Origin: Mycolicibacterium aichiense
GTDB taxonomy: Bacteria > Actinomycetota > Actinomycetes > Mycobacteriales > Mycobacteriaceae
Direction: 5' to 3'
DNA: 64,000 nucleotides
NCBI RefSeq assembly: GCF_010726245.1
Contig: NZ_AP022561.1
Coordinates: 1,860,001-1,924,000 of the forward strand
Each line of letters begins with the position of its first letter. Positions within the stretch are counted from its first letter, which is position 1. Of the stretch, positions 1 through 64,000 are shown one piece after another. The notes under the pieces are model-generated. The model was given only the letters and a program-made list of their open reading frames with translations, had not been told where the DNA came from and did not search any database. A program made the position numbers and the translations under genes.

Positions 1-6
1 GCTGAC

Positions 7-573
7 TCAGCGAGGCGGGTTCGGGTCGATCGGAACCGCAGGCAATGTTCGCGCGATCAGGTCCGATAACGCCTGAATGGGCGTGGGGCCAGACTCTTTC
101 GGCAGGGTGAGTGCCAGGTACACCGGGCGGTCCACGGTGACCCAGGTGCTGCGATCGGTCTGGGGATCGTCGAGCTGAAACCATTGGACCGCGTTGACCA
201 GTTGGATGGGGGAGCCCACCATGAACTCCGCGGGCCGGTCGATGCCACAGCGGAGGATGACCGGGTAATTGTCGGCCTCCCCACGCCAGGCTGCCGCGCC
301 GGGTGGCACCGGCTCGGCCGCCGCGACCCGATGGAATTCGCCGAGGTTTTCCGGCAACGCGCCGATCAGAGTGCGGCAGCTCGGTGAATCCGCTTGCGGC
401 GCTGGGGCGGCGGCGATGACCACCGGCTGGACCGGAGCTTTGCGGGTAGCCGCGATCGCAAGCACCGCGCCGATCGCCACCACGGCCACGACGACCGCGG
501 CGATCAGGAAGGCGCGGGGCGGTCCGTCCCTTGTGCTGTCCTCGCCGGCGACGGGAAGGGGCTCAGTCGGCAT
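7..573 (-). CDS. DUF3515 family membrane-anchored protein
   Basis: Protein of 188 residues with a short polar N-terminus, one hydrophobic segment at about residues 21-43, and an extracytoplasmic domain. Length, topology and position next to thiL match the mycobacterial DUF3515 protein (Rv2980-like); its biochemical role is unknown. The ATG start lies inside the end of the upstream RAM-domain gene (overlap 563-573), so the two are probably translationally coupled. Two cysteines, in SCRTL and LRCGID, could form an extracytoplasmic disulfide. The family call rests on position and topology more than on a diagnostic motif. Confidence 0.7.
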   Translation of the reverse strand: MPTEPLPVAGEDSTRDGPPRAFLIAAVVVAVVAIGAVLAIAATRKAPVQPVVIAAAPAPQADSPSCRTLIGALPENLGEFHRVAAAEPVPPGAAAWRGEADNYPVILRCGIDRPAEFMVGSPIQLVNAVQWFQLDDPQTDRSTWVTVDRPVYLALTLPKESGPTPIQALSDLIARTLPAVPIDPNPPR

Positions 574-799
574 CGGCGATGGGGCAGGTGAGGGTTCGGG
601 TGATCCCGGCGATCTGCTGAACGCTGGGCACCACGGCGGCGGTCAGGTCATCTTTGGTGGTCGCGGCGACTCGGACCACCACGTCATAGGGACCGGTCAC
701 GTACTCGGCGGACACTATGCCCGGCAGCGCGGCCACCTGCTTGGCGACGACCTCGGCGCGGCCGACCTCGGTCTGGATCAGCATGTACGCCTCCACCAC
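563..799 (-). CDS. Stand-alone Lrp/AsnC ligand-binding (RAM) domain protein
   Basis: A protein of 78 residues that is only the alpha/beta ACT-like ligand-binding domain of Lrp/AsnC regulators, with no helix-turn-helix. The pattern VEAYMLIQTEVG, then GPYDVVVRV and a strand-rich tail is typical. Such proteins form oligomers that bind amino acids; the target here is unknown. Start is GTG at 799 with AGGAGG at 805-810 (5-base spacing); a second GTG at 796 is possible. It overlaps the DUF3515 gene by 11 bases and is transcribed away from thiL. Confidence 0.85.
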   Translation of the reverse strand: MVEAYMLIQTEVGRAEVVAKQVAALPGIVSAEYVTGPYDVVVRVAATTKDDLTAAVVPSVQQIAGITRTLTCPIADAD

Positions 800-840
800 C
801 GTCGCCTCCTCTCGATGGCCGCTCGCATGCGGCGCCGCCC

Positions 841-846
841 TAGACT
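841..846 (+). promoter_or_regulatory. Putative -10 element for thiL
   Basis: TAGACT fits the mycobacterial -10 pattern TANNNT and lies in the gap between the divergent RAM-domain gene and thiL. Transcription would start near 853, giving a leader of about 78 bases before the GTG at 931. No clear -35 was found. Confidence 0.35.
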
Positions 847-930
847 GGCATGTCCGGGTGCCGGCAAGGCCCCAACGTACCGCAGGTTGCCGTGCCGATC
901 AGCCTGGGCGACGGGAGGAGGGCACACCTC

Positions 931-1887
931 GTGGCCGACGGCGGCGAACCCACATTGCGCCAGCTCGGCGAGTTCCCCGTGATCGACCGGCTGGTGGCCG
1001 GACGTCGTCAACCCGCGGCCGTCACGGTCGGGCCGGGAGACGACGCCGCGGTGGTGGCGATGCCGGACGGCCGGGTCGTCGTGAGCACCGACATGCTCGT
1101 CGAAGGGCGTCACTTCCGGCTGGATTGGTCCTCTCCGCTGGAGGTCGGCCGAAAAGCCATCGCGCAGAACGCCGCCGACATCGAGTCGATGGGCGCGCGG
1201 GTCAGCGCGTTCGTCGTCGCGTTCGGCGCCCCGCCCGACACCCCGGCGGCCCGAGCGCAGGAGTTGGCCGACGGAATGTGGCTGGAGGCCGGTCCGCTGG
1301 GCGCCGGAATCGTCGGAGGGGATCTGGTCGCCAGCCCCCAGTGGGTGATATCGGTGACCGCATTCGGCGACCTGTCCGGCCGGCCGCCGGTGCTGCGCAG
1401 TGGAGCGCGGCCGGGGTCGGTGGTCGCCGTCAGTGGTGAGCTGGGCCGCTCTGCTGCCGGATATCTGTTGTGGCACAAGGGCATCGATGATTTCACCGAG
1501 CTGCGGCAGCGACACCTGGTCCCGCGTCCGCCCTACGGGCAGGGCATAGTGGCGGCGGCGGCCGGGGCTCAGGCGATGACCGACGTCTCCGACGGCCTGC
1601 TGGCCGATCTCGGCCACATCGCCCGCGACTCCAGGGTTCTCATCGACCTCGCCACGGACGCGCTGCGACCTGATGTCGACGCCGTCACTGCCGCGGCCGC
1701 TGCGGCCGATGCCGATCCCCGCGCGCTGGTGCTCTCCGGTGGCGAAGATCACGCCCTCGTCGCCTGCTTTCCCGCCGCGGTTCCGCCCGGGTGGCGGGTG
1801 ATCGGCACCGTGCGAGACGGCGGGCCCGGCGTGCTCGTCGACGGCCTCGGGTGGGATGGCGCGGCGGGTTGGCAATCCTTCGACTGA
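931..1887 (+). CDS. thiL: Thiamine-monophosphate kinase
   Basis: ThiL phosphorylates thiamine monophosphate to thiamine diphosphate, the last cofactor-forming step, in the cytoplasm. The protein has the AIRS/PurM-like fold: PGDDAAVV followed by STDMLVEGRHF (metal and ATP site), GGDLVASP, MTDVSDGLLADLGH, and the C-terminal SGGEDHALV motif. An in-frame ATG exists at 850, but GTG at 931 is preferred: GGGAGGAGG at 913-921 lies 9 bases before it, and family similarity begins just after it (LRQLGEF.VIDRL). This gives 318 residues, a normal length. ung follows after 22 bases. Confidence 0.93.
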   Translation: MADGGEPTLRQLGEFPVIDRLVAGRRQPAAVTVGPGDDAAVVAMPDGRVVVSTDMLVEGRHFRLDWSSPLEVGRKAIAQNAADIESMGARVSAFVVAFGAPPDTPAARAQELADGMWLEAGPLGAGIVGGDLVASPQWVISVTAFGDLSGRPPVLRSGARPGSVVAVSGELGRSAAGYLLWHKGIDDFTELRQRHLVPRPPYGQGIVAAAAGAQAMTDVSDGLLADLGHIARDSRVLIDLATDALRPDVDAVTAAAAAADADPRALVLSGGEDHALVACFPAAVPPGWRVIGTVRDGGPGVLVDGLGWDGAAGWQSFD

Positions 1888-1897
1888 CGGCGCGCGT

Positions 1898-1903
1898 TAG
1901 GTT
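1898..1903 (+). promoter_or_regulatory. Putative leaderless -10 element for ung
   Basis: TAGGTT matches TANNNT and ends 6 bases before the GTG start at 1910, so the predicted transcription start falls on or next to the start codon. No ribosome binding site is visible in front of ung, consistent with a leaderless mRNA. Confidence 0.4.
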
Positions 1904-1909
1904 ACGTCG

Positions 1910-2632
1910 GTGACGACCACCGCCCGGCCGCTGGCCGAACTCGTCGACAAGGGCTGGGCGCAGGCGCTCGCCCCGGTCAGTGACCAGATCACCCAAATGG
2001 GCACGTTCCTGCGCGATGAGATCGCCGCAGGCAGGCACTATCTGCCCGCCGGCCAGAACGTGCTGCGGGCCTTCACCTTTCCGTTCAACGAGGTGCGGGT
2101 ACTGATCGTGGGTCAGGATCCGTACCCCACGCCGGGGCACGCGGTGGGTCTGAGCTTCTCGGTCGCCCCCGACGTACGACCGGTACCGCGCAGCCTGGCC
2201 AACATCTTCACCGAATACACCGCGGACCTCGGCCACCCACAGCCGTCGACCGGTGACCTCACGCCGTGGTCGCAGCGCGGTGTCATGCTGCTGAACAGGG
2301 TGCTGACCGTGCGGCCGGGAACCCCGGCATCGCATCGGGGGAAAGGCTGGGAGGCCGTCACCGAATGCGCGATCCGCGCGCTGGTGGCGCGCGATCAACC
2401 CTTGGTGGCGATCCTGTGGGGGCGGGACGCGTCGACGCTCAAGCCCATGCTGGGGGGCTCCGGCGGGCAGGAGCGAAGCGACCCGGGGATTAGCCGATGC
2501 GTCGCGATCGAGTCGCCGCATCCCTCACCGCTGTCGGCGTCCCGGGGGTTCTTCGGCTCGCGGCCGTTCAGCCGGGCCAACGAACTGCTGACCGGGATGG
2601 GTGCCGAGCCGATCGACTGGCGACTGCCTTAA
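1910..2632 (+). CDS. ung: Uracil-DNA glycosylase with an in-frame repeat insertion
   Basis: Family 1 uracil-DNA glycosylase, 240 residues, which removes uracil from DNA to start base excision repair. Visible motifs are GQDPYP (catalytic Asp), the PRSLANIF segment, [11 protein letters not shown], and the [11 protein letters not shown] leucine loop; the end ([20 protein letters not shown]) is typical of mycobacteria. Compared with the M. tuberculosis protein as I remember it, about 12 extra residues (around 184-196, including QERSDPGI) sit just before [13 protein letters not shown]. They are encoded by a 20-base repeat that recurs at idi2. The frame is kept and all catalytic motifs are intact, so this is an insertion in a surface loop rather than a pseudogene. 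Confidence 0.96.
2464..2483 (+). repeat. 20-base dispersed repeat inside ung
   Basis: CGGGCAGGAGCGAAGCGACC. The same 20 bases occur on the minus strand at 29650-29669, at the start of the idi2 gene; the similarity continues a few bases further (GGG.AT). The first 12 bases recur at 11782-11793. In both genes it is read in the same frame and encodes QERSD-x-GI. Confidence 0.8.
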
Positions 2633-2710
2633 CGCGCGCCGAGATCGACGTTTCGCAGGGAACGTCTCGAACTTTTCCGCCCGTACGTCGGTTTGGGCGG
2701 AAGAGCGGAA

Positions 2711-2905
2711 TTAGCCGCGGCTGACCTTGCCTGCCTTGAGGCAGGAGGTGCAGACGTTCACGCGGTGCTTGTTGCCACCGGGGCGGCTCACGGCGCGCAC
2801 GGTCTGGATGTTCGGGTTCCAGCGACGGCTGGTCCGGCGATGGGAATGCGACACCGACTTGCCGAAGCCGGGGCCCTTTCCGCAGACGTCGCACACGGCA
2901 GCCAT
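2711..2905 (-). CDS. rpmB: 50S ribosomal protein L28 (zinc-binding form)
   Basis: L28 of the large ribosomal subunit, 64 residues. It begins [15 protein letters not shown] and has a second CTSCLKAG pair, so it carries the four cysteines of the zinc-binding (C+) form of this protein. The [16 protein letters not shown] segment is the family core. A strong ribosome binding site (AGAGGAG, complement of 2911-2917) precedes the ATG. It is divergent from the FakA-like gene. Because this is the zinc-dependent copy, a zinc-independent paralogue may be encoded elsewhere (inference). Confidence 0.96.
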
Positions 2906-2973
2906 GTAGAACTCCTCTATCGAACGTGTTCCTGGGGGCCAACGACCGAAACGGGTGACCCGACAACCTGACT

Positions 2974-3003
2974 AGGATAGCCGTCCGGCGAACCGAACGC
3001 CAA
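2974..3003 (-). promoter_or_regulatory. Putative rpmB promoter
   Basis: On the minus strand, TTGGCG (complement of 2998-3003) and TATCCT (complement of 2974-2979) are separated by 18 bases. This would give a leader of about 60 bases ahead of rpmB. Confidence 0.4.
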
Positions 3004-3167
3004 AATGCGCCATTGCAACGCCTGGACGACACCGCCTGCGGCCACCTGACCTGCGGCGACCCGGCCATCCCACCGCCCTGCGCCGCGGCGGCATCGCGGT
3101 GTCGGGTGGACTGGATAGGCTGGCGCGACGACGCCGTGTGATGGCCAGGGATCGCGAGGAGGTGCCG

Positions 3168-4811
3168 ATGCCGGACCGGCGGCTGGACGCATCTGCGCTA
3201 CGCGACTGGGCCTCTACCGCGGTCGGCGACCTGATCACCCACACCGACGAGATCAACCGGCTCAATGTGTTCCCGGTGGCCGACTCCGATACCGGGACCA
3301 ACCTCCTGTTCACCATGCGGGCGGCGCTGACCGAGGCGGACTCGGTGACCGGCTCGGGTGGCGTCGACGAGCTGACCGCCGCGCTCGCGGAGGGCGCATT
3401 GCACGGGGCCCGGGGCAACTCCGGGGTGATCCTGTCGCAGATCCTGCGCGGTCTGGCCGACGTCACCGCCGCGGCGGCCGCCGACACCGGCGGTTATCTC
3501 GCCGACATCGACGCAGTACTGCTGGGCGCGGGCCTTCGGCACGCGGTCGGGCTGGTGGTGTCGTCGATGGGCGGCCAGCTGGTGGCCGGCACGATCGTCT
3601 CGGTGCTGCAGGCCGTCGCCGACACCGTGCAACAGTGGGCCGCCGATGGCGCCAGTCTTGCCGAATCGCTCACCGCAGGCGGCGAGGCCGCGGTCACCGC
3701 GCTGGATCGCACGCCCGAACAGCTCGACGCGCTGGCCGAGGCAGGGGTGGTCGACGCAGGCGGGCGCGGCTTCCTCGTTCTCATCGACGCGCTGATCGCC
3801 ACCGTCACCGGACATGCGCCGCACCGGCACGTCTACGAACCGGGCCCGCCGCTGATCGAGACCGCCACCGCGGAACCGGCTCCGCCGCAATTCGAAGTGA
3901 TGTATCTGCTCGCCGGCTGCGAGCCGGCCACCCTCGAACCGCTACGCACCCGGCTGGAGCAGCTCGGCGAATCGGTCGCGATCGCCGCGTCGGCCGAACG
4001 CTATTCGGTACACGTGCACACCGACGACGCCGGCGCCGCGGTGGAGGCCGGGTTGGCGGCCGGTGCGGTCAGCAGGATTCAGATCTCGGTGTTGAGCACC
4101 GGGCCCGCCCGGGTTTCTCCGGGCAGCTGGAGTCGGGAGCGCGCGGTGCTTGCCGTCGTCGACGGAGACGGTGCCGCAGAGCTTTTCAGTCAGGAAGGCG
4201 CCTGTGTGCTGCGGCCGGACGCCGAGCTGGCTGATCCGGTCAACGGCGTGAGTGCCCGCGAACTGTTACGCGCGCTGGTCGATGCCGGGGCCGCTCAGGT
4301 GATGGTGTTGCCCAACGGCTATGTGGCGGCAGAGGAGCTGGTCGCCGGGTGCACGGCCGGAATCGGTTGGGGCATAGACGTTGTCGCGTTGCCGACCGGT
4401 TCGATGGTGCAGGGGCTGGCTGCGCTCGCGGTCCACGACCCAAGCCGGCAGGCCGTCGACGACGGGTATTCGATGGCCAGGGCGGCGGCCGCGGCCCGGC
4501 ACGGTTCGGTGCGCACCGCCACCGAACAGGCGCTCACGTGGGCGGGGAGCTGCGAACCGGGTGACGGGCTGGGCATCGCCGGTGACGAAGTCCTGGTGGT
4601 CGCCGACGATGTGACCGGTGCGGCCGCCGGACTGATCGATCTGCTGCTGGTGGCCGGTGGTGAGCTGGTGACCGTGTTGACCGGTGCCGGCACCGATCCG
4701 GCTATCGCCGAGGCGCTGGCCGCGCACATCCACCGGCGCCATCCCGGAATCGAATTCGCCACCTACGCCACCGGTCACCGCGGCGACGAGCTGTTGATCG
4801 GGGTGGAGTAG
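3168..4811 (+). CDS. DAK2 domain fatty acid kinase-like protein (FakA/YloV family)
   Basis: Protein of 547 residues. The N-terminal DhaL/DAK2 domain shows NVFPVADSDTGTNLLFTM (Asp residues that bind Mg-ATP), GARGNSGVILSQILRG and DAGGRGFLVLIDAL. A middle and C-terminal FakA-type region follows. Family members phosphorylate fatty acids held by a DegV/FakB partner; no FakB gene is near, so the substrate here is inferred. The start is ATG 3168, preceded by AGGAGG at 3157-3162; upstream in-frame GTG 3099 lacks such a site. The order rpmB, yloV-like, recG is also seen in Firmicutes. recG begins 2 bases after the stop, so the two are co-transcribed. Confidence 0.87.
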   Translation: MPDRRLDASALRDWASTAVGDLITHTDEINRLNVFPVADSDTGTNLLFTMRAALTEADSVTGSGGVDELTAALAEGALHGARGNSGVILSQILRGLADVTAAAAADTGGYLADIDAVLLGAGLRHAVGLVVSSMGGQLVAGTIVSVLQAVADTVQQWAADGASLAESLTAGGEAAVTALDRTPEQLDALAEAGVVDAGGRGFLVLIDALIATVTGHAPHRHVYEPGPPLIETATAEPAPPQFEVMYLLAGCEPATLEPLRTRLEQLGESVAIAASAERYSVHVHTDDAGAAVEAGLAAGAVSRIQISVLSTGPARVSPGSWSRERAVLAVVDGDGAAELFSQEGACVLRPDAELADPVNGVSARELLRALVDAGAAQVMVLPNGYVAAEELVAGCTAGIGWGIDVVALPTGSMVQGLAALAVHDPSRQAVDDGYSMARAAAAARHGSVRTATEQALTWAGSCEPGDGLGIAGDEVLVVADDVTGAAAGLIDLLLVAGGELVTVLTGAGTDPAIAEALAAHIHRRHPGIEFATYATGHRGDELLIGVE

Positions 4812-4813
4812 TC

Positions 4814-7030
4814 ATGGTCAGTCTCACCGACCGTCTCGACGGGATCGCCGGCGGCAAGGCCGCCGGCCTGCTCGACGACGTGTTCGGCATCCGCACCGTC
4901 GACGACCTGCTGCGGCACTACCCGCGCAAGTACATCCACGGAATGTCGGTGTGGGGCGAGGACGAGGCGCCGCCGGAGGAGGGCGAGCACATCACGCTGG
5001 TCGGCGAGATCGAGAAGGCCGAGGTCCGCTGGACCAATCGCCAACCCAAGCGCGAGTATCTGGTGATCACCCTGGGCAAGGGCCGGCGCAAGGTCACCGC
5101 GACGTTCTTCAACGCCAAGTGGCTGAAGAAGGAATTGATCGAGGGCGTCCGGCTGATGCTGTCCGGCGAGGTCGGGTTCTTCAAGGGCAACATGCAGCTC
5201 ACGCACCCGGACTTCCTGGCACTGAACTCCCCGCGGGGGAGGGTGTTCGGAAGCAAGTCGCTCAAGACGATCGCAGACACGTCGACCTCGGAGGCCGGCG
5301 AACTGTCGATGGCGGCGTTCGAGCGCGACTTCTTCCCGATCTACCCGGCCAGCTCCAAGCTGCAGAGTTGGGACATCTACGCCTGCGTGCAGCAGGTACT
5401 CGCGGTACTGGACCCCATACCCGATCCGCTGCCCGAAAGCGTTGTGCGCCAACGAGGTCTGATCTCCGAAGATGAGGCGCTGCGCGCCATTCACGTCGCC
5501 GAGCGGGAGCCCGAGCGGGAGGCGGCCCGGGAGCGGCTGCGGTTCGACGAGGCCGTGGGGATGCAGTGGGCGCTCGCGCAGCGCCGCCACGGCGAGCTCT
5601 CCGAATCCGGCCCCGTCGCGCCGCGCCGTGACGACGGCTTGGCCGCTGCGCTGATCGAGCGACTGCCCTTCGCGTTGACGGCGGGTCAACGTGAGGTGCT
5701 CGACGTCGTCTCCTGCGAACTGGCCGCGAGCAAGCCGATGAACCGGCTGCTGCAGGGTGAGGTCGGCTCCGGCAAAACGATCGTGTCGGTGGTGGCCATG
5801 CTGCAGATGGTCGATGCGGGTTACCAGTGCGCATTGCTCGCGCCGACCGAAGTCCTTGCCGCCCAACATGCCCAGTCGATCCGCGGCGTCCTCGGGCCGC
5901 TGGCGATGGCCGGCCAACTCGGTGGCGAGGACGGGGCGACTCGCGTCGCACTGCTGACCGGGTCGATGTCGGCGGCCCAGAAACGTCAGGTCCGCGATGA
6001 GGTGGCGTCCGGGGAGGCGGGCATCGTCGTCGGTACCCACGCGCTGTTGCAGGACGCGGTCGAGTTCCACAAGCTGGGCTTCGTCGTCGTCGACGAACAA
6101 CACCGGTTCGGCGTGGAGCAGCGAGACCGGTTGCGCGCCAAGGCGCCTGCGGGACTGACTCCGCATCTACTGGTCATGACGGCCACACCGATCCCGCGCA
6201 CGGTCGCATTGACGGTGTACGGCGACCTGGAAACCTCGACCCTGCGCGAACTTCCGCGCGGGCGCCAGCCGATCACCACCAACACGATCTTCATCAAGGA
6301 CAAGCCGCAATGGCTGGCGCGGGCCTGGCAGCGGATCACCGAGGAGGTCGGCGAAGGCCGGCAGGCCTACGTCGTGGCGTCCCGGATCGACGAGAACGAC
6401 AAGTCGGGCGAGCAGGAAGCGGGCCCGCCCGCCGAGACCGTCGTCAACCTGTTCAACCACCTGGGGCACGGGCCGCTGGCGGGGCTGCGGTTGGGCCTGA
6501 TGCACGGCAGGCTGCCCGCCGACGAGAAGGACGCGGTGATGGCCGCGTTCCGGGCAGGCGACATCGACGTCCTGGTGTGCACCACGGTCATCGAGGTGGG
6601 TGTGGATGTGCCGAATGCGACGGTGATGGTGGTGATGGACGCCGACCGGTTCGGCATCAGCCAGCTACACCAGTTGCGCGGGCGGATCGGGCGCGGCTCG
6701 CATGCCAGCCTGTGCCTGCTGGCCACCAAGCTCCCCGAGGGATCCAAAGCCGGCGACCGGTTGACCGCGGTGGCCAGCACCTTGGACGGCTTCGAGTTGG
6801 CGGATCTGGACCTGCAGGAGCGCCGCGAGGGAGATGTGTTGGGGCTCAACCAGTCCGGCCGTCCTATCACGCTGCGCTTTCTGTCTCTGGCCGAGCACCT
6901 CGAGGTCATCGTCGACGCCCGAGAGGTGGCTCAGTCGATCTATGCCCGTGATCCGGCCAACCCCGGCATGGCGGTCCTGGCCGGCCAGTTCACCGGCGGC
7001 GACCGGATCGACTACCTGGACAAGTCGTGA
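4814..7030 (+). CDS. recG: ATP-dependent DNA helicase RecG
   Basis: Branch-migration helicase of 738 residues that remodels stalled forks and Holliday junctions. It has an N-terminal wedge/OB domain (to about residue 250, including GEHITLVGEIEKAEVR), then superfamily 2 motifs: LLQGEVGSGKT (Walker A), LAPTEVLAAQH, the DEQHRFGVEQR box (motif II), VMTATPIPRT (motif III), and C-terminal CTTVIEVGVDVPNAT and QLRGRIGRG (motifs V and VI). ATG 4814 lies 2 bases after the FakA-like stop. The stop overlaps the next start (GTGA at 7027-7030). Confidence 0.97.
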   Translation: MVSLTDRLDGIAGGKAAGLLDDVFGIRTVDDLLRHYPRKYIHGMSVWGEDEAPPEEGEHITLVGEIEKAEVRWTNRQPKREYLVITLGKGRRKVTATFFNAKWLKKELIEGVRLMLSGEVGFFKGNMQLTHPDFLALNSPRGRVFGSKSLKTIADTSTSEAGELSMAAFERDFFPIYPASSKLQSWDIYACVQQVLAVLDPIPDPLPESVVRQRGLISEDEALRAIHVAEREPEREAARERLRFDEAVGMQWALAQRRHGELSESGPVAPRRDDGLAAALIERLPFALTAGQREVLDVVSCELAASKPMNRLLQGEVGSGKTIVSVVAMLQMVDAGYQCALLAPTEVLAAQHAQSIRGVLGPLAMAGQLGGEDGATRVALLTGSMSAAQKRQVRDEVASGEAGIVVGTHALLQDAVEFHKLGFVVVDEQHRFGVEQRDRLRAKAPAGLTPHLLVMTATPIPRTVALTVYGDLETSTLRELPRGRQPITTNTIFIKDKPQWLARAWQRITEEVGEGRQAYVVASRIDENDKSGEQEAGPPAETVVNLFNHLGHGPLAGLRLGLMHGRLPADEKDAVMAAFRAGDIDVLVCTTVIEVGVDVPNATVMVVMDADRFGISQLHQLRGRIGRGSHASLCLLATKLPEGSKAGDRLTAVASTLDGFELADLDLQERREGDVLGLNQSGRPITLRFLSLAEHLEVIVDAREVAQSIYARDPANPGMAVLAGQFTGGDRIDYLDKS

Positions 7031-7734
7031 GACAGCGGTCGCTGATCTGGCTGGCGGTGATCGCGGCGCTGGCCGTGATCGTCTCCGTACAGGTGACGTC
7101 CTCGACCAGCCATCCCGATGCGATGATCGCCCGCGCCGACGTACCGACGGTGGCACCGGGAACCGACGTGCTCGACGGCATCGTGGTGATCCCGCAGCGG
7201 CTGCGCGGCAACGACTACCGGCGCGCGGCATTCGGTGATGCGTGGGACGACAACAACTCCGCGCCTGGCGGGCACAACGGCTGCGACACCCGTGACGACG
7301 TGCTTGACCGCGATCTCGTCGACAAGACCTTCGTGTTCACCAAACGCTGCCCGCAGGCGGTCGCCACCGGCGTCCTGCACGACCCGTACACCAGCGCGAC
7401 GATCCCGTTCACCCGCGGCGCGCAGGTCGGGGCCGCGGTGCAGATTGATCACCTGGTGCCGCTGGCGTATGCGTGGGACATGGGCGCCCGAAACTGGCCG
7501 GACGACATGCGGATTCGATTCGCCAACGATCCGGCCAACCTGCTGGCCGTCGACGGCCAGGTGAATCAGGACAAGGGCGACCAGCCGCCCGGCAGCTGGA
7601 TGCCGCCCAATCACGCGTTCTGGTGCCAGTACGCGATGCAGTTCATCGCGGTGCTGCGAGGTTACGCACTACCGGTGGACCAGGCGTCTGCCGACGAGCT
7701 GCGTTCGGCCGCGGGCACCTGCCCCAGCCGTTAG
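7027..7734 (+). CDS. Secreted or membrane-anchored HNH (DUF1524) nuclease-family protein
   Basis: Protein of 235 residues with an N-terminal hydrophobic segment (LIWLAVIAALAVIVSV, about residues 5-22), either an uncleaved anchor or a signal peptide. The body carries the DUF1524/HNH pattern: QIDHLVPLAYAWDMGA (His motif), RFANDPANLLAVDG (Asn) and QVNQDKGDQPP. It resembles the Rv2972c group next to recG; targets are unknown. The GTG start overlaps the recG stop by four bases, so it is translationally coupled. Extracytoplasmic location argues against a role in recG-dependent repair. Confidence 0.78.
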   Translation: MRQRSLIWLAVIAALAVIVSVQVTSSTSHPDAMIARADVPTVAPGTDVLDGIVVIPQRLRGNDYRRAAFGDAWDDNNSAPGGHNGCDTRDDVLDRDLVDKTFVFTKRCPQAVATGVLHDPYTSATIPFTRGAQVGAAVQIDHLVPLAYAWDMGARNWPDDMRIRFANDPANLLAVDGQVNQDKGDQPPGSWMPPNHAFWCQYAMQFIAVLRGYALPVDQASADELRSAAGTCPSR

Positions 7735-7827
7735 CCGGCGGGGCCGGATTCCCCCGAAATCGGGCTCGCGGGGCCGTCACCGCAGGTCAAAAAACCGCAC
7801 GATTCGTAGTATTCAAGCCCACACCCA

Positions 7828-7858
7828 GAAAATGCGCATCCGCGATGCGGAATAATCT
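7828..7858 (+). promoter_or_regulatory. Putative nsrR-hmp promoter and operator
   Basis: TAATCT at 7853-7858 is a good -10 element 12 bases before the nsrR ATG, giving an almost leaderless transcript. Overlapping it on the upstream side is an inverted repeat, TCCGC-GAT-GCGGA at 7839-7851, preceded by AAAATGCGCAT. The position is right for autoregulation by NsrR, but I cannot match it to an NsrR consensus with certainty. Confidence 0.4.
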
Positions 7859-7870
7859 AGCGTCGGGTTT

Positions 7871-8335
7871 ATGCAGCTCACACGGTTTACCGACCTAGGT
7901 CTGCGGGCCATGATGCTGCTCGCCACCGGTCAGGCTCGCGAGCAGCGGGTCACCACCAGGACGGTCGCCGCCGCGGCAGGCGCGTCGGAGAACCACGTCG
8001 CCAAGGCGGTGTCGCGGCTGACCGAACTGGGGCTGGTCCACTCCCGCCGGGGCCGCGCCGGCGGCCTTGAACTCACCGAAGCCGGCCGCCAGGCGTCACT
8101 GGGCTGGTTGGTGCGCCGCCTGGAAGGTGACCGCGAAGTCGTCGACTGCACCGGCCAGGTGGCCTGTCCGCTGATCGCGGGCTGCCGCCTGCGTCGGGTG
8201 CTCGCCGATGCCAAAGAGGCCTTCTACGCCGAACTCGATCGCCACACGATCGCCGATCTCGTCGGCAGCCAGATGCTGCCCGTCGTCTTACAACTCACAA
8301 CCGCACCACTCACAACCGAAGGGAATCTGACATGA
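7871..8335 (+). CDS. nsrR: Rrf2-family nitric oxide-sensing repressor
   Basis: Protein of 154 residues with a winged helix at the N-terminus (QLTRFTDLGLRAMMLLA, then ASENHVAKAVSRLTELGLV and an RGRAGG wing). Three cysteines follow in CTGQVACPLIAGC, that is C-x5-C-x5-C, the spacing that holds the [4Fe-4S] cluster in NsrR. NsrR represses NO detoxification genes until NO destroys the cluster. The stop overlaps the hmp start (ATGA at 8332-8335), so repressor and target are co-transcribed. Confidence 0.92.
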   Translation: MQLTRFTDLGLRAMMLLATGQAREQRVTTRTVAAAAGASENHVAKAVSRLTELGLVHSRRGRAGGLELTEAGRQASLGWLVRRLEGDREVVDCTGQVACPLIAGCRLRRVLADAKEAFYAELDRHTIADLVGSQMLPVVLQLTTAPLTTEGNLT

Positions 8336-9564
8336 CCACCAGCGCAGTCGACGCGGCCGGGGTTCAGGAACTGGAGCCGGCGCACGCCGAGATCATCACG
8401 GCGACACTGCCGCTCGTCGGTGCGCACGTCGACGAGATCACGTCGGTGTTCTATCGGCGGATGTTCGGTCGTCACCCGGAACTCCTGCGCAACCTGTTCA
8501 ACCGCGGCAATCAGGCACAGGGATCGCAGCAGCGGGCCCTGGCCGCCTCGATCGCGACTTTCGCTACGCACCTGGTCAATCCGGACCTGCCGCACCCGAG
8601 CGAACTGCTGTCGCGCATCGGCCACAAGCACGCGTCGCTGGGCGTCACCGCCGACCAGTACCCGATCGTGCACGAGCACCTGTTCGCCGCGATCGTCGAG
8701 GTGCTGGGCGCCGACACGGTGACCGCCGACGTCGCCGCGGCCTGGGACCGGGTGTACTGGATCATGGCCGACACCCTGATCGCGCTGGAGCTCGATCTCT
8801 ACGCAGGCGCCGGGGTCGACGCCGGCGATGTCTTCCGCCGGCTGCGGGTCACCGCCCGCGAAGACGACCCCTCCGGCGCCGTGCTGGTGACGGTGGGATC
8901 CGACGGTATGGCCGGAGCTGCTGCGGCGCAATATGTTTCGGTTGGCGTGACACTGCCCGACGGCGCACGTCAGCTGCGGCAGTACAGCTTGGTGAACGCT
9001 CCCGGGGCCTCTGAGTTGACCTTCGCGGTCAAGCCGGTCGACGCTGTCGGGCAGAGCCCGGCGGGCGAAGTGTCGAACTGGATCCGCGACTGTGTCCGGG
9101 TCGGTGACCTGCTCGACGTCACGGTGCCGTTCGGCGATCTGCCCGAGCCGCGCAGTGGTGCACCGGTGGTGCTGATCTCTGCGGGCATCGGCATCACACC
9201 GATGGTGGGAATTCTGGAATACCTTGTCGGGCAGTCGCATGCGGTTCCGGTGCAGGTCCTGCACGCCGACCGAAGCGTGGCGACGCACCCGCTGCGTAAG
9301 CGACACCGTGAACTCGTCGACATCCTGCCCGATGCCAGTCTGGATCTCTGGTACGCCGAGGGCGTCGACGGTGACGACCCCCGGATCCACGATGGGCTGA
9401 TGAACCTCGACGACGTCGAGATCGCCGACGGCGCAGAGATCTACCTCTGCGGGAACGACGGTTTCGTGCAGGCGGTGCGCGCCCAGCTGACCGCCCGCGG
9501 CATCCCCGCGGATCGGGTGCACTGCGAGCTGTTCAGCCCGAACGACTGGCTGCTGGACGCCTGA
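8332..9564 (+). CDS. hmp: Flavohaemoglobin nitric oxide dioxygenase
   Basis: Hmp converts NO plus O2 to nitrate using NAD(P)H. The protein of 410 residues has a globin domain (about 1-145; HKHASLGV contains the proximal His, TSVFYRRMFGRHPEL the CD corner), an FAD-binding beta-barrel (about 155-265; RQYSLVN is the RxYS motif) and an NAD-binding domain (ISAGIGITPMVGIL, LCGNDGFV, and the C-terminal ELFSPNDW). The start ATG overlaps the nsrR stop. The next gene is convergent, with 41 bases between the stops. Confidence 0.96.
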   Translation: MTTSAVDAAGVQELEPAHAEIITATLPLVGAHVDEITSVFYRRMFGRHPELLRNLFNRGNQAQGSQQRALAASIATFATHLVNPDLPHPSELLSRIGHKHASLGVTADQYPIVHEHLFAAIVEVLGADTVTADVAAAWDRVYWIMADTLIALELDLYAGAGVDAGDVFRRLRVTAREDDPSGAVLVTVGSDGMAGAAAAQYVSVGVTLPDGARQLRQYSLVNAPGASELTFAVKPVDAVGQSPAGEVSNWIRDCVRVGDLLDVTVPFGDLPEPRSGAPVVLISAGIGITPMVGILEYLVGQSHAVPVQVLHADRSVATHPLRKRHRELVDILPDASLDLWYAEGVDGDDPRIHDGLMNLDDVEIADGAEIYLCGNDGFVQAVRAQLTARGIPADRVHCELFSPNDWLLDA

Positions 9565-9605
9565 GCCGCTGCGGGCTCGTCGGCGGGCGCCCGGATTGAA
9601 GGGCC

Positions 9606-10421
9606 TTAGGCTGCCGGATTCGGCAGGAACCGGGTCCCGTCGTCGAGACCGTTGAGGGTCTCGATCTCCGTGGCGGTGAGTTCGAAGTCGAACACATCGG
9701 CGTTCTCGGCGATCTGTGCCGGGGCGGAGCGCGGAATGACGATATCGCCCTGCTGCAGGCTCCAGCGGATCAGCACCTGTGCCGGTGACTTCCCGTGCGC
9801 CGCAGCAACTTCGGCGATTGCGGGATTGCCGGCAAGCTTGCTCTCGTCGGTCGGGATGTAGGCCCCGGTGAGGATCGAGCGCTCGCTGTGCACCGCGCGC
9901 AACTCGGCCTGGTTGAGCAGGGGGTGCAGTTCGATCTGATTGACCACGGGCGGGAAATAGCTCAGGTCGATGATGTCCGAGAGGTTCTCCGGGGTGAAGT
10001 TCGCGACACCGATCGACTTGATCAGACCGTCCTGGCGGGACCGCATGATCCCGCCCCAGGCGTCGATGTACTTGCCGTTCTGCTCGGCGGGCCAGTCCAT
10101 CAGGTACAGGTCCACGTACTCCAGGCCCAGGCGTTCGAGGCTGGCCCGGATGGCGTCCTGGGAGGACTGAAAACCCTGGTCCTCGGTTGCGAGCTTGGTG
10201 GCGATGAACAGTTCGGCCCGGGGGAGGCCCGACGCGGCGATGGCGCGCCCGACGGCCGCCTCGTTGCTTTTCGCGGTTTGAATCAGCCGATAACCCGCCT
10301 CCAGGGCGCCGGCCACCGCGCTCTCGGTCTCCTCGGCGGACAGCTCGGCGGCGCCGAGGCCCAGCACGGGGAGGGTGTTGTCGTCGTTGAGCGTGACGGT
10401 GGGGATCGCGGCCGCCGGCAT
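9606..10421 (-). CDS. Aldo/keto reductase-fold protein lacking most of the catalytic tetrad
   Basis: Protein of 271 residues, clearly an aldo/keto reductase homologous to Rv2971 ([46 protein letters not shown]). The active site is broken. Where the family has DTAxxYGNE, this protein has QTAKSNE: the Asp is Gln48, the Tyr is missing, and two residues are deleted. The Lys is kept (ATK, residue 76). The His of LIHWP is Asp109 (LMDWP). The beta-8 SAxxxRI cofactor segment is only partly kept (SAPAQIAEN). The frame is fully open, so this looks like a maintained protein with a changed function, or a recent loss of activity. Start ATG 10421 follows AGGTG; an in-frame start at 10472 lacks one. Confidence 0.9.
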
Positions 10422-10679
10422 CGTGTCACCTGTCTGTGGAGTCGAATGAGTCGGGGACAGGACCCGTCGCAATCGGCTCCGGGGTCAACCGACTTCGGGT
10501 GACGATAGTACCCAGGGCGATATGTCGTTTGAGCAGGCCCGGCGCGCCGCCGCCGAGAAATGGTCGAATTGTCGGATTCGTCAACCGCCGACCCCGGGCG
10601 GGGCTGACGGGCTGCCGACAGTTGCGGTCCCGTACGCTGCGGCGATACCGGTACTGCGCACCAGAACCGAGGAACATCA

Positions 10680-11774
10680 ATGACAGAGACCGTGTCCGGC
10701 ACCGCACGAAGCCGGTTCCTGAAGAGGGCGCTGCCGGTGGCCAACCGCGCCGGCGTCAAGGCCATCCCGCACCTGCCGAGCGCCGTCAAGAGACTGCTGT
10801 CGGGTGGCCGCGCCATCACGATCGACGGCAACACCCTCGATCCGTCGATCCAGATGATGCTGGCCGCCCAGCGCGCGGTCGGCATGAGCAGCCTCGCGGT
10901 CACCGGGGATCCGATCGCCACCCGCCGTCAGAACCGGGAAGCCACCGACAGCCTCGACGAGGCCGACATCCACGTCGCGCAGATCTCCCCGCTGGAGATT
11001 CCCGGTCCGGCCGGAATCATCCCGGCCCGGCACTATCGCCCCGCAGACGGCGACGGCGCGCCGCTGCTGGTCTTCTATCACGGCGGTGGATTCGTCTTCG
11101 GCGATCTCGAGACGCACGATTCGGCCTGCCGGCTGATCTGCCGTGACGCCGGTGTGCACGTGCTGTCCATCGACTACCGGCTCGCGCCCGAGCACAAGGC
11201 ACCCGCCGCGGTCGACGACGCCTACGCCGCGTACCTGTGGGCCGTGTTGAACGCCGCGGAGTTGGGCGCCGATCCGGACCGCATCGCGGTGGGCGGTGAC
11301 AGTGCCGGCGGTTGCCTGGCCGCGGTGGTGGCACAGCTGGCCCGCGATGGCGGCGGCCGCCAGCCCAGCCTGCAGTGGCTGATCTACCCGGCCACCGACC
11401 TGCGCGGCGGAACCCGGTCGCGAACGCTGTTCGCCGACGGATTCCTGCTGTCCAAGAACAACATGGACTGGTTCGCCGACGCCTACGTCGAGGGCTCCGG
11501 TGTCGACATCACCGATCCCCGGGTGTCGCCGTTGCTGGCCGACGATTTCAGCGGGCTCGCACCGGCGCTGGTCATCACCGCGGGGTTCGATCCGCTGCGC
11601 GACGAAGGCGAGCAATACGCGGCAAAACTGCAGGCAGCGGGCGTGCTGACCGATCTGCGGCAGATGGGTCCGATGACCCACGCATTCCTCAACCTGAATG
11701 CGCTGGGCGGCCAGGTCAGCCGGTGCAACGCCGAGATGATCTCGGCGCTGCGCGCCCACCTCGCCCGCGCCTGA
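10680..11774 (+). CDS. lipN: LipN-like esterase/lipase (hormone-sensitive lipase family)
   Basis: Alpha/beta hydrolase of 364 residues. YHGGGFVFGDL is the HGGG oxyanion motif, GGDSAGG holds the nucleophilic Ser, FDPLRDEG the acidic residue and MTHAFLN the catalytic His. It hydrolyses short- to medium-chain esters; the natural substrate is not deducible. There is no signal peptide, so it acts in the cytoplasm or is membrane-associated. It is divergent from the aldo/keto reductase gene across about 260 bases (10422-10679), in which I recognise no regulatory element with confidence. Confidence 0.88.
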   Translation: MTETVSGTARSRFLKRALPVANRAGVKAIPHLPSAVKRLLSGGRAITIDGNTLDPSIQMMLAAQRAVGMSSLAVTGDPIATRRQNREATDSLDEADIHVAQISPLEIPGPAGIIPARHYRPADGDGAPLLVFYHGGGFVFGDLETHDSACRLICRDAGVHVLSIDYRLAPEHKAPAAVDDAYAAYLWAVLNAAELGADPDRIAVGGDSAGGCLAAVVAQLARDGGGRQPSLQWLIYPATDLRGGTRSRTLFADGFLLSKNNMDWFADAYVEGSGVDITDPRVSPLLADDFSGLAPALVITAGFDPLRDEGEQYAAKLQAAGVLTDLRQMGPMTHAFLNLNALGGQVSRCNAEMISALRAHLARA

Positions 11775-11781
11775 GATTCGG

Positions 11782-11793
11782 CGGGCAGGAGCG
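11782..11793 (+). repeat. Truncated copy of the 20-base repeat
   Basis: CGGGCAGGAGCG matches the first 12 bases of the repeat found in ung and at idi2. It lies in the intergenic gap between lipN and the DsbA-like gene. Twelve bases could match by chance in GC-rich DNA. Confidence 0.3.
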
Positions 11794-11848
11794 CCGGTAC
11801 TCTAGAGGCGCCAACACTCCAGTCTTGACAGCGAGGATCAGCCGAGCC

Positions 11849-12637
11849 GTGGCCACCAACAAGAAGTCCACCCCCCGCTACGACCTGAAAGCCCAGGACC
11901 GTAAGCGCAACCTGGCCATCCAGCTGGGGCTGACCGGCATCGTCGTCATCTTCGCCGTCGCACTGGTGCTCTACATCGTGATGAGTCACGACAAGAAGAC
12001 CGCCGCGGCAGGCGACGCGCAGGCGGTGCGGATCACCTCGAGCCAGCTGATCAAGAAGGACGGCACCGACGAGCCCAAGGCGGTTCTGTCGCTCTACGAG
12101 GACTTCCAATGCCCGCACTGCCGTGATTTCGAGAAGGCTTTCGGCCCGACCATCTCCAAGTTGGTCGAAGCCGGTGCCATAGCCGCCGACTACTACTCGG
12201 TCGCCATCCTCAACTCGCGGCTCAACGACAACTACTCCACTCGCGCGGCCAACGCGGCCTATTGCGTCGGCGACGCCGACAAGGAAGCGTTCCCGCGCTA
12301 CCACTCCGCGCTGTTCGCCATGCAGCCCGAGGAAGGTGCGGGCGGTGCCCCTGACAACGCCCGCCTGATCGAGACCGCCCGGCAGGCCGGGGTGCCGACC
12401 GACAAGGTCTCGTCGTGCATCAACTCCGGCAAGCACAGCGACATGGTCGAGGGTCTGGCCGCGGCATCGAAGATCACGGCGACGCCGACCATTCGGCTCA
12501 ACGGCCAGGACATCAGCCCGGCTTCGCCCGAGGACCTGATCACCAAGGTCAAGGCCATCGTCGGCAACGTGCCCGGCCTGGACAACGCCCCCGCGCCGCC
12601 GAGCCCGACCCAGCCCACGCCGGCCCCGACGTCATGA
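11849..12637 (+). CDS. Membrane-anchored DsbA-like thiol:disulfide oxidoreductase
   Basis: Protein of 262 residues with one transmembrane segment (about residues 27-51, LGLTGIVVIFAVALVLYIVM) and a periplasm-facing thioredoxin fold. YEDFQCPHCRDFE is the CPHC active site and ATPTIRLNG carries the cis-proline. It matches the Rv2969c group, which introduces disulfides into exported proteins. Start GTG 11849 follows GAGGA and agrees with the family N-terminus (ATNKKSTPRYDLKAQDRKRN). Its stop overlaps the VKOR start (ATGA at 12634-12637); VKOR is the likely re-oxidising partner. A -10 element, TACTCT, lies at 11798-11803. Confidence 0.92.
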   Translation: MATNKKSTPRYDLKAQDRKRNLAIQLGLTGIVVIFAVALVLYIVMSHDKKTAAAGDAQAVRITSSQLIKKDGTDEPKAVLSLYEDFQCPHCRDFEKAFGPTISKLVEAGAIAADYYSVAILNSRLNDNYSTRAANAAYCVGDADKEAFPRYHSALFAMQPEEGAGGAPDNARLIETARQAGVPTDKVSSCINSGKHSDMVEGLAAASKITATPTIRLNGQDISPASPEDLITKVKAIVGNVPGLDNAPAPPSPTQPTPAPTS

Positions 12638-13272
12638 GCGTGGCGACCCCGGCTCCGGTCGAACCGACCGAACCCGTCGAGTCGAAAGACCCGTCGGGCG
12701 GGGTCGCGGTGCGGCCGGCCAGCGCCTGGTGGGTGCTGATCGCCGGCGTCATCGGTCTGGTCGCCTCGGCCACCCTGACGATCGAGAAGATCGAGATCCT
12801 GGTCAACCCGGCCTACGTGCCGAGTTGCAGCATCAACCCGGTGCTGTCCTGCGGATCGGTGATGATCACACCGCAGGCGTCGGCCTTCGGCTTCCCGAAC
12901 CCGCTGATCGGAATCGCCTCGTTCGCCGTCGTCGTGGCCACCGGCGTACTCGCCGTGGCCAAGGTGCGGCTGCCGCGGTGGTACTGGCTCGGACTCACGG
13001 TGGGCACCGCGTTGGCCACGGTGTTCATCCACTGGCTGATCTTCCAGACGCTGTACCGCATCGGCGCACTGTGCCCGTACTGCATGGTGGTGTGGGCGGT
13101 CACCGTCCCGCTGTTGGTCGTGGTGTCCTCGATCTCGCTTCGCCCGCTGGCGGGCAACGTGGTCGCCCGAGTGCTCTACACCTGGCGATGGTCGATCGTG
13201 ACGCTGTGGTTCACCGCGTTGCTCTTGATGATCCTCGTCCGCTTCTGGAACTACTGGTCCACGCTCATCTAG
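12634..13272 (+). CDS. Vitamin K epoxide reductase (VKOR) family protein
   Basis: Polytopic membrane protein of 212 residues with four to five transmembrane helices. It carries the two VKOR cysteine pairs: loop cysteines in VPSCSINPVLSCGS and the active-site CPYC (IGALCPYCMVVW). Bacterial VKOR re-oxidises DsbA and passes electrons to menaquinone. The four-base overlap with the DsbA-like gene gives strong functional coupling. It matches Rv2968c. Confidence 0.94.
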   Translation: MSVATPAPVEPTEPVESKDPSGGVAVRPASAWWVLIAGVIGLVASATLTIEKIEILVNPAYVPSCSINPVLSCGSVMITPQASAFGFPNPLIGIASFAVVVATGVLAVAKVRLPRWYWLGLTVGTALATVFIHWLIFQTLYRIGALCPYCMVVWAVTVPLLVVVSSISLRPLAGNVVARVLYTWRWSIVTLWFTALLLMILVRFWNYWSTLI

Positions 13273-13300
13273 TCGCCCATCACAGGCGCGGTCACGCGGG

Positions 13301-13306
13301 TAGGGT
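13301..13306 (+). promoter_or_regulatory. Putative leaderless -10 element for pyc
   Basis: TAGGGT ends 6 bases before the GTG start at 13313. No ribosome binding site is visible, which suggests a leaderless transcript. The overlapping GGGTAT resembles a SigF -10, but no GTTT-type -35 is present at the right distance. Confidence 0.35.
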
Positions 13307-13312
13307 ATCTGA

Positions 13313-16300
13313 GTGATTTCCAAAGTCCTCGTGGCCAATCGCGGTGAGATTGCGATCCGAGCTTTCCGCGCCGCCTACGAAATGGGCATCGGCACGGTGG
13401 CGATCTTCCCGTACGAGGACCGCAATTCGTTGCACCGCCTCAAGGCCGACGAGGCGTATCAAATCGGCGATGTCGGGCATCCGGTACGGGCGTACCTGTC
13501 TGTCGACGAGATCGTCGCCACCGCGCAGGCGGCCGGCGCGGACGCGATCTATCCCGGTTACGGCTTCCTGTCGGAGAATCCCGAATTGGCGGCAGCCTGC
13601 GCGGCGTCGGGGATCACGTTCGTCGGCCCCGACTCCTCGATCCTCGAACTCACCGGCAACAAGGCTCGAGCGATCGCCGCGGCCCGCGAGGCGGGCCTGC
13701 CGGTGCTGACGTCGTCGGCGCCGTCGGCCTCGGTGGAGGAATTGGTCGCTGCCGCCGAGGACATGGAGTTCCCACTGTTCGTCAAGGCCGTCGCCGGCGG
13801 CGGCGGCCGCGGAATGCGCCGGGTGACCGAGCCGTCGGCATTGCCGGAGTCGATCGAGGCTGCCAGCCGCGAGGCCGAGTCCGCCTTCGGTGATCCCACG
13901 GTGTTCCTCGAACAGGCCGTGGTGAACCCGCGTCACATCGAAGTACAGATCCTCGCCGACACCTACGGCAACGTCATCCACCTCTACGAGCGCGACTGCA
14001 GTGTGCAGCGCCGCCATCAGAAGGTCATCGAACTGGCCCCGGCGCCCAACCTGGATCCGGCTCTGCGCGACCAGATCTGCGCTGACGCCGTCGCCTTCGC
14101 CCGCCACATCGGCTACACCTGCGCGGGCACCGTCGAGTTCCTGCTCGACGAGCGCGGCCGGCATGTGTTCATCGAGATGAATCCCCGGATCCAGGTGGAG
14201 CACACCGTGACCGAGGAGATCACCGATGTCGACCTGGTGTCGGCGCAGTTGAGGATCGCATCGGGGGAGACGCTGGCCGATCTGGGTCTGAGCCAGGACG
14301 CCATCGCGCCGCACGGTGCGGCCCTGCAATGCCGCATCACCACCGAGGACCCGGCCAACGGATTCCGCCCCGACACCGGACGGATCACCACCTACCGCTC
14401 GCCGGGCGGCGCGGGTATTCGGCTCGACGGCGGGACCCATCTTGGCGCTGACATCGCCGCGCATTTCGATTCGATGCTGGTCAAGCTCACCTGTCGTGGC
14501 CGCGATTTCCCCACCGCGGTGGCCCGTGCCAAGCGGGCGGTAGCCGAGTTCCGGATCCGTGGCGTCTCGACGAATATCCCGTTCCTGCAAGCGGTTCTGG
14601 ACGATCCGGATTTCCAGGCCGGGCGGATCACCACGTCGTTCATCGACGAGCGTCCCGAACTGCTGACGTCGCGGACCTCCGCGGACCGCGGAACCAAGAT
14701 GCTGAAGTTCCTGGCCGAGGTGACGGTCAACTCGCCGTACCGCGACCGGCCCCGGTACTACCCGCAGGACAAGTTGCCCGACATCGACATCGCGACGAGC
14801 GCCCCGCCGCCCGGCAGCAAGCAGCGCCTCGATGAACTGGGTCCTGAGGGATTCGCCAAGTGGCTCAAGGAAACTCCCGCGATCGGCGTGACAGATACGA
14901 CGTTCCGCGACGCCCATCAGTCACTGCTGGCGACCCGCGTGCGGTCCTCGGGACTGCTCAAAGTCGCCCCGTACATCGCTCGGATGACGCCGGAACTGCT
15001 GTCCATCGAATGCTGGGGTGGAGCGACTTATGATGTCGCGCTCCGGTTTTTGAAGGAAGACCCGTGGGAGCGGCTGGCCTCGCTACGTGAGGCGATCCCC
15101 AACATCTGCCTGCAGATGCTGCTGCGCGGCCGCAACACCGTCGGCTACACGCCCTACCCGGAAACGGTGACGCACGCGTTCGTCGACGAGGCCGCTCGCA
15201 CCGGTGTCGACATCTTCCGAATCTTCGACGCGCTCAACAACGTCGAGTCGATGCGGCCGGCCATCGACGCGGTGCGCGCGACCGGCTCGGCGGTCGCCGA
15301 AGTCGCGATGTCCTATACCGGCGACCTGTCCAACCCGGCCGAGACGTTGTACACGCTCGACTACTGGCTGCGGTTGGCCGAGCAGATCGTCGACGCCGGC
15401 GCCCACGTGCTGGCGATCAAGGACATGGCCGGGCTGCTGCGCCCACCGGCGGCGCACACGCTGGTCTCCGCGCTACGGAGCCGCTTCGACCTGCCGGTGC
15501 ACGTGCATACCCACGACACCCCGGGCGGTCAGCTCGCCACCTATACCGCGGCCTGGCATGCCGGCGCCAGCGCGGTGGACGGGGCGGCGGCTCCGCTGTC
15601 GGGCACCACCAGCCAGCCTCCGCTGTCGGCGATCGTCGCCGCCGCGGCGCACACGCCGTACGACACCGGCATCAACCTCGACGCGGTATGCGACCTGGAG
15701 CCGTACTGGGAGCTGCTGCGCCGGGTGTACGCCCCGTTCGAAGCCGGCCTGCCCGCACCGACCGGCCGGGTGTACCACCACGAAATCCCCGGCGGCCAGC
15801 TGAGCAACCTACGTACCCAAGCCATCGCGCTGGGGCTGGGCGAGCGGTTCGAGGACGTCGAGAACGCCTACGCGGGAGCCGATCGGATCCTGGGCCGGCT
15901 GGTGAAGGTCACGCCGTCGAGCAAGGTGGTCGGCGACCTGGCGCTGGCCCTGGTCGGTGCGGGGATCACCGCCGAGGAGTTCGCCGAAGACCCGGCCCGC
16001 CACGACATCCCGGACTCGGTCATCGGGTTCCTGCGCGGCGAGCTTGGCGATCCGCCCGGCGGCTGGCCAGAACCGTTGCGCACCAAGGCTTTGGAAGGGC
16101 GTGGGGCCGCCAAGCCCGAAAAGTCGCTGTCGGTCGAAGACGAGAAGGTGCTGGGTGAACCGGGCCCGGCCCGCCAGGCGGCACTGAACCGGCTGCTGTT
16201 CCCCGGGCCCACCAGGGAATTCGAGGCGCACCGCGAAGAGTACGGCGACACCTCGGGACTTTCGGCCAACCAGTTCTGGTCCGGTCTGCGGCACGGCGAC

Positions 16301-16723
16301 GAACATCGCATCGAGCTTGAGCGCGGTGTCGAGCTGATCGTCGGGCTGGAGGCCATCTCCGAACCCGACGAACGCGGAATGCGCACGGTGATGTGCATCA
16401 TCAACGGCCAGCTGCGCCCGGTGTTGGTGCGCGACACCAACATCGCCGAAACCGTGCCGGCCGCCGAGAAGGCAGACCGGACCAACCCCGATCACGTCGC
16501 CGCTCCGTTCGCCGGGGTGGTCACCGTCGGGGTCGCCGTCGACGAGAAGGTCAAAGCGGGCCAGACCATCGCCACCATCGAGGCGATGAAGATGGAGGCC
16601 GCCATCACCGCACCCAAGAGCGGCACCGTCACTCGCGTCGCCGTCAGCAGCACCGCGCAGGTCGAAGGCGGTGACCTGCTGGTGGTGATCGGTTCGGAGG
16701 GATTGACCGGGGGATCGGCCTGA
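13313..16723 (+). CDS. pyc: Pyruvate carboxylase
   Basis: Biotin enzyme of 1136 residues that carboxylates pyruvate to oxaloacetate (anaplerosis, gluconeogenesis). Domain order: biotin carboxylase (1 to about 450; ATP-grasp [31 protein letters not shown]), carboxyltransferase (about 535-830; [25 protein letters not shown]), PC tetramerisation region, and the C-terminal biotinyl domain with EAMKMEA (biotinylated Lys). Full length with normal motifs. The stop overlaps the proposed rsmD start. Confidence 0.97.
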
Positions 16724-17271
16724 CCCGCATCGTCGGGGGCAGTGCGGGCGGCCGGCGCCTCGATGTGCCGCCCCGTGGCACCCGACCGACCACGGACCGG
16801 GTCCGTGAAGCATTGTTCAATGTCCTTGCCGCGCGGCGGGATTTCGATGGTCTGCGGGTGCTGGACCTCTACGCCGGTTCGGGGGCGCTCGGGCTGGAAG
16901 CGCTCTCGCGCGGTGCGGCCTCGGCGTTGTTCGTCGAAAGTGATTCGCGCGCAGCCGCTGTCATCAAACGGAACGTCGCGACGTTGGGCCTGCCGGGAGC
17001 GACGGTACGCCGCGGGGCGGTCGCCGCGGTGCTCGCCGCCGGCGCCGATGGACCTGTGGACCTGGTGCTGGCCGATCCGCCGTACGAGGTGTCGAGCGCC
17101 GACATCGAGGCCGTGCTGGCAAGTTTGGGCCGACACGGCTGGGTCGCGCCGGGCAGCGTGGTGGTGGTCGAGCGCGCCACGTCGTCGCCGGAACTGTCCT
17201 GGCCGGCGGGCTGGACGGCCTGGGACAACCGCCGGTACGGAGATACCCGGATCGAGATCGCGGCCTGCTAG
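16720..17271 (+). CDS. rsmD: 16S rRNA guanine-N2 methyltransferase RsmD, probable CTG start
   Basis: SAM-dependent methyltransferase of the RsmD family (m2G966 of 16S rRNA). Motifs: [20 protein letters not shown] (SAM-binding motif I), FVESD and the catalytic LADPPYE. The first ATG/GTG/TTG-type codon in frame is GTG 16765, which would remove the conserved N-terminus. Codons 16720-16764 encode [15 protein letters not shown], matching the family's MTRIIGG..GGRR start, so translation probably begins at CTG 16720. This codon overlaps the pyc stop (CTGA) and follows GGGGGAT. An ATT at 16702 is a less likely alternative. With CTG the protein is 183 residues, the usual length. Confidence 0.85.
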
Positions 17272-17282
17272 CGTCATCCGCT

Positions 17283-17768
17283 ATGAGTGGCGCGGTATGC
17301 CCGGGATCGTTCGATCCGGTGACGCGGGGTCATGTCGACATCTTCGAGCGCGCCGCAGCGCAATTCGACGAGGTGATCGTCGCCGTGCTGATCAATCCCA
17401 ACAAGTCCGGGATGTTCGACATCGACGAGCGGATCGCGATGATCTCCGAAGCGACCGCCCATCTGCCGAACCTGCACGCCGAGTCCGGGCAGGGACTGGT
17501 CGTCGACTTCGTCAAGCAGCGCGGAATGACCGCGATCGTCAAGGGTCTGCGCACCGGAACCGATTTCGAGTACGAGCTGCAGATGGCCCAGATGAACAAG
17601 CACATCGCCGGCGTGGACACCTTCTTCGTGGCCACCACACCGCAGTACTCGTTCGTCTCCTCGTCGCTGGCCAAAGAGGTTGCGACATTCGGCGGTGACG
17701 TCTCGGCGCTGCTGCCGGAGTCGGTGAACCGCCGACTGCAGGCCAAGCTGGCACAGCGCGCGCGCTGA
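17283..17768 (+). CDS. coaD: Phosphopantetheine adenylyltransferase
   Basis: CoaD adenylates 4'-phosphopantetheine in coenzyme A synthesis. The protein of 161 residues has [19 protein letters not shown] (T/HxGH nucleotidyltransferase motif), the [19 protein letters not shown] segment and [20 protein letters not shown] hexamer at 17269-17274 lies 8 bases before the ATG, so a nearly leaderless transcript is possible. In M. tuberculosis this gene borders the PDIM/PGL lipid cluster, which is absent here. Confidence 0.97.
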
Positions 17769-17775
17769 CCATTGG

Positions 17776-17842
17776 GTTTGGTGTCGGGTCCGCCGGGTAC
17801 CGCCTAGGTGGCGCACAGCCCTGCGCCGACAACCCACCAAAC
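17776..17842 (+). repeat. Inverted repeat in the leader of the haemerythrin gene
   Basis: GTTTGGTG at 17776-17783 is complementary to CACCAAAC at 17835-17842. The stem can extend by TCGG/CCGA if five bases bulge. The right arm ends just before the ribosome binding site GGAGG (17846-17850), so folding could affect translation, or the stem could end coaD transcription. There is no U-tract. Confidence 0.35.
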
Positions 17843-17857
17843 AGCGGAGGCATTGCT

Positions 17858-18424
17858 GTGGTCGAAACATTTGTGCAGTCCACGACGGACGTCGTCGACT
17901 TTCTCAAGCACCAGCACAACCTGATCAAGGACATGTTCGACGACGTGCTGTCCGCCTCGGAGTCCAAGGCCCGGGAGAAGGCGTTCGTCGATCTGCGGCA
18001 GCTCCTCGCCGTGCACGAAACCGCGGAGGAGATGGTGGTCCATCCGCGTGCGCGGCACGAGCTGACCGACGGTGACAACATCGTCGATGCCCGGATCGCC
18101 GAGGAGCACGAGGCCAAGGAACAGCTGTCGGCTCTGGAAAAGATGGACGTCGACTCCCAGGAGTTCCTCGACGAGCTCATGAAATTTCGCGATGCGGTGG
18201 TCGAGCACGCCGAACGCGAGGAGAACGAGGAGTTCAGCCAGCTGCAGGCCGAGCTGGACGATGAGGCGCTCGAGCGGATGGCCGGAGCCGTGCGCGCCGC
18301 CGAGGCGATCGCCCCGACCCGCCCGCACGCCGGAGTGGAGTCGGCCGTCCTGAATTTCGCCGTCGGTCCGTTCGCATCGATGCTCGACCGCGCCCGCGAC
18401 GCGATCTCGGCCGCCATCAAGTAG
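17858..18424 (+). CDS. Haemerythrin HHE cation-binding domain protein
   Basis: Four-helix protein of 188 residues with the HHE pattern: LKHQHNLIKDMFDDV, LLAVHETAEEMVVHPRAR, IAEEHEAKEQL and VVEHAEREENEEF, which supply the His/Glu ligands of a di-iron site that binds O2 or senses oxidants. GTG 17858 has GGAGG 7 bases upstream. It stands alone between coaD and sepIVA. Mycobacterial haemerythrin-like proteins have been linked to peroxide and SigF-related responses; any such role for this copy is inference. Confidence 0.9.
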   Translation: MVETFVQSTTDVVDFLKHQHNLIKDMFDDVLSASESKAREKAFVDLRQLLAVHETAEEMVVHPRARHELTDGDNIVDARIAEEHEAKEQLSALEKMDVDSQEFLDELMKFRDAVVEHAEREENEEFSQLQAELDDEALERMAGAVRAAEAIAPTRPHAGVESAVLNFAVGPFASMLDRARDAISAAIK

Positions 18425-18593
18425 CGCCGGATCCGCCTCCTCGGGGGTGCCGAGCCGACATAATCGTCGTCGAGACGCCCCTGACCGGTGCGGTTGCCAG
18501 AAATGTCTGCCCGACACACCGGGCCGCCACCGCAGTCACAGGCGTAACAGCAGGCACACTGGTCACTACCAACAAGCCCAGGAGGGTGGCGCC

Positions 18594-19331
18594 GTGTACC
18601 GAGTTTTTGAAGCGCTCGATGAATTGAGCGCGATTGTCGAAGAGGCCCGCGGCGTTCCGATGACGGCTGGTTGCGTGGTGCCGCGCGGTGACGTGCTGGA
18701 GCTCCTCGACGACATCAAGGACGCCATCCCCGGTGAACTCGACGACGCCCAGGATGTGTTGGACGCCCGCGATTCGTTGCTGCGGGAGGCCAAAGAGCAC
18801 TCCGACTCGATGGTGTCGAACGCGACCGCCGAGGCCGACTCCCTGCTGAGCCATGCCCGCGCCGAGGCCGACCGGCTGCTGGCCGACGCCAAATCGCAGG
18901 CCGACCGGATGGTCGCCGAGGCGCGTCAGCACAGCGAACGTATGGTCGCCGAGGCTCGCGACGAGTCGAGCCGCCTGGCGGCGACCGCCAAGCGCGAGTA
19001 CGAAGCGGCCACCAGCCGGGCCAAGGCCGAGGCCGACCGGCTCGTGGAGAGCGGAAACATCTCCTACGAGAAGGCCGTGCAGGAAGGCATCAAGGAGCAG
19101 CAGCGGCTGGTCTCCCAGACCGAGGTCGTCCAGGCGGCCAACGCCGAGTCGACCCGGCTGATCGACACCGCCCACGCCGAAGCCGACCGGCTGCGCGGCG
19201 AGTGCGACATCTACGTCGACAACAAACTCGCCCAGTTCGAGGACTACCTCAACGGCACATTGCGTTCGGTGAGCCGCGGGCGTCACCAACTGCGCACCGC
19301 CGCGGGCACCCACGACTACGCGCAGCGCTGA
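18594..19331 (+). CDS. sepIVA: Septation factor SepIVA (DivIVA-like)
   Basis: Protein of 245 residues, almost wholly coiled coil after a short N-terminal head (MYRVFEALDELSAIVEEARGVPM), with repeated A-E-A-D-R-L heptads, and the conserved end RGRHQLRTAAGTHDY. It matches Rv2927c/SepIVA, an essential DivIVA-domain protein needed for septation and membrane-domain organisation. The start is GTG 18594, preceded by AGGAGGG at 18580-18586; in-frame sequence upstream to 18447 is not conserved. The 169 bases before it hold only a possible -10 (CATAAT, 18459-18464). Confidence 0.93.
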   Translation: MYRVFEALDELSAIVEEARGVPMTAGCVVPRGDVLELLDDIKDAIPGELDDAQDVLDARDSLLREAKEHSDSMVSNATAEADSLLSHARAEADRLLADAKSQADRMVAEARQHSERMVAEARDESSRLAATAKREYEAATSRAKAEADRLVESGNISYEKAVQEGIKEQQRLVSQTEVVQAANAESTRLIDTAHAEADRLRGECDIYVDNKLAQFEDYLNGTLRSVSRGRHQLRTAAGTHDYAQR

Positions 19332-19350
19332 GCGTCCCGGCCCGCGCCTA

Positions 19351-19360
19351 CTGGCACAAT
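19351..19360 (+). promoter_or_regulatory. CTGGCACAAT promoter-like element before yceD
   Basis: CTGGCACAAT reads as an extended -10 (TGG-CACAAT) 30 bases before the DUF177 start. The identical ten bases occur before rpsP (44665-44674) and rplS (50162-50171), which suggests a shared promoter type. Confidence 0.4.
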
Positions 19361-19389
19361 CGCCCGGCGCCGGGTTTTAAGATCGGAAC

Positions 19390-19989
19390 ATGGCGACTTC
19401 ACGCAGTGCTCAGACGAAGCGCAAACCACGGTCGCCGCTCGTTCTCGACATCTCCCGCTTGGGGCGCCGCCCCGGCTCGATGCTCGAGCTGCACCAAACC
19501 GTCCCCAGCCCATCGCGGATCGGGCTGGACCTGGTCGCCATCGAACGCGGTGCGGACCTCACGCTGGATCTGCGCCTGGAGTCGGTGTCCGAGGGTGTCC
19601 TGGTCACCGGCACCGTGTACGCACCGACCCGCGGCGAGTGCTCCCGCTGCCTGACCGAGATCACCGGTGATGTCGAGATCTCGCTCACCGAACTGTTCGC
19701 CTACCCCGACAGCGCGACGGAATCCACCACCGAGGAAGACGAGGTCGGCCACGTCGTCGACCAGACCATCGACTTGGAACAGCCGATCGTCGACGCCGTC
19801 GGCCTGGCGCTGCCGTTCGCCCCGTTGTGCACCGAGGACTGTGCGGGGCTATGCCCGCAGTGTGGTGTCGTGCTGGCAGGAGAACCCGGCCACCAGCACG
19901 ACGTGATCGACCCGCGGTTCGCCAAGCTGGCGGGCATGTTCCCTGCAGCAGACGCCGACACCCCCGAACCCGGGGCCGGCGCGTCGTGA
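19390..19989 (+). CDS. YceD/DUF177 family protein
   Basis: Protein of 199 residues of the DUF177 family, with the cysteine pairs [10 protein letters not shown] and [13 protein letters not shown]. In many bacteria this gene precedes rpmF (L32) and is linked to 23S rRNA processing; here it is followed directly by rnc, as in M. tuberculosis (Rv2926c). The stop overlaps the rnc start (GTGA at 19986-19989). A role in ribosome biogenesis is inferred from family and neighbour. Confidence 0.88.
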
Positions 19990-20678
19990 GCCCGCCACGC
20001 GAAAATCTGCTTGCCGCACTCGGCGTCGACATGCCGGAAGACTTGCTGACGCTGGCGTTGACCCACCGCAGCTATGCCTACGAGCACGGCGGCCTGCCCA
20101 CCAATGAACGTCTGGAGTTCCTCGGCGATGCGGTGCTCGGCCTGACGATCACCGACGAGCTGTTCCATCGCCATCCCGAACGCACCGAAGGTGACCTGGC
20201 CAAACTGCGCGCCAGCATCGTCAACACCCAGGCGCTGGCCGACGTGGGACGAGCTCTGACCGACGAGGGCCTCGGCGCGCACCTGCTGCTGGGCCGAGGC
20301 GAGGTCAACACCGGCGGAGCCGACAAGTCCAGCATTCTGGCCGACGGCATGGAATCGCTGCTGGGCGCGGTGTATCTGCAGCACGGTATCGACGTGGCGC
20401 GCGACGTGATCCTGCGGCTGTTCGGCAATCTGCTGGACACCGCGCCGACGCTGGGGGCGGGCCTGGACTGGAAGACCAGCCTGCAGGAGCTCACCGCCGC
20501 GCGCAGTCTGGGACCGCCGTCGTATGTCGTCACCTCCACCGGGCCCGACCACGACAAGGAATTCACCGCCGTCGTCCTGGTGATGGACACCGAGTACGGA
20601 AACGGCGTCGGCAGGTCAAAGAAGGAAGCCGAACAAAAGGCCGCCGCCGCGGCGTGGAACGCGCTGGACAACGCTTGA
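19986..20678 (+). CDS. rnc: Ribonuclease III
   Basis: Double-stranded RNA endonuclease that processes rRNA precursors, 230 residues. The catalytic domain carries [14 protein letters not shown] (signature with metal-binding Glu/Asp), [13 protein letters not shown], and the C-terminal dsRNA-binding domain (about residues 155-230) ends [19 protein letters not shown]. The GTG start overlaps the DUF177 stop. mutM follows after 27 bases. Confidence 0.96.
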
Positions 20679-20705
20679 GCCACAGTCGCATTCGGTGTTA
20701 CTGCG

Positions 20706-21569
20706 ATGCCTGAGCTGCCTGAGGTCGAGGTGGTGCGGCGCGGTCTGCAGGCTCACGTCGCAGGCAGGTCGATCTCCGCGGTACGGGTGCACCATCCCCG
20801 GGCCGTGCGCCGCCACGTTGCCGGTGCGGCCGATCTGACCGCCCGGCTGCTCGACGCGCAGATCACCGGCACCGACCGGCGCGGAAAGTACTTGTGGCTG
20901 ACCCTGAATGACGAAGCCGCACTGGTGGTGCACCTGGGTATGAGCGGCCAGATGCTGTTGGGCCCGGTACCCAACACCAACCATCTGCGCATCGCGGCGC
21001 TGCTCGACGACGGCACCGCCCTGAGCTTCGTCGATCAGCGCACGTTCGGCGGGTGGCAGCTGGCCGACCTGGTCGACGTCGACGGCAGCCGAGTGCCCGA
21101 GCCGGTGGCGCACATCGCCCGCGATCCGCTGGATCCCCGGTTCGATCGCGACGCTGTCGTTACGGTGTTGCGCCGCAAGCACTCCGAGATCAAGCGGCAG
21201 CTGCTCGATCAGACCGTGGTGTCGGGTATCGGCAACATCTACGCCGACGAGTCGTTGTGGCGGGCCAAGATCAACGGCGCGCGGCTGGCCGAGAACCTGA
21301 CCCCCCGCCAACTCGGCGAACTGCTCGACGCGGCAGGAGAGGTGATGCGTGAAGCGCTCGGCCAGGGCGGCACCTCGTTCGACTCGCTGTATGTCAACGT
21401 CAACGGGCAGTCCGGGTACTTCGACCGGTCGCTGAACGTCTACGGCCAGGAGGACCGGCCGTGCCCGCGCTGCGGCACCGCGATCCGCCGCGAGAAGTTC
21501 ATGAATCGCTCGTCGTTCTACTGCCCACGCTGTCAACGAAGACCGGGTCAGCCGCGCCCACGGCGTTGA
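20706..21569 (+). CDS. mutM: Formamidopyrimidine-DNA glycosylase
   Basis: Fpg/MutM removes 8-oxoguanine and ring-opened purines. It begins MPELPEVE, with Pro2/Glu3 as catalytic residues after Met removal. It shows [10 protein letters not shown], the H2TH region ([17 protein letters not shown]) and a C-terminal zinc finger ([24 protein letters not shown]). 287 residues, full length. Confidence 0.96.
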
Positions 21570-21603
21570 GGCCCGCACGTCGAGACCAAGGAGACATGAA
21601 CAT

Positions 21604-22020
21604 ATGACTGAGCTGTGGGTGGAACGCACCGGCATCCGCCGCTACACCGGGCGCAGCAGCCGCGGCGCCGAAGTGCTGATCGGCTCGGAGACCGACGAGG
21701 GTGTCTTCACCCCCGGCGAGCTGCTCAAGATCGCGCTGGCCGGGTGCAGCGGGCTGAGCAGCGATCAACCGCTGCGCCGCCGCCTCGGCGACGATTATCC
21801 GGCGACGATCCGGGTATCCGGGCCGGCCGACCGGGAGCAGGAGCGCTACCCGCTGCTGGCGGAGAAGCTGGAAATCGACCTGTCCGGGCTGTCCCCGGAG
21901 GAGATCGAGCGGCTGGTGGTGGTGGTCAACCGGGCGATCGACCAGGTGTGCACCGTGGGTCGCACCCTGAAATCCGGCACCGAGGTCCGGTTCGAGGTGG
22001 ATGACGTTGGCCGATCCTGA
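21604..22020 (+). CDS. OsmC family protein
   Basis: Protein of 138 residues with the OsmC/Ohr fold (Rv2923c-like): [23 protein letters not shown] contains the family's first conserved Cys; the second is in QVCTVGRTL. Family members reduce organic hydroperoxides; the substrate here is unproven. The ATG follows AAGGAG at 21588-21593. The last 20 bases overlap the acylphosphatase gene. Confidence 0.88.
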
Positions 22021-22288
22021 CGTCCGCCTGACCGCCTGGGTGCACGGCCACGTCCAGGGCGTGGGTTTCCGCTGGTGGACTCGATCCCGTGCGTTGGAGC
22101 TGGGTCTGACCGGGTACGCGTCCAATCAGCCCGACGGCCGGGTGCTGGTCGTCGCGCAGGGTCCCCGTGACGCATGTGAACAGCTGTTACAGCTGCTCAA
22201 TAGTGGGAAAACACCTGGGCACGTCGACAAGGTTGTTGTCGACTGGTCACCGCGCGGCGAAGCCATCAGAGGCTTTGGCGAGCGGTAG
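22001..22288 (+). CDS. acyP: Acylphosphatase
   Basis: Small cytoplasmic enzyme of 95 residues that hydrolyses acyl phosphates. [17 protein letters not shown] contains the phosphate-binding loop and catalytic Arg; [11 protein letters not shown] carries the catalytic Asn. It starts inside the OsmC gene and ends 11 bases before smc, so OsmC, acyP and smc appear to be transcribed together, although smc may also have its own promoter. Confidence 0.95.
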
Positions 22289-22291
22289 TCT
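22286..22291 (+). promoter_or_regulatory. Putative -10 element for smc
   Basis: TAGTCT overlaps the acyP stop region and lies 8 bases before the smc GTG. No ribosome binding site precedes the start, so a leaderless transcript is plausible. Confidence 0.35.
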
Positions 22292-22299
22292 GGCACGCC

Positions 22300-25200
22300 G
22301 TGTACCTCAAGAGTCTGACCCTGAAGGGCTTCAAGTCCTTCGCCGCGGCGACGACTCTGCGCCTCGAGCCCGGCATCACCTGCGTGGTCGGACCGAACGG
22401 CTCCGGTAAGTCCAATGTCGTCGACGCGCTGGCCTGGGTGATGGGCGAGCAGGGGGCGAAGACGCTGCGCGGCGGCAAGATGGAAGACGTCATTTTCGCC
22501 GGCACCTCCTCGCGGGCCCCGCTGGGCCGCGCCGAGGTGACGCTGACCATCGACAATTCCGACCACGCACTGCCGATCGAGTACTCCGAGGTGTCGATCA
22601 CCCGGCGGATGTTCCGCGACGGCGCCGGGGAGTACGAGATCAACGGCACCAGCTGCCGGTTGATGGACGTCCAGGAGCTGCTCAGCGACTCCGGCATCGG
22701 CCGCGAAATGCACGTCATCGTCGGTCAGGGCCGGCTCTCACAGATCCTCGAGTCGCGCCCAGAAGACCGGCGGGCCTTCATCGAAGAGGCCGCCGGCGTG
22801 CTCAAGCACCGCAAACGCAAGGAAAAGGCGGTCCGCAAGCTCGACTCGATGGCCGCCAACCTGGCCCGGCTCACCGACCTGACCACCGAGCTGCGCCGTC
22901 AGCTCAAGCCGCTGGGCCGCCAGGCCGAGATGGCGCGGCGAGCTCAGACGATTCAGGCGGACCTGCGCGACGCGCGGCTGCGCCTGGCCGCCGACGACCT
23001 GGTCACCCGGCGGGCCGAGTTCGCCGGTGCCGACGACACCGAGACCACGTTGCGCCGCGAGCACGACGAGGCCGCGAAGCGGCTGGACGTCGCCGGCGCG
23101 GCGCTGGCCGCTCACGAGGCCGCGGTGGCCACGCTGTCCGAACGCACCGATGCCGCCCAGCAGGCCTGGTTCCGGCTGTCGGCGCTGGCCGAACGGGTCA
23201 GCGCCACCGTCCGGATCGCTTCTGAGCGAGCGCAATACCTCGAGACCGAGCCCACCGCGAGCACGGGCCCGGACCCCGACGAGCTGGAAGCCGAGGCCGA
23301 CGAGGTCGCCGCACGGGAGCAGGAGCTGCTGGCAGAGCTGGCCGAGGCGCAATCAAGGCTGGAGTTCGCCCGCGCCGAGCTCTCCGAGCGTGAACGCGCG
23401 GCCGCCGAAGCCGAACGTGCCCATATGGCCGCCGTGCGCGCCGAGGCCGACCGCCGCGAAGGGCTCGCCCGGCTGGCCGGGCAGGTTGAGACCGTACGCG
23501 CCCGGGTCGAGTCCATCGACGAGGGCGTCGCCCGGCTGACCACCGCGATCGAAGAGGCGGCCGCCCGCACCCAGCACGCCAGGGCCGAGTTCGAGACCGT
23601 GCAGGGCCGGGTGGGTGAACTGGACCAGGGCGAGGTCGGCCTCGACGAGCAGCACGACCGCACGATCACCGCGCTGCGGCTGGCCGACGAGCGGGTGGCC
23701 GAGTTGCAGGCCGCCGAGCGCAGCGCCGAACGCCAGGTCGCCTCGCTGCGTGCTCGCATCGATGCGTTGGCAGTCGGGATGGAGCGCAAGGACGGCTCGG
23801 CCTGGCTGACGGAAAACCGCGGCGGTGCAGGACTTTTCGGCACGATTGCCAACTTGGTCAAAGTGCGTTCGGGCTACGAGGGGGCGTTGGCGGCGGTGCT
23901 GGGCGCCGCGGCCGACGCGGTGGCCGCCGAGAACTTCGACGCCGCCAGTTCGGCGGTGCGAGCGCTCAAGGACGCCGACGGTGGCCGGGCTGCGATCGTG
24001 CTGGGGGACTGGCCGATCGCGCCGCGCCAATCCGGTTCACTGCCCCAGCGCGCGTTGTGGGCGCTGGATCTGATCGAGGCGCCGGGCCGACTTCAGGGCG
24101 CCATGACGGCGATGCTCGCCGACGTCGCCGTCGTCGAGGATCTTGGTGCCGCGCTGGATCTGGTCGCGGCACAGCCGGCGCTGCGCGCGGTCACCCTCGA
24201 CGGTGACCTGGTTGGCGCGGGGTGGGTCAGCGGTGGCTCCGACCGCAAGCCGAGCACACTGGAGATCGCCGGCGAAATCGACAAGGCCACCCGCGAACTC
24301 GCGGCAGCCGAGACCCAGGTCGCCGAGTTGTCGGCCGCGCTGGCCGGCGCGCTCACCGAGCAGGGTGAGCGCCAGGACGCCGCCGAACAAGCGCTGGCGG
24401 CGCTCAACGAATCCGACGCCGCGATCGCCGCGATCTACGAACAGCTCGGCAGGCTCGGGCAGGAAGCCCGCGCCGCCGAGGGGGAGTGGCGCCGCCAGCA
24501 GGCTCAGCGCGACGAGCTCGAGGCCGGTCGGCTGCGCACGGTGGAGGAGCTCACCGAGCTCGAGAACCGGCTGGCCGCCGCCCAGGACGGGGCGACCGAG
24601 GTCGAAGACGCGCCCGAGGACCGCCAGTACATGCAGTCCGCCGCCGAGGAAGCCCGTGCCGTCGAGGTCGAGGTGCGGCTGGCCGTGCGCACCGCCGAGG
24701 AACGTGCGAATGCCGTTCGTGGACGGGCGGATTCGTTGCGACGAGCCGCCGCGGCCGAGCGGGAGGCGCGCGTTCGCGCTCAGCGCGCACGCGCCGCGCG
24801 CGAGCACGCCGCCGCGGTCGCGGCCGCGGTAGCCGAGGCCGGACGCCGTGTGGCCGGGCACCTGTCCGGTGTGGTGGCGGCGGCGTCCCGGCGCCGTGAT
24901 GCGCTGGCCGCCGAACGGCAGGAACGCGCTACCGCGATGACCGCTGCGCGTGAGGAAGTCACCACGCTGAACAGCCGGATCGCCGCGCTGACCGACTCGC
25001 TGCACCGCGACGAGGTGGCCAAGGCACAGGCGTCGCTGCGCATCGAACAGCTCGAGCAGATGGTGCTGGAGCAGTTCGGTATGTCCGCCGACGATCTGAT
25101 CGCCGAATACGGCCCGGATGTGACGCTGCCGCCGTCCGAGCTGGAGATGGCCGAATACGAACAGGCCAAGGAGCGCGGCGAGCAGGTCATGGCGCCGGCG

Positions 25201-25890
25201 CCGATGCGGTTCGACCGTCCGACTCAGGAACGCCGGGCCAAGCGGGCCGAACGCGAGCTGTCCGAACTGGGCCGAGTGAATCCGCTTGCGCTGGAAGAGT
25301 TTGCCGCGCTCGAGGAGCGCTACAACTTCCTGTCCACGCAGCTCGAAGACGTCAAGGCCGCCCGCAAGGATCTGCTCGACGTGATCGCCGACGTCGATGC
25401 GCGCATCCTGCAGGTGTTCGCCGAGGCGTACGCCGACGTCGAGCGCGAGTTCGAGCAGGTGTTCGCAACGCTGTTCCCCGGCGGTGAAGGCCGGCTGTTG
25501 CTGACCGACCCGAGCGACCTGCTGACCACCGGCGTGGAGGTGGAGGCCCGCCCGCCCGGTAAGAAGGTCAAGCGGCTCTCGCTGCTCTCCGGCGGCGAGA
25601 AGTCGCTGACCGCGGTCGCCATGCTGGTGGCGATCTTCCGGGCCCGGCCGTCGCCGTTCTACGTCATGGACGAGGTCGAGGCCGCCCTCGATGACGTCAA
25701 TCTGCGCAGGCTCATCGGGCTGTTCGAGCAGTTGCGGTCACAGTCACAGCTGATCGTCATCACCCACCAGAAGCCGACCATGGAGATCGCCGACGCCCTG
25801 TACGGCGTGACGATGCAGGGTGACGGCATCACCACGGTGATCTCGCAGCGGATGCGCGGCCAAGAGCTGGTCGCCAGCGCGGCGCCGTAA
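22300..25890 (+). CDS. smc: Chromosome partition protein SMC
   Basis: Condensin ATPase of 1196 residues. N-terminal head with Walker [15 protein letters not shown], a long coiled-coil arm, a hinge at about residues 505-665 ([10 protein letters not shown] ... GGSDRKPS), the return coiled coil, and a C-terminal head with [14 protein letters not shown] (ABC signature) and [13 protein letters not shown] (Walker B). GTG 22300. Full length and intact. The stop is followed by the minus-strand cobalamin protein; in M. tuberculosis ftsY would come next. Confidence 0.97.
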
Positions 25891-25901
25891 CCGTCTGCTG
25901 C

Positions 25902-26903
25902 TCAACTGGATTCGATGGTGAAGTGCTCTCGAACGAGATCGCGTGCCAACGGATAGTCGTCGAGGGTGTCGGCGAGCAGGCCCGCCAGCTCGGCCACCGA
26001 GGCTGGGTCGGCATCGCGGGCCTGCAGCACGTCGCTGATCCACCACGCAGTCTCGGCGATCGGCCGCGGGTCACCAGTGAGCAGCGCCGCCGACAGTGCG
26101 TGCAGGGCCTGATTCAATGTGTCGCGGGTCAGGTTCGCGAACACGGTGTTCTGCGGCTGACGGGTCAACGACCACCGTTCGCGCAGCGACTCGACGATCC
26201 GCCGGTGGTGGAGATCCAGCTGCGCCTGCTCGGCGCTCGCCGCCGGTGAAATCTCCGGTAGCACACCGGAAACCGTCGGCAGCCCCTCCATCGCTGTGAC
26301 CGCGGCGTGTGCGCTGGATGCCCACGCGGTGGCGCCCAGCGCCCGGGCGCGCACGTCGTCGTAGCCGAATGCCGGACCACCGACCAGGGTCGGCACCCCC
26401 GCCGCGGTGGCCGCCTCGATGAAGCGGCGGGTGGTCGGCAAGGCGCCCAACACCGAGCAGCTGATGGCCACCGCGTCGTGTCCGTCGTCCACAAGATGCT
26501 GACTCAGCCGCATCGGAGAGGTCGCCGCGCCCAACACGGTGGTGTCCCAGCCATGCGCACGCAATGCGCAGGCGATAATCATGGCAGGCAGTTCATGGAA
26601 CTCCCGTTCGGCACAGGCGACCAGAACCGACCTATCCCGCACGGGAATTGCACTCACATAGTCTGCGACGGCGGCGGTGGCGGCCACCGAGATCGCGGTC
26701 GCGGCGTGCTCGTCGGCGACGGTCCATTCGGCGCGCTGCCAACGCATACCGACCTCGCGCTGCGATGTGGCTATCACGTCGGTGAGCACCGTCACGGGAT
26801 CCACACCCTCAGTGAGCAATTGGGTGACGACACCGGTCGCCTGTGCTCGGTTCCTGCTCGCCAACGCATGCTGGTAGTCGGCCAGCGGTGTCAGCTCCCG
26901 CAC
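25902..26903 (-). CDS. Stand-alone cobalamin-binding sensor with CarH-type W-x9-EH motif
   Basis: Protein of 333 residues. Residues 1-80 form a helical cap with W55 and E65-H66, exactly the W-x9-EH signature of CarH-type adenosylcobalamin photoreceptors. Residues 90-215 look like the B12-binding Rossmann domain: EREFHELP at 99-106 has the lower-ligand His103 (the usual ExHxxG, with Gly replaced by Pro106), then ISCSVLG and LVGGPAFG. Residues about 215-333 are an extra helical domain I do not recognise. There is no MerR helix-turn-helix, so unlike CarH it should signal by protein contact, not DNA binding. It overlaps the end of the phosphatase gene by 13 bases and is its second cistron. Light sensing is inference; the cobalamin-binding fold is well supported. 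Confidence 0.85.
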   Translation of the reverse strand: MRELTPLADYQHALASRNRAQATGVVTQLLTEGVDPVTVLTDVIATSQREVGMRWQRAEWTVADEHAATAISVAATAAVADYVSAIPVRDRSVLVACAEREFHELPAMIIACALRAHGWDTTVLGAATSPMRLSQHLVDDGHDAVAISCSVLGALPTTRRFIEAATAAGVPTLVGGPAFGYDDVRARALGATAWASSAHAAVTAMEGLPTVSGVLPEISPAASAEQAQLDLHHRRIVESLRERWSLTRQPQNTVFANLTRDTLNQALHALSAALLTGDPRPIAETAWWISDVLQARDADPASVAELAGLLADTLDDYPLARDLVREHFTIESS

Positions 26904-28141
26904 GTGACCGCCAGCAGTGCCATGTCGTCGTGCGGATCACCGTCCAAATACTCCAGGACATCACGTTCGACCGCTTCGCAGATCGCCTCCCCGCCGGCTC
27001 CGGCGTAGGAAGGCAGCAGTTCGAGCAGCCGGCGCACTCCATAGAGACGGTCGTCGCGGCGGGCCTCCTCGACGCCATCGGTGAACATCAGCATGGTGTC
27101 GCCGCGCTCCAATCGCACTGCGGCAGGCCGATAGTGCACCCCGAGCTTCACCCCGGCGGCGATCCCGGACACCTCGATCTGTTCGACATCGCCGGAGGCT
27201 CGAATCACGATCGGGCCGGGGTGTCCGGCCGTGGCGACGTGCGCTTCGGCCCATTGGCCGTCCGGCCTGCCGCGCACCCGCGCGCACAGCGTGGTGACGA
27301 AGCGCCCCACCGCCTGGTCGCACAACACCGTGTTCAGCGTGTCGAGAACCCGATCGGGGCTGCGGTCGAAATGCGCCGCGGTACGGATGGTTTGGCGGGC
27401 CTGCAGGGTGAGCGCGGCGGAATCGACTCCTTTGCCACACACGTCGCCCAGGGTGAGCACCACGTCATCGCTGCTACCGACGACATCATAGAAATCGCCG
27501 CCGACCTCAAGATGCTCGACTGCGGGCCGATACCGCGCTGCGACCGAAAACCCGATGGCCGCAGGGAGTTTCGGTGGCCGGAGGCTGCGCTGCAGTGCCG
27601 CGGCCAGTTGTCCGCGCTCCTCGTAGAGCCGCGCCGAATCCAGTGCGACAGCCGCCGTCGCGCCGACCCGCTCGGCCTCGGCGATGGTGTCCGCGTCGAA
27701 CAGCCGCCCCGCCGTGCGGACCAGAACGAATGCGCCCAGCGTCGTGCCCCGGGCGGTGAGTGCCAGGGTCAGCACATCCGCCGGACGCAAGGCGGCGAGT
27801 TCCTCGGCGAGGGCGCGGTGCCGCAGGCGGGTGCCGATATCGGCAAGGGACATGTCGTGACCGACGTGGCCATGGAGTCGCTGGCCGGTACGCAGCACCT
27901 GATCCAGCCCGCGCTCGGACGGCGACGACCGCGCGATGACGTCGGAGAACCCGACGTTGGCGCCGCCGTAGACGGTCAGCCCACCGGTCCGGTGATCCGG
28001 CATGGCCAGTACCGCCCAGTCCGCCAGCCCAGGCTGGACAGCGCTGAGCAGATTCAAGACGGTCCGCCGCAAATTCAGCGATCCGTTCATCGCGATCTCG
28101 ACCTCGCGGTGCGCGACATCGGGCGCGAACTGGTTTGCCAT
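26891..28141 (-). CDS. GAF domain PP2C (RsbU/SpoIIE-type) serine phosphatase
   Basis: Protein of 416 residues from ATG 28141 (GTGGAG just upstream); an in-frame start at 28234 adds 31 residues of low similarity. Residues about 20-170 resemble a GAF sensor; a short linker (LYEERGQLAAALQRSLRPP) leads to a PP2C domain with EVGGDFYDVV, LGDVCGKGVDSA, ATAGHPGP, FTDGVEEAR and GDPHDDMALL, so the metal-binding Asp residues are present. Such phosphatases dephosphorylate STAS anti-anti-sigma factors to release sigma factors. Its neighbours are a cobalamin sensor (overlapping, same operon) and a divergent STAS protein, which supports that role. No RsbW-type kinase is encoded nearby. Confidence 0.92.
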   Translation of the reverse strand: MANQFAPDVAHREVEIAMNGSLNLRRTVLNLLSAVQPGLADWAVLAMPDHRTGGLTVYGGANVGFSDVIARSSPSERGLDQVLRTGQRLHGHVGHDMSLADIGTRLRHRALAEELAALRPADVLTLALTARGTTLGAFVLVRTAGRLFDADTIAEAERVGATAAVALDSARLYEERGQLAAALQRSLRPPKLPAAIGFSVAARYRPAVEHLEVGGDFYDVVGSSDDVVLTLGDVCGKGVDSAALTLQARQTIRTAAHFDRSPDRVLDTLNTVLCDQAVGRFVTTLCARVRGRPDGQWAEAHVATAGHPGPIVIRASGDVEQIEVSGIAAGVKLGVHYRPAAVRLERGDTMLMFTDGVEEARRDDRLYGVRRLLELLPSYAGAGGEAICEAVERDVLEYLDGDPHDDMALLAVTCGS

Positions 28142-28173
28142 TGTCTCCACGCTAGCGGGAATCGTCACCGCAA

Positions 28174-28187
28174 GGCCAGGCCTGGCC
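28174..28187. promoter_or_regulatory. 14-base perfect palindrome in the phosphatase/STAS divergent promoter
   Basis: GGCCAGGCCTGGCC is a perfect palindrome between the phosphatase start (28141) and the STAS start (28288). It sits just upstream of a candidate STAS promoter (TTAGAG 28189-28194, 18-base spacer, TAGTCT 28213-28218), so it could be an operator for both directions. Unproven. Confidence 0.35.
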
Positions 28188-28287
28188 GTTAGAGCAAGCC
28201 AACGGCGTGAGCTAGTCTGTTCGCCGAGGTTCAAGCAGCAGCCTTCCGATAGTTGTCGCCCGCCGGCCGGGCACCGATCATCGAAGG

Positions 28288-28644
28288 GTGGCTTTGGACG
28301 CTTACGATTCCCGCCAGTATTGGCTGGGAAGAACCGCCGTCGTCAGTGCTTCCGGGGCACTCGATCTACTGACGTCGCCGCGTCTGGAGAAACTCGTCAC
28401 CAGCACCCTCGAGCAACGCCCGGACGCCCTGATCATCGACCTGACCGATGTGAGTTTCCTCGGTTCGGCCGGCATGCAAGTGCTTGTCGACGCGTACGAG
28501 GCGACGTCCCCGAACATCGGATTCGCGGTGGTCGCCGACGGGCCCGGCACCAGCAGGCCGCTGAAGCTGATCGGATTGACCGAGGTGTTCGACGTCGTTG
28601 CGTCCCTGCAGACCGCGGTCGACCGGCTCAGCCGAGGTGCGTGA
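28288..28644 (+). CDS. STAS domain anti-anti-sigma factor
   Basis: Protein of 118 residues with a single STAS fold: [18 protein letters not shown], then [23 protein letters not shown]. Ser60 in GSAG is at the usual phospho-acceptor position. Such proteins bind an RsbW-type anti-sigma kinase when unphosphorylated and so free a sigma factor. It is divergent from the phosphatase, its presumed activator. GTG 28288 has a weak ribosome site; TTG 28294 with GAAGG six bases upstream is an alternative. The end overlaps the convergent idi2 gene by 17 bases. Confidence 0.9.
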
Positions 28645-29692
28645 GGTCCACACGTTTCAACGCGGCCACGTCATCGGCGCCGCAGCCGTGCAGGCAGACA
28701 CGCAGCTCTTCGACGAAGCCATGCAACGCTTCCAGCGCGGCGGCCGGTGACTCGATGGCCGGGGCCAGCAGCGGTCGGGCCAAAGCGACCACATCGGCAC
28801 CCAACGCCAGTGCCTTTGCGGCATCGACCCCGGTGCGGATGCCGCCGGAGGCCATCAGGGGCATGCCCGGCAGGGTGGCCCGAACTTCGGTGAGGGCCTG
28901 CGCGGTCGGGACCCCCCACTCGGCGACCGCCGGGTAGCGCACCTCGCCGTAGCGCACCAGCTGTTCGACCCGGGCCCACGACGTCCCACCGGCTCCGGCG
29001 ACGTCGACCGCCGCGATCGGCAGGTCCCGCAGCCGCTCGGCAGCAGCAGCCCCGATCCCGTGGCCGACCTCCTTGACCAGGATCGGGTAGGGCAGCGCTT
29101 CGGCCAGCGTGCGCAATCGCTCCAGCGAGCCGCTGAAGTCGGTGTCGCCGTTGGCCTGCATCGCCTCCTGGAGGGGATTGGTGTGAACGGCAAGTGCGTT
29201 GGCGCCGATCCGGTCCAGCGCCGCCGCGATCTTGGGCACCGCGGCATCGGAGAGCTGAGCCAGCCCGATGTTGCCGACCAACAGGACATCGGGGGCGAGG
29301 TCGCGCACGTCGAAGGATGCCGCCACAGTGCCGTCGGGGTCGTCGAGCATGATGCGCTGCGAACCCAGCATCATGCCGATCCCGAGCTTCTGCGCGGCCT
29401 CGGCGAGATTGCGATTGATCGTGCGGGACAGCTCGGCCCCGCCGGTCATCGCCCCGACCAGAACCGGCGCGCGCAGCTGCGCGCCGAGGAAGCTGGTCCC
29501 GAGGTCGACCGTGCCGAGGTTGGTCTGGGTCAGGGCGTTGTACGCAAGTCGGTAGCGCTCGAAGCCGGTCGTCACGGTCTCGTATTGCACCGGCCCGTGA
29601 AGGCAGGCGTCGATGTGGCGCAGCTTGCGGCTCGCCATACCGATTCCCAGGTCGCTTCGCTCCTGCCCGATTCCCGCGTCGTCCGTCGTCAC
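28628..29692 (-). CDS. fni: Type 2 isopentenyl-diphosphate delta-isomerase (FMN-dependent)
   Basis: FMN/NAD(P)H-dependent isomerase interconverting IPP and DMAPP, the primer for carotenoids, menaquinone and polyprenols. Motifs: [34 protein letters not shown] (substrate site), [17 protein letters not shown] and ASGGIRTG (FMN phosphate site). GTG 29692 gives 354 residues; ATG 29638 gives 336 and starts closer to the conserved region. The extra N-terminus (QERSDLGI) is encoded by the 20-base repeat also found in ung. The gene is convergent with the STAS gene, which suggests, but does not prove, that it belongs to the same accessory block. Confidence 0.93.
29650..29669 (-). repeat. 20-base dispersed repeat at the start of the isomerase gene
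   Basis: The reverse complement is CGGGCAGGAGCGAAGCGACC, identical to 2464-2483 in ung. Read with the GTG 29692 start it encodes QERSD in the same frame as in ung. It lies between the two candidate start codons. Confidence 0.8.
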
Positions 29693-29715
29693 GAGATACC
29701 CCGTACCCCAGGGGT

Positions 29716-29736
29716 GGCGCGGACCATCCCCGCGCC
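29716..29736. promoter_or_regulatory. Inverted repeat in the fni/ftsY divergent promoter
   Basis: GGCGCGG (29716-29722) and CCGCGCC (29730-29736) form a 7-base inverted repeat separated by 7 bases. It lies just upstream of AACAAT (29741-29746), a possible -10 that is 6 bases before the ftsY GTG. Confidence 0.3.
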
Positions 29737-29752
29737 CTGAAACAATGGCACG

Positions 29753-31108
29753 GTGTCAGAGGGTCTCTGGATCGCTATCGCGGTCATCGCCGTCCTGGTC
29801 GTTGCTGCACTCATCATCGGTCTGGTCCGCTATCGGCGGCGCCAAATCAGTCTGCGCCGCAGCTCAGAGAGTCCCACACCAATTGACCGATCCGGCGGCT
29901 ACAGCGCGTCGAGCGGCATTTCGTTCACACAATCGTCAGTAACGACCGCGCCGCCCCCAGCGCCTGCGGCGCCGCCCACGATCGACACCACGGGCCTGCC
30001 CGGGGTCGGCGACGATGCCGCACTGCCGCGCGACTCCGTCAAGCGCCCCATCGAAGATGTGCGGCTGCCCGAACCGCCGGTGGCCGAACCGCCCGCTGCC
30101 GCCGAGACCGTCGTCGACGAGCCTGCTGTCGAGCCGACCCCCGCGCCCGCCGAGGTCACGCCGACCGCGCCCGACCTCAGCGGGATCGCGCCGACCGAAG
30201 GCCGCCTCGAGCGCCTCCGCGGCCGGCTCGCCAAGTCGCAGAACGCCCTGGGCCGCAGCATGCTCGGTCTGCTCGGCGGCGGCGACCTCGACGAGGAGTC
30301 CTGGGAAGAGGTCGAGGACACCCTGCTGATCGCCGACCTGGGCCCGGTGGTGACCAGCTCGGTGATCGAGCAGCTGCGCAGCAGGCTGGCCGCAGCCACT
30401 GTGCGCACCGAGGCCGACGCCCGCGCGGTCCTGCGGGACGTGCTGATCTCCGAACTCGACCCGGGGCTCGACCGCTCCATCAAGGCGCTGCCGCACGCCG
30501 ACAAGCCGTCGGTTCTGTTGGTCGTCGGCGTGAACGGAACGGGCAAGACGACGACGGTGGGCAAGCTGGCCCGCGTGCTGGTCGCCGACGGGCGCCGGGT
30601 GGTCCTCGGCGCGGCCGATACGTTCCGCGCGGCCGCCGCCGACCAGTTGCAGAGCTGGGCGTCGCGGGTCGGGGCCGACGTCGTCCGCGGCCCCGAGGGC
30701 GCCGACCCGGCGTCGGTGGCATTCGACGCGGTGGACAAAGGAATCGAGGCCGGCGCCGACGTCGTCGTCATCGACACCGCCGGGCGCCTGCACACCAAGA
30801 CCGGCCTGATGGACGAGCTCGGCAAGGTCAAGCGAGTGGTGAGCAAACGTGCGGCGGTCGACGAGGTCTTGCTGGTGCTCGACGCGACGATCGGCCAGAA
30901 CGGTCTGGCGCAGGCCCGGGTCTTCGCCGAGGTCGTCGACATCACTGGACTGGTGCTCACCAAACTCGACGGGACTGCCAAGGGCGGCATCGTATTTAGG
31001 GTTCAGCAGGAGCTCGGGGTGCCGGTTAAGCTCGTCGGATTGGGCGAAGGCCCCGACGATCTCGCACCGTTCGAGCCGGCCGCATTCGTCGACGCGCTGC
31101 TCGGCTAG
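29753..31108 (+). CDS. ftsY: Signal recognition particle receptor FtsY
   Basis: SRP GTPase of 451 residues at the membrane. One N-terminal transmembrane helix (about residues 4-24), a Pro/Ala/Glu-rich acidic linker to about residue 145, then the N domain ([17 protein letters not shown]) and G domain: [17 protein letters not shown] (P-loop), [28 protein letters not shown], and [14 protein letters not shown] at the C-terminus. GTG 29753. It pairs with Ffh, encoded about 4.5 kb downstream. Confidence 0.96.
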
Positions 31109-31145
31109 TCCCGGAAATCGTTCTGAGCGGCACGAATTGCGGGAT

Positions 31146-31161
31146 GTAACACCCGCGAAAC
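31146..31161 (+). promoter_or_regulatory. GlnR box 1 upstream of amt
   Basis: GTAAC-ACCCGC-GAAAC fits the GlnR half-site pair GTNAC-N6-GAAAC exactly. GlnR controls the amt-glnB-glnD genes under nitrogen limitation in mycobacteria. Confidence 0.72.
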
Positions 31162-31177
31162 GAATACTGCCGATCCG

Positions 31178-31193
31178 TTCACATATGCGAAAC
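31178..31193 (+). promoter_or_regulatory. GlnR box 2 upstream of amt
   Basis: TTCAC-ATATGC-GAAAC matches GTNAC-N6-GAAAC in 9 of the 10 half-site positions, counting N as matched. It starts 32 bases after box 1, about three helical turns, so both boxes face the same side of the DNA. A further isolated GAAAC is at 31211-31215. Confidence 0.6.
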
Positions 31194-31285
31194 ACCTAGG
31201 CGTCTTAGCTGAAACAACCACTGCGCATTGTCTTGGCCTAGGTCAACGGTGCCTAACCGTGGCATGGGTGAAGGAGAAACTGCGA

Positions 31286-32985
<1,700 letters not shown>

Positions 32986-33059
32986 CGCAGACGTTGTGAG
33001 GTTCCTTCGCGGCCGCACCGAATAAGCGTTAGTCGAGCGTCGGCCGTTGGAGGACTGAG

Positions 33060-35543
33060 ATGACAAAGCAATCAAGAGATTCCGCCGCCGGCGCCTCCCG
33101 ATGGGAGGCACCGGCGGCGGGTTCGTCGAAACCCGCGAAAGACCTGGCCGCGGCCAACAAGCAACTGCTGGAAGGCGGTCAGCGCCACCTGGATTCGGCG
33201 GCCTTGCGCGACGCGCTGCTGGATCTGCATGAATTCTGGCTCACCACCAAGGCCACCGAGATCGGTATCACGGCCACCAGTGGGTTCGCCATCGTCGCCA
33301 CCGGCGGCCTCGGCCGCCGCGAGTTCGTACCGTATTCCGACCTCGACCTGATGCTGCTGCACGACAACATGCCGGTCGACATCGTGACCCAAGTGGCCGA
33401 ACTGCTCTGGTACCCCTTGTGGGACGCCAACATTCGACTGGACCACAGTGTCCGCACGGTGCCCGAAGCGCTCGCGGTGGCCAATGAGGACATCTCGGCC
33501 GGGCTCGCGATGCTCGAAGCGCGGCACATCGCCGGGGACGCCGAGCTGTCCCAGCTGTTGATCGGCGGCGCGCGACGGCAATGGCGCACCGGGATCGCCT
33601 CCCGGTTCGACGAGCTCGTCGACCTCACGCAGTCGCGCTGGCAGCGCAGCGGGCAGATCGCGCACCGCGCGGAACCCGACCTCAAATGCGGCCGGGGCGG
33701 GCTGCGCGACGTTCAGCTGCTCAACGCTCTGGCGATCGCGCAACTGGCGGATGTGTACCCGAGTCACTCGCTGGTGTCGCCGACCGGCTCACTCGGCGGC
33801 GCGCACCTGGCGCTGCTCAACGTGCGCACCGAACTGCACCGGTCGTCCAAACGCGGCCGTGACCAACTGCTGGCCCAGTTCGCCGACGAGATCGGCGCGG
33901 CCCTGCGCATCGGTGATCGCTTCGATCTTGCCCGGGTGCTCTCCGATGCGGCGCGCACCATCAGCTACTATGTGGATGCCGGGCTCCGGACCGCGGCCAA
34001 TGCCCTTCCCAAGCGCGGTCTTTCGGTGCTGCGGCGGCCGACCCGTCGCCCGCTGGACGAAGGGGTGGTGGAATTCGCCGGGGAGGTGATCCTGGCCCGG
34101 GACGCCCGGCCGGAACGCGATCCCGGCCTGATCCTGCGGGTCGCGGCGGCTTCGGCGACCACCGGACTGCCGATGTCGGCGTCGACGCTGAACAGACTGG
34201 CCGCGTCCGCCCCCGAGCTGCGCACGCCGTGGCCGCGCGATGCGCTCAAGGACCTGCTGGTGCTGCTGGCCGCGGGCCCGACGACGGTGGCCACCATCGA
34301 GGCGCTCGACCGCACCGGGTTGTGGGGACGGTTGTTCCCGGAGTGGGGAGCTGTTCGCGACCTGCCGCCCCGCGACGTCGTTCACATCTGGACCGTCGAC
34401 CGCCATCTCGTCGAGACGGTCTCGCGGGCAAGCACATTCACCACGCGGGTGTCTCGCCCCGACCTGTTGGTGCTGGGCGCTCTGCTGCACGACATCGGCA
34501 AGGGTCGCGGCGGGGACCACAGTGTCATCGGTGCCGAGCTGGCCGTGCAGGTCGGCACCCGGTTGGGTTTGTGGCCGTCCGATATCGACGTGCTGTCGGC
34601 GATCGTGCGTTACCACCTGCTGCTGCCGGACGTCGCGACGCGCCGGGACCTGCAGGATCCCAAGACGATCTCCGGTGTCATCGACGCACTCGGGGGCGAC
34701 CCGGTGCTGCTCGAGCTGCTCGATGCCCTCGCCGAGGCGGATTCGCTGGCGACCGGGCCCGGGGTGTGGGGAGACTGGAAGGCCTCGCTGATCGGCGATC
34801 TGGTCCGACGCTGCCGGCTGATGCTGGCCGGCGAGCCGCAACCGCACGCGGATCCGATTGATCCGCAACATATTTCACTGGCCGCTGACGGCGGCGTGCA
34901 CGTCGAGATGACGCCGGGGGACAGCGTGCACACCTTCAACGTCACGATGATCGCGCCGGACCGGCGCGGCTTGTTGTCGAAGGCGGCCGGGGTGCTGGCG
35001 CTCAACTCGCTGCGCGTGCATTCAGCGTCGGTCAACAGCACCGGTGGTGCGGCGATCAACACCTTCGTGGTGTCACCGCGCTTCGGTGCCCCGCCCGCGG
35101 CGGAACTTCTCCGGCAGCAGTTCATCCTTGCGCTCAGCGGCGAACTCGACGTGATGTCGGCTCTGGAGAAGCGCGACGCCGACGCCGCCCAGTACGGCAC
35201 CGGCCGGGTGGGGGAGCACAAGCCCGCCGTGCCGATCAACGCCGTGCCCGCCCCACCGCGCATTCTGTGGCACGACGGCAGCGAGGAGGGCAGGCTGATC
35301 GTCGAAATCCGCACCACCGATCGCGCCGGGCTGCTCGCGACGCTCACCGGCGTGCTGGAGCGGACCGGCGCGGACATCGCCTGGGCCAAGATCACCACCC
35401 TGGGATCGTCGGTGGTCGACGCGTTCGGCATCTCGGTCCCGGCGTCGGTATCGGTCGACGAGGCGCGCAGGCGACTGGAGAACGACCTCTATGCGGTGCT
35501 GCCGACGCCGCCACCCGCCAAGCCGGTCGAAGCAGCCGGTTAG
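33060..35543 (+). CDS. glnD: PII nucleotidylyltransferase GlnD
   Basis: Bifunctional enzyme of 827 residues that adds or removes a nucleotidyl group on PII. Order: nucleotidyltransferase domain ([24 protein letters not shown]-x-G-R-x-E and D-x-D motifs, about residues 80-200), helical linker, HD domain ([21 protein letters not shown], about 475-500) and two C-terminal ACT domains ([36 protein letters not shown]) that sense glutamine. ATG 33060 follows AGGA. A very stable hairpin lies 22 bases into the coding sequence (33082-33120). Confidence 0.95.
33082..33120 (+). repeat. Long hairpin inside the 5' end of glnD
   Basis: Left arm CCGCCGCCGG-C-GCCTCCC (33082-33099), loop GAT, right arm GGGAGGC-A-CCGGCGGCGG (33103-33120): 17 pairs with a single C/A mismatch. 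It falls at codons 8-20 of glnD. There is no U-tract, so it is not a classical terminator. It could slow ribosomes or RNA polymerase, or act as a block to decay between glnB and glnD. Confidence 0.75.
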
Positions 35544-35626
35544 TCCCACGCGAAACCGACACCATGGTTGTGGTTGGACAAGCGGGCGCGACCATGGCGT
35601 CGATCTCGGCGCCCGACTCCGCCCGC

Positions 35627-35632
35627 TAGGCT
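35627..35632 (+). promoter_or_regulatory. Putative leaderless -10 element for ffh
   Basis: TAGGCT ends 6 bases before the GTG start of ffh at 35639; no ribosome binding site is visible. Confidence 0.4.
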
Positions 35633-35638
35633 TACTGC

Positions 35639-37204
35639 GTGTTTGAATCCCTGTCCGATCGGTTGACCGGTGCACTTACGGGCCTGCGCGGCAAAGGTCG
35701 GCTGACCGACGCCGACATCGACGCCACCACACGTGAGATCCGGCTGGCACTGCTCGAGGCCGACGTCTCGCTGCCGGTCGTGCGCGCCTTCGTCAACCGC
35801 ATCAAGGAGCGTGCCCGCGGCGCCGAGGTCTCCGGAGCGCTCAACCCCGCCCAGCAGGTCGTCAAGATCGTCAACGAGGAGCTCATCGGCATCCTCGGCG
35901 GGGAGACCCGGCAGCTGGCCTTCGCCAAGAACCCGCCGACGGTCATCATGCTGGCCGGCCTGCAGGGCGCCGGTAAGACGACCCTGGCCGGCAAGCTGGC
36001 CAAGTGGCTCAAGGGCCAGGGCCACACCCCGCTGCTGGTGGCTTGCGATCTGCAGCGGCCCGGCGCGGTCAACCAGCTCAAGATCGTCGGCGAGCGCGCC
36101 GGCGTCAATGTCTTCGCTCCGCATCCGGGCACCGCACCCGACGCCGCCGATACCGAGGGTGCCGGACCCGGTGATCCGGTCGCGGTCGCCGCCGCCGGCC
36201 TGGCCGAGGCGCAGAGCAAGCATTTCGACGTCGTTATCGTCGACACCGCCGGCCGGCTGGGCATCGACGAGGTGCTCATGGAGCAGGCCTCCGCGATCCG
36301 CGACGCCGTGCACCCCGACGAGACGCTGTTCGTCCTCGACGCGATGATCGGTCAGGACGCGGTGGCCACCGCCGAAGCCTTCGGTTCCGGTGTCGGATTC
36401 ACCGGCGTCGTGCTGACCAAGCTCGACGGCGACGCCCGCGGTGGTGCGGCCCTGTCGGTCCGCGAGGTGACCGGCGTGCCGATCCTGTTCGCGTCGACCG
36501 GTGAGAAGCTAGAAGACTTCGATGTCTTCCATCCCGACCGGATGGCCAGCCGGATTCTCGGCATGGGCGACGTGCTGAGCCTGATCGAACAGGCCGAGCA
36601 GGTCTTCGATCAGCAGAAGGCCGAGGAAGCCGCCGCCAAGATCGGCTCCGGAGAGCTGACGCTGGAGGACTTCCTCGAGCAGATGCTGATGATCCGCAAG
36701 ATGGGCCCGATCGGCAACCTGCTGGGCATGCTGCCCGGTGCGGGCCAGATGAAGGACGCGCTGGCCACCGTCGACGACAAACAGCTCGACCGGCTGCAGG
36801 CGATCATCCGCGGCATGACGCCGCAGGAGCGAGCCGACCCGAAGATCATCAACGCCTCGCGCCGACTGCGCATCGCCAACGGCTCCGGTGTCACGGTGTC
36901 CGAGGTCAACCAGCTCGTCGATCGCTTCTTCGAGGCGCGAAAGATGATGTCGCAGATGGCCGGTGCGATGGGCATGCCGTTCGGGCGCCGTTCATCGAAG
37001 AAGGCGGCCAAGGGCAAGAACAAGCAGGCAGGCAAGAAGAAGGGCGGGCGTGGGCCGACGCCGCCGAAGGCAAATCCGTTGCTCGCCGGCGCCATGCCCG
37101 GTGGCTTCCCGGACCTGTCCGGAATGCCCGACGGCCTCAACGAATTGCCGCCCGGCCTTGCTGACTTCGATCTGTCCAAGCTGAAGTTCCCGGGCAAGAG
37201 CTAG
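35639..37204 (+). CDS. ffh: Signal recognition particle protein Ffh
   Basis: SRP54 GTPase of 521 residues that binds signal peptides of nascent membrane proteins together with 4.5S RNA. N domain (1 to about 95), G domain with MLAGLQGAGKTTLAGKLA, DLQRPGAVNQL, DTAGRLGIDE, TKLDGDARGGAAL, FASTGEKLEDF, then the Met-rich M domain (FLEQMLMIRKMGPIGNLLGMLPG; KMMSQMAGAMGM) and a Lys-rich tail (SSKKAAKGKNKQAGKKKGG) with a Pro/Gly end. The amidohydrolase gene begins 1 base after the stop. Confidence 0.97.
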   Translation: MFESLSDRLTGALTGLRGKGRLTDADIDATTREIRLALLEADVSLPVVRAFVNRIKERARGAEVSGALNPAQQVVKIVNEELIGILGGETRQLAFAKNPPTVIMLAGLQGAGKTTLAGKLAKWLKGQGHTPLLVACDLQRPGAVNQLKIVGERAGVNVFAPHPGTAPDAADTEGAGPGDPVAVAAAGLAEAQSKHFDVVIVDTAGRLGIDEVLMEQASAIRDAVHPDETLFVLDAMIGQDAVATAEAFGSGVGFTGVVLTKLDGDARGGAALSVREVTGVPILFASTGEKLEDFDVFHPDRMASRILGMGDVLSLIEQAEQVFDQQKAEEAAAKIGSGELTLEDFLEQMLMIRKMGPIGNLLGMLPGAGQMKDALATVDDKQLDRLQAIIRGMTPQERADPKIINASRRLRIANGSGVTVSEVNQLVDRFFEARKMMSQMAGAMGMPFGRRSSKKAAKGKNKQAGKKKGGRGPTPPKANPLLAGAMPGGFPDLSGMPDGLNELPPGLADFDLSKLKFPGKS

Positions 37205-37205
37205 C

Positions 37206-38273
37206 GTGCGGCTCCACGTTCGGGGCCGCGGCCTGCCCGACGGTCAGATCGTGGAGTGGTGGATCGTCGACGGCGTTCTGTCCGCCGAGCCGGTCGTCGA
37301 CGCCGAGACCATCTTTGACGGCGGCTGGATCCTGCCCGGTCTGGTCGACGCCCACTGCCACGTCGGGCTCGGCGACGATGGCGAGATCCCGCTGGACGAG
37401 GCGATCGCCCAAGCCGAGCGCGAACGTGAGGTCGGCGCGCTGCTGCTGCGCGACTGCGGATCGCCGACCGACACCCGCAGCCTCGACGATCACCACGACC
37501 TGCCGCGGATCGTCCGGGCCGGACGGCATCTGGCCCGCCCCAAACGCTATTCGCGCGGCTTCGCCATCGAACTCGAGGACGAGTGGCAGCTGCCCGAGGC
37601 ACTGGCCGCCCAGGCTCGCGCCGGCGATGGATGGGTCAAGCTGGTCGGCGACTGGATCGACCGCTCGGTGGGGGACCTGGCGCCGCTGTGGTCCGACGAC
37701 GTGCTGCGCGCGGCGATCGCCGCCGTCCACGACGAGGGCGCGCGGGTCACCGCGCATGTATTCAGCGAGGACGCATTACCCGGATTGATCGGTGCGGGCA
37801 TCGACTGCATCGAGCACGGCACCGGGCTGACCGACGACACCATCGCGATGATGGTCGAGCACGGCACCGCGCTGGTGCCCACGTTGATCAATATCGAAAA
37901 CTTCCCCGGATTTGCCGACGCTGCAAGCAAATACCCGACGTACGCCACCCACATGCGCGAGCTCTATGCGAGCTGCTACCCGCGGGTGGCCGCGGCCAGG
38001 GAAGCAGGTGTGCCGATCTACGCGGGCAGCGACGCGGGCAGCACGATCGTCCACGGCCGGATCGCCGACGAGGTCGAAGCACTGAAGCGCATCGGGATGA
38101 ACCCGACCGACGCGCTCGGCGCGGCGTGCTGGGATGCGCGCCGGTGGTTGGGCAGGCCCGTTCTCGACGACGGCGCGCCGGCGGATCTGGTGTGCTACAC
38201 CGAGGATCCGCGCGGCGGCGCCGACGTCTTGTCCAACCCCGACCGGGTGATCCTGCGCGGCCGGGTGTACTAG
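37206..38273 (+). CDS. Amidohydrolase-superfamily protein (Rv2915c-like)
   Basis: Metal-dependent hydrolase of 355 residues. LPGLVDAHCHVGLGDDG is the N-terminal metal-binding HxH motif, WVKLVGDW carries the bridging Lys, VTAHVFSE and CIEHGTGL the later metal His residues, and YAGSDAG the catalytic Asp. The substrate cannot be inferred; relatives act on cyclic amides and dipeptide-like compounds. GTG 37206 follows the ffh stop immediately, so the two are co-transcribed. Confidence 0.85.
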   Translation: MRLHVRGRGLPDGQIVEWWIVDGVLSAEPVVDAETIFDGGWILPGLVDAHCHVGLGDDGEIPLDEAIAQAEREREVGALLLRDCGSPTDTRSLDDHHDLPRIVRAGRHLARPKRYSRGFAIELEDEWQLPEALAAQARAGDGWVKLVGDWIDRSVGDLAPLWSDDVLRAAIAAVHDEGARVTAHVFSEDALPGLIGAGIDCIEHGTGLTDDTIAMMVEHGTALVPTLINIENFPGFADAASKYPTYATHMRELYASCYPRVAAAREAGVPIYAGSDAGSTIVHGRIADEVEALKRIGMNPTDALGAACWDARRWLGRPVLDDGAPADLVCYTEDPRGGADVLSNPDRVILRGRVY

Positions 38274-38274
38274 A

Positions 38275-39714
38275 TCAGGCGGCGATGGACAGGGTCACGG
38301 TCGCGGCGGGCAACGACGCGTCGGACACGGCCTTCTGAGCGGTGACGAGCCCGAAGTTATCTGCGCCCCACGAATCCATGAATGCCTTGATGGGGATGCC
38401 GACACTGCCCTTGCTCAGATTGCCGTCGTTGAGGTAGACGAGTCCGGCCTTGATGTCGACGCCGGTCACCACGACCATGTGATTGGTTTCGGTTGCGATG
38501 GTGTCGCTGACTTGCCCATTGGCTGCCTTGACGATGGAATCCGCATCGACATCGACCATGGCCGCCTTGCCCTCGGCGAGGGCAGCCGAGAGGGCAGTCA
38601 GTGCCCGGTTTCCGTCCGCTGCCTTGACCTCTGCCGCCTCTTTCCGCGATTGGCCGCCCCGCGGCGCGGTCTTGTACGTCGTATAGGTCCCGTCGATACC
38701 GAACTGCTTCAACAGGGCTACGCCATCAGTGATCGTCAGCCCAGCGAACTTGGTTTCTGCCTGGGTGCCCAGGTACATCTTTCGCGGCGGGTTCGACACA
38801 CTGGTCGTGTTCTTCGCCAGCGTGATCATGTACTGCTCGGTCAGCAAGTTCCCGGTCAGCTGGCCGATGATCCCCGCGTCTGCGACCAGGACACAGCTGT
38901 TGTCGACCTGCTGGTCCTGGTACCACTTCGCGTTCGCGTCGGGAGTCCCGTACTGGCCGGTGCCGGTGACCGCGATCGTGATCGTCTTTTCGACGGTGTC
39001 CGGTTTGGCCGCCCCGAGGGCGACCGCCATCGAGTGCAGCGCGAGTTGGAGCTGGCCCAGCACGCCGGGCAGCTTGGCGGCGCCCCCGTTGCTGACCGCG
39101 ACCGTGAACTGATCGGTGATGCCCGGCGTGATGAGGTCGTTGCGGGCGACGTAGCTGTAATTACCGGTGTTCGGGTCGAAACTCAGTTCGCCGTACTTGG
39201 GTTGCTGGGTGACCTTGTAGGTCAGGCCGAGCCCGTTGTTGCTGGCGCCGTTGATGGCACCCGTGATCTCTTTGTTGTCACCGGTTTGCGCGTTTTGGGT
39301 GGGATGGGCCGATGGCGCTCTGTTGAAGAACGTGTATCGGAGCACCGCCTCCGGTGTCGGCAGCTGCGGTGCCGCGGAGGCTTTGGTCTTGGGCGCGACG
39401 GTGTCCGGAACCAGCGACAGGGACGCCCGAGATGTCGGCGTGCTTGCGGCAGCGCTGGTGGGGCCGGTCTTCGGTGCGAGGTTGGCAGCCGTTCTACGCG
39501 ACGATCCCGTCGAATCATGCTTTGTCGCAGGGGAGTTCGATGCGCCCGAGCTGGCGTGCGACGCTGAGCCGGACGACCCGGTGTCGGCGTAGGCCACTGC
39601 GGTGCCACTGACCACCGCCGCGCCGAGGCCCGCGGCCATCGTGGCTGCGGCGAGCCACGCGGCGAATTTGTGTGCGGCCCTGCGCCTGCGCGTCTGACCC
39701 GTGTTGAAATCCAT
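38275..39714 (-). CDS. Secreted protein with VCBS-like repeat and C39-like cysteine peptidase domain
   Basis: Protein of 479 residues. Signal peptide with basic start (TRRRRAAHK) and cleavage after AYA at residue 43, a Ser/Thr/Ala-rich low-complexity stretch to about residue 120, one VCBS/cadherin-like beta domain (about 145-230; LTYKVTQQPKYGELSF, GNYSYVA), then a papain-like C39 domain. Candidate catalytic residues are Cys274 (DNSCVLV), His412 (TNHMVVVTGV) and an Asn/Asp in YLNDGN. Cell-wall or secreted substrate unknown. ATG 39714 has GGGGAT upstream; TTG 39738 is an alternative. In M. tuberculosis pknI occupies the equivalent place. Confidence 0.8.
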   Translation of the reverse strand: MDFNTGQTRRRRAAHKFAAWLAAATMAAGLGAAVVSGTAVAYADTGSSGSASHASSGASNSPATKHDSTGSSRRTAANLAPKTGPTSAAASTPTSRASLSLVPDTVAPKTKASAAPQLPTPEAVLRYTFFNRAPSAHPTQNAQTGDNKEITGAINGASNNGLGLTYKVTQQPKYGELSFDPNTGNYSYVARNDLITPGITDQFTVAVSNGGAAKLPGVLGQLQLALHSMAVALGAAKPDTVEKTITIAVTGTGQYGTPDANAKWYQDQQVDNSCVLVADAGIIGQLTGNLLTEQYMITLAKNTTSVSNPPRKMYLGTQAETKFAGLTITDGVALLKQFGIDGTYTTYKTAPRGGQSRKEAAEVKAADGNRALTALSAALAEGKAAMVDVDADSIVKAANGQVSDTIATETNHMVVVTGVDIKAGLVYLNDGNLSKGSVGIPIKAFMDSWGADNFGLVTAQKAVSDASLPAATVTLSIAA

Positions 39715-39749
39715 CAACGATCCCCGTCCCGAAACCAACGTTGATAAGA

Positions 39750-39767
39750 ACGGCCGATATCGGCCGT
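39750..39767. promoter_or_regulatory. 18-base perfect palindrome upstream of the secreted peptidase gene
   Basis: ACGGCCGATATCGGCCGT is a perfect palindrome at the predicted transcription start (about 39765) of the minus-strand peptidase gene; TACTCT (complement of 39772-39777) is a good -10. It would suit a dimeric repressor. It could also act as a hairpin in the mRNA leader. Confidence 0.55.
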
Positions 39768-39777
39768 CCTGAGAGTA

Positions 39778-39791
39778 GAGCTAATTAGCTC
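39778..39791. promoter_or_regulatory. 14-base perfect palindrome overlapping the promoter spacer
   Basis: GAGCTAATTAGCTC is a perfect palindrome immediately upstream of the TACTCT -10. Its centre is 26 bases from that of the 18-base palindrome. The surrounding 39780-39870 stretch is AT-rich compared with the rest of the window. Confidence 0.5.
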
Positions 39792-39870
39792 GCAAGGTCG
39801 TCAATTCGGCAATATCAGTGAATCGTTGATCTTTCCGATATCAAGTGGATAGCGCCGCGTTTGCGGTGGT

Positions 39871-40713
39871 TCATGCGGGGTAGTGGCTGAAGCCCCAGTC
39901 GAGCAGTTGAGCGGCCTGATTCCACAGATCGTCGTCGCCGTACATCTCCACCACGATCAGCCGGTGCCCGCCCCGTTGCGCCATGCCGACGTAGGTTTCG
40001 CGGGCCAGGTCGGTGTAGCCGCTCTTGCCGCCGATGAAGCCGGGGTAGCTGCGCAGCAGGCGATCCTGGTTCTTGATCTCCCGGTACCCCGACCGGTCGG
40101 GGAACTGCGCCGAGGTCTGATGGACGATCTGCACGAACAGGGGATAGCGCAACGCCTCCCGGTAGATCAACGCCAAATCGTGTGGCGTGGTGACCGACTC
40201 CCAGCCCGGCCCGTCCAGCCCTGACGGCGATCCGGCTCGGGTGCTGCGGGCGCCCAGTTGGTAGGCCTTCGCATTCATCTTCTGCACTGCAGCACGCTGT
40301 CCGCCGAGCATGTCGGCAAGCAGATTGGCGGCGTCGTTTCCCGACACCAGCAGCAGTCCGTCGAGCAGCTGGCGCGCGGTGTAGATCTGGCCGGGCACCA
40401 GCCCGACGCAGGAGCATTCGACGCCGGTGTTGGCCGCCGTCGCCCGGATCGCGGCGTTGGGCGCCAACGTGTCGAGCACGACCATCGCCAGCAGCGGCTT
40501 GATGGTGCTCGCCGGTGCGTGCGCGCTATAGGGTTCGCGGCTACCCAGAATCTGGCCGGTGTCGAGGTCGGCGACCAGCCAGGCCCGCGCCGGACCGTCG
40601 GGCGGAGCAGTCACCGCTCCGGCCGGCTGCGGGGTTGGCGCGGCCGCGGCCGGCGCCACCACCACCAGGGACATGGCGATGCCCAACATCGCGACGAATG
40701 GGCGGGCCGGCAT
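39871..40713 (-). CDS. D-alanyl-D-alanine carboxypeptidase, DacB paralogue with KSG motif
   Basis: Exported penicillin-binding protein (serine-type peptidase family S11) of 280 residues that would trim the terminal D-Ala of peptidoglycan stem peptides. Signal peptide (VAMLGIAMSLVVVAPAAAA). Active-site motifs: ASTIK (SxxK), SGND (SxN) and GGKSGYTD, where KSG replaces the usual KTG. Paired cysteines in VECSCVG. It is a paralogue of the gene at 41566-42441, with a secreted MPT63-like gene between. Confidence 0.9.
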   Translation of the reverse strand: MPARPFVAMLGIAMSLVVVAPAAAAPTPQPAGAVTAPPDGPARAWLVADLDTGQILGSREPYSAHAPASTIKPLLAMVVLDTLAPNAAIRATAANTGVECSCVGLVPGQIYTARQLLDGLLLVSGNDAANLLADMLGGQRAAVQKMNAKAYQLGARSTRAGSPSGLDGPGWESVTTPHDLALIYREALRYPLFVQIVHQTSAQFPDRSGYREIKNQDRLLRSYPGFIGGKSGYTDLARETYVGMAQRGGHRLIVVEMYGDDDLWNQAAQLLDWGFSHYPA

Positions 40714-40923
40714 GAGTGCCGACGCTAACCAGACTGCGCCTCGGCAACGACGCGGGCGAGTCTCGAATGCATTGCGATGACGGGCGATGCGTTTAACGCG
40801 TGGCGACGAGCATGGTGATCAATTCAGGAGATGCTGTTTTAAAGGGGACGCTGAGAGGTAGGTCACAGTAAAGTTTTCGCCACACACATGCGTGATGTGG
40901 CACTGAACAGCTGGGGAGAGACT

Positions 40924-41556
40924 GTGAAGATCGCGAAAATGGCCGGGGTGGCCGCCACCGTCGTCACATTGGGCATGGCCGGCGTCTGCGCCGCGCCGGC
41001 GTGGGCGACTGACAGCGTGCGGGTGTTCGGCGAGCAGGAAACCTTGAACGGGCCCAACGGCCTGCCGTACATCGGCTACGTCGTGGGCAAGCTCAAGCCG
41101 AGTTCGGATCCAGTGCCACACAACGGCACGTTGTATTCGGCCAAGCTGACGATCGACGGGATGGGCGGCAGCTACCCGCCGTTCATCGAGCGCTTCGGTG
41201 CCCGGGCTGAGTCCGGCGATTTCTACCCGTCCATCTGGGGGGCGTCGAACGGCGCAAAACTCTACTTCGATGTCGTGGGAGACATCCCCAATAGCGTTGT
41301 CTTCAACGACGGCACCCGCGACCTTCTGGCCTGGGTGCCGGGTGATCCGGGAAGCACCGCGGCGCCGGTCGTCGTCCCGGATTCCGATGAGAATTTCCAG
41401 GTCGCGCCGGACAACCAGGCCCCGGCCGGTGCTCCGCCGTCGGGAGACAACTCGGCGATCGTGGCAACCCCCAACGACCTGGCCACCTCGCCGTATCAGA
41501 TCACCGAAGGTGAGGCCGCGCAGCCCGGGTTCAACGGGGGCGGCGGACGGCGCTAA
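40924..41556 (+). CDS. Secreted MPT63-like (DUF1942) protein
   Basis: Protein of 210 residues with a signal peptide (VAATVVTLGMAGVCAAPAWA, cleavage near residue 30) and an Ig-like beta domain (SVRVFGEQETL, GYVVGKLKPSS, TLYSAKLTIDG, KLYFDVVGDIPNSVVFND) resembling MPT63/DUF1942, then a Pro/Gly-rich tail. Function unknown; family members are major culture-filtrate antigens. Start GTG 40924 has GGGGAGAG upstream. Bases 40714-40923 upstream contain GCGTT-T-AACGC (40787-40797) but no promoter I can assign. Confidence 0.75.
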   Translation: MKIAKMAGVAATVVTLGMAGVCAAPAWATDSVRVFGEQETLNGPNGLPYIGYVVGKLKPSSDPVPHNGTLYSAKLTIDGMGGSYPPFIERFGARAESGDFYPSIWGASNGAKLYFDVVGDIPNSVVFNDGTRDLLAWVPGDPGSTAAPVVVPDSDENFQVAPDNQAPAGAPPSGDNSAIVATPNDLATSPYQITEGEAAQPGFNGGGGRR

Positions 41557-41565
41557 CCGGGCGGA

Positions 41566-42441
41566 CTACAGGGCGGCGACGCTCTCGGACGGGTTCTGGG
41601 CGAAGCCCCAATCCAGCAGCGCCGCCGCCTGATCCCAGTACGTCGGGCCACCTTCGTGGATCAGCCCGTACATCATCGCGATCACCAGACGGCGGCCGCC
41701 ACGGTCGGCGGCACCGACGAACGTCTTGCGTGCGGCGTCGGTGAAGCCGGTCTTGCCGCCGATCGCGCCGGGATATCGGGCCAGCAGTTCGTCCTGATTC
41801 ACCAGTGCCTTATCGCCGGCGTCGCCGGGAAACATCGCCACCGGCTGGGCGGTGATCTGCGCGAAGACCGGGTTGGCCATCGCGGCGCGGAAGATCGCGG
41901 CGAGGTCATGCGGCGTGGTCCAGCCCGGGCCACCCGCCCCGTCCAGGCCGGACGGTGTGGTGGCGTGGGTGTTGGTCGCTCCGATCGCGAGGGCCTTGGC
42001 GTTCATCTTGTCGACCGCTTCCTGGTAGCCGCCGAGCATGTCGGCCAAGGTGTTCGCGGCGTCATTGCCCGACACCAGCAGCAGCCCGTCGAGCAGCTGA
42101 CGCGCGGTGTAGACGCGACCGGGTCGCACACCGGCGCAATTGCATTCGACCAGGGTGTCGGAGTTGCTGGCGACGACCGTCGCGTTCAGATCGGGCAGCT
42201 CGTCCAGAGCCGTCAGGGCCAGCAGTGTCTTGATCGTGCTGGCCGGCGGATGCGCGGTGTACATGTCACGACCGGCCAGTACCTGGCCGGTGTCCATGTC
42301 GGCCACGATCCACGCGGGCGCGGGTCCATCGGGGATCGGCACCGAGCCCGGTGGCTGATCGACGGTGTCCGCGTTGGCAATTCCTGCCGTCGCCGTCAAT
42401 ACCGTGAGCGCCGTCGTCAGGCCCGCGAGAAGTCTGCGCAT
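41566..42441 (-). CDS. dacB2: D-alanyl-D-alanine carboxypeptidase DacB2
   Basis: Exported S11 peptidase of 291 residues (Rv2911-like). Signal peptide ends near NADT; motifs ASTIK, SGND and GGKTGFTD (KTG intact), with cysteines in VECNCAG. It shares most of its sequence pattern with the paralogue at 39871-40713 (TARQLLDGLLLVSGNDAAN, KMNAKA, TTPHDLA, AALLDWGF). It ends 9 bases from the convergent MPT63-like gene. Confidence 0.93.
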   Translation of the reverse strand: MRRLLAGLTTALTVLTATAGIANADTVDQPPGSVPIPDGPAPAWIVADMDTGQVLAGRDMYTAHPPASTIKTLLALTALDELPDLNATVVASNSDTLVECNCAGVRPGRVYTARQLLDGLLLVSGNDAANTLADMLGGYQEAVDKMNAKALAIGATNTHATTPSGLDGAGGPGWTTPHDLAAIFRAAMANPVFAQITAQPVAMFPGDAGDKALVNQDELLARYPGAIGGKTGFTDAARKTFVGAADRGGRRLVIAMMYGLIHEGGPTYWDQAAALLDWGFAQNPSESVAAL

Positions 42442-42465
42442 GGGCCCTGAGCCTAACCCGCTCGG

Positions 42466-44100
42466 TCAGTAGACGTCGCGCACGTACCGATGGGCTTTGA
42501 TCAGCTCGTTGACGTAGGAGTGCGCGGCGGCGGCGTCCATGTCACCGGCCTCGGCGACGATCTCGTGCAGGGCTGCGTCGACGTCCTTGGCCATTCGCTC
42601 GGCGTCACCGCAGACATATAGATGCGCGCCGCCGTCGAGCCACGCGAACAACTCTCGCGCGTTGTCTTTCATGCGGTGCTGGACGTAGGTTTTCGGCCCG
42701 GCGCTTTCCCGCGAGAAGGCCAGGTCCAGTCGGGTCAGTGTGCCGGACTCGTGGAATCGCGTCAGCTCGTCGCCGTACAGGAAGTCGGTGTGGCGCCGCC
42801 GGTCGCCGAAGAACAGCCAGGATCTGCCCGGCGCAGCGGTCGCCTGGCGTTCATGCAGGAACGCGCGGAACGGCGCGATGCCGGTTCCCGGCCCGACCAT
42901 GATGATCGGTACATCCGGGGCCGGCAGCCGGAAATTGTGGTTGGGCCGCAGGTGAATTCGCACCGACTGCCCACTGGAGACCTTGTCGGCCAGAAATGTG
43001 GAAGCCACGCCGCCGCGGGCGCGATCTCGGCAGTGGTAGCGCACGGTCGCCACCGTCAGGTGCAGCCGGTCCGGATGGGCCAACGGACTCGAGGCGATCG
43101 AATAGTCGCGAAACTGTAAGGGCCGCAACGTTTCCAGTACCTCGTCTGGCTCCAGATCGGCAAGGTCGAGCAGGTCGAGCACGTCGCGGCCGTACAGCCA
43201 CGACGACACCACCGCGGGATCGGGGGAGCGCAACGCCGCGGCGGCCTCGGTGTCGCCGGTGCGAGCGGCGACCAGCGCCTGCAATGCCCGTGAGGGCGAG
43301 CAGATGTCGAGGTCGGTGGCGAGCAGTTCGCCCAGGGGCCGATCGCTGCCCGCGGCGACGTAGGTGCCGTCGACGCCGAGCTTGGCCAGCACGGCCTCGA
43401 CGAGCACGGGATTGTTGACCGGATGCACGGCCACCGAATCGCCGGCCTGATACGTGATGCCGGAGTCCGCGAGATCCAGCTCGATATGGCGGACTTCCTT
43501 GTCGGACTCCGGCGCCGTCAGCAGCCGGTTCACCAGGGCGGTCGAGGTGAAGGGATTGGCGTCGGTCCACGGGGTGGCTTCATGACGGCGGTGCGGCGCC
43601 GCCTTGGGGGCAGGGGGTTCTCCGGAGGCGGGTGCCGCGGCGGCCGCCTCGATGAGGATCTTGGCGATGTCGGCGATCCACTCGCGAGCGTCGCCCTCCC
43701 GGTAGCAGTCGTATTCGGCACGCTCGGACAGCGCATGAGCGCCCAGTTCGGCGAGGCGGGCATCGATGATCCGGCCGGCGTTGCAGAACAGGTCGTAGGA
43801 GCTGTCGCCCAGCGCCAGGACCGCATAGCCGAGGCCGTCGAGCCGGGTGTCGGAAGCCGCCAGCTCCTCCCAGAACACGGTGCCGTTGTCGGGGACCTCG
43901 CCCTCGCCGAACGTCGACGCCACCACGACGATGTGGGTCGCGGCCCGGACCTCGTCGAGGGCGACGTCGTTCAGCTCGGTTTCGGTGGCGTCGATCCCGG
44001 CTTCTTTCATCGCGTCGGCCAGCTGCATGGCGATGTACTCGGCGGTGCCCATGTCGCTGGCGTAGCCGATGATCAGCGAGAAACCGGGTCGCTCCAGCAC
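42466..44100 (-). CDS. Diflavin reductase (CysJ/cytochrome P450 reductase type), IdeR box upstream
   Basis: Protein of 544 residues: an N-terminal flavodoxin (FMN) domain (IIGYASDMGTAEYIA, ASTFGEGEVPDNG, LALGDSSYDLFC), a linker, a FAD-binding domain with helical insert (FRDYSIASSP, RGGVASTFLA), and an NADPH domain (MVGPGTGIAPFRAFL, FFGDRRRHTDFLYGDEL, YVCGDAERMAKDV) ending in RDVY. It transfers electrons from NADPH through FAD and FMN to an unknown partner; no sulfite reductase haemoprotein or P450 gene is nearby. The IdeR-type iron box just before the start suggests a role in iron starvation, for example ferric-siderophore reduction (inference). Confidence 0.88.
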   Translation of the reverse strand: MLERPGFSLIIGYASDMGTAEYIAMQLADAMKEAGIDATETELNDVALDEVRAATHIVVVASTFGEGEVPDNGTVFWEELAASDTRLDGLGYAVLALGDSSYDLFCNAGRIIDARLAELGAHALSERAEYDCYREGDAREWIADIAKILIEAAAAAPASGEPPAPKAAPHRRHEATPWTDANPFTSTALVNRLLTAPESDKEVRHIELDLADSGITYQAGDSVAVHPVNNPVLVEAVLAKLGVDGTYVAAGSDRPLGELLATDLDICSPSRALQALVAARTGDTEAAAALRSPDPAVVSSWLYGRDVLDLLDLADLEPDEVLETLRPLQFRDYSIASSPLAHPDRLHLTVATVRYHCRDRARGGVASTFLADKVSSGQSVRIHLRPNHNFRLPAPDVPIIMVGPGTGIAPFRAFLHERQATAAPGRSWLFFGDRRRHTDFLYGDELTRFHESGTLTRLDLAFSRESAGPKTYVQHRMKDNARELFAWLDGGAHLYVCGDAERMAKDVDAALHEIVAEAGDMDAAAAHSYVNELIKAHRYVRDVY

Positions 44101-44116
44101 ACCTGCTCCGATCTGA

Positions 44117-44135
44117 TTTGGTTAGGCAAACCTTA
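44117..44135. promoter_or_regulatory. IdeR-type iron box
   Basis: TTTGGTTAGGCAAACCTTA matches the mycobacterial IdeR consensus TTAGGTTAGGCTAACCTAA at 16 of 19 positions, by hand comparison. It lies 17 bases upstream of the diflavin reductase ATG, so IdeR-Fe(II) would repress that gene. The divergent SnoaL-like gene starts 68 bases away on the other side. Confidence 0.68.
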
Positions 44136-44202
44136 GTAGAAAGTGTCCCGCAGGTGTGGACCACGTCCGCCGCGCCCGCCGATCAGGTGTTGAATCACGC
44201 GC

Positions 44203-44619
44203 ATGCTGAGCCTTGAAGAGATGTCGGATCGGATGGAGATCCAGCAGCTGCTGGTCGACTACTCGACGGCGATCGACAGCCGCCGCTTCGACGACCTCGA
44301 TCGCGTATTCACCCCGGACGCCCACATCGACTACACCGAACTGGGCGGGATCGCGGGCGCCTTCCCCGAGGTCAAGGCGTGGCTGGCCGAGGTGTTGCCG
44401 AATTTCCCGGCCTACTTCCACATGCTCGGGAACTTCGACATCCGCCTCGACGGCGACACCGCGACCTCGCGGACCATCCTGTTCAACCCGATGGCGCTCG
44501 GCGACGACGGCCAGATCATGTTCTGCGGGCTCTGGTATGACGACGCGTTCGTGCGTACCCCCGACGGCTGGCGGATGACGCGGCGCGTCGAGCAGAAGTG
44601 CATCCAGAAGGTCGTCTGA
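44203..44619 (+). CDS. SnoaL-like (NTF2 fold) domain protein
   Basis: Protein of 138 residues with the cone-shaped SnoaL/ketosteroid isomerase-like fold: QQLLVDYSTAIDSRRFDDLDRVFTPDAHIDY at the start and a strand-rich second half ending RMTRRVEQKC. It resembles Rv2910c beside rpsP. Possible isomerase, dehydratase or hydrolase; no catalytic set can be assigned. ATG 44203 (44221 is an alternative). Confidence 0.8.
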   Translation: MLSLEEMSDRMEIQQLLVDYSTAIDSRRFDDLDRVFTPDAHIDYTELGGIAGAFPEVKAWLAEVLPNFPAYFHMLGNFDIRLDGDTATSRTILFNPMALGDDGQIMFCGLWYDDAFVRTPDGWRMTRRVEQKCIQKVV

Positions 44620-44664
44620 TCCGGCCTGCGTCAGGTCGCGCGATTAACACCTGACCAGGGCCGT

Positions 44665-44674
44665 CTGGCACAAT
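44665..44674 (+). promoter_or_regulatory. CTGGCACAAT promoter-like element before rpsP
   Basis: Same ten bases as before yceD and rplS. Transcription would start near 44681, giving a leader of about 120 bases before rpsP. The gap 44620-44802 holds nothing else I recognise. Confidence 0.45.
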
Positions 44675-44802
44675 CGGTGGCTGTCCGACCGCGGCTTCCG
44701 TTATGGATGGGCCGCCGGCTGGTCACGCACGCGAGGCAAAACCGGATCCGGCAATCCGCCGGCATCGCTGAATTGCAGCGTGATACCCACAGGAGTTAGT
44801 TC

Positions 44803-45279
44803 ATGGCTGTCAAGATCAAGCTCACCCGGCTTGGCAAGATCCGCAACCCCCAGTACCGCATCGCTGTCGCCGACGCGCGCACCCGCCGCGACGGCCGCTC
44901 GATCGAGGTCATCGGCCGCTACCACCCCAAGGAAGAGCCGAGCCTGATCGAGATCGACTCCGAGCGCGCTCAGTACTGGCTGTCGGTCGGCGCCCAGCCC
45001 ACCGAGCCGGTTCTCAACCTGCTGAAGATCACCGGCGACTGGCAGAAGTTCAAGGGCCTGCCCGGTGCCGAGGGCACGCTGAAGGTCAAGGAGCCCAAGC
45101 CCAGCAAGCTGGACCTGTTCAACGCCGCCCTGGCCGAGGCCGACGGCGCGCCGGGTGGCGAGGCCACCCAGGCCAAGAAGAAGAAGGCCCCGGCCAAGAA
45201 GGCTGACGCCGCCGAGGCCGAGCCCGCCGCTGAGCCGGCCGCCGAGGCTGCCGAGTCCACTGAGACCGCCGCAGAATGA
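44803..45279 (+). CDS. rpsP: 30S ribosomal protein S16
   Basis: S16 of 158 residues: core [37 protein letters not shown], then a C-terminal extension rich in Ala, Lys and Glu ([18 protein letters not shown]) typical of mycobacteria. AGGAG lies ahead of the ATG. First gene of the rpsP-KH-rimM-trmD operon; its stop overlaps the KH gene start (ATGA at 45276-45279). Confidence 0.97.
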
Positions 45280-45518
45280 GTTCGGTCGTCGTCGACGCCG
45301 TGGAGCATCTGGTCCGCGGGATCGTCGACAATCCCGACGACGTCCGCGTCGACATGGTCACCAACCGGCGGGGACGCACGGTTGAGGTTCACGTCCACCC
45401 CGAGGACCTCGGCAAGGTGATCGGCCGCGGCGGTCGCACCGCGACTGCGTTGCGCACCCTGGTCGCCGGTATCGGTGGCCGAGGGATCCGCGTCGACGTG
45501 GTGGACACCGACCAGTAG
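45276..45518 (+). CDS. KH domain RNA-binding protein (KhpA-like)
   Basis: RNA-binding protein of 80 residues, a single type II KH domain with [23 protein letters not shown] (GxxG loop GRGG). In M. tuberculosis it is Rv2908c; KhpA-type proteins bind many RNAs and are linked to ribosome and cell-division control. Coupled to rpsP by a 4-base overlap. Confidence 0.95.
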
Positions 45519-45523
45519 CGACC

Positions 45524-46054
45524 ATGGAACTCGTCGCCGGGCGGGTGGCCAAGGCTCACGGCATCACCGGGGAACTGGTGGTCGACGTCCGCACCGATGA
45601 CCCCGAAGAGCGGTTCGCGGTCGGAAACCGGTTGCGGCTGCGGCCATCTCGCGGTGACGGCGGCCAAGACGTCGTCGTCGAGTCGGCCCGGCCGCACGGC
45701 GGGCGTCTGCTGGTACGGCTGCGCGGGGTCTCCGACCGCACTGCCGCCGACGCATTGCGCGGCCACCTGTTCGTCGTCGACTCCGCGGAACTGCCTCCCA
45801 TCGATGATCCCGACGAGTTCTACGACCATCAGCTCGAAGGGCTGACGGTACGGACCGTGGACGGCCGCGTCGTCGGCTCGATCGCCGAGGTGCTGCACAC
45901 CGCAGGCGCGGAACTGCTGGCGGTGCGCGGAGCCGACGGTACCGAAGTCCTGGTGCCGTTCGTCGGAGCGATCGTGGTGTCGGTGTCGCTGGCCGACGGG
46001 ATCGTCGAAATCGATCCTCCCGAAGGGCTTTTGGATCTGGACGGCTTGGACTGA
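45524..46054 (+). CDS. rimM: 16S rRNA processing protein RimM
   Basis: Maturation factor for the 30S head, binding S19, 176 residues. N-terminal beta barrel ([20 protein letters not shown]) and C-terminal PRC-barrel ([30 protein letters not shown]). It starts 5 bases after the KH gene and precedes trmD. Confidence 0.96.
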
Positions 46055-46065
46055 GATGCGCAGCA

Positions 46066-46770
46066 ATGAAGGTTGACGTCATCTCGATCTTCCCCGAGTA
46101 TCTCGACCCGGTACGACAGTCGTTGCCCGGCAAGGCCATCGAGTCCGGCATCGTGGACTTCGCCGTGCACGATCTGCGTCGCTGGACCCACGATGTCCAC
46201 CACTCGGTGGACGACGCCCCGTACGGCGGCGGCCCCGGCATGGTGATGAAAGCCCCGGTCTGGGGTGAGGCGCTCGACGAGATCTGTACCGAGGACACCG
46301 TTCTCGTGATCCCGACGCCGGCAGGACGGCTGTTCACCCAGAACGACGCCCAAGCCTGGACGGCACAGCGGCATCTGGTTTTCGCCTGCGGCCGTTATGA
46401 AGGCATCGACCAGCGGGTCGCCGAGGACGCACGGCGGCGGATGCGGGTCGAGGAGGTCTCGATCGGGGACTACGTGCTGGCCGGTGGTGAGGTCGCGGCG
46501 CTGGTGATGATCGAGGCGGTGGTCCGGTTGCTACCCAACGTGATGGGCAATCCGCGCTCGCACCAGGATGATTCGCACTCGCCGGAAAAGGACGGACTGC
46601 TCGAAGGTCCGAGCTACACGCGTCCGCCCACCTGGCGCGGGCTGCCCGTCCCGGACGTACTGCTTTCCGGAGACCACGCCAAAGTGGCGGCATGGCGTCG
46701 CGAGCAGGCACTGCAGCGGACGCGCGAGCGCAGGCCGGACCTGCTCGGTGGCTCGGGGATCGGTGACTGA
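46066..46770 (+). CDS. trmD: tRNA (guanine37-N1)-methyltransferase
   Basis: SPOUT methyltransferase of 234 residues that makes m1G37 in tRNA and prevents frameshifting. Motifs: [51 protein letters not shown] (trefoil-knot SAM site) and the C-terminal [21 protein letters not shown]. Full length. Last gene of the rpsP operon. Confidence 0.97.
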
Positions 46771-46823
46771 GAGCACGGCGCGGCGCAGCTTAGCCACGGT
46801 CGCGGAGGGGTATTGAGGACAGC

Positions 46824-49052
46824 GTGACACGTCCATCCAGCGGCGCTCCGCCAGCACCGGCGGCCGCGCAGGTGACGGGCCGGCAGCGCAACTTCGTCTT
46901 CCTCGCTGTGGTGCTCGGCATGCTGCTGGCCGCGCTCGACCAGACCATCGTCGCGACCGCACTGCCCACCGTCGTCGCCGACCTCGGCGGAGCCGGCCAC
47001 CAGTCGTGGGTCGTCACCAGTTACCTGCTGGCGTCGACGATCGTGACCGCGGTCGTCGGCAAGCTCGGCGACACCTTCGGCCGCAAACCGGTTTTCCAGG
47101 CCGCCGTGCTGTTCTTCCTGGCCGGCTCGGTGCTGTGCGGCCTGGCCGGGTCGATGTCGATGCTGGTCGCCTCTCGCGCGCTGCAGGGCATCGGCGGCGG
47201 CGCGATCACCGTGACCGCGGTCGCGGTCATCGGCGAAGTGATCCCGCTACGCGAACGCGGCCGCTACCAGGGCGCGCTGGGCGCGGTGTTCGGCGTCACC
47301 ACCGTTGTGGGCCCGCTGTTGGGCGGCCTGTTCACCGACCACCTCGGGTGGCGGTGGGCGTTCTGGGTCAACGTGCCGGTCGCGGTGGTGGTGCTCGCGG
47401 TGGCGGCGGTGGCGATTCCGGCGCTGGGCCGGACCTCCCGACCGGTCATCGACTATCCCGGCATCGTGCTGGTGGGTCTCGGCGCGGCCGGTCTGACCCT
47501 GGCCACCAGCTGGGGTGGCACCACGTATCCGTGGGGTTCGCCGACGATCATCGGACTGTTCGTCGGCTCGGTGGCGATCCTGGTTGCCTTCGTGTTCGTC
47601 GAAATGCGGGCGGCCGAACCGATTCTGCCGATCCGGCTGTTCGCCGACCCGGTGTTCACGGTGTGCTGCGTGCTGTCGTTCGTCGTGGGATTCGCGATGC
47701 TCGGGGCGCTGACGTTCCTGCCGACCTACATGCAGTTCGTCGACGGGGTGTCTGCCACCGTGTCCGGCCTGCACACCCTGCCGATGGTTGCCGGTCTGCT
47801 GGCCACGTCGCTGACCTCTGGTGTGATCGTCGGACGCACCGGGCGCTACAAGATCTTCCCGATTGTGGGCACCGCGACCATGGCGGTCGGGTTCATCCTG
47901 CTGTCGCTGATGGATGCGCACACCTCGACGCTCGTGCAATCGCTGGACCTGCTGGTCCTCGGCGCCGGGATCGGGCTGAGCATGCAGGTGCTGATCCTGA
48001 CCGTGCAGAACACCGTCGACTTCACCGACCTGGGTGTGGCCACCTCGGGAGTCACCTTCTTCCGCACCATCGGCAGTTCGTTCGGCGCCGCGATCTTCGG
48101 CTCGCTGTTCAGTAACTTCCTGGCCGACCGGCTGCCGGCGGCCTTGGCCACCAGCGGTGCCTCGCCCGAGGTCGCGCAGTCACCGCAGGCGCTGCACAAG
48201 CTCTCGCCCGCAGCGGCTGCCCCGATCGTCGACGCTTACGCCGACTCGCTGAGCAAGGTGTTCCTGTTCGCGGCGCCGGTGGCGATCGTCGGGTTCGTTC
48301 TGGCGTTGTTCCTCAAACAGGTGCCGCTGCGCGACGCGGCCGCCACCGGCAGCACCGACCTCGGCGAGGGCTTCGGTATGCCGACCACCGAACCAGCCGA
48401 GAAGGTGCTGGAAGTGGCTGTCAGCCGATTGCTGCGCGAGAGCCGCGGCCAGCACCTGCCTGCCCTGGCACGCGCGGGCGGCACTCGTCTCGACGTTCCG
48501 CTGATGTGGGCCGCGTTGCGGATCTACCGGCACGCGCAGGTGGCAGGCACGGCGGATCTGAGCGCCGTCGCCGCCCACCACCGGGTCCCGGTCGAGATCC
48601 TGGAGCCGACGTTCGACCGGCTGGTGGCCAACGGCTACGCCCAGCGCAGCGGCGATCAGCTGTGGCTCACCCCGGCCGGCGCCGCGGAGGTGAACCATGC
48701 TCGCAACATGCTCGCGGGCTGGATCACCGACACCCTCACCCGGTCGCCCGCCTTCGAAGGCCGGCCCGACCGCATGCAGGTGCAGGGCGCGATCGAGCGG
48801 ATCGCCCGCAGAGTGCTGGAACAGAACGACGACGAGAGCGCTCAGGCCACCCGTCCGCTGGTGCTCGGTCCCCGACGCGCCGCCAGCCCGACGGCGCCGA
48901 CGACGCGGCTCGCCAGCCCGATGGCGAACAACGCCGCCGTGGCCGCGACCGTGGGCAACGCGACCGTGGGCAATGAGCCGACCCGGCCCTTCCGGGCTCG
49001 CGCCGAATTCCGTCAGCCCCCGCAGCCGCCGCCGGGACCGCCGCGTCGCTGA
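46824..49052 (+). CDS. DHA2-family MFS drug transporter with C-terminal cytoplasmic domain
   Basis: Protein of 742 residues. Residues about 20-510 form a 14-helix EmrB/QacA-type proton-coupled exporter: LDQTIVATALPTVVADL (motif D1), GKLGDTFGRKPVF (motif A), GAVFGVTTVVGPLLGG (motif C). A cytoplasmic tail of about 230 residues follows, with a winged-helix-like region (VPVEILEPTFDRLVANGYAQRSGDQLWLTPAG) and an Ala/Pro-rich end. Substrates unknown; relatives in M. tuberculosis (Rv1877-like) have such tails. It stands alone between trmD and the LppW-like gene. Confidence 0.88.
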   Translation: MTRPSSGAPPAPAAAQVTGRQRNFVFLAVVLGMLLAALDQTIVATALPTVVADLGGAGHQSWVVTSYLLASTIVTAVVGKLGDTFGRKPVFQAAVLFFLAGSVLCGLAGSMSMLVASRALQGIGGGAITVTAVAVIGEVIPLRERGRYQGALGAVFGVTTVVGPLLGGLFTDHLGWRWAFWVNVPVAVVVLAVAAVAIPALGRTSRPVIDYPGIVLVGLGAAGLTLATSWGGTTYPWGSPTIIGLFVGSVAILVAFVFVEMRAAEPILPIRLFADPVFTVCCVLSFVVGFAMLGALTFLPTYMQFVDGVSATVSGLHTLPMVAGLLATSLTSGVIVGRTGRYKIFPIVGTATMAVGFILLSLMDAHTSTLVQSLDLLVLGAGIGLSMQVLILTVQNTVDFTDLGVATSGVTFFRTIGSSFGAAIFGSLFSNFLADRLPAALATSGASPEVAQSPQALHKLSPAAAAPIVDAYADSLSKVFLFAAPVAIVGFVLALFLKQVPLRDAAATGSTDLGEGFGMPTTEPAEKVLEVAVSRLLRESRGQHLPALARAGGTRLDVPLMWAALRIYRHAQVAGTADLSAVAAHHRVPVEILEPTFDRLVANGYAQRSGDQLWLTPAGAAEVNHARNMLAGWITDTLTRSPAFEGRPDRMQVQGAIERIARRVLEQNDDESAQATRPLVLGPRRAASPTAPTTRLASPMANNAAVAATVGNATVGNEPTRPFRARAEFRQPPQPPPGPPRR

Positions 49053-49065
49053 CAGCGGTGGGGGA

Positions 49066-49998
49066 TCAGATCCGTCCGTCGGGGAACATCGTCTTGACCG
49101 CTTGGGTCATCGTGTTCCGTGCGGTCGCGTCGTCGACCGGCTGCAATGAGGCCATGGCCAGCACGAAACGCCGGTCCGGTCCGATCACTCCGGTGGACAT
49201 GTGCAGCCAATTGCCGCCGTTCCAGCAGCACATCCAACCTTGTTTGACCGCAACGGGTTCGGCGAACAGCCCGTCGGGGATGCCGAAGCGCTGCGGGTAG
49301 CCGTCGGCACCGGTGGGGGTCGACGCCGACAGGTCGCCGAGGATGACCGAGGCCTGCGAGGCAGGCAGTCCGCCCGCACCGTCGAGCAGCATGTCGTAGT
49401 AGCGCACCAGATCGGCGGTGGTGCTCATGGTGTTCCACCAGTTGCCGTCGTAGGGCGCGCTGGTTGAGGTGAGTCCGTATCGCGCGGTGACCCTGCTGAT
49501 GATCGCGCTGCCGCCGCCCTCGCCCCAGAACACTTCGGCGGCGCTGTCGTCGGACGACCGCAGCATGACGTCGAAGGACTGCTGCTCTGCCGGGGTGAGC
49601 TGGCGCTGGCCCTTGGCGACCTGCAGCAGCAGGTCGTCGGCGATGAACAGCTTGCTCACCGACGCGACCGGGAACGGCGCGTCATCACCGCCTCTGAGGA
49701 TCCGTCCGGTGGTGCGGTCGAGCAGGGTGAAACTGATGTCGGCGCCGTCCTGCGCGGCCTCCGAGGCCGCTTCCTTGGCGCGCACATCCAGATTGGTCGA
49801 GGCGTCCGGCGGGGCGTCGGGCAGCGGACCGAGGGCGGGAGCCTGGGCGACGACATTCGGATCAGTGGACAGCAGGTTCACCGGGCGGGCCGCTCCGTCG
49901 CTCGGGCCGGCATTTACCTGAGCGGACGAAGCGGCTACCAAAACGCCGATCACTGCCGCCGCGGTGCCGGTGACCAGCATCGACAGATGCCGTCGCAT
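49066..49998 (-). CDS. LppW-like secreted serine hydrolase (beta-lactamase/PBP fold)
   Basis: Protein of 310 residues with a signal-peptide-like N-terminus (LVTGTAAAVIGVLVAASSAQVNA) but no lipobox cysteine, unlike LppW of M. tuberculosis. The body resembles class A beta-lactamase/DD-peptidases: FPVASVSKLF (SxxK), RSSDDSAAEV (SDD), and AVKQGWMCCW where the K-T/S-G motif is KQG. Whether it is active is unclear. The likely start is ATG 49998 with GAGGAG 6 bases upstream. Its position between trmD and rplS equals lppW. Confidence 0.8.
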   Translation of the reverse strand: MRRHLSMLVTGTAAAVIGVLVAASSAQVNAGPSDGAARPVNLLSTDPNVVAQAPALGPLPDAPPDASTNLDVRAKEAASEAAQDGADISFTLLDRTTGRILRGGDDAPFPVASVSKLFIADDLLLQVAKGQRQLTPAEQQSFDVMLRSSDDSAAEVFWGEGGGSAIISRVTARYGLTSTSAPYDGNWWNTMSTTADLVRYYDMLLDGAGGLPASQASVILGDLSASTPTGADGYPQRFGIPDGLFAEPVAVKQGWMCCWNGGNWLHMSTGVIGPDRRFVLAMASLQPVDDATARNTMTQAVKTMFPDGRI

Positions 49999-50309
49999 GT
50001 CCATCTCCTCGGGGGGCCGGTGCAACGCTGAGATCCGGGGTGCCGCGTTGCCGCCCGACCTTAGTCCAGGTTAACGGTACCTTTTCTACACCGCGCAGTT
50101 AGTTGGTCGACAGATCAGCGGTGCCTCGGCGGGTCGCGCGATTTCATTGCTCGCGGTGCATCTGGCACAATTGAGCAGTTGCCGCGCGGGCTGGGACTTT
50201 TCCGCCTGCTGCGCCAAACATCACGTGCCCGAATCCATCGGCCCGGCGATCGCCAGCGCTTTCCGCGCAGGCAGGTGGCTGCGCCGCGAACCGCAAGGAA
50301 GTGTCACCG
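49999..50309. other. Divergent intergenic region between the LppW-like gene and rplS
   Basis: About 310 bases without a gene. It holds the CTGGCACAAT element (50162-50171), and TAAGGT on the minus strand (complement of 50057-50062), a possible -10 for the LppW-like gene. The rplS leader of about 130 bases (50180-50309) shows no motif or riboswitch-like structure that I can recognise. Confidence 0.5.
50162..50171 (+). promoter_or_regulatory. CTGGCACAAT promoter-like element before rplS
   Basis: Third exact copy of the ten-base element also found before yceD and rpsP. TTGCTC at 50147-50152 is only 13 bases upstream of CACAAT, too close for a standard -35. Confidence 0.45.
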
Positions 50310-50651
50310 ATGAACACGCTGGACTTCGTCGACCAGGCGTCGCTGCGCGACGACATCCCGACCTTCAGCCCCGGGGACACCATCAATGTCCACGTGAAGG
50401 TCATCGAGGGCAACAAGCAGCGCGTTCAGGTCTTCAAGGGCGTCGTACTCCGTCGTTCGGGCGGTGGCATCCGCGAGACCTTCACCGTGCGCAAGGAAAG
50501 CTACGGAGTGGGTGTCGAGCGCACCTTCCCGGTGCATTCGCCCAACATCGACCACATCGAGGTGCTGACCCGCGGTGACGTGCGTCGCGCCAAGCTGTAC
50601 TACCTGCGCGAGCTGCGGGGCAAGAAGGCCAAGATCAAGGAAAAGCGCTGA
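50310..50651 (+). CDS. rplS: 50S ribosomal protein L19
   Basis: L19 at the 30S-50S interface, 113 residues: [45 protein letters not shown], and [21 protein letters not shown] 50310 matches the family start and has AAGGA about 10 bases upstream; an in-frame GTG at 50301 is less likely. Confidence 0.97.
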
Positions 50652-50693
50652 GCTTCGACGTGTTCGAGGCACTGACCGGTCAGCCGGTCTGAC

Positions 50694-50699
50694 TACGCT
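50694..50699 (+). promoter_or_regulatory. Putative leaderless -10 element for lepB
   Basis: TACGCT ends 6 bases before the GTG start of lepB at 50706; no ribosome binding site precedes the start. Confidence 0.4.
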
Positions 50700-50705
50700 G
50701 ACGAC

Positions 50706-51539
50706 GTGACCGACAACACGGGCTCGAACGACTCCACTCCGGACAACCTCACCGCGACGGACGGGGCGGACTACAACCCCGCCGACGCTGCCCCCGAGAC
50801 CGGGGAAAAGAAGAAATCGGCGTTGCGCGAAGGCGCGATCCTCGTTGCCATCGCCATAGTCCTGTACTACGTGATGCTGACGTTCATCGCGCGTCCGTAC
50901 CTGATTCCGTCGGAATCGATGGAACCCACGCTGCACGGCTGCGCGGGCTGCGTGGGCGACCGGATCATGGTCGACAAGGTCACGTATCGGTTCGGCGATC
51001 CCCGCCCCGGTGACGTCATCGTCTTCAAGGGCCCGCCCAACTGGAACGTCGGCTACAAATCCATCCGGTCCACCAACACCGCCGTCCGCTACATCGAGAA
51101 CGCCTTGTCGGTGGTCGGATTCGTGCCACCCGACGAGAACGACTTGGTCAAGCGCGTCATCGCCACCGGAGGCCAGACGGTCGAATGCCGCGCCGACAGC
51201 GGATTGACCGTTGACGGCAAACCCCTCACCGAGCCCTACCTCAATGCGCAGACCATGATGGCCGACCCGGCCGTCTACCCATGCCTGGGCAATGAGTTCG
51301 GCCCGGTCAAGGTGCCCGAGGGCCGGTTGTGGGTGATGGGCGACAACCGCACGCATTCGGCGGATTCGCGCGCCCACTGCACCAGCACACCCGCCGACGC
51401 CCAGAAGGGCATTCTGTGCACGGGTGATCCGATGGCCGGCACCGTTCCGGTGAGCAACGTCATCGGCAAGGCGCGGTTCATCGCGTGGCCGCCGTCGCGC
51501 TGGGGTGGTGTGTCCTCGTTCGACCCGCAGCAGGGCTGA
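50706..51539 (+). CDS. lepB: Type I signal peptidase
   Basis: Membrane protease of 277 residues that removes signal peptides from exported proteins. An acidic cytoplasmic N-terminus, one transmembrane helix (about residues 41-63), then the catalytic domain with IPSESMEPTL (catalytic Ser), DLVKRVIATGG (catalytic Lys) and GDNRTHSADSR (box E). It is followed after 3 bases by rnhB. Confidence 0.96.
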   Translation: MTDNTGSNDSTPDNLTATDGADYNPADAAPETGEKKKSALREGAILVAIAIVLYYVMLTFIARPYLIPSESMEPTLHGCAGCVGDRIMVDKVTYRFGDPRPGDVIVFKGPPNWNVGYKSIRSTNTAVRYIENALSVVGFVPPDENDLVKRVIATGGQTVECRADSGLTVDGKPLTEPYLNAQTMMADPAVYPCLGNEFGPVKVPEGRLWVMGDNRTHSADSRAHCTSTPADAQKGILCTGDPMAGTVPVSNVIGKARFIAWPPSRWGGVSSFDPQQG

Positions 51540-51542
51540 TCC

Positions 51543-52256
51543 GTGCCGGCGATGACGTGGCCGCCGAGGACGGTGATCCGCAAATCGTCAGGACTGCGGA
51601 CCCTCGAATCCGCTTTGTATAGAAGCGGTCTGGGCCCGGTGGCGGGAGTGGACGAAGTCGGCCGCGGCGCGTGTGCGGGTCCGCTCGTGGTGGCGGCCTG
51701 TGTGCTGGGGCCCAATCGGATGGAGAGCCTCTCGGCGCTCGATGACTCCAAGAAGCTCAATCACGCCGAACGGGAGCGGCTCTTCCCGATCATCAAGCGG
51801 TACGCGCTGGCGTATCACGTGGTGTTCATCCCGGCTCCCGAGGTCGACCGTCGAGGCGTGCACGTGGCCAACATCGAAGGGATGCGGCGCGCGGTGGCGG
51901 GGCTGTCGGTACGGCCGGGCTATGTGCTGTCCGACGGGTTCCGGGTGCCGGGGCTGCCGATGCCGTCGCTCCCGGTGATCGGCGGGGACGCCGCGGCGGC
52001 CTGTATCGCCGCGGCCAGTGTGCTGGCGAAGGTCAGCCGAGATCGGCTGATGGTGGCGATGGACAATGAACACCCGGGCTACGGTTTCGCCGACCACAAG
52101 GGGTACAGCACGCCGGCGCACAGTGCGGCGCTGACCGATCTCGGTCCCTGCCGACAGCACCGGTTTTCCTACATCAATGTCCGGCGGGTGGCACGCGCCG
52201 GGGGTACCGAGATGGTGATGGAGTGCCCACCACCGCAGCGCGACGATCAGGTGTGA
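51543..52256 (+). CDS. rnhB: Ribonuclease HII
   Basis: Endonuclease of 237 residues that removes ribonucleotides from [21 protein letters not shown] supplies the first Asp/Glu, ALDDSKKL follows, and later acidic and basic residues in VLSDGF and [12 protein letters not shown] complete the family pattern. GTG 51543 is 3 bases after lepB. Confidence 0.95.
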
Positions 52257-52303
52257 GTCAAGATGGATAGCACCACGACAAGACAAAGAGGACAGCTGAA
52301 CCG

Positions 52304-52609
52304 ATGAGTGCCGAAGATCTCGAAAAATACGAGACCGAGATGGAGCTCTCGCTGTACCGCGAATACAAGGACATCGTGGGGCAGTTCAGCTACGTCGTGG
52401 AGACCGAGCGCCGCTTCTACCTGGCCAACAGCGTGGAACTGGTGCCGCGCAACACCGATGGTGAGGTCTACTTCGAGCTGCGACTTTCCGACGCGTGGGT
52501 GTGGGACATGTACCGCCCGGCACGGTTCGTCAAGCAGGTTCGGGTGATCACGTTCAAGGACGTCAACATCGAAGAGGTCGAGAAGCCCGAGCTGCGACTG
52601 CCCGAGTAG
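52304..52609 (+). CDS. DUF2469 family protein
   Basis: Acidic protein of 101 residues, highly conserved in actinobacteria (Rv2901c-like), always near rnhB and lepB. It starts MSAEDLEKYETEMELSLYREYKDIVGQFSYVVETERRF. Function unknown. Its stop is 37 bases from the end of the convergent ROK gene. Confidence 0.93.
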   Translation: MSAEDLEKYETEMELSLYREYKDIVGQFSYVVETERRFYLANSVELVPRNTDGEVYFELRLSDAWVWDMYRPARFVKQVRVITFKDVNIEEVEKPELRLPE

Positions 52610-52646
52610 GTCGGGGTCGGCGCTGCACGGACTGCACGGACTCTCG

Positions 52647-53825
52647 TCAGCGCAGCGATGCGTCGATGGCGCTGGGGGACAGGATCTTCTCCAAGACCAG
52701 CATCGCGCTGCCGATATTGCCTGCCCGGTCGCCATACGTCGACGGGACGACCTGAAGGTGTCGGGTGGCCAGTGCAGTTGCGTTGCCGTACAACGTTTCT
52801 CGTAACCCGGCGACGAAGACGTCGTACGCGCCCGACATGTCGCCGCCGACGACGAGAACCTCGGGGTTGAGCAGGTTCACCGCGGCGGCGATCACCTCCC
52901 CGACGTGACGGCCACTTTCGCGCAGTAGCCGGCGCGCCTCGCCGTCGCCGTGGTTGGCCAGTTCGACGACGTCGCGGATGTGGTGGACCGGCCTGCCCTG
53001 CTCCTGCAGTGTGCGCACCAATGCCCAGCCACCGGCGATCGCCTCCAAGCAGCCGGTGTCGCCGCAACGGCACGGTATGCCCGCCGCCGCGACGGTCTTG
53101 TTGTGGCCGAACTCGCCGGCCGCGCCCACAGCGCCGCGCTGGAGCACACCGCCGCACACGATCCCCGCGCCGAGCCCGGTGGACGCCTTGATCAGCAGCA
53201 GATCGTCGTGACTTCTCAGGGGCCCGCGGAGCTCCGAGAGGGCTTGGACGTTGGTGTCGTTGTCGAGCGAGATCGGCGCCGCCGTCAGCTTCCGAAAGTA
53301 CGGCTCCAGCGGAACGCCGTCCCAACCGCTCATCACCGGGGACGCCAGGCTGCAGCCGCGCTGCTGGTCGACCGTGCCGGGTAGCGACACCCCGACGCCG
53401 AGCACGTCGGCAGCGGGTCTACCGCTCTCGTCGAGCAGTACTTCGAGGCGCTTGACCAAGTCGGGCATCAGATCGTCGGGGCCGATGCGGATCTCGGAGT
53501 CCATATCGGCCAGGGCGTGAATGTCGCCGGCCAGGTTGCACACCGCGAGCCGGGTGCGGCTGCGGCCGACGGCCGCCGACAGGACCACACCGGCTTCGGC
53601 GTTGAACCGCACCAGCGCCGGAGGGCGACCACCGGTCGACGGTCCCTCCTCGCCCTCGGAGACCAGCCCGCGGCGGGACAGAGCCGCGATGCGACTGCCG
53701 ACAGCCGTCCTGGACAGCCCGGTCAACTCCCGGACGTCGGTTCGAGTGGTGGCCGTGCCGGTGCGTATCAGCGCGAAAACATCCCCCGTTGTGGCAGGGG
53801 CAGCGGAACGCGTGGTTACCGGCAT
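52647..53825 (-). CDS. ROK family transcriptional regulator
   Basis: Protein of 392 residues. N-terminal winged helix (about 10-70; TRTDVRELTGLSRTAVGSRIAALSRRGLV), then the ROK sugar-kinase-like domain: VGVSLPGTVDQ, LDNDTNVQALSE, GLGAGIVCGGVL and the zinc motif GHNKTVAAAGIPCRCGDTGCLEA (His plus CxCGxxGC). NagC/XylR-type regulators bind DNA until a sugar or sugar phosphate binds. It is divergent from an MFS exporter operon, its likely target. I found no convincing operator in 53826-54003. Confidence 0.92.
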   Translation of the reverse strand: MPVTTRSAAPATTGDVFALIRTGTATTRTDVRELTGLSRTAVGSRIAALSRRGLVSEGEEGPSTGGRPPALVRFNAEAGVVLSAAVGRSRTRLAVCNLAGDIHALADMDSEIRIGPDDLMPDLVKRLEVLLDESGRPAADVLGVGVSLPGTVDQQRGCSLASPVMSGWDGVPLEPYFRKLTAAPISLDNDTNVQALSELRGPLRSHDDLLLIKASTGLGAGIVCGGVLQRGAVGAAGEFGHNKTVAAAGIPCRCGDTGCLEAIAGGWALVRTLQEQGRPVHHIRDVVELANHGDGEARRLLRESGRHVGEVIAAAVNLLNPEVLVVGGDMSGAYDVFVAGLRETLYGNATALATRHLQVVPSTYGDRAGNIGSAMLVLEKILSPSAIDASLR

Positions 53826-54003
53826 CTTTCCATTGAACCAAGATCAATCGGTCAGGCAAAGCAATGGAGACACCCGTCACTTTGGCCAGATTTAGACAAA
53901 AGTCGGTTGGTTGTGTGGTTTAAGTGGCGGTAGGGTCGGGGGACAGGGACCGAGCGCTGCACCGCGGCAGCATCCGCCACCGCACAGAAAGTCGATAGCA
54001 CCC

Positions 54004-55224
54004 GTGACCCTCACGCTCCGACCCGCCGCACCGGCGGCGTCTCCCGCGCTCTGCCCGACCAGGACCGGGCTGGGCATTCTTGCCCTGGCGCTCGGCGCCT
54101 TCGGCATCGGCACCAACGAATTCGTCGCGATGGGCCTGCTGCCCGAGATCGCCGGCGGCCTGCGGATCTCTGAACCGACCGCGGGCCACATCATCTCCGC
54201 TTACGCGCTCGGCGTCGTGGTCGGTGCGCCCGTGATCGCCGCGCTGACCGCGAAATTCAATCGCAAGGTCGTGCTGATGACCCTGATGGCATTGTTCGCC
54301 CTCGGCAACGTGCTGACCGTGCTGGCGCCCAGCTATGGAGTCCTGATCGCCGCCCGCTTCCTCGCGGGCCTTCCGCATGGCGCATTCTTCGGTGTCTCGG
54401 CACTGGTGGCTGCGCAATTGCTCGGGCCGGAGCGCCGGGCCAAGGCGGTCGCGCAGGTGATGACCGGCCTGACCGTGGCGACCGTGATCGGAGTGCCGCT
54501 GGCGTCCTGGCTCGGCCAGTTGCTCGGCTGGCGAAGTGCTTTCGCGCTCGTCGTCGGCATCGGGCTGGTGACGTTGGCTGCGATCTGGATGTGGCTCCCG
54601 GACTTGGCTGCGACCAGCAGCACCAGCCCCCGGGCCGAGCTGGGCGCGCTGCGACGCCCGCAGGTCTGGTTGGCGCTGGCGATCGGCATGGTCGGCTTCG
54701 GCGGCATGTTCGCCGTCTACACCTACATCGCAACAACGCTGACCGACGTCACCGGAGTCTCCCGCTCGTGGGTTCCGTTGGGGTTGATGGTTTTCGGGGC
54801 CGGCATGGTGGTCGGCAACCTGGCCGGCGGCCGGATGGCCGACCGCTCGGTGATCCGCGGACTGTATGTGTCGATGACGGCGCTTGCGGTGGTGCTCGCG
54901 GCTTTCGTGGCCGGCGCGCACAACCCGTTCACGGCAATGCTGCTGCTGTTCGGCATCGGTGCCAGCGGAGCGGCGATCGCGCCCGCGCTGCAAACCCGGC
55001 TGATGGATGTCGCCGCCGAGGCGCAGACGCTGGCCGCCGCGCTGAATCATTCGGCCTTGAACATCGCCAACGCGTCGGGGGCGTGGATCGGCGGGCTGGT
55101 GATCGCAGCGGGGTATGGCTACACCGCACCGGCTGCCGCGGGTGCGGCGCTGGCGGTCGTCGGCCTGGTGGTGTTGAGCGTCTCGGTCGCTCTGCAGCGT
55201 CGATCTGCGGCGGTGTCCTCGTGA
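54004..55224 (+). CDS. DHA1-family MFS transporter (AraJ/YdhP type)
   Basis: Protein of 406 residues with 12 predicted helices: GTNEFVAMGLLPEIAGGL, SAYALGVVVGAP, ARFLAGLPHGAFFGVSALVA, GVPLASWLGQLLGWR. This subfamily exports sugars or drugs. Start GTG 54004; in-frame sequence upstream to 53911 lacks similarity. It is divergent from the ROK regulator and first in a run of overlapping genes (GTGA at 55221-55224). Confidence 0.88.
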   Translation: MTLTLRPAAPAASPALCPTRTGLGILALALGAFGIGTNEFVAMGLLPEIAGGLRISEPTAGHIISAYALGVVVGAPVIAALTAKFNRKVVLMTLMALFALGNVLTVLAPSYGVLIAARFLAGLPHGAFFGVSALVAAQLLGPERRAKAVAQVMTGLTVATVIGVPLASWLGQLLGWRSAFALVVGIGLVTLAAIWMWLPDLAATSSTSPRAELGALRRPQVWLALAIGMVGFGGMFAVYTYIATTLTDVTGVSRSWVPLGLMVFGAGMVVGNLAGGRMADRSVIRGLYVSMTALAVVLAAFVAGAHNPFTAMLLLFGIGASGAAIAPALQTRLMDVAAEAQTLAAALNHSALNIANASGAWIGGLVIAAGYGYTAPAAAGAALAVVGLVVLSVSVALQRRSAAVSS

Positions 55225-55355
55225 TCCGCGCGATGCTGGCATTCCTCCTGAGACGGCGGGCACCGATGTGCGTAGACCTGTATCTGCCTGCGCGGCAACG
55301 GGTGACGATCGTCGTAGGGCAGCGGGCCACCGCCGGGAGGCACGCTGATGGCTGA
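55221..55355 (+). CDS. Possible small protein of 44 residues
   Basis: Open frame starting at GTG 55221, overlapping the MFS stop by 4 bases and ending inside the next gene with an 8-base overlap (ATGGCTGA). It fills the gap between two cistrons exactly. The product is basic, with a hydrophobic start (MLAFLLRRR) and one Cys. I know no homologue. The overlap geometry is the only support; the start has no good ribosome site, so it may be chance. Confidence 0.3.
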   Translation: MIRAMLAFLLRRRAPMCVDLYLPARQRVTIVVGQRATAGRHADG

Positions 55356-55956
55356 GCATGTGATATTTCGCCACGACCCCGACCACCAGCCTCAGCTGGC
55401 CTTCCGCGGTGTGCCCAGCGGCTGCGCCGGCGGAGCCAACACGCTGGCCGAGGCCCGTGCGTCCTACCGGATGTGCCTGTGCGAGCGGCTGCACGTGGAC
55501 CGCCGCGAGCTGCCCCCGATCGTCGAGCACATCGAGGGACTGGTCGGCGGCATGTGGGTGCGGACCAGAGTCGGTGCAGTGCATCGGGATACGTCAAGTG
55601 ATCGGATGCTGCTGCAGATCCTGCTGACGGAGCAGACCGGACTGCACGAGGAAGTGGCGCGACTGGCCGCGCTGGGCGCCGAGCCCGTCGTCGTGCTGGC
55701 CGAACCCGACTATGTGCTCGAAACACTGCTGGACCAGATGTCGACGCGAGACGCCCTGGTGGTCGCTCATTCCGATGACAACGGCTCAGTGGGGTGGAGC
55801 GTGCTCTACGGCTCGGAATCCTCTGGTAGCCATGGTGTTCCGCCCGCTATGGATGACGAGCACCTTCGGGCGACACCGGTGGCGACGTTCACGCAGGCGT
55901 GCACCAGCGTCGGCCGGGTGGTGCAGCGTCGGGCTGCTGCGGATATCGCGTCATGA
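55348..55956 (+). CDS. Hypothetical protein in the ROK/MFS/HAD operon
   Basis: Protein of 202 residues that I do not recognise. The first 60 residues (FRGVPSGCAGGANTLAEARASYRMCLCERL) faintly resemble a HicB-like beta-beta-alpha segment; the middle is helical (LLTEQTGLHEEVARLAALG). No signal peptide or membrane segment. ATG 55348 has GGGAGG 7 bases upstream. The stop overlaps the HAD hydrolase start (ATGA at 55953-55956). Confidence 0.7.
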   Translation: MAEHVIFRHDPDHQPQLAFRGVPSGCAGGANTLAEARASYRMCLCERLHVDRRELPPIVEHIEGLVGGMWVRTRVGAVHRDTSSDRMLLQILLTEQTGLHEEVARLAALGAEPVVVLAEPDYVLETLLDQMSTRDALVVAHSDDNGSVGWSVLYGSESSGSHGVPPAMDDEHLRATPVATFTQACTSVGRVVQRRAAADIAS

Positions 55957-56807
55957 CCGCCTTGCTCGAACGTGGGGTTGGCGACGCCTTATCGGGTAAC
56001 ACTGATGTGGAGGACGTCCCCGAAGGGAGGACCGTGCGAACGACACCGGAATGCTGGCTTACCGATATGGACGGTGTGCTGGTGCGCGAGGAGCATGCGT
56101 TGCCCGGGGCCGCCGAGTTCTTGGCGTGCCTGATCGACAAGCGGCGGCGATTCCTGGTGCTGACCAACAACTCGATCTACACACCGCGTGACCTGGCGGC
56201 GCGGCTGGCGCGTTCGGGACTGGATGTGCCGGAAGAGGCCATCTGGACCTCGGCCATGGCCACCGCGGCTTTCCTGAACGATCAACTGCCCGGCGGATCG
56301 GCGTACGTCATCGGCGAGGCAGGACTGACCACCGCTCTGCACGAGGCGGGCTACACACTGACCGATACCGATCCGGACTTCGTGGTGCTCGGCGAGACGC
56401 GCACTTACTCCTTCGAGGCGATCACCAAGGCAGTCCGGCTGATCGGCCAGGGTGCCCGCTTCATCGCCACCAACCCCGACGTGACCGGGCCGTCGGCCGA
56501 AGGACCGATGCCGGCCACGGGGTCGGTGGCCGCGATGATCACCAAGGCCACCGGGCGCGAACCCTACTTCGTGGGCAAGCCCAACCCGATGATGTTCCGC
56601 AGCGCGCTGAACCGGATCGAGGCGCATTCGGAGAGCACGGTGATGGTCGGCGACCGGATGGACACCGACGTGGTGGCCGGAATCGAAGCGGGGCTGGAAA
56701 CGATTCTGGTGCTCACGGGTTCGACGACGGTCGAGGACATCGAGCGCTACCCGTTCCGCCCGGCGCGGGTGTTGCCCTCGATCGCCGAGGCGATCGAGCT
56801 GATCTGA
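55953..56807 (+). CDS. HAD-IIA family phosphatase (NagD-like)
   Basis: Cytoplasmic phosphatase of 284 residues from ATG 55953; GTG 56034 is an alternative that removes 27 poorly conserved residues. Motifs: LTDMDGVLV (nucleophile Asp and acid/base Asp), LTNNS (motif II), the cap domain, KPNPMMFRSAL (Lys) and VGDRMDTDVVAGIEAG (motif IV). NagD-type enzymes hydrolyse nucleoside or sugar phosphates. Its operon with a sugar-type transporter under a ROK regulator suggests a phosphorylated sugar substrate (inference). Confidence 0.88.
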   Translation: MTALLERGVGDALSGNTDVEDVPEGRTVRTTPECWLTDMDGVLVREEHALPGAAEFLACLIDKRRRFLVLTNNSIYTPRDLAARLARSGLDVPEEAIWTSAMATAAFLNDQLPGGSAYVIGEAGLTTALHEAGYTLTDTDPDFVVLGETRTYSFEAITKAVRLIGQGARFIATNPDVTGPSAEGPMPATGSVAAMITKATGREPYFVGKPNPMMFRSALNRIEAHSESTVMVGDRMDTDVVAGIEAGLETILVLTGSTTVEDIERYPFRPARVLPSIAEAIELI

Positions 56808-56839
56808 GCCGCCGGCTGCGGTGTCCCGTGGCGGTCTGA

Positions 56840-57298
56840 TCAGCAGTCGTTGCCCGCTTGCAAGAGAACGTGTTTGAGGCGCGGCGCCGGCAATGCATGG
56901 ACGTCGTAACCGGGATTGTCGTCAGCCCAGGCGATTTCGCTGCAGTCCCGGAACCCGGCAGCGGTGTCGGCCGCGCTGTCCGAGTGCCGTTCAACCCATC
57001 CGTCGAGCGAACTCTTGCAACCCACCAGGTTGACGTCACCGAACTTCACGGCCGACGGCGGCTGTCCCGTGGAGCCGTCCGGTCCGGGTGGGTGAACCGA
57101 GCGGTGCCACTCCAGCAGGTCGCGCACGGGCGCGAGGTGACAGGACTGCCCAAAGGCCGGCCCGACGGGAGGCGGCGCCGCGGCTGAGCTCGAGGCGGCC
57201 ATCGGGCTCGGTGCCGGCTCTGCGGCTTCGGGATGACTGCACGATATGAGCACCAGAGGTGCGACACCCGCAAGCAAGGCCGACACGATGCGCACCAT
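56840..57298 (-). CDS. Probable lipoprotein of unknown function
   Basis: Protein of 152 residues with a lipobox (LVLISC, acylated Cys at residue 20), a Pro/Ala/Ser-rich linker, and a C-terminal domain with four further cysteines (SCHLAP, VGCKSS, RDCSEI, final NDC) that may form disulfides. I cannot assign a family. Convergent with the HAD gene. Confidence 0.75.
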   Translation of the reverse strand: MVRIVSALLAGVAPLVLISCSHPEAAEPAPSPMAASSSAAAPPPVGPAFGQSCHLAPVRDLLEWHRSVHPPGPDGSTGQPPSAVKFGDVNLVGCKSSLDGWVERHSDSAADTAAGFRDCSEIAWADDNPGYDVHALPAPRLKHVLLQAGNDC

Positions 57299-57509
57299 GC
57301 GCCGGAGTCTACGGACAGCGGTGAGCGGTCGCGAACGCGCTTACCCGAGGCTGCCCGCCGACAGGCCTCCCGAAAGCAACCGTGGCATCGGGCTACTGAT
57401 GCAACTCCGGTTCCAGACCAACCGCGCCCTCGAGCCCGCACACGCTCGAACGCAGCGACGGGACAGCCTGTGGATGAGCGCGGATCTGGGGATAGGTCGG
57501 TCCGTTTCG

Positions 57510-57555
57510 CGGTGATTCGGATCTCGGCGGTCTGCGCCTGTCGGTCGAATCACCG
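57510..57555. promoter_or_regulatory. 10-base inverted repeat before yraN-comM-dprA
   Basis: CGGTGATTCG (57510-57519) and CGAATCACCG (57546-57555) are perfect inverted copies separated by 26 bases, ending 11 bases before the yraN ATG. They could be paired operator half-sites or a leader hairpin. The rest of the 57299-57566 gap shows nothing I recognise. Confidence 0.45.
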
Positions 57556-57566
57556 ACGCTGCACCC

Positions 57567-57932
57567 ATGACGACGATGAGCCGCAACCAGCTCGGTGCGC
57601 TGGGGGAGCAGCTGGCGGTCGAGCATCTGGAGTCGCTGGGTTGGCGAATCATGGTTCGCAATTGGCGCTGCCGCTACGGCGAACTCGACGTGATCGCGGC
57701 CGCGTCTGACGGCACGGTCGTGTTCGTGGAGGTGAAAACCCGCACCGGTGACGGGTTCGGCGGGGTCGAGTACGCGGTCACCCCGGCCAAGGTGCGGCGG
57801 ATCCGACGACTCGTGGGGATCTGGCTGGCCAGCCAAGACCTGAGTTGGTCCGCGGTCCGCATCGACGTCATCGGGGTGCGCATCGGTCGGCAGCGCACAC
57901 CGGAGATCACCCACCTGCGTGGAGTCGGCTGA
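57567..57932 (+). CDS. YraN/UPF0102 family protein
   Basis: Protein of 121 residues with a restriction-nuclease-like fold: RNQLGALGEQLAVEHLESLGWRIMVRNWRCRYGELDVIA, VVFVEVKTRTGDGFGG (E-x-K motif). Function uncertain; long linked with comM and dprA (M. tuberculosis Rv2898c). Its stop shares a base with the comM start (TGATG at 57930-57934). Confidence 0.93.
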   Translation: MTTMSRNQLGALGEQLAVEHLESLGWRIMVRNWRCRYGELDVIAAASDGTVVFVEVKTRTGDGFGGVEYAVTPAKVRRIRRLVGIWLASQDLSWSAVRIDVIGVRIGRQRTPEITHLRGVG

Positions 57933-59443
57933 TGGCGCTGGGGCGCGCCTACTCGGTCGCGGTACGGGGCCTCGACGGCGAGATCGTCGAGATCGAGGCC
58001 GACATCACCGCTGGGCTCCCCGGGGTGTACCTGGTGGGGCTGCCCGACGCTGCGCTGCGCGAGTCCCGAGATCGGGTGCGCGCGGCAATCACCAACTGCG
58101 GCAACGAGTGGCCGATGTCGCGACTGACGTTGGCGCTCTCGCCGGCGACGTTGGCCAAAGCCGGGTCGCTGTACGACATCGCGATCGCCGCCGCGGTGCT
58201 GTCGGCAAGCCATAAGAAGCCGTGGGATCGGCTGGAGAAGACGGTGCTGCTGGGCGAACTGGCGCTCGACGGCCGGATCCGGTCGGTGCGCGGCGTCCTC
58301 CCGGCCGTCTTGGCGGCCAAGCGACAAGGCTGGCCCACTGTGGTGGTGCCGGTCGCCAATCTCGCTGAAGCGAGCCTGGTCGACGGTATCGAAGTGCTTG
58401 GCGCCCAGACGTTGCGGCAGCTGCAAGGCTGGTTGACGGGAAAGGCCGCCCTCGCCGATCGCGTGGCCACACCGGCGCCGCACACTGATTCGGTTGCCGA
58501 CCTGGCTGATGTGGTGGGCCAGGCGCACGCCAGGTTCGCCGTCGAGGTGGCTGCCGCCGGTGCGCACCACCTGATGCTCACCGGACCGCCCGGCGTGGGG
58601 AAAACCATGCTGGCCCAACGCCTTCCCGGGTTGCTACCCGAACTCACCGAACGTGAGGCGCTGGAGGTGACGGCGATCCATTCGGTGGTCGGAATGCTGT
58701 CCGAGACCACCCCGCTGATCACCCGGCCGCCGTTCATCGCCCCGCATCACTCGTCGAGTGTGGCCGCCCTGGTCGGCGGCGGCTCGGGCATCGCGCGGCC
58801 CGGTGCGGTCAGTCGCGCACATCGTGGAGTGCTCTTCCTCGACGAATGTGCCGAGATTCGGGTCAGCGTGCTCGAGTCTTTGCGAACACCGTTGGAAGAC
58901 GGTGAAATTCGGCTTGCGCGCCGTGATGGGGTGGCGTGCTACCCCGCGCGGTTTCAGCTCGTGATGGCGGCCAACCCGTGCGCCTGCGCGCAAACCGACC
59001 CGAAAGACTGTATCTGCACGTCAGTGGAGAAACGCCGCTATCTCGGCAAGCTGTCCGGGCCGTTGATGGATCGAGTGGACCTGCGGGTCGAGATGCACAT
59101 GGTGCGTGCCGGTGCCTTCGCCCCCGATGCCGCGGAACCCACTGTCGCCGTGCGTGATCGGGTGGCACAGGCGCGCGCGGCGGCCGCGCAGCGGTGGCGG
59201 CGGTACGGGTTCACCACCAACGCCGAGGTCACCGGGTCGGTGCTGCGCCGCAAGTTCCGGCTCGACGCCACCGCCATGGCGCCGCTGAAGACCGCCCTCG
59301 AACGCGGGGTGCTGAGTATCCGGGGCGTGGACCGCTCACTGCGGGTCGCGTGGACCTTGGCGGATCTGGCCGGACGCACTGCACCGAACATCGATGACGT
59401 GGCGGTGGCATTGAGCTTCCGCCAGGGAGGGGCAAAGCCGTGA
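57932..59443 (+). CDS. comM: ComM/YifB family Mg-chelatase-like AAA+ ATPase
   Basis: Protein of 503 residues. N-terminal ChlI domain (YLVGLPDAALRESRDRVRAAI), Walker A LTGPPGVGKTMLAQRLPG, FIAPHHSSS, RGVLFLDECAEI (Walker B), a Cys-rich CACAQTDPKDCICT loop, and the C-terminal Mg-chelatase region. ComM is a branch-migration helicase in naturally competent bacteria. The stop overlaps the dprA start (GTGA at 59440-59443). Confidence 0.94.
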   Translation: MALGRAYSVAVRGLDGEIVEIEADITAGLPGVYLVGLPDAALRESRDRVRAAITNCGNEWPMSRLTLALSPATLAKAGSLYDIAIAAAVLSASHKKPWDRLEKTVLLGELALDGRIRSVRGVLPAVLAAKRQGWPTVVVPVANLAEASLVDGIEVLGAQTLRQLQGWLTGKAALADRVATPAPHTDSVADLADVVGQAHARFAVEVAAAGAHHLMLTGPPGVGKTMLAQRLPGLLPELTEREALEVTAIHSVVGMLSETTPLITRPPFIAPHHSSSVAALVGGGSGIARPGAVSRAHRGVLFLDECAEIRVSVLESLRTPLEDGEIRLARRDGVACYPARFQLVMAANPCACAQTDPKDCICTSVEKRRYLGKLSGPLMDRVDLRVEMHMVRAGAFAPDAAEPTVAVRDRVAQARAAAAQRWRRYGFTTNAEVTGSVLRRKFRLDATAMAPLKTALERGVLSIRGVDRSLRVAWTLADLAGRTAPNIDDVAVALSFRQGGAKP

Positions 59444-60573
59444 CGGACGCGGCCAGAACGCTGGCATGGGCATATCTGTCCAGGGTCGCCGAACCGCCCT
59501 GCGACGAGATCGCCACGTTGGTGGGCGATGTCGGCCCGGTGGACACCGCCCACCGGGTCGCCGCGGGCGAGGTGAGCGATGCGTTGCGGAAGCGGACGGC
59601 CGCTCGGCGTGACATCAATGCAGCTGAGGCAGACCTGGCTCTGCTGCGGCGGCGCGGAGGCCGCCTGATCACGCCCGACGACGACGAATGGCCGACCCTG
59701 GCGTTCGCGGCCTTCGGTGGATCTGCGGTGCGGGAAAGGCCGCACGGTCGAGCACCGATCGCGCTGTGGGCGATCGGCCCGGCCCGGCTCGACGAGGTCG
59801 CGGAGCGGGCTGCGGCCATCGTGGGTACGCGGGCGGCGTCGGGGTACGGCGAACACGTCGCCGCCGACCTGGCCGCGGGATTGGCCGAGCAGGACGTCGC
59901 GGTGGTATCCGGCGGCGCGTACGGCATCGACGGCGTGGCGCACCGAGCCGTGCTGGCGGGTGAGGGCCAGACGGTGGCGGTGCTGGCCGGTGGCATCGAC
60001 GTGCTGTATCCGGCCGGCCATTCGTCGCTGCTGCACCGGATCGGCAATTCCGGCCTGCTACTCACGGAGTACCCGCCGGGCGTGCGGCCCGCGCGGCACC
60101 GCTTCCTCACCCGTAATCGGCTGGTGGCGGCGCTGGCTACGGCCACCGTCGTGGTGGAGGCCGGTGTCCGCAGCGGGGCGGCGAACACCGCCGCGTGGGC
60201 ACGGGCACTCGGCCGGGTGGTGTGTGCGGTGCCCGGGCCGGTGACCTCGGCGTCGTCGATGGGCTGCCACACGTTGCTGCGGGGTGGCGCCGAGCTGGTG
60301 ACACGAGCCGAAGAGATTGTCGAATTGGTCGGTCGGGCCGGTGAATTCGCCGACGAGGAGCCGCGACCGGTTGGCCCGCTCGACGGCCTGAGTGACCCTG
60401 AGAAGCAGGTGTACGAGGCGCTGCCGGCCCGCGGTGTGCGCAGCGCCGACGAGATCGCGGTGGCGTCCGGCCTGGCGCCGACCGCGGTGCTCGGTCCGCT
60501 GGCGATGCTGGAGATCGCCGGACTTGTCCGCCGTGAGGACGGCTGCTGGCGGCTCGCACGCAGGCCGGCCTGA
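59440..60573 (+). CDS. dprA: DNA-processing protein DprA
   Basis: Rossmann-fold protein of 377 residues that loads RecA on single-stranded DNA. N-terminal SAM-like helices, then IVGTRAASGYG, VVSGGAYGIDGVAHRAVL, AVLAGGIDVLYPAGHSSL and SGAANTAAWARALGR, and a C-terminal winged helix (about 310-377). It ends the yraN-comM-dprA unit. Confidence 0.95.
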   Translation: MTDAARTLAWAYLSRVAEPPCDEIATLVGDVGPVDTAHRVAAGEVSDALRKRTAARRDINAAEADLALLRRRGGRLITPDDDEWPTLAFAAFGGSAVRERPHGRAPIALWAIGPARLDEVAERAAAIVGTRAASGYGEHVAADLAAGLAEQDVAVVSGGAYGIDGVAHRAVLAGEGQTVAVLAGGIDVLYPAGHSSLLHRIGNSGLLLTEYPPGVRPARHRFLTRNRLVAALATATVVVEAGVRSGAANTAAWARALGRVVCAVPGPVTSASSMGCHTLLRGGAELVTRAEEIVELVGRAGEFADEEPRPVGPLDGLSDPEKQVYEALPARGVRSADEIAVASGLAPTAVLGPLAMLEIAGLVRREDGCWRLARRPA

Positions 60574-60649
60574 CGATGTAGACGGCCGGAACACACGCTC
60601 GAAACGTATAGTCGAGCCGGTTGGCTATCGATTTTCGTCGGGAGGCGAT

Positions 60650-61498
60650 GTGGCGGGTCGACCACTACACACATTTCAGGTTGTCAGTACCGAGCAGCTG
60701 GCGCCGCACATGGTGCGCGTCGTCCTCGGTGGCACCGGGTTCGACACGTTCACACCCGGCGAGTTCACCGACTCCTACGTCAAGTTCGTCTTCGTCCGTG
60801 ACGACATCGACGTCTCCTCGCTGCCGCATCCACTGACGCTGGACAGCTTCACGGACTTCCCGCCCGAACAGCAGCCCACCGTGCGCACCTACACGGTGCG
60901 CCGCGTCGACCCGCAGGCTCGTCAGATCACTGTCGACTTCGTGGTCCACGGTGAGCACGGCGTCGCCGGACCATGGGCGGCGGCCGCCAAGCCCGGCGAC
61001 ACCATCTATCTGATGGGGCCCGGCGGGGCGTACGCGCCGGACCCGGCCGCCGACTGGCATCTGTTCGCCGGCGACGAGGCAGGGCTTCCCGCCATCAGCG
61101 CGGCCCTGGAAGCGTTGCCGCCCAACGCTGTTGGCAAGGCCTTCATCGAGGTTGCCGGACCTGAAGATGAAGTCGAGCTCATTGCGCCGGAATCCGTGGC
61201 CATCAACTGGATCTACCGCGGCGGTCGCGCCGATCTCGTCGGCGATGAGCGGGCCGGCGACAACGCACCGCTGATCGAGGCCGTCACCACCACCCTGTGG
61301 CTTCCGGGCCAGGTCCAGGTCTTCATCCACGGTGAAGCCCAAGCCGTCATGCACAACCTGCGGCCCTACATCCGCAAGGAGCGCGGCGTCGACGCCAAGT
61401 GGGCCTCCATCTCCGGCTATTGGCGGCGCGGCCGCACCGAAGAGACGTTCAAGCAGTGGAAGCGCGAACTCGCCGAGGCCGAAGCCGGGGAGGGCTAA
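60650..61498 (+). CDS. viuB: Siderophore-interacting FAD-binding reductase (ViuB/SIP family)
   Basis: Protein of 282 residues: FAD-binding barrel with VRTYTVRRVD (RxYT motif) and HGEHGVAGPWA, then an NAD(P)-binding domain (LFAGDEAGLPAISAALEALP) and the SIP C-terminal ISGYWRRGRTEE. Such enzymes reduce ferric siderophores in the cytoplasm. GTG 60650 with GGAGG 4 bases upstream; the in-frame sequence before it belongs to the dprA region. It matches Rv2895c. The stop overlaps the convergent MmpL gene by 4 bases. No IdeR box was found upstream. Confidence 0.92.
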   Translation: MAGRPLHTFQVVSTEQLAPHMVRVVLGGTGFDTFTPGEFTDSYVKFVFVRDDIDVSSLPHPLTLDSFTDFPPEQQPTVRTYTVRRVDPQARQITVDFVVHGEHGVAGPWAAAAKPGDTIYLMGPGGAYAPDPAADWHLFAGDEAGLPAISAALEALPPNAVGKAFIEVAGPEDEVELIAPESVAINWIYRGGRADLVGDERAGDNAPLIEAVTTTLWLPGQVQVFIHGEAQAVMHNLRPYIRKERGVDAKWASISGYWRRGRTEETFKQWKRELAEAEAGEG

Positions 61499-64000
61499 GC
61501 CGGGGCAAGCACCTCGGTGTCATCTCCGGTTCCGGACGTGACAGCCCGCTCGGCCGGGACGGCGCGCATCCGCTCGCTGTAGGCCGGCCGTTGGCGCACC
61601 CGCAGCGGCCACCAGAACCAGGGCCCGAGGATGGCGGCGATCGACGGTGTCATCAGGGACCTCACGATCAACGTGTCGAGCAGCAGGCCGATCCCGATCG
61701 TCATCCCGCCCTGACCGACGTTGAGCAGGTCGCCGGAGATCATCGAACCCATGGTGAACGCGAACACGAGTCCGGCGGCGGTCACCACCGTGCCGGTACT
61801 GCCCATCGACCGGATGATGCCAGTGTTGATACCCGCGCCGATCTCCTCCTTGAACCGCGACACCAACAGCAGGTTGTAGTCGCTGCCGACGGCCATCAGG
61901 ATGATCACCGCGAATGCCAGCACGATCCAGTTCAATTCGATGCCCACGATCCGTTCGAAGATGAACACCGACAAGCCGAACGCGGCACCCAGCGAGATCA
62001 CCACCGTCCCGACGATCACCATCGACGCCACCAATGCACGCGTGATGATCAGCATCACGATGAAGATCAGTGTCAGAGCGGCGAACGCGGCGATCATCGT
62101 GTCGTATTTGGCACCGGCCTGCACGTCGCGGTAGGTGGCGGCGGTGCCGGTCAGGTAGACGTCCGCGTTGGCCAGCGCGGTGCCCTTGATCGCCTCGTGT
62201 GCTGCCGTCAGCTGATCGTCGACCACCGAGATGCCGGCTTCCGAGGCGGGATTCACGTCGTGGGTCACGATCAGCCGGGCCGCTTTGCCGTCCGGTGAGA
62301 GGAACAGCTTGAGCCCCTTCTGGAAGTCGGGGTTGGCGAACACCTCCGGCGGCAGGTAGAAGTAGTCGTCACTCTTGGATGCGTCGAACGCCTCACCCAT
62401 AGCGGTGGCCGTGTCGGTCATCTGCTGCATCTGCTGGATGAGCCCGTCGAAACTGCTGTGGATGGTCTGCAGGGTGTGCTGCATAGTCGTGGCGGTCGCG
62501 ATGATCGGGCCGAACTGCGCCACCATCTGTGGCACCAGTGCGTCGATGCTGTCCATGCCGTTGACCATCTTGTCCATGCCGTCGACCATCGCGGTCATGT
62601 CGGTCTGCAGCGAAGCCATATTGTCGCTGAACGTGTTGACGCCGTCCATGGCGTCGAACGCCGAGCGCACCGCAAAGCAGGCTGGGATGTTGAAACAGTT
62701 TGGCTCCCAGTAGAAGTAGTTGCGGAACGGCCGCACCTCGTCGTCGAAATTGGCGATGTTGTCCCGCATCTGGTCCAGCGTGGCCTTCATGGTGTCCATG
62801 TCGGCGATGCTGCGGTGCGCTGACTCGACCATGCCGTTGCCCGAGCCGACGGTGGTGTGCATGGCGTCGGAGAACTTCACCATCAGCGCCTGCAGCTGTG
62901 TCATCGAACCGATCATTGCGCCCATGTCGTCACTCATCTTGCTGATGTCACCGACGCGCTGCTTCAAGAACTGCAGGTTCTGGGTGATCGGTACGGAGGA
63001 CATGCTGATCTGGTACGGGATGGAGCTGTGGGCGATGGGGGAGCCCAGTGGCCGGGTGATGCTCTGCACCATCGCGATGCCTTTGATCCTGAACAGTGCC
63101 TTCGCAATTCGGTCGAGCACGATCATGTCGGTGGGGTTGCGCATGTCGTGGTCCGACTCGATGGTCATGATGTCGGGGTTGAGCCGCGCTGTGCTGAAGT
63201 GTTTTTCGGCCGCTGCGTACCCGACGTTGGCCGGCACGTCTGAGGGAATGTAGCGACGGTCGTCATAGCTCGTCTTGTAGCCGATCATGGCCAGCAGGCC
63301 GAGCAGTACGACGCTGGTCGCCGCGGCGAGAATGGGTTTGGGCCAGCGCACTGTTGCGGTGCCGACCTTGCGCCACCCTCTGGTCTTCATCATCCGTTTG
63401 GGATCGAGCAGACCGAATCGGCTGGCGACGACCAGGATGGCCGGGGCGACGGTCAGCGCGGCGGCGACGACGATGATCAGGGCCATGGCCGACGGGTAGG
63501 CCAGCGAATTGAAGTAGGACAGCCGGGTCAGCCGCAACGTCAGCATCGCGCCCGCGATGGTCAGTCCGGAGCCGAGGATGACGTGGCCGACGCCGTGGAA
63601 TGCGCTGTAGTAGGCCGATTCCGGATCCTCGCCGTTCTGTCGGGCTTCGTGGTATCGACCGATCAGGAAGATGGCGTAGTCGGTGCCCGCTGCGATCGAC
63701 AATGCTGTCATCAGTGGAACCGAGAACGTCGAGAAGTCCATGATTCCGAGGTGGCCGATCACCGCGACCGCGCCGCGGGCGGCACCCATCTCGATGCCGA
63801 CGATGGCCAGTATGAGCAGCACGGTGCTCACCGATCGGTACACCAGGGCCAGCATGATCGTGATGACGATCATCGTGACCACGGTCATCTTGATCATGCC
63901 GCGGTCACTGGCCTCGAGTGAATCCGTGGTCAACGGCGCAGGCCCGGTGACATAGGCGTGTAGCCCTGCCGGAGGCGGGGTTTGGTCGATGATCGTGCGC
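61495..64000 (-). CDS. MmpL family RND transporter, MmpL4/5 type (5' end beyond window)
   Basis: About 835 C-terminal residues of an RND lipid or siderophore exporter; the open frame continues past 64000 (AYVTGPAPL is read upstream of the last TTG). Membrane blocks with GTDYAIFLIGRYHEAR and GSDYNLLLVSRFKEE, the proton-relay regions, flank a periplasmic domain with a long Met/Gln-rich coiled coil (MSDDMGAMIGSMTQLQALM; MVDGMDKMVNGMD) and two cysteines (NCFNIPACFA), features of MmpL4/MmpL5. Those export siderophores with MmpS partners, which fits the neighbouring ViuB-like gene. The start and any mmpS gene lie outside the window. Confidence 0.93.
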   Translation of the reverse strand, partial: RTIIDQTPPPAGLHAYVTGPAPLTTDSLEASDRGMIKMTVVTMIVITIMLALVYRSVSTVLLILAIVGIEMGAARGAVAVIGHLGIMDFSTFSVPLMTALSIAAGTDYAIFLIGRYHEARQNGEDPESAYYSAFHGVGHVILGSGLTIAGAMLTLRLTRLSYFNSLAYPSAMALIIVVAAALTVAPAILVVASRFGLLDPKRMMKTRGWRKVGTATVRWPKPILAAATSVVLLGLLAMIGYKTSYDDRRYIPSDVPANVGYAAAEKHFSTARLNPDIMTIESDHDMRNPTDMIVLDRIAKALFRIKGIAMVQSITRPLGSPIAHSSIPYQISMSSVPITQNLQFLKQRVGDISKMSDDMGAMIGSMTQLQALMVKFSDAMHTTVGSGNGMVESAHRSIADMDTMKATLDQMRDNIANFDDEVRPFRNYFYWEPNCFNIPACFAVRSAFDAMDGVNTFSDNMASLQTDMTAMVDGMDKMVNGMDSIDALVPQMVAQFGPIIATATTMQHTLQTIHSSFDGLIQQMQQMTDTATAMGEAFDASKSDDYFYLPPEVFANPDFQKGLKLFLSPDGKAARLIVTHDVNPASEAGISVVDDQLTAAHEAIKGTALANADVYLTGTAATYRDVQAGAKYDTMIAAFAALTLIFIVMLIITRALVASMVIVGTVVISLGAAFGLSVFIFERIVGIELNWIVLAFAVIILMAVGSDYNLLLVSRFKEEIGAGINTGIIRSMGSTGTVVTAAGLVFAFTMGSMISGDLLNVGQGGMTIGIGLLLDTLIVRSLMTPSIAAILGPWFWWPLRVRQRPAYSERMRAVPAERAVTSGTGDDTEVLAPA

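Follow-up and report, generated by a model that had tools for sequence, protein, structure and literature searches.

The window, i.e. the whole stretch of 64,000 nucleotides analysed here, belongs to the one-contig genome (5.93 Mb) of an environmental mycobacterium and carries a three-gene block flanked by smc (22300-25890) and ftsY (29753-31108). On the reverse strand, the gene of a cobalamin-binding (B12) protein of 333 residues (25902..26903) overlaps by 13 bases (26891-26903) an open reading frame of 447 residues encoding a GAF-like and PP2C (SpoIIE/RsbU-type) phosphatase (26891..28234). The gene of an RsfB-like STAS anti-anti-sigma protein (28288..28644, forward strand) is divergent from the phosphatase gene. 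These coordinates bear out the gene layout given in the earlier note, and the residues it had singled out, W55, E65-H66 and H103 of the B12 protein and Ser60 of the STAS protein, are all found at those positions. The phosphatase more likely starts at the ATG at 28141, since the open reading frames in three relatives comprise only 420 residues; with this start, an intergenic region of 146 bp (28142..28287) separates the divergent phosphatase and STAS genes. Within the divergent region of close relatives, the GTTCAAGCAGCAGCC block at 28229-28243 is kept with small changes and is a possible candidate regulatory site. No Rfam element, cobalamin riboswitches included, was detected in the whole window at gathering thresholds.

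The earlier note had also placed the block between smc and ftsY and called it accessory. Both hold: a further gene (28628..29692, reverse strand, convergent with the STAS gene) lies in between as well, and the window's group of B12 proteins occurs in 38 of 248 genomes of the genus. This neighbour matches PF01070 (Pfam name FMN_dh), and we take it to be an FMN-dependent type-2 isopentenyl-diphosphate (IPP) isomerase-like gene. The smc/ftsY site is shared by 9 of 81 other loci tested, eight of which also carry the isomerase-like gene; that it might help to supply carotenoids is no more than an idea.

Identity of the cobalamin-binding protein

The B12-binding part, a four-helix bundle plus Rossmann domain (about residues 9-206; 26286..26879, reverse strand), matches PF02607 at residues 9-75 and PF02310 at residues 92-195. 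It provides the W-x9-EH motif, the E/DxH motif and the lower-ligand histidine (W55, E65, H66, E101 and H103). As proposed earlier, this is a CarH-like adenosylcobalamin (AdoCbl) site lacking a DNA-binding domain: Pfam gave no match to a MerR-type domain in the protein, and the CarH NCBIfam model scored 44.7 bits at a cut-off of 400. The C-terminal domain (about residues 218-329; 25917..26252, reverse strand), previously described as unrecognised and helical, turns out to be a photoglobin domain according to sequence, alignment and structure model, i.e. a globin-like adjacent domain of the bilin-binding type with the same overall fold as in photocobilins. Structure prediction, which the earlier note had suggested, gave a model that matches the photocobilins SasPcob and AbPcob over nearly the full length, in agreement with the sequence search; CarH structures align only within residues 2-213, about the first two-thirds. 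Sequence and modelled fold place the B12 protein among the stand-alone photocobilins, and as one of these it would bind AdoCbl and respond to light.

Photocobilin structures are available for SasPcob (8j2w/8j2x) and AbDPcob (8j2y) (Zhang et al. 2024, PMC10979010, consulted in part). The window protein shares with them the full-length architecture, the AdoCbl residues and, as W288, the equivalent of SasPcob Trp296, which contacts both the corrin and ring D of biliverdin (BV). It differs from SasPcob in carrying Thr262, Arg132 and Arg100 in place of Asp270, His137 and the glycine of the GxxH motif, respectively. Traits expected of the family are binding of AdoCbl and BV, a dimeric dark and a monomeric light state, and a response to red light. 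With CarH/LitR the window protein has in common W-x9-EH, the lower-ligand histidine and, for roughly the first 210 residues, the B12 fold, but the photoglobin domain takes the place of the MerR domain, and its output is presumably a protein contact. Contact of this kind has a precedent, as a free photocobilin alters the activity of a separate enzyme, apparently via protein contact (PMC10979010, in the parts consulted). In the same text, the discoverers call the function of stand-alone photocobilins "less clear" and already name a potential STAS/SpoIIE/PP2C interaction for SasPcob. The earlier statement that no system with this layout had been described can thus not be upheld.

Distribution and pairing with the phosphatase

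In a search of 248 Mycobacterium genomes (E 1e-20), photocobilin matches were found in 78 and were split by identity into groups A (38 genomes) and B (50), with both groups present in ten, the window genome among them. The window protein belongs to group A; closest to it among seven named loci is the B12 protein of Mycolicibacterium rhodesiae (95%). Of the 83 loci of the genus that were examined, 45 belong to group B and 38 to group A, the latter being 37 loci from the searched genomes and the named L008. They comprise 82 of the 89 places found in the genus, leaving out five of group B (G036, G068, G192, G098, G010) and two G008 fragments, together with L008. A phosphatase was counted as directly upstream when its stop codon lay at most 150 nt (genus) or 350 nt (class) from the first matched photocobilin residue. 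By this measure, every one of the 83 loci of the genus has a PP2C gene directly upstream and in the same orientation, a constancy which argues that the pairing is not due to chance. STAS genes are arranged less uniformly. They follow immediately downstream in all 45 group B loci and are divergent upstream, as in the window, in half of the 38 group A loci, with none seen at that place in the other 19. Beyond the STAS gene, an RsbW-type kinase is encoded in six of the 38 group A loci, and none was seen there in 32; at least one of the group A loci, L094, is cut by its contig end. Within the genus, the search for the same neighbourhood that had been suggested recovers the phosphatase pair throughout and the full divergent arrangement in half of group A.

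At E 1e-30, 67 of the 394 genomes searched across the class gave matches; they represent 26 of the 137 genera covered, own genus included. Outside the genus, 57 full photocobilin sequences were considered, leaving out the partial L253, the short B12-only matches in G345, G422 and G472, and the split locus L254 of the own genus, which yielded no sequence. A PP2C gene is directly upstream of 44 of them, two others are the second member of a tandem pair that follows a single PP2C, and no PP2C was found beside the remaining 11, among them L243, which begins at a contig end. STAS genes lie within 4 kb in 32 of the 44 phosphatase-linked loci, 23 of these immediately downstream.

The window genome itself holds five B12-domain matches. 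Two are photocobilins and abut a PP2C gene; the other three do not. The second photocobilin module, L074 (C1:5498493), is a compact PP2C-photocobilin-STAS operon with overlaps of four bases, in which the photocobilin and STAS genes occupy 8428-9848 (G000 C1:5498427-5499847). Its photocobilin retains the biliverdin pair, and its STAS protein is a different one of DSAG type.

Six group A loci (L090, L095, L101, L102, L103 and L105) show a further arrangement, in which a protein of about 880-1390 residues matching both PP2C and RsbW models is encoded directly downstream of the photocobilin; in five of the six, it is on the same strand and a STAS gene comes after it.

In our overall reading, to which we assign a probability of roughly 0.6, the stand-alone photocobilin serves the co-encoded PP2C as a regulatory subunit that senses light, and feeds a STAS/SigF-class switch. 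Strict co-occurrence with the phosphatase would also fit a photocobilin that has ceased to be a sensor and, as a structural adaptor, stabilises PP2C or determines its location, and the biliverdin-contacting pair is indeed missing throughout group A; the AdoCbl-site residues, however, do not vary in any of the 38 group A proteins, and we regard such a scaffold role as very improbable.

Ligand sites and bilin supply

The 83 sequences of the genus were aligned with SasPcob and AbPcob; residues are given in SasPcob numbering, i.e. printed chain index plus 6. Trp61, Glu71, His72, Glu106, His108 and Trp296 are invariant in 83 of 83 sequences of both groups, the Trp296 equivalent being kept in all 38 proteins of group A and all 45 of group B. 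In contrast, at position 270, where Asp makes the key contact to biliverdin, all 45 group B sequences have Asp, but those of group A have Val (13), Ala (13), Thr (11) or Ile (1); at position 137, where His meets a BV propionate, all 45 of group B have His and all 38 of group A have Arg. Neither residue of the pair thus occurs in any of the 38 aligned group A sequences. The GxxH glycine, part of the light signature, is likewise kept in group B (45/45) and replaced in group A by Arg (37/38) or Lys (1/38).

As AbPcob, with His and Ala at the two positions, is still classed as a photocobilin, the missing pair marks a subtype and does not exclude group A from the family. In a tree, group A is joined by two sequences that lack Asp270 as well, L199 (from a different family within the order; support 0.988) and L216 (from a different family within the class; 1.0). 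A wider clade (0.977) unites group A with nine sequences from outside the genus, none of which has Asp270, and group B and SasPcob fall outside it; the absence is therefore a property of the whole clade, although the tree, being midpoint-rooted, speaks to the grouping of these sequences and not to whether Asp270 was lost or gained. AbPcob, which carries His at the Asp270 place, binds BV weakly (PMC10979010, in part). On this ground, and because Asp270 and His137 are absent, group A is taken to be an AdoCbl-only sensor, which appears to have no bilin site and would probably signal green light only and be blind to red. An altered ligand site is also conceivable, as group A has invariant photoglobin residues of its own (Trp244, His268 and Arg280).

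The exchange of the GxxH glycine may mean that group A proteins bind AdoCbl differently or have a different photochemistry. It also favours a rival reading, in which the module would report cobalamin level or AdoCbl redox state, with occupancy of the B12 site setting PP2C activity instead of photolysis. Binding of AdoCbl lowers the activity of a diguanylate cyclase (DGC) relative to the apo form, so that occupancy alone can signal (PMC10979010, in the parts consulted). Yet the adenosyl-holding Trp and the Glu-His pair, which the consulted text of PMC11796333 counts as part of the light-responsive signature, are unchanged across the 83 sequences, and we consider an occupancy sensor unlikely.

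Two variants were seen outside the genus. In L221 and L222, where tandem photocobilin genes lie behind one PP2C, the second copies have Arg at the GxxH glycine and keep His137 and Asp270. In L239, Arg has replaced three residues of the phosphatase-linked photocobilin-like protein (gene start 4135), namely the Trp of the AdoCbl site, the His that serves as lower ligand, and Trp296; this protein is a possible ligand-free descendant.

For a bilin-binding copy, the supply of chromophore has to be considered. No heme oxygenase (PF01126) match was found in the window genome, which encodes a MhuD-like protein (E 2.3e-55 to 3hx9; a molecule name in this search reads "mycobilin-producing"). MhuD yields mycobilin, not biliverdin, and to our knowledge mycobilin is the chromophore of no known photoreceptor. 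The L074 (group B) copy would therefore need mycobilin or an imported bilin. As MhuD is present in 246 of 248 genus genomes, it has no discriminating value. Heme oxygenase is rarer in genomes with group A (5/38 vs 82/210; Fisher p 0.0016, uncorrected for relatedness) and shows no association with group B (16/50 vs 71/198; p 0.74, likewise uncorrected, and with G068 and G192 matched only via the B12 part). As group B keeps the BV pair and shows no such association, the counts speak against coupling the bilin site simply to the supply of biliverdin; the heme oxygenase distribution is suggestive only.

A possible light input into partner switching

The phosphatase matches SpoIIE PF07228 (E 3e-41) and the Rv1364c structure 3ke6 (E 1e-16), and the catalytic and metal-binding motifs GGDFYD, GDVCGKG, FTDG and HDD can be read by eye. 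Of the earlier assignment as a GAF/PP2C phosphatase, the PP2C half is well borne out; the GAF match (PF13185) reached 25.2 bits and stayed under the cut-off of 28.6. The STAS protein (PF01740, E 2e-13; TIGR00377) matches RsfB 8ih8 (E 1e-16) and 4qtp (E 1e-20) and carries by eye a phosphoserine motif (GSAG) with Ser60 as candidate. A phosphatase with metal-binding motifs and a STAS protein with a phosphoserine motif, both parts of partner switching, are hence present. No RsbW-type kinase (HATPase) match was found near the module in the window genome. Elsewhere in this genome, the PP2C-STAS-RsbW cluster L078 encodes a candidate RsbW2-like kinase with N, G1 and G2 boxes that look intact by eye; its STAS protein is the closest paralogue of the window STAS in the genome (54%), and the kinases beside six group A modules are 48-53% identical to its RsbW.

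Light is likewise led into a partner-switching sigma pathway by the stress switches of Bacillus and Listeria. Their sensors, YtvA and the blue-light receptor RsbL, respectively, are of flavin type and reside on the stressosome, in contrast to an AdoCbl protein paired with a phosphatase here. A further known system is the SigF switch of M. smegmatis, in which RsbW2 phosphorylates RsfB on Ser63, RsbW1 is the anti-SigF factor, and the PP2C RsfR under the sensor kinase RsfS dephosphorylates RsfB and thus controls SigF (PMC7693655, PMC10950880, both consulted in part). As far as these texts go, PP2C, RsfB-like phosphoserine STAS and a candidate RsbW2-like kinase are common to both, but a photocobilin stands in the place of the histidine kinase RsfS, and the window PP2C is without a receiver domain. 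By analogy, the most fitting reading of the window module is that of an RsfSR counterpart gated by light.

On our reading, the photocobilin would bind adenosylcobalamin in the dark (through Trp55, Glu65-His66 and the lower ligand His103) and dimerise. Green light would break the Co-C bond and change the dimer interface, and the altered photocobilin would change PP2C activity by protein contact; the sign of this effect and the identity of the kinase are points that we infer. An RsbW2-type kinase would phosphorylate STAS Ser60 and the PP2C would remove the phosphate, whereupon unphosphorylated STAS would sequester an anti-sigma factor and a SigF-class sigma factor would be freed.

A SigF-type output, with SigF as the presumed target, is reasonable because the STAS protein is RsfB-like. 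Searched with an RsfB fragment, the window genome gave the window STAS (39%) and the paralogue L258 (41%) as its two closest proteins, followed by two matches at 38% over 56 residues and at 24%. The module might also be light-gated and act through its STAS protein on a second SigB/F/G-type factor or a non-sigma partner, which we consider somewhat unlikely in the face of this RsfB likeness. Such an output would suit a genome with 11 STAS and seven SpoIIE matches and with two SigB/F/G-class sigma factors over cut-off, the second of which (C1:4927851; 272.8 bits, cut-off 234.35) adjoins another PP2C. It would also suit the promoter scan, a consensus pattern search with no shuffle control, in which neither the divergent region nor the sequence upstream of the modules gave a SigF-type promoter. 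The same pattern, again with no shuffle control, finds a site upstream of the genome's rsbW1-sigF pair (five hits in 188 kb). Of the SigF partner switching proposed in the earlier note, the PP2C/STAS setting and the RsfB-like STAS protein stand, while the missing promoter, the missing nearby kinase and the two candidate sigma factors leave its SigF part weaker.

A broader and rather speculative extension of the light-sensing reading is that some Actinobacteria possess two tuned photocobilin-PP2C-STAS switches, a green-only one of the bilin-blind clade and a bilin-binding paralogue, possibly with opposite sign on one sigma network and with mycobilin or an imported bilin as chromophore. The window photocobilin is probably red-blind, and L074 keeps the Asp270/His137 pair. 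Opposite signs are conceivable, as the effect of SasPcob on a partner enzyme is inverted when biliverdin is absent (PMC10979010, in part). If this were true, either switch could help control light-induced pigmentation in mycobacteria, for which a literature search found no photoreceptor named in the text portions consulted. The SigF pathway covers carotenoid genes in M. smegmatis (PMC7693655, in part); in the window genome, no SigF-like site was found in either phytoene synthase region scanned.

The sensor is of a known kind, and what is new is a subtype lacking the bilin pair in a conserved phosphatase module, not a new kind of system. Its near-constant pairing with PP2C, often together with an RsfB-like STAS protein, offers a concrete output for stand-alone photocobilins. 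Two paralogous modules in one genome separate the contributions of the B12 site from those of the bilin site and allow the entry of light into the SigF pathway to be tested. What makes the locus interesting is that it gives stand-alone photocobilins a role that can be tested.
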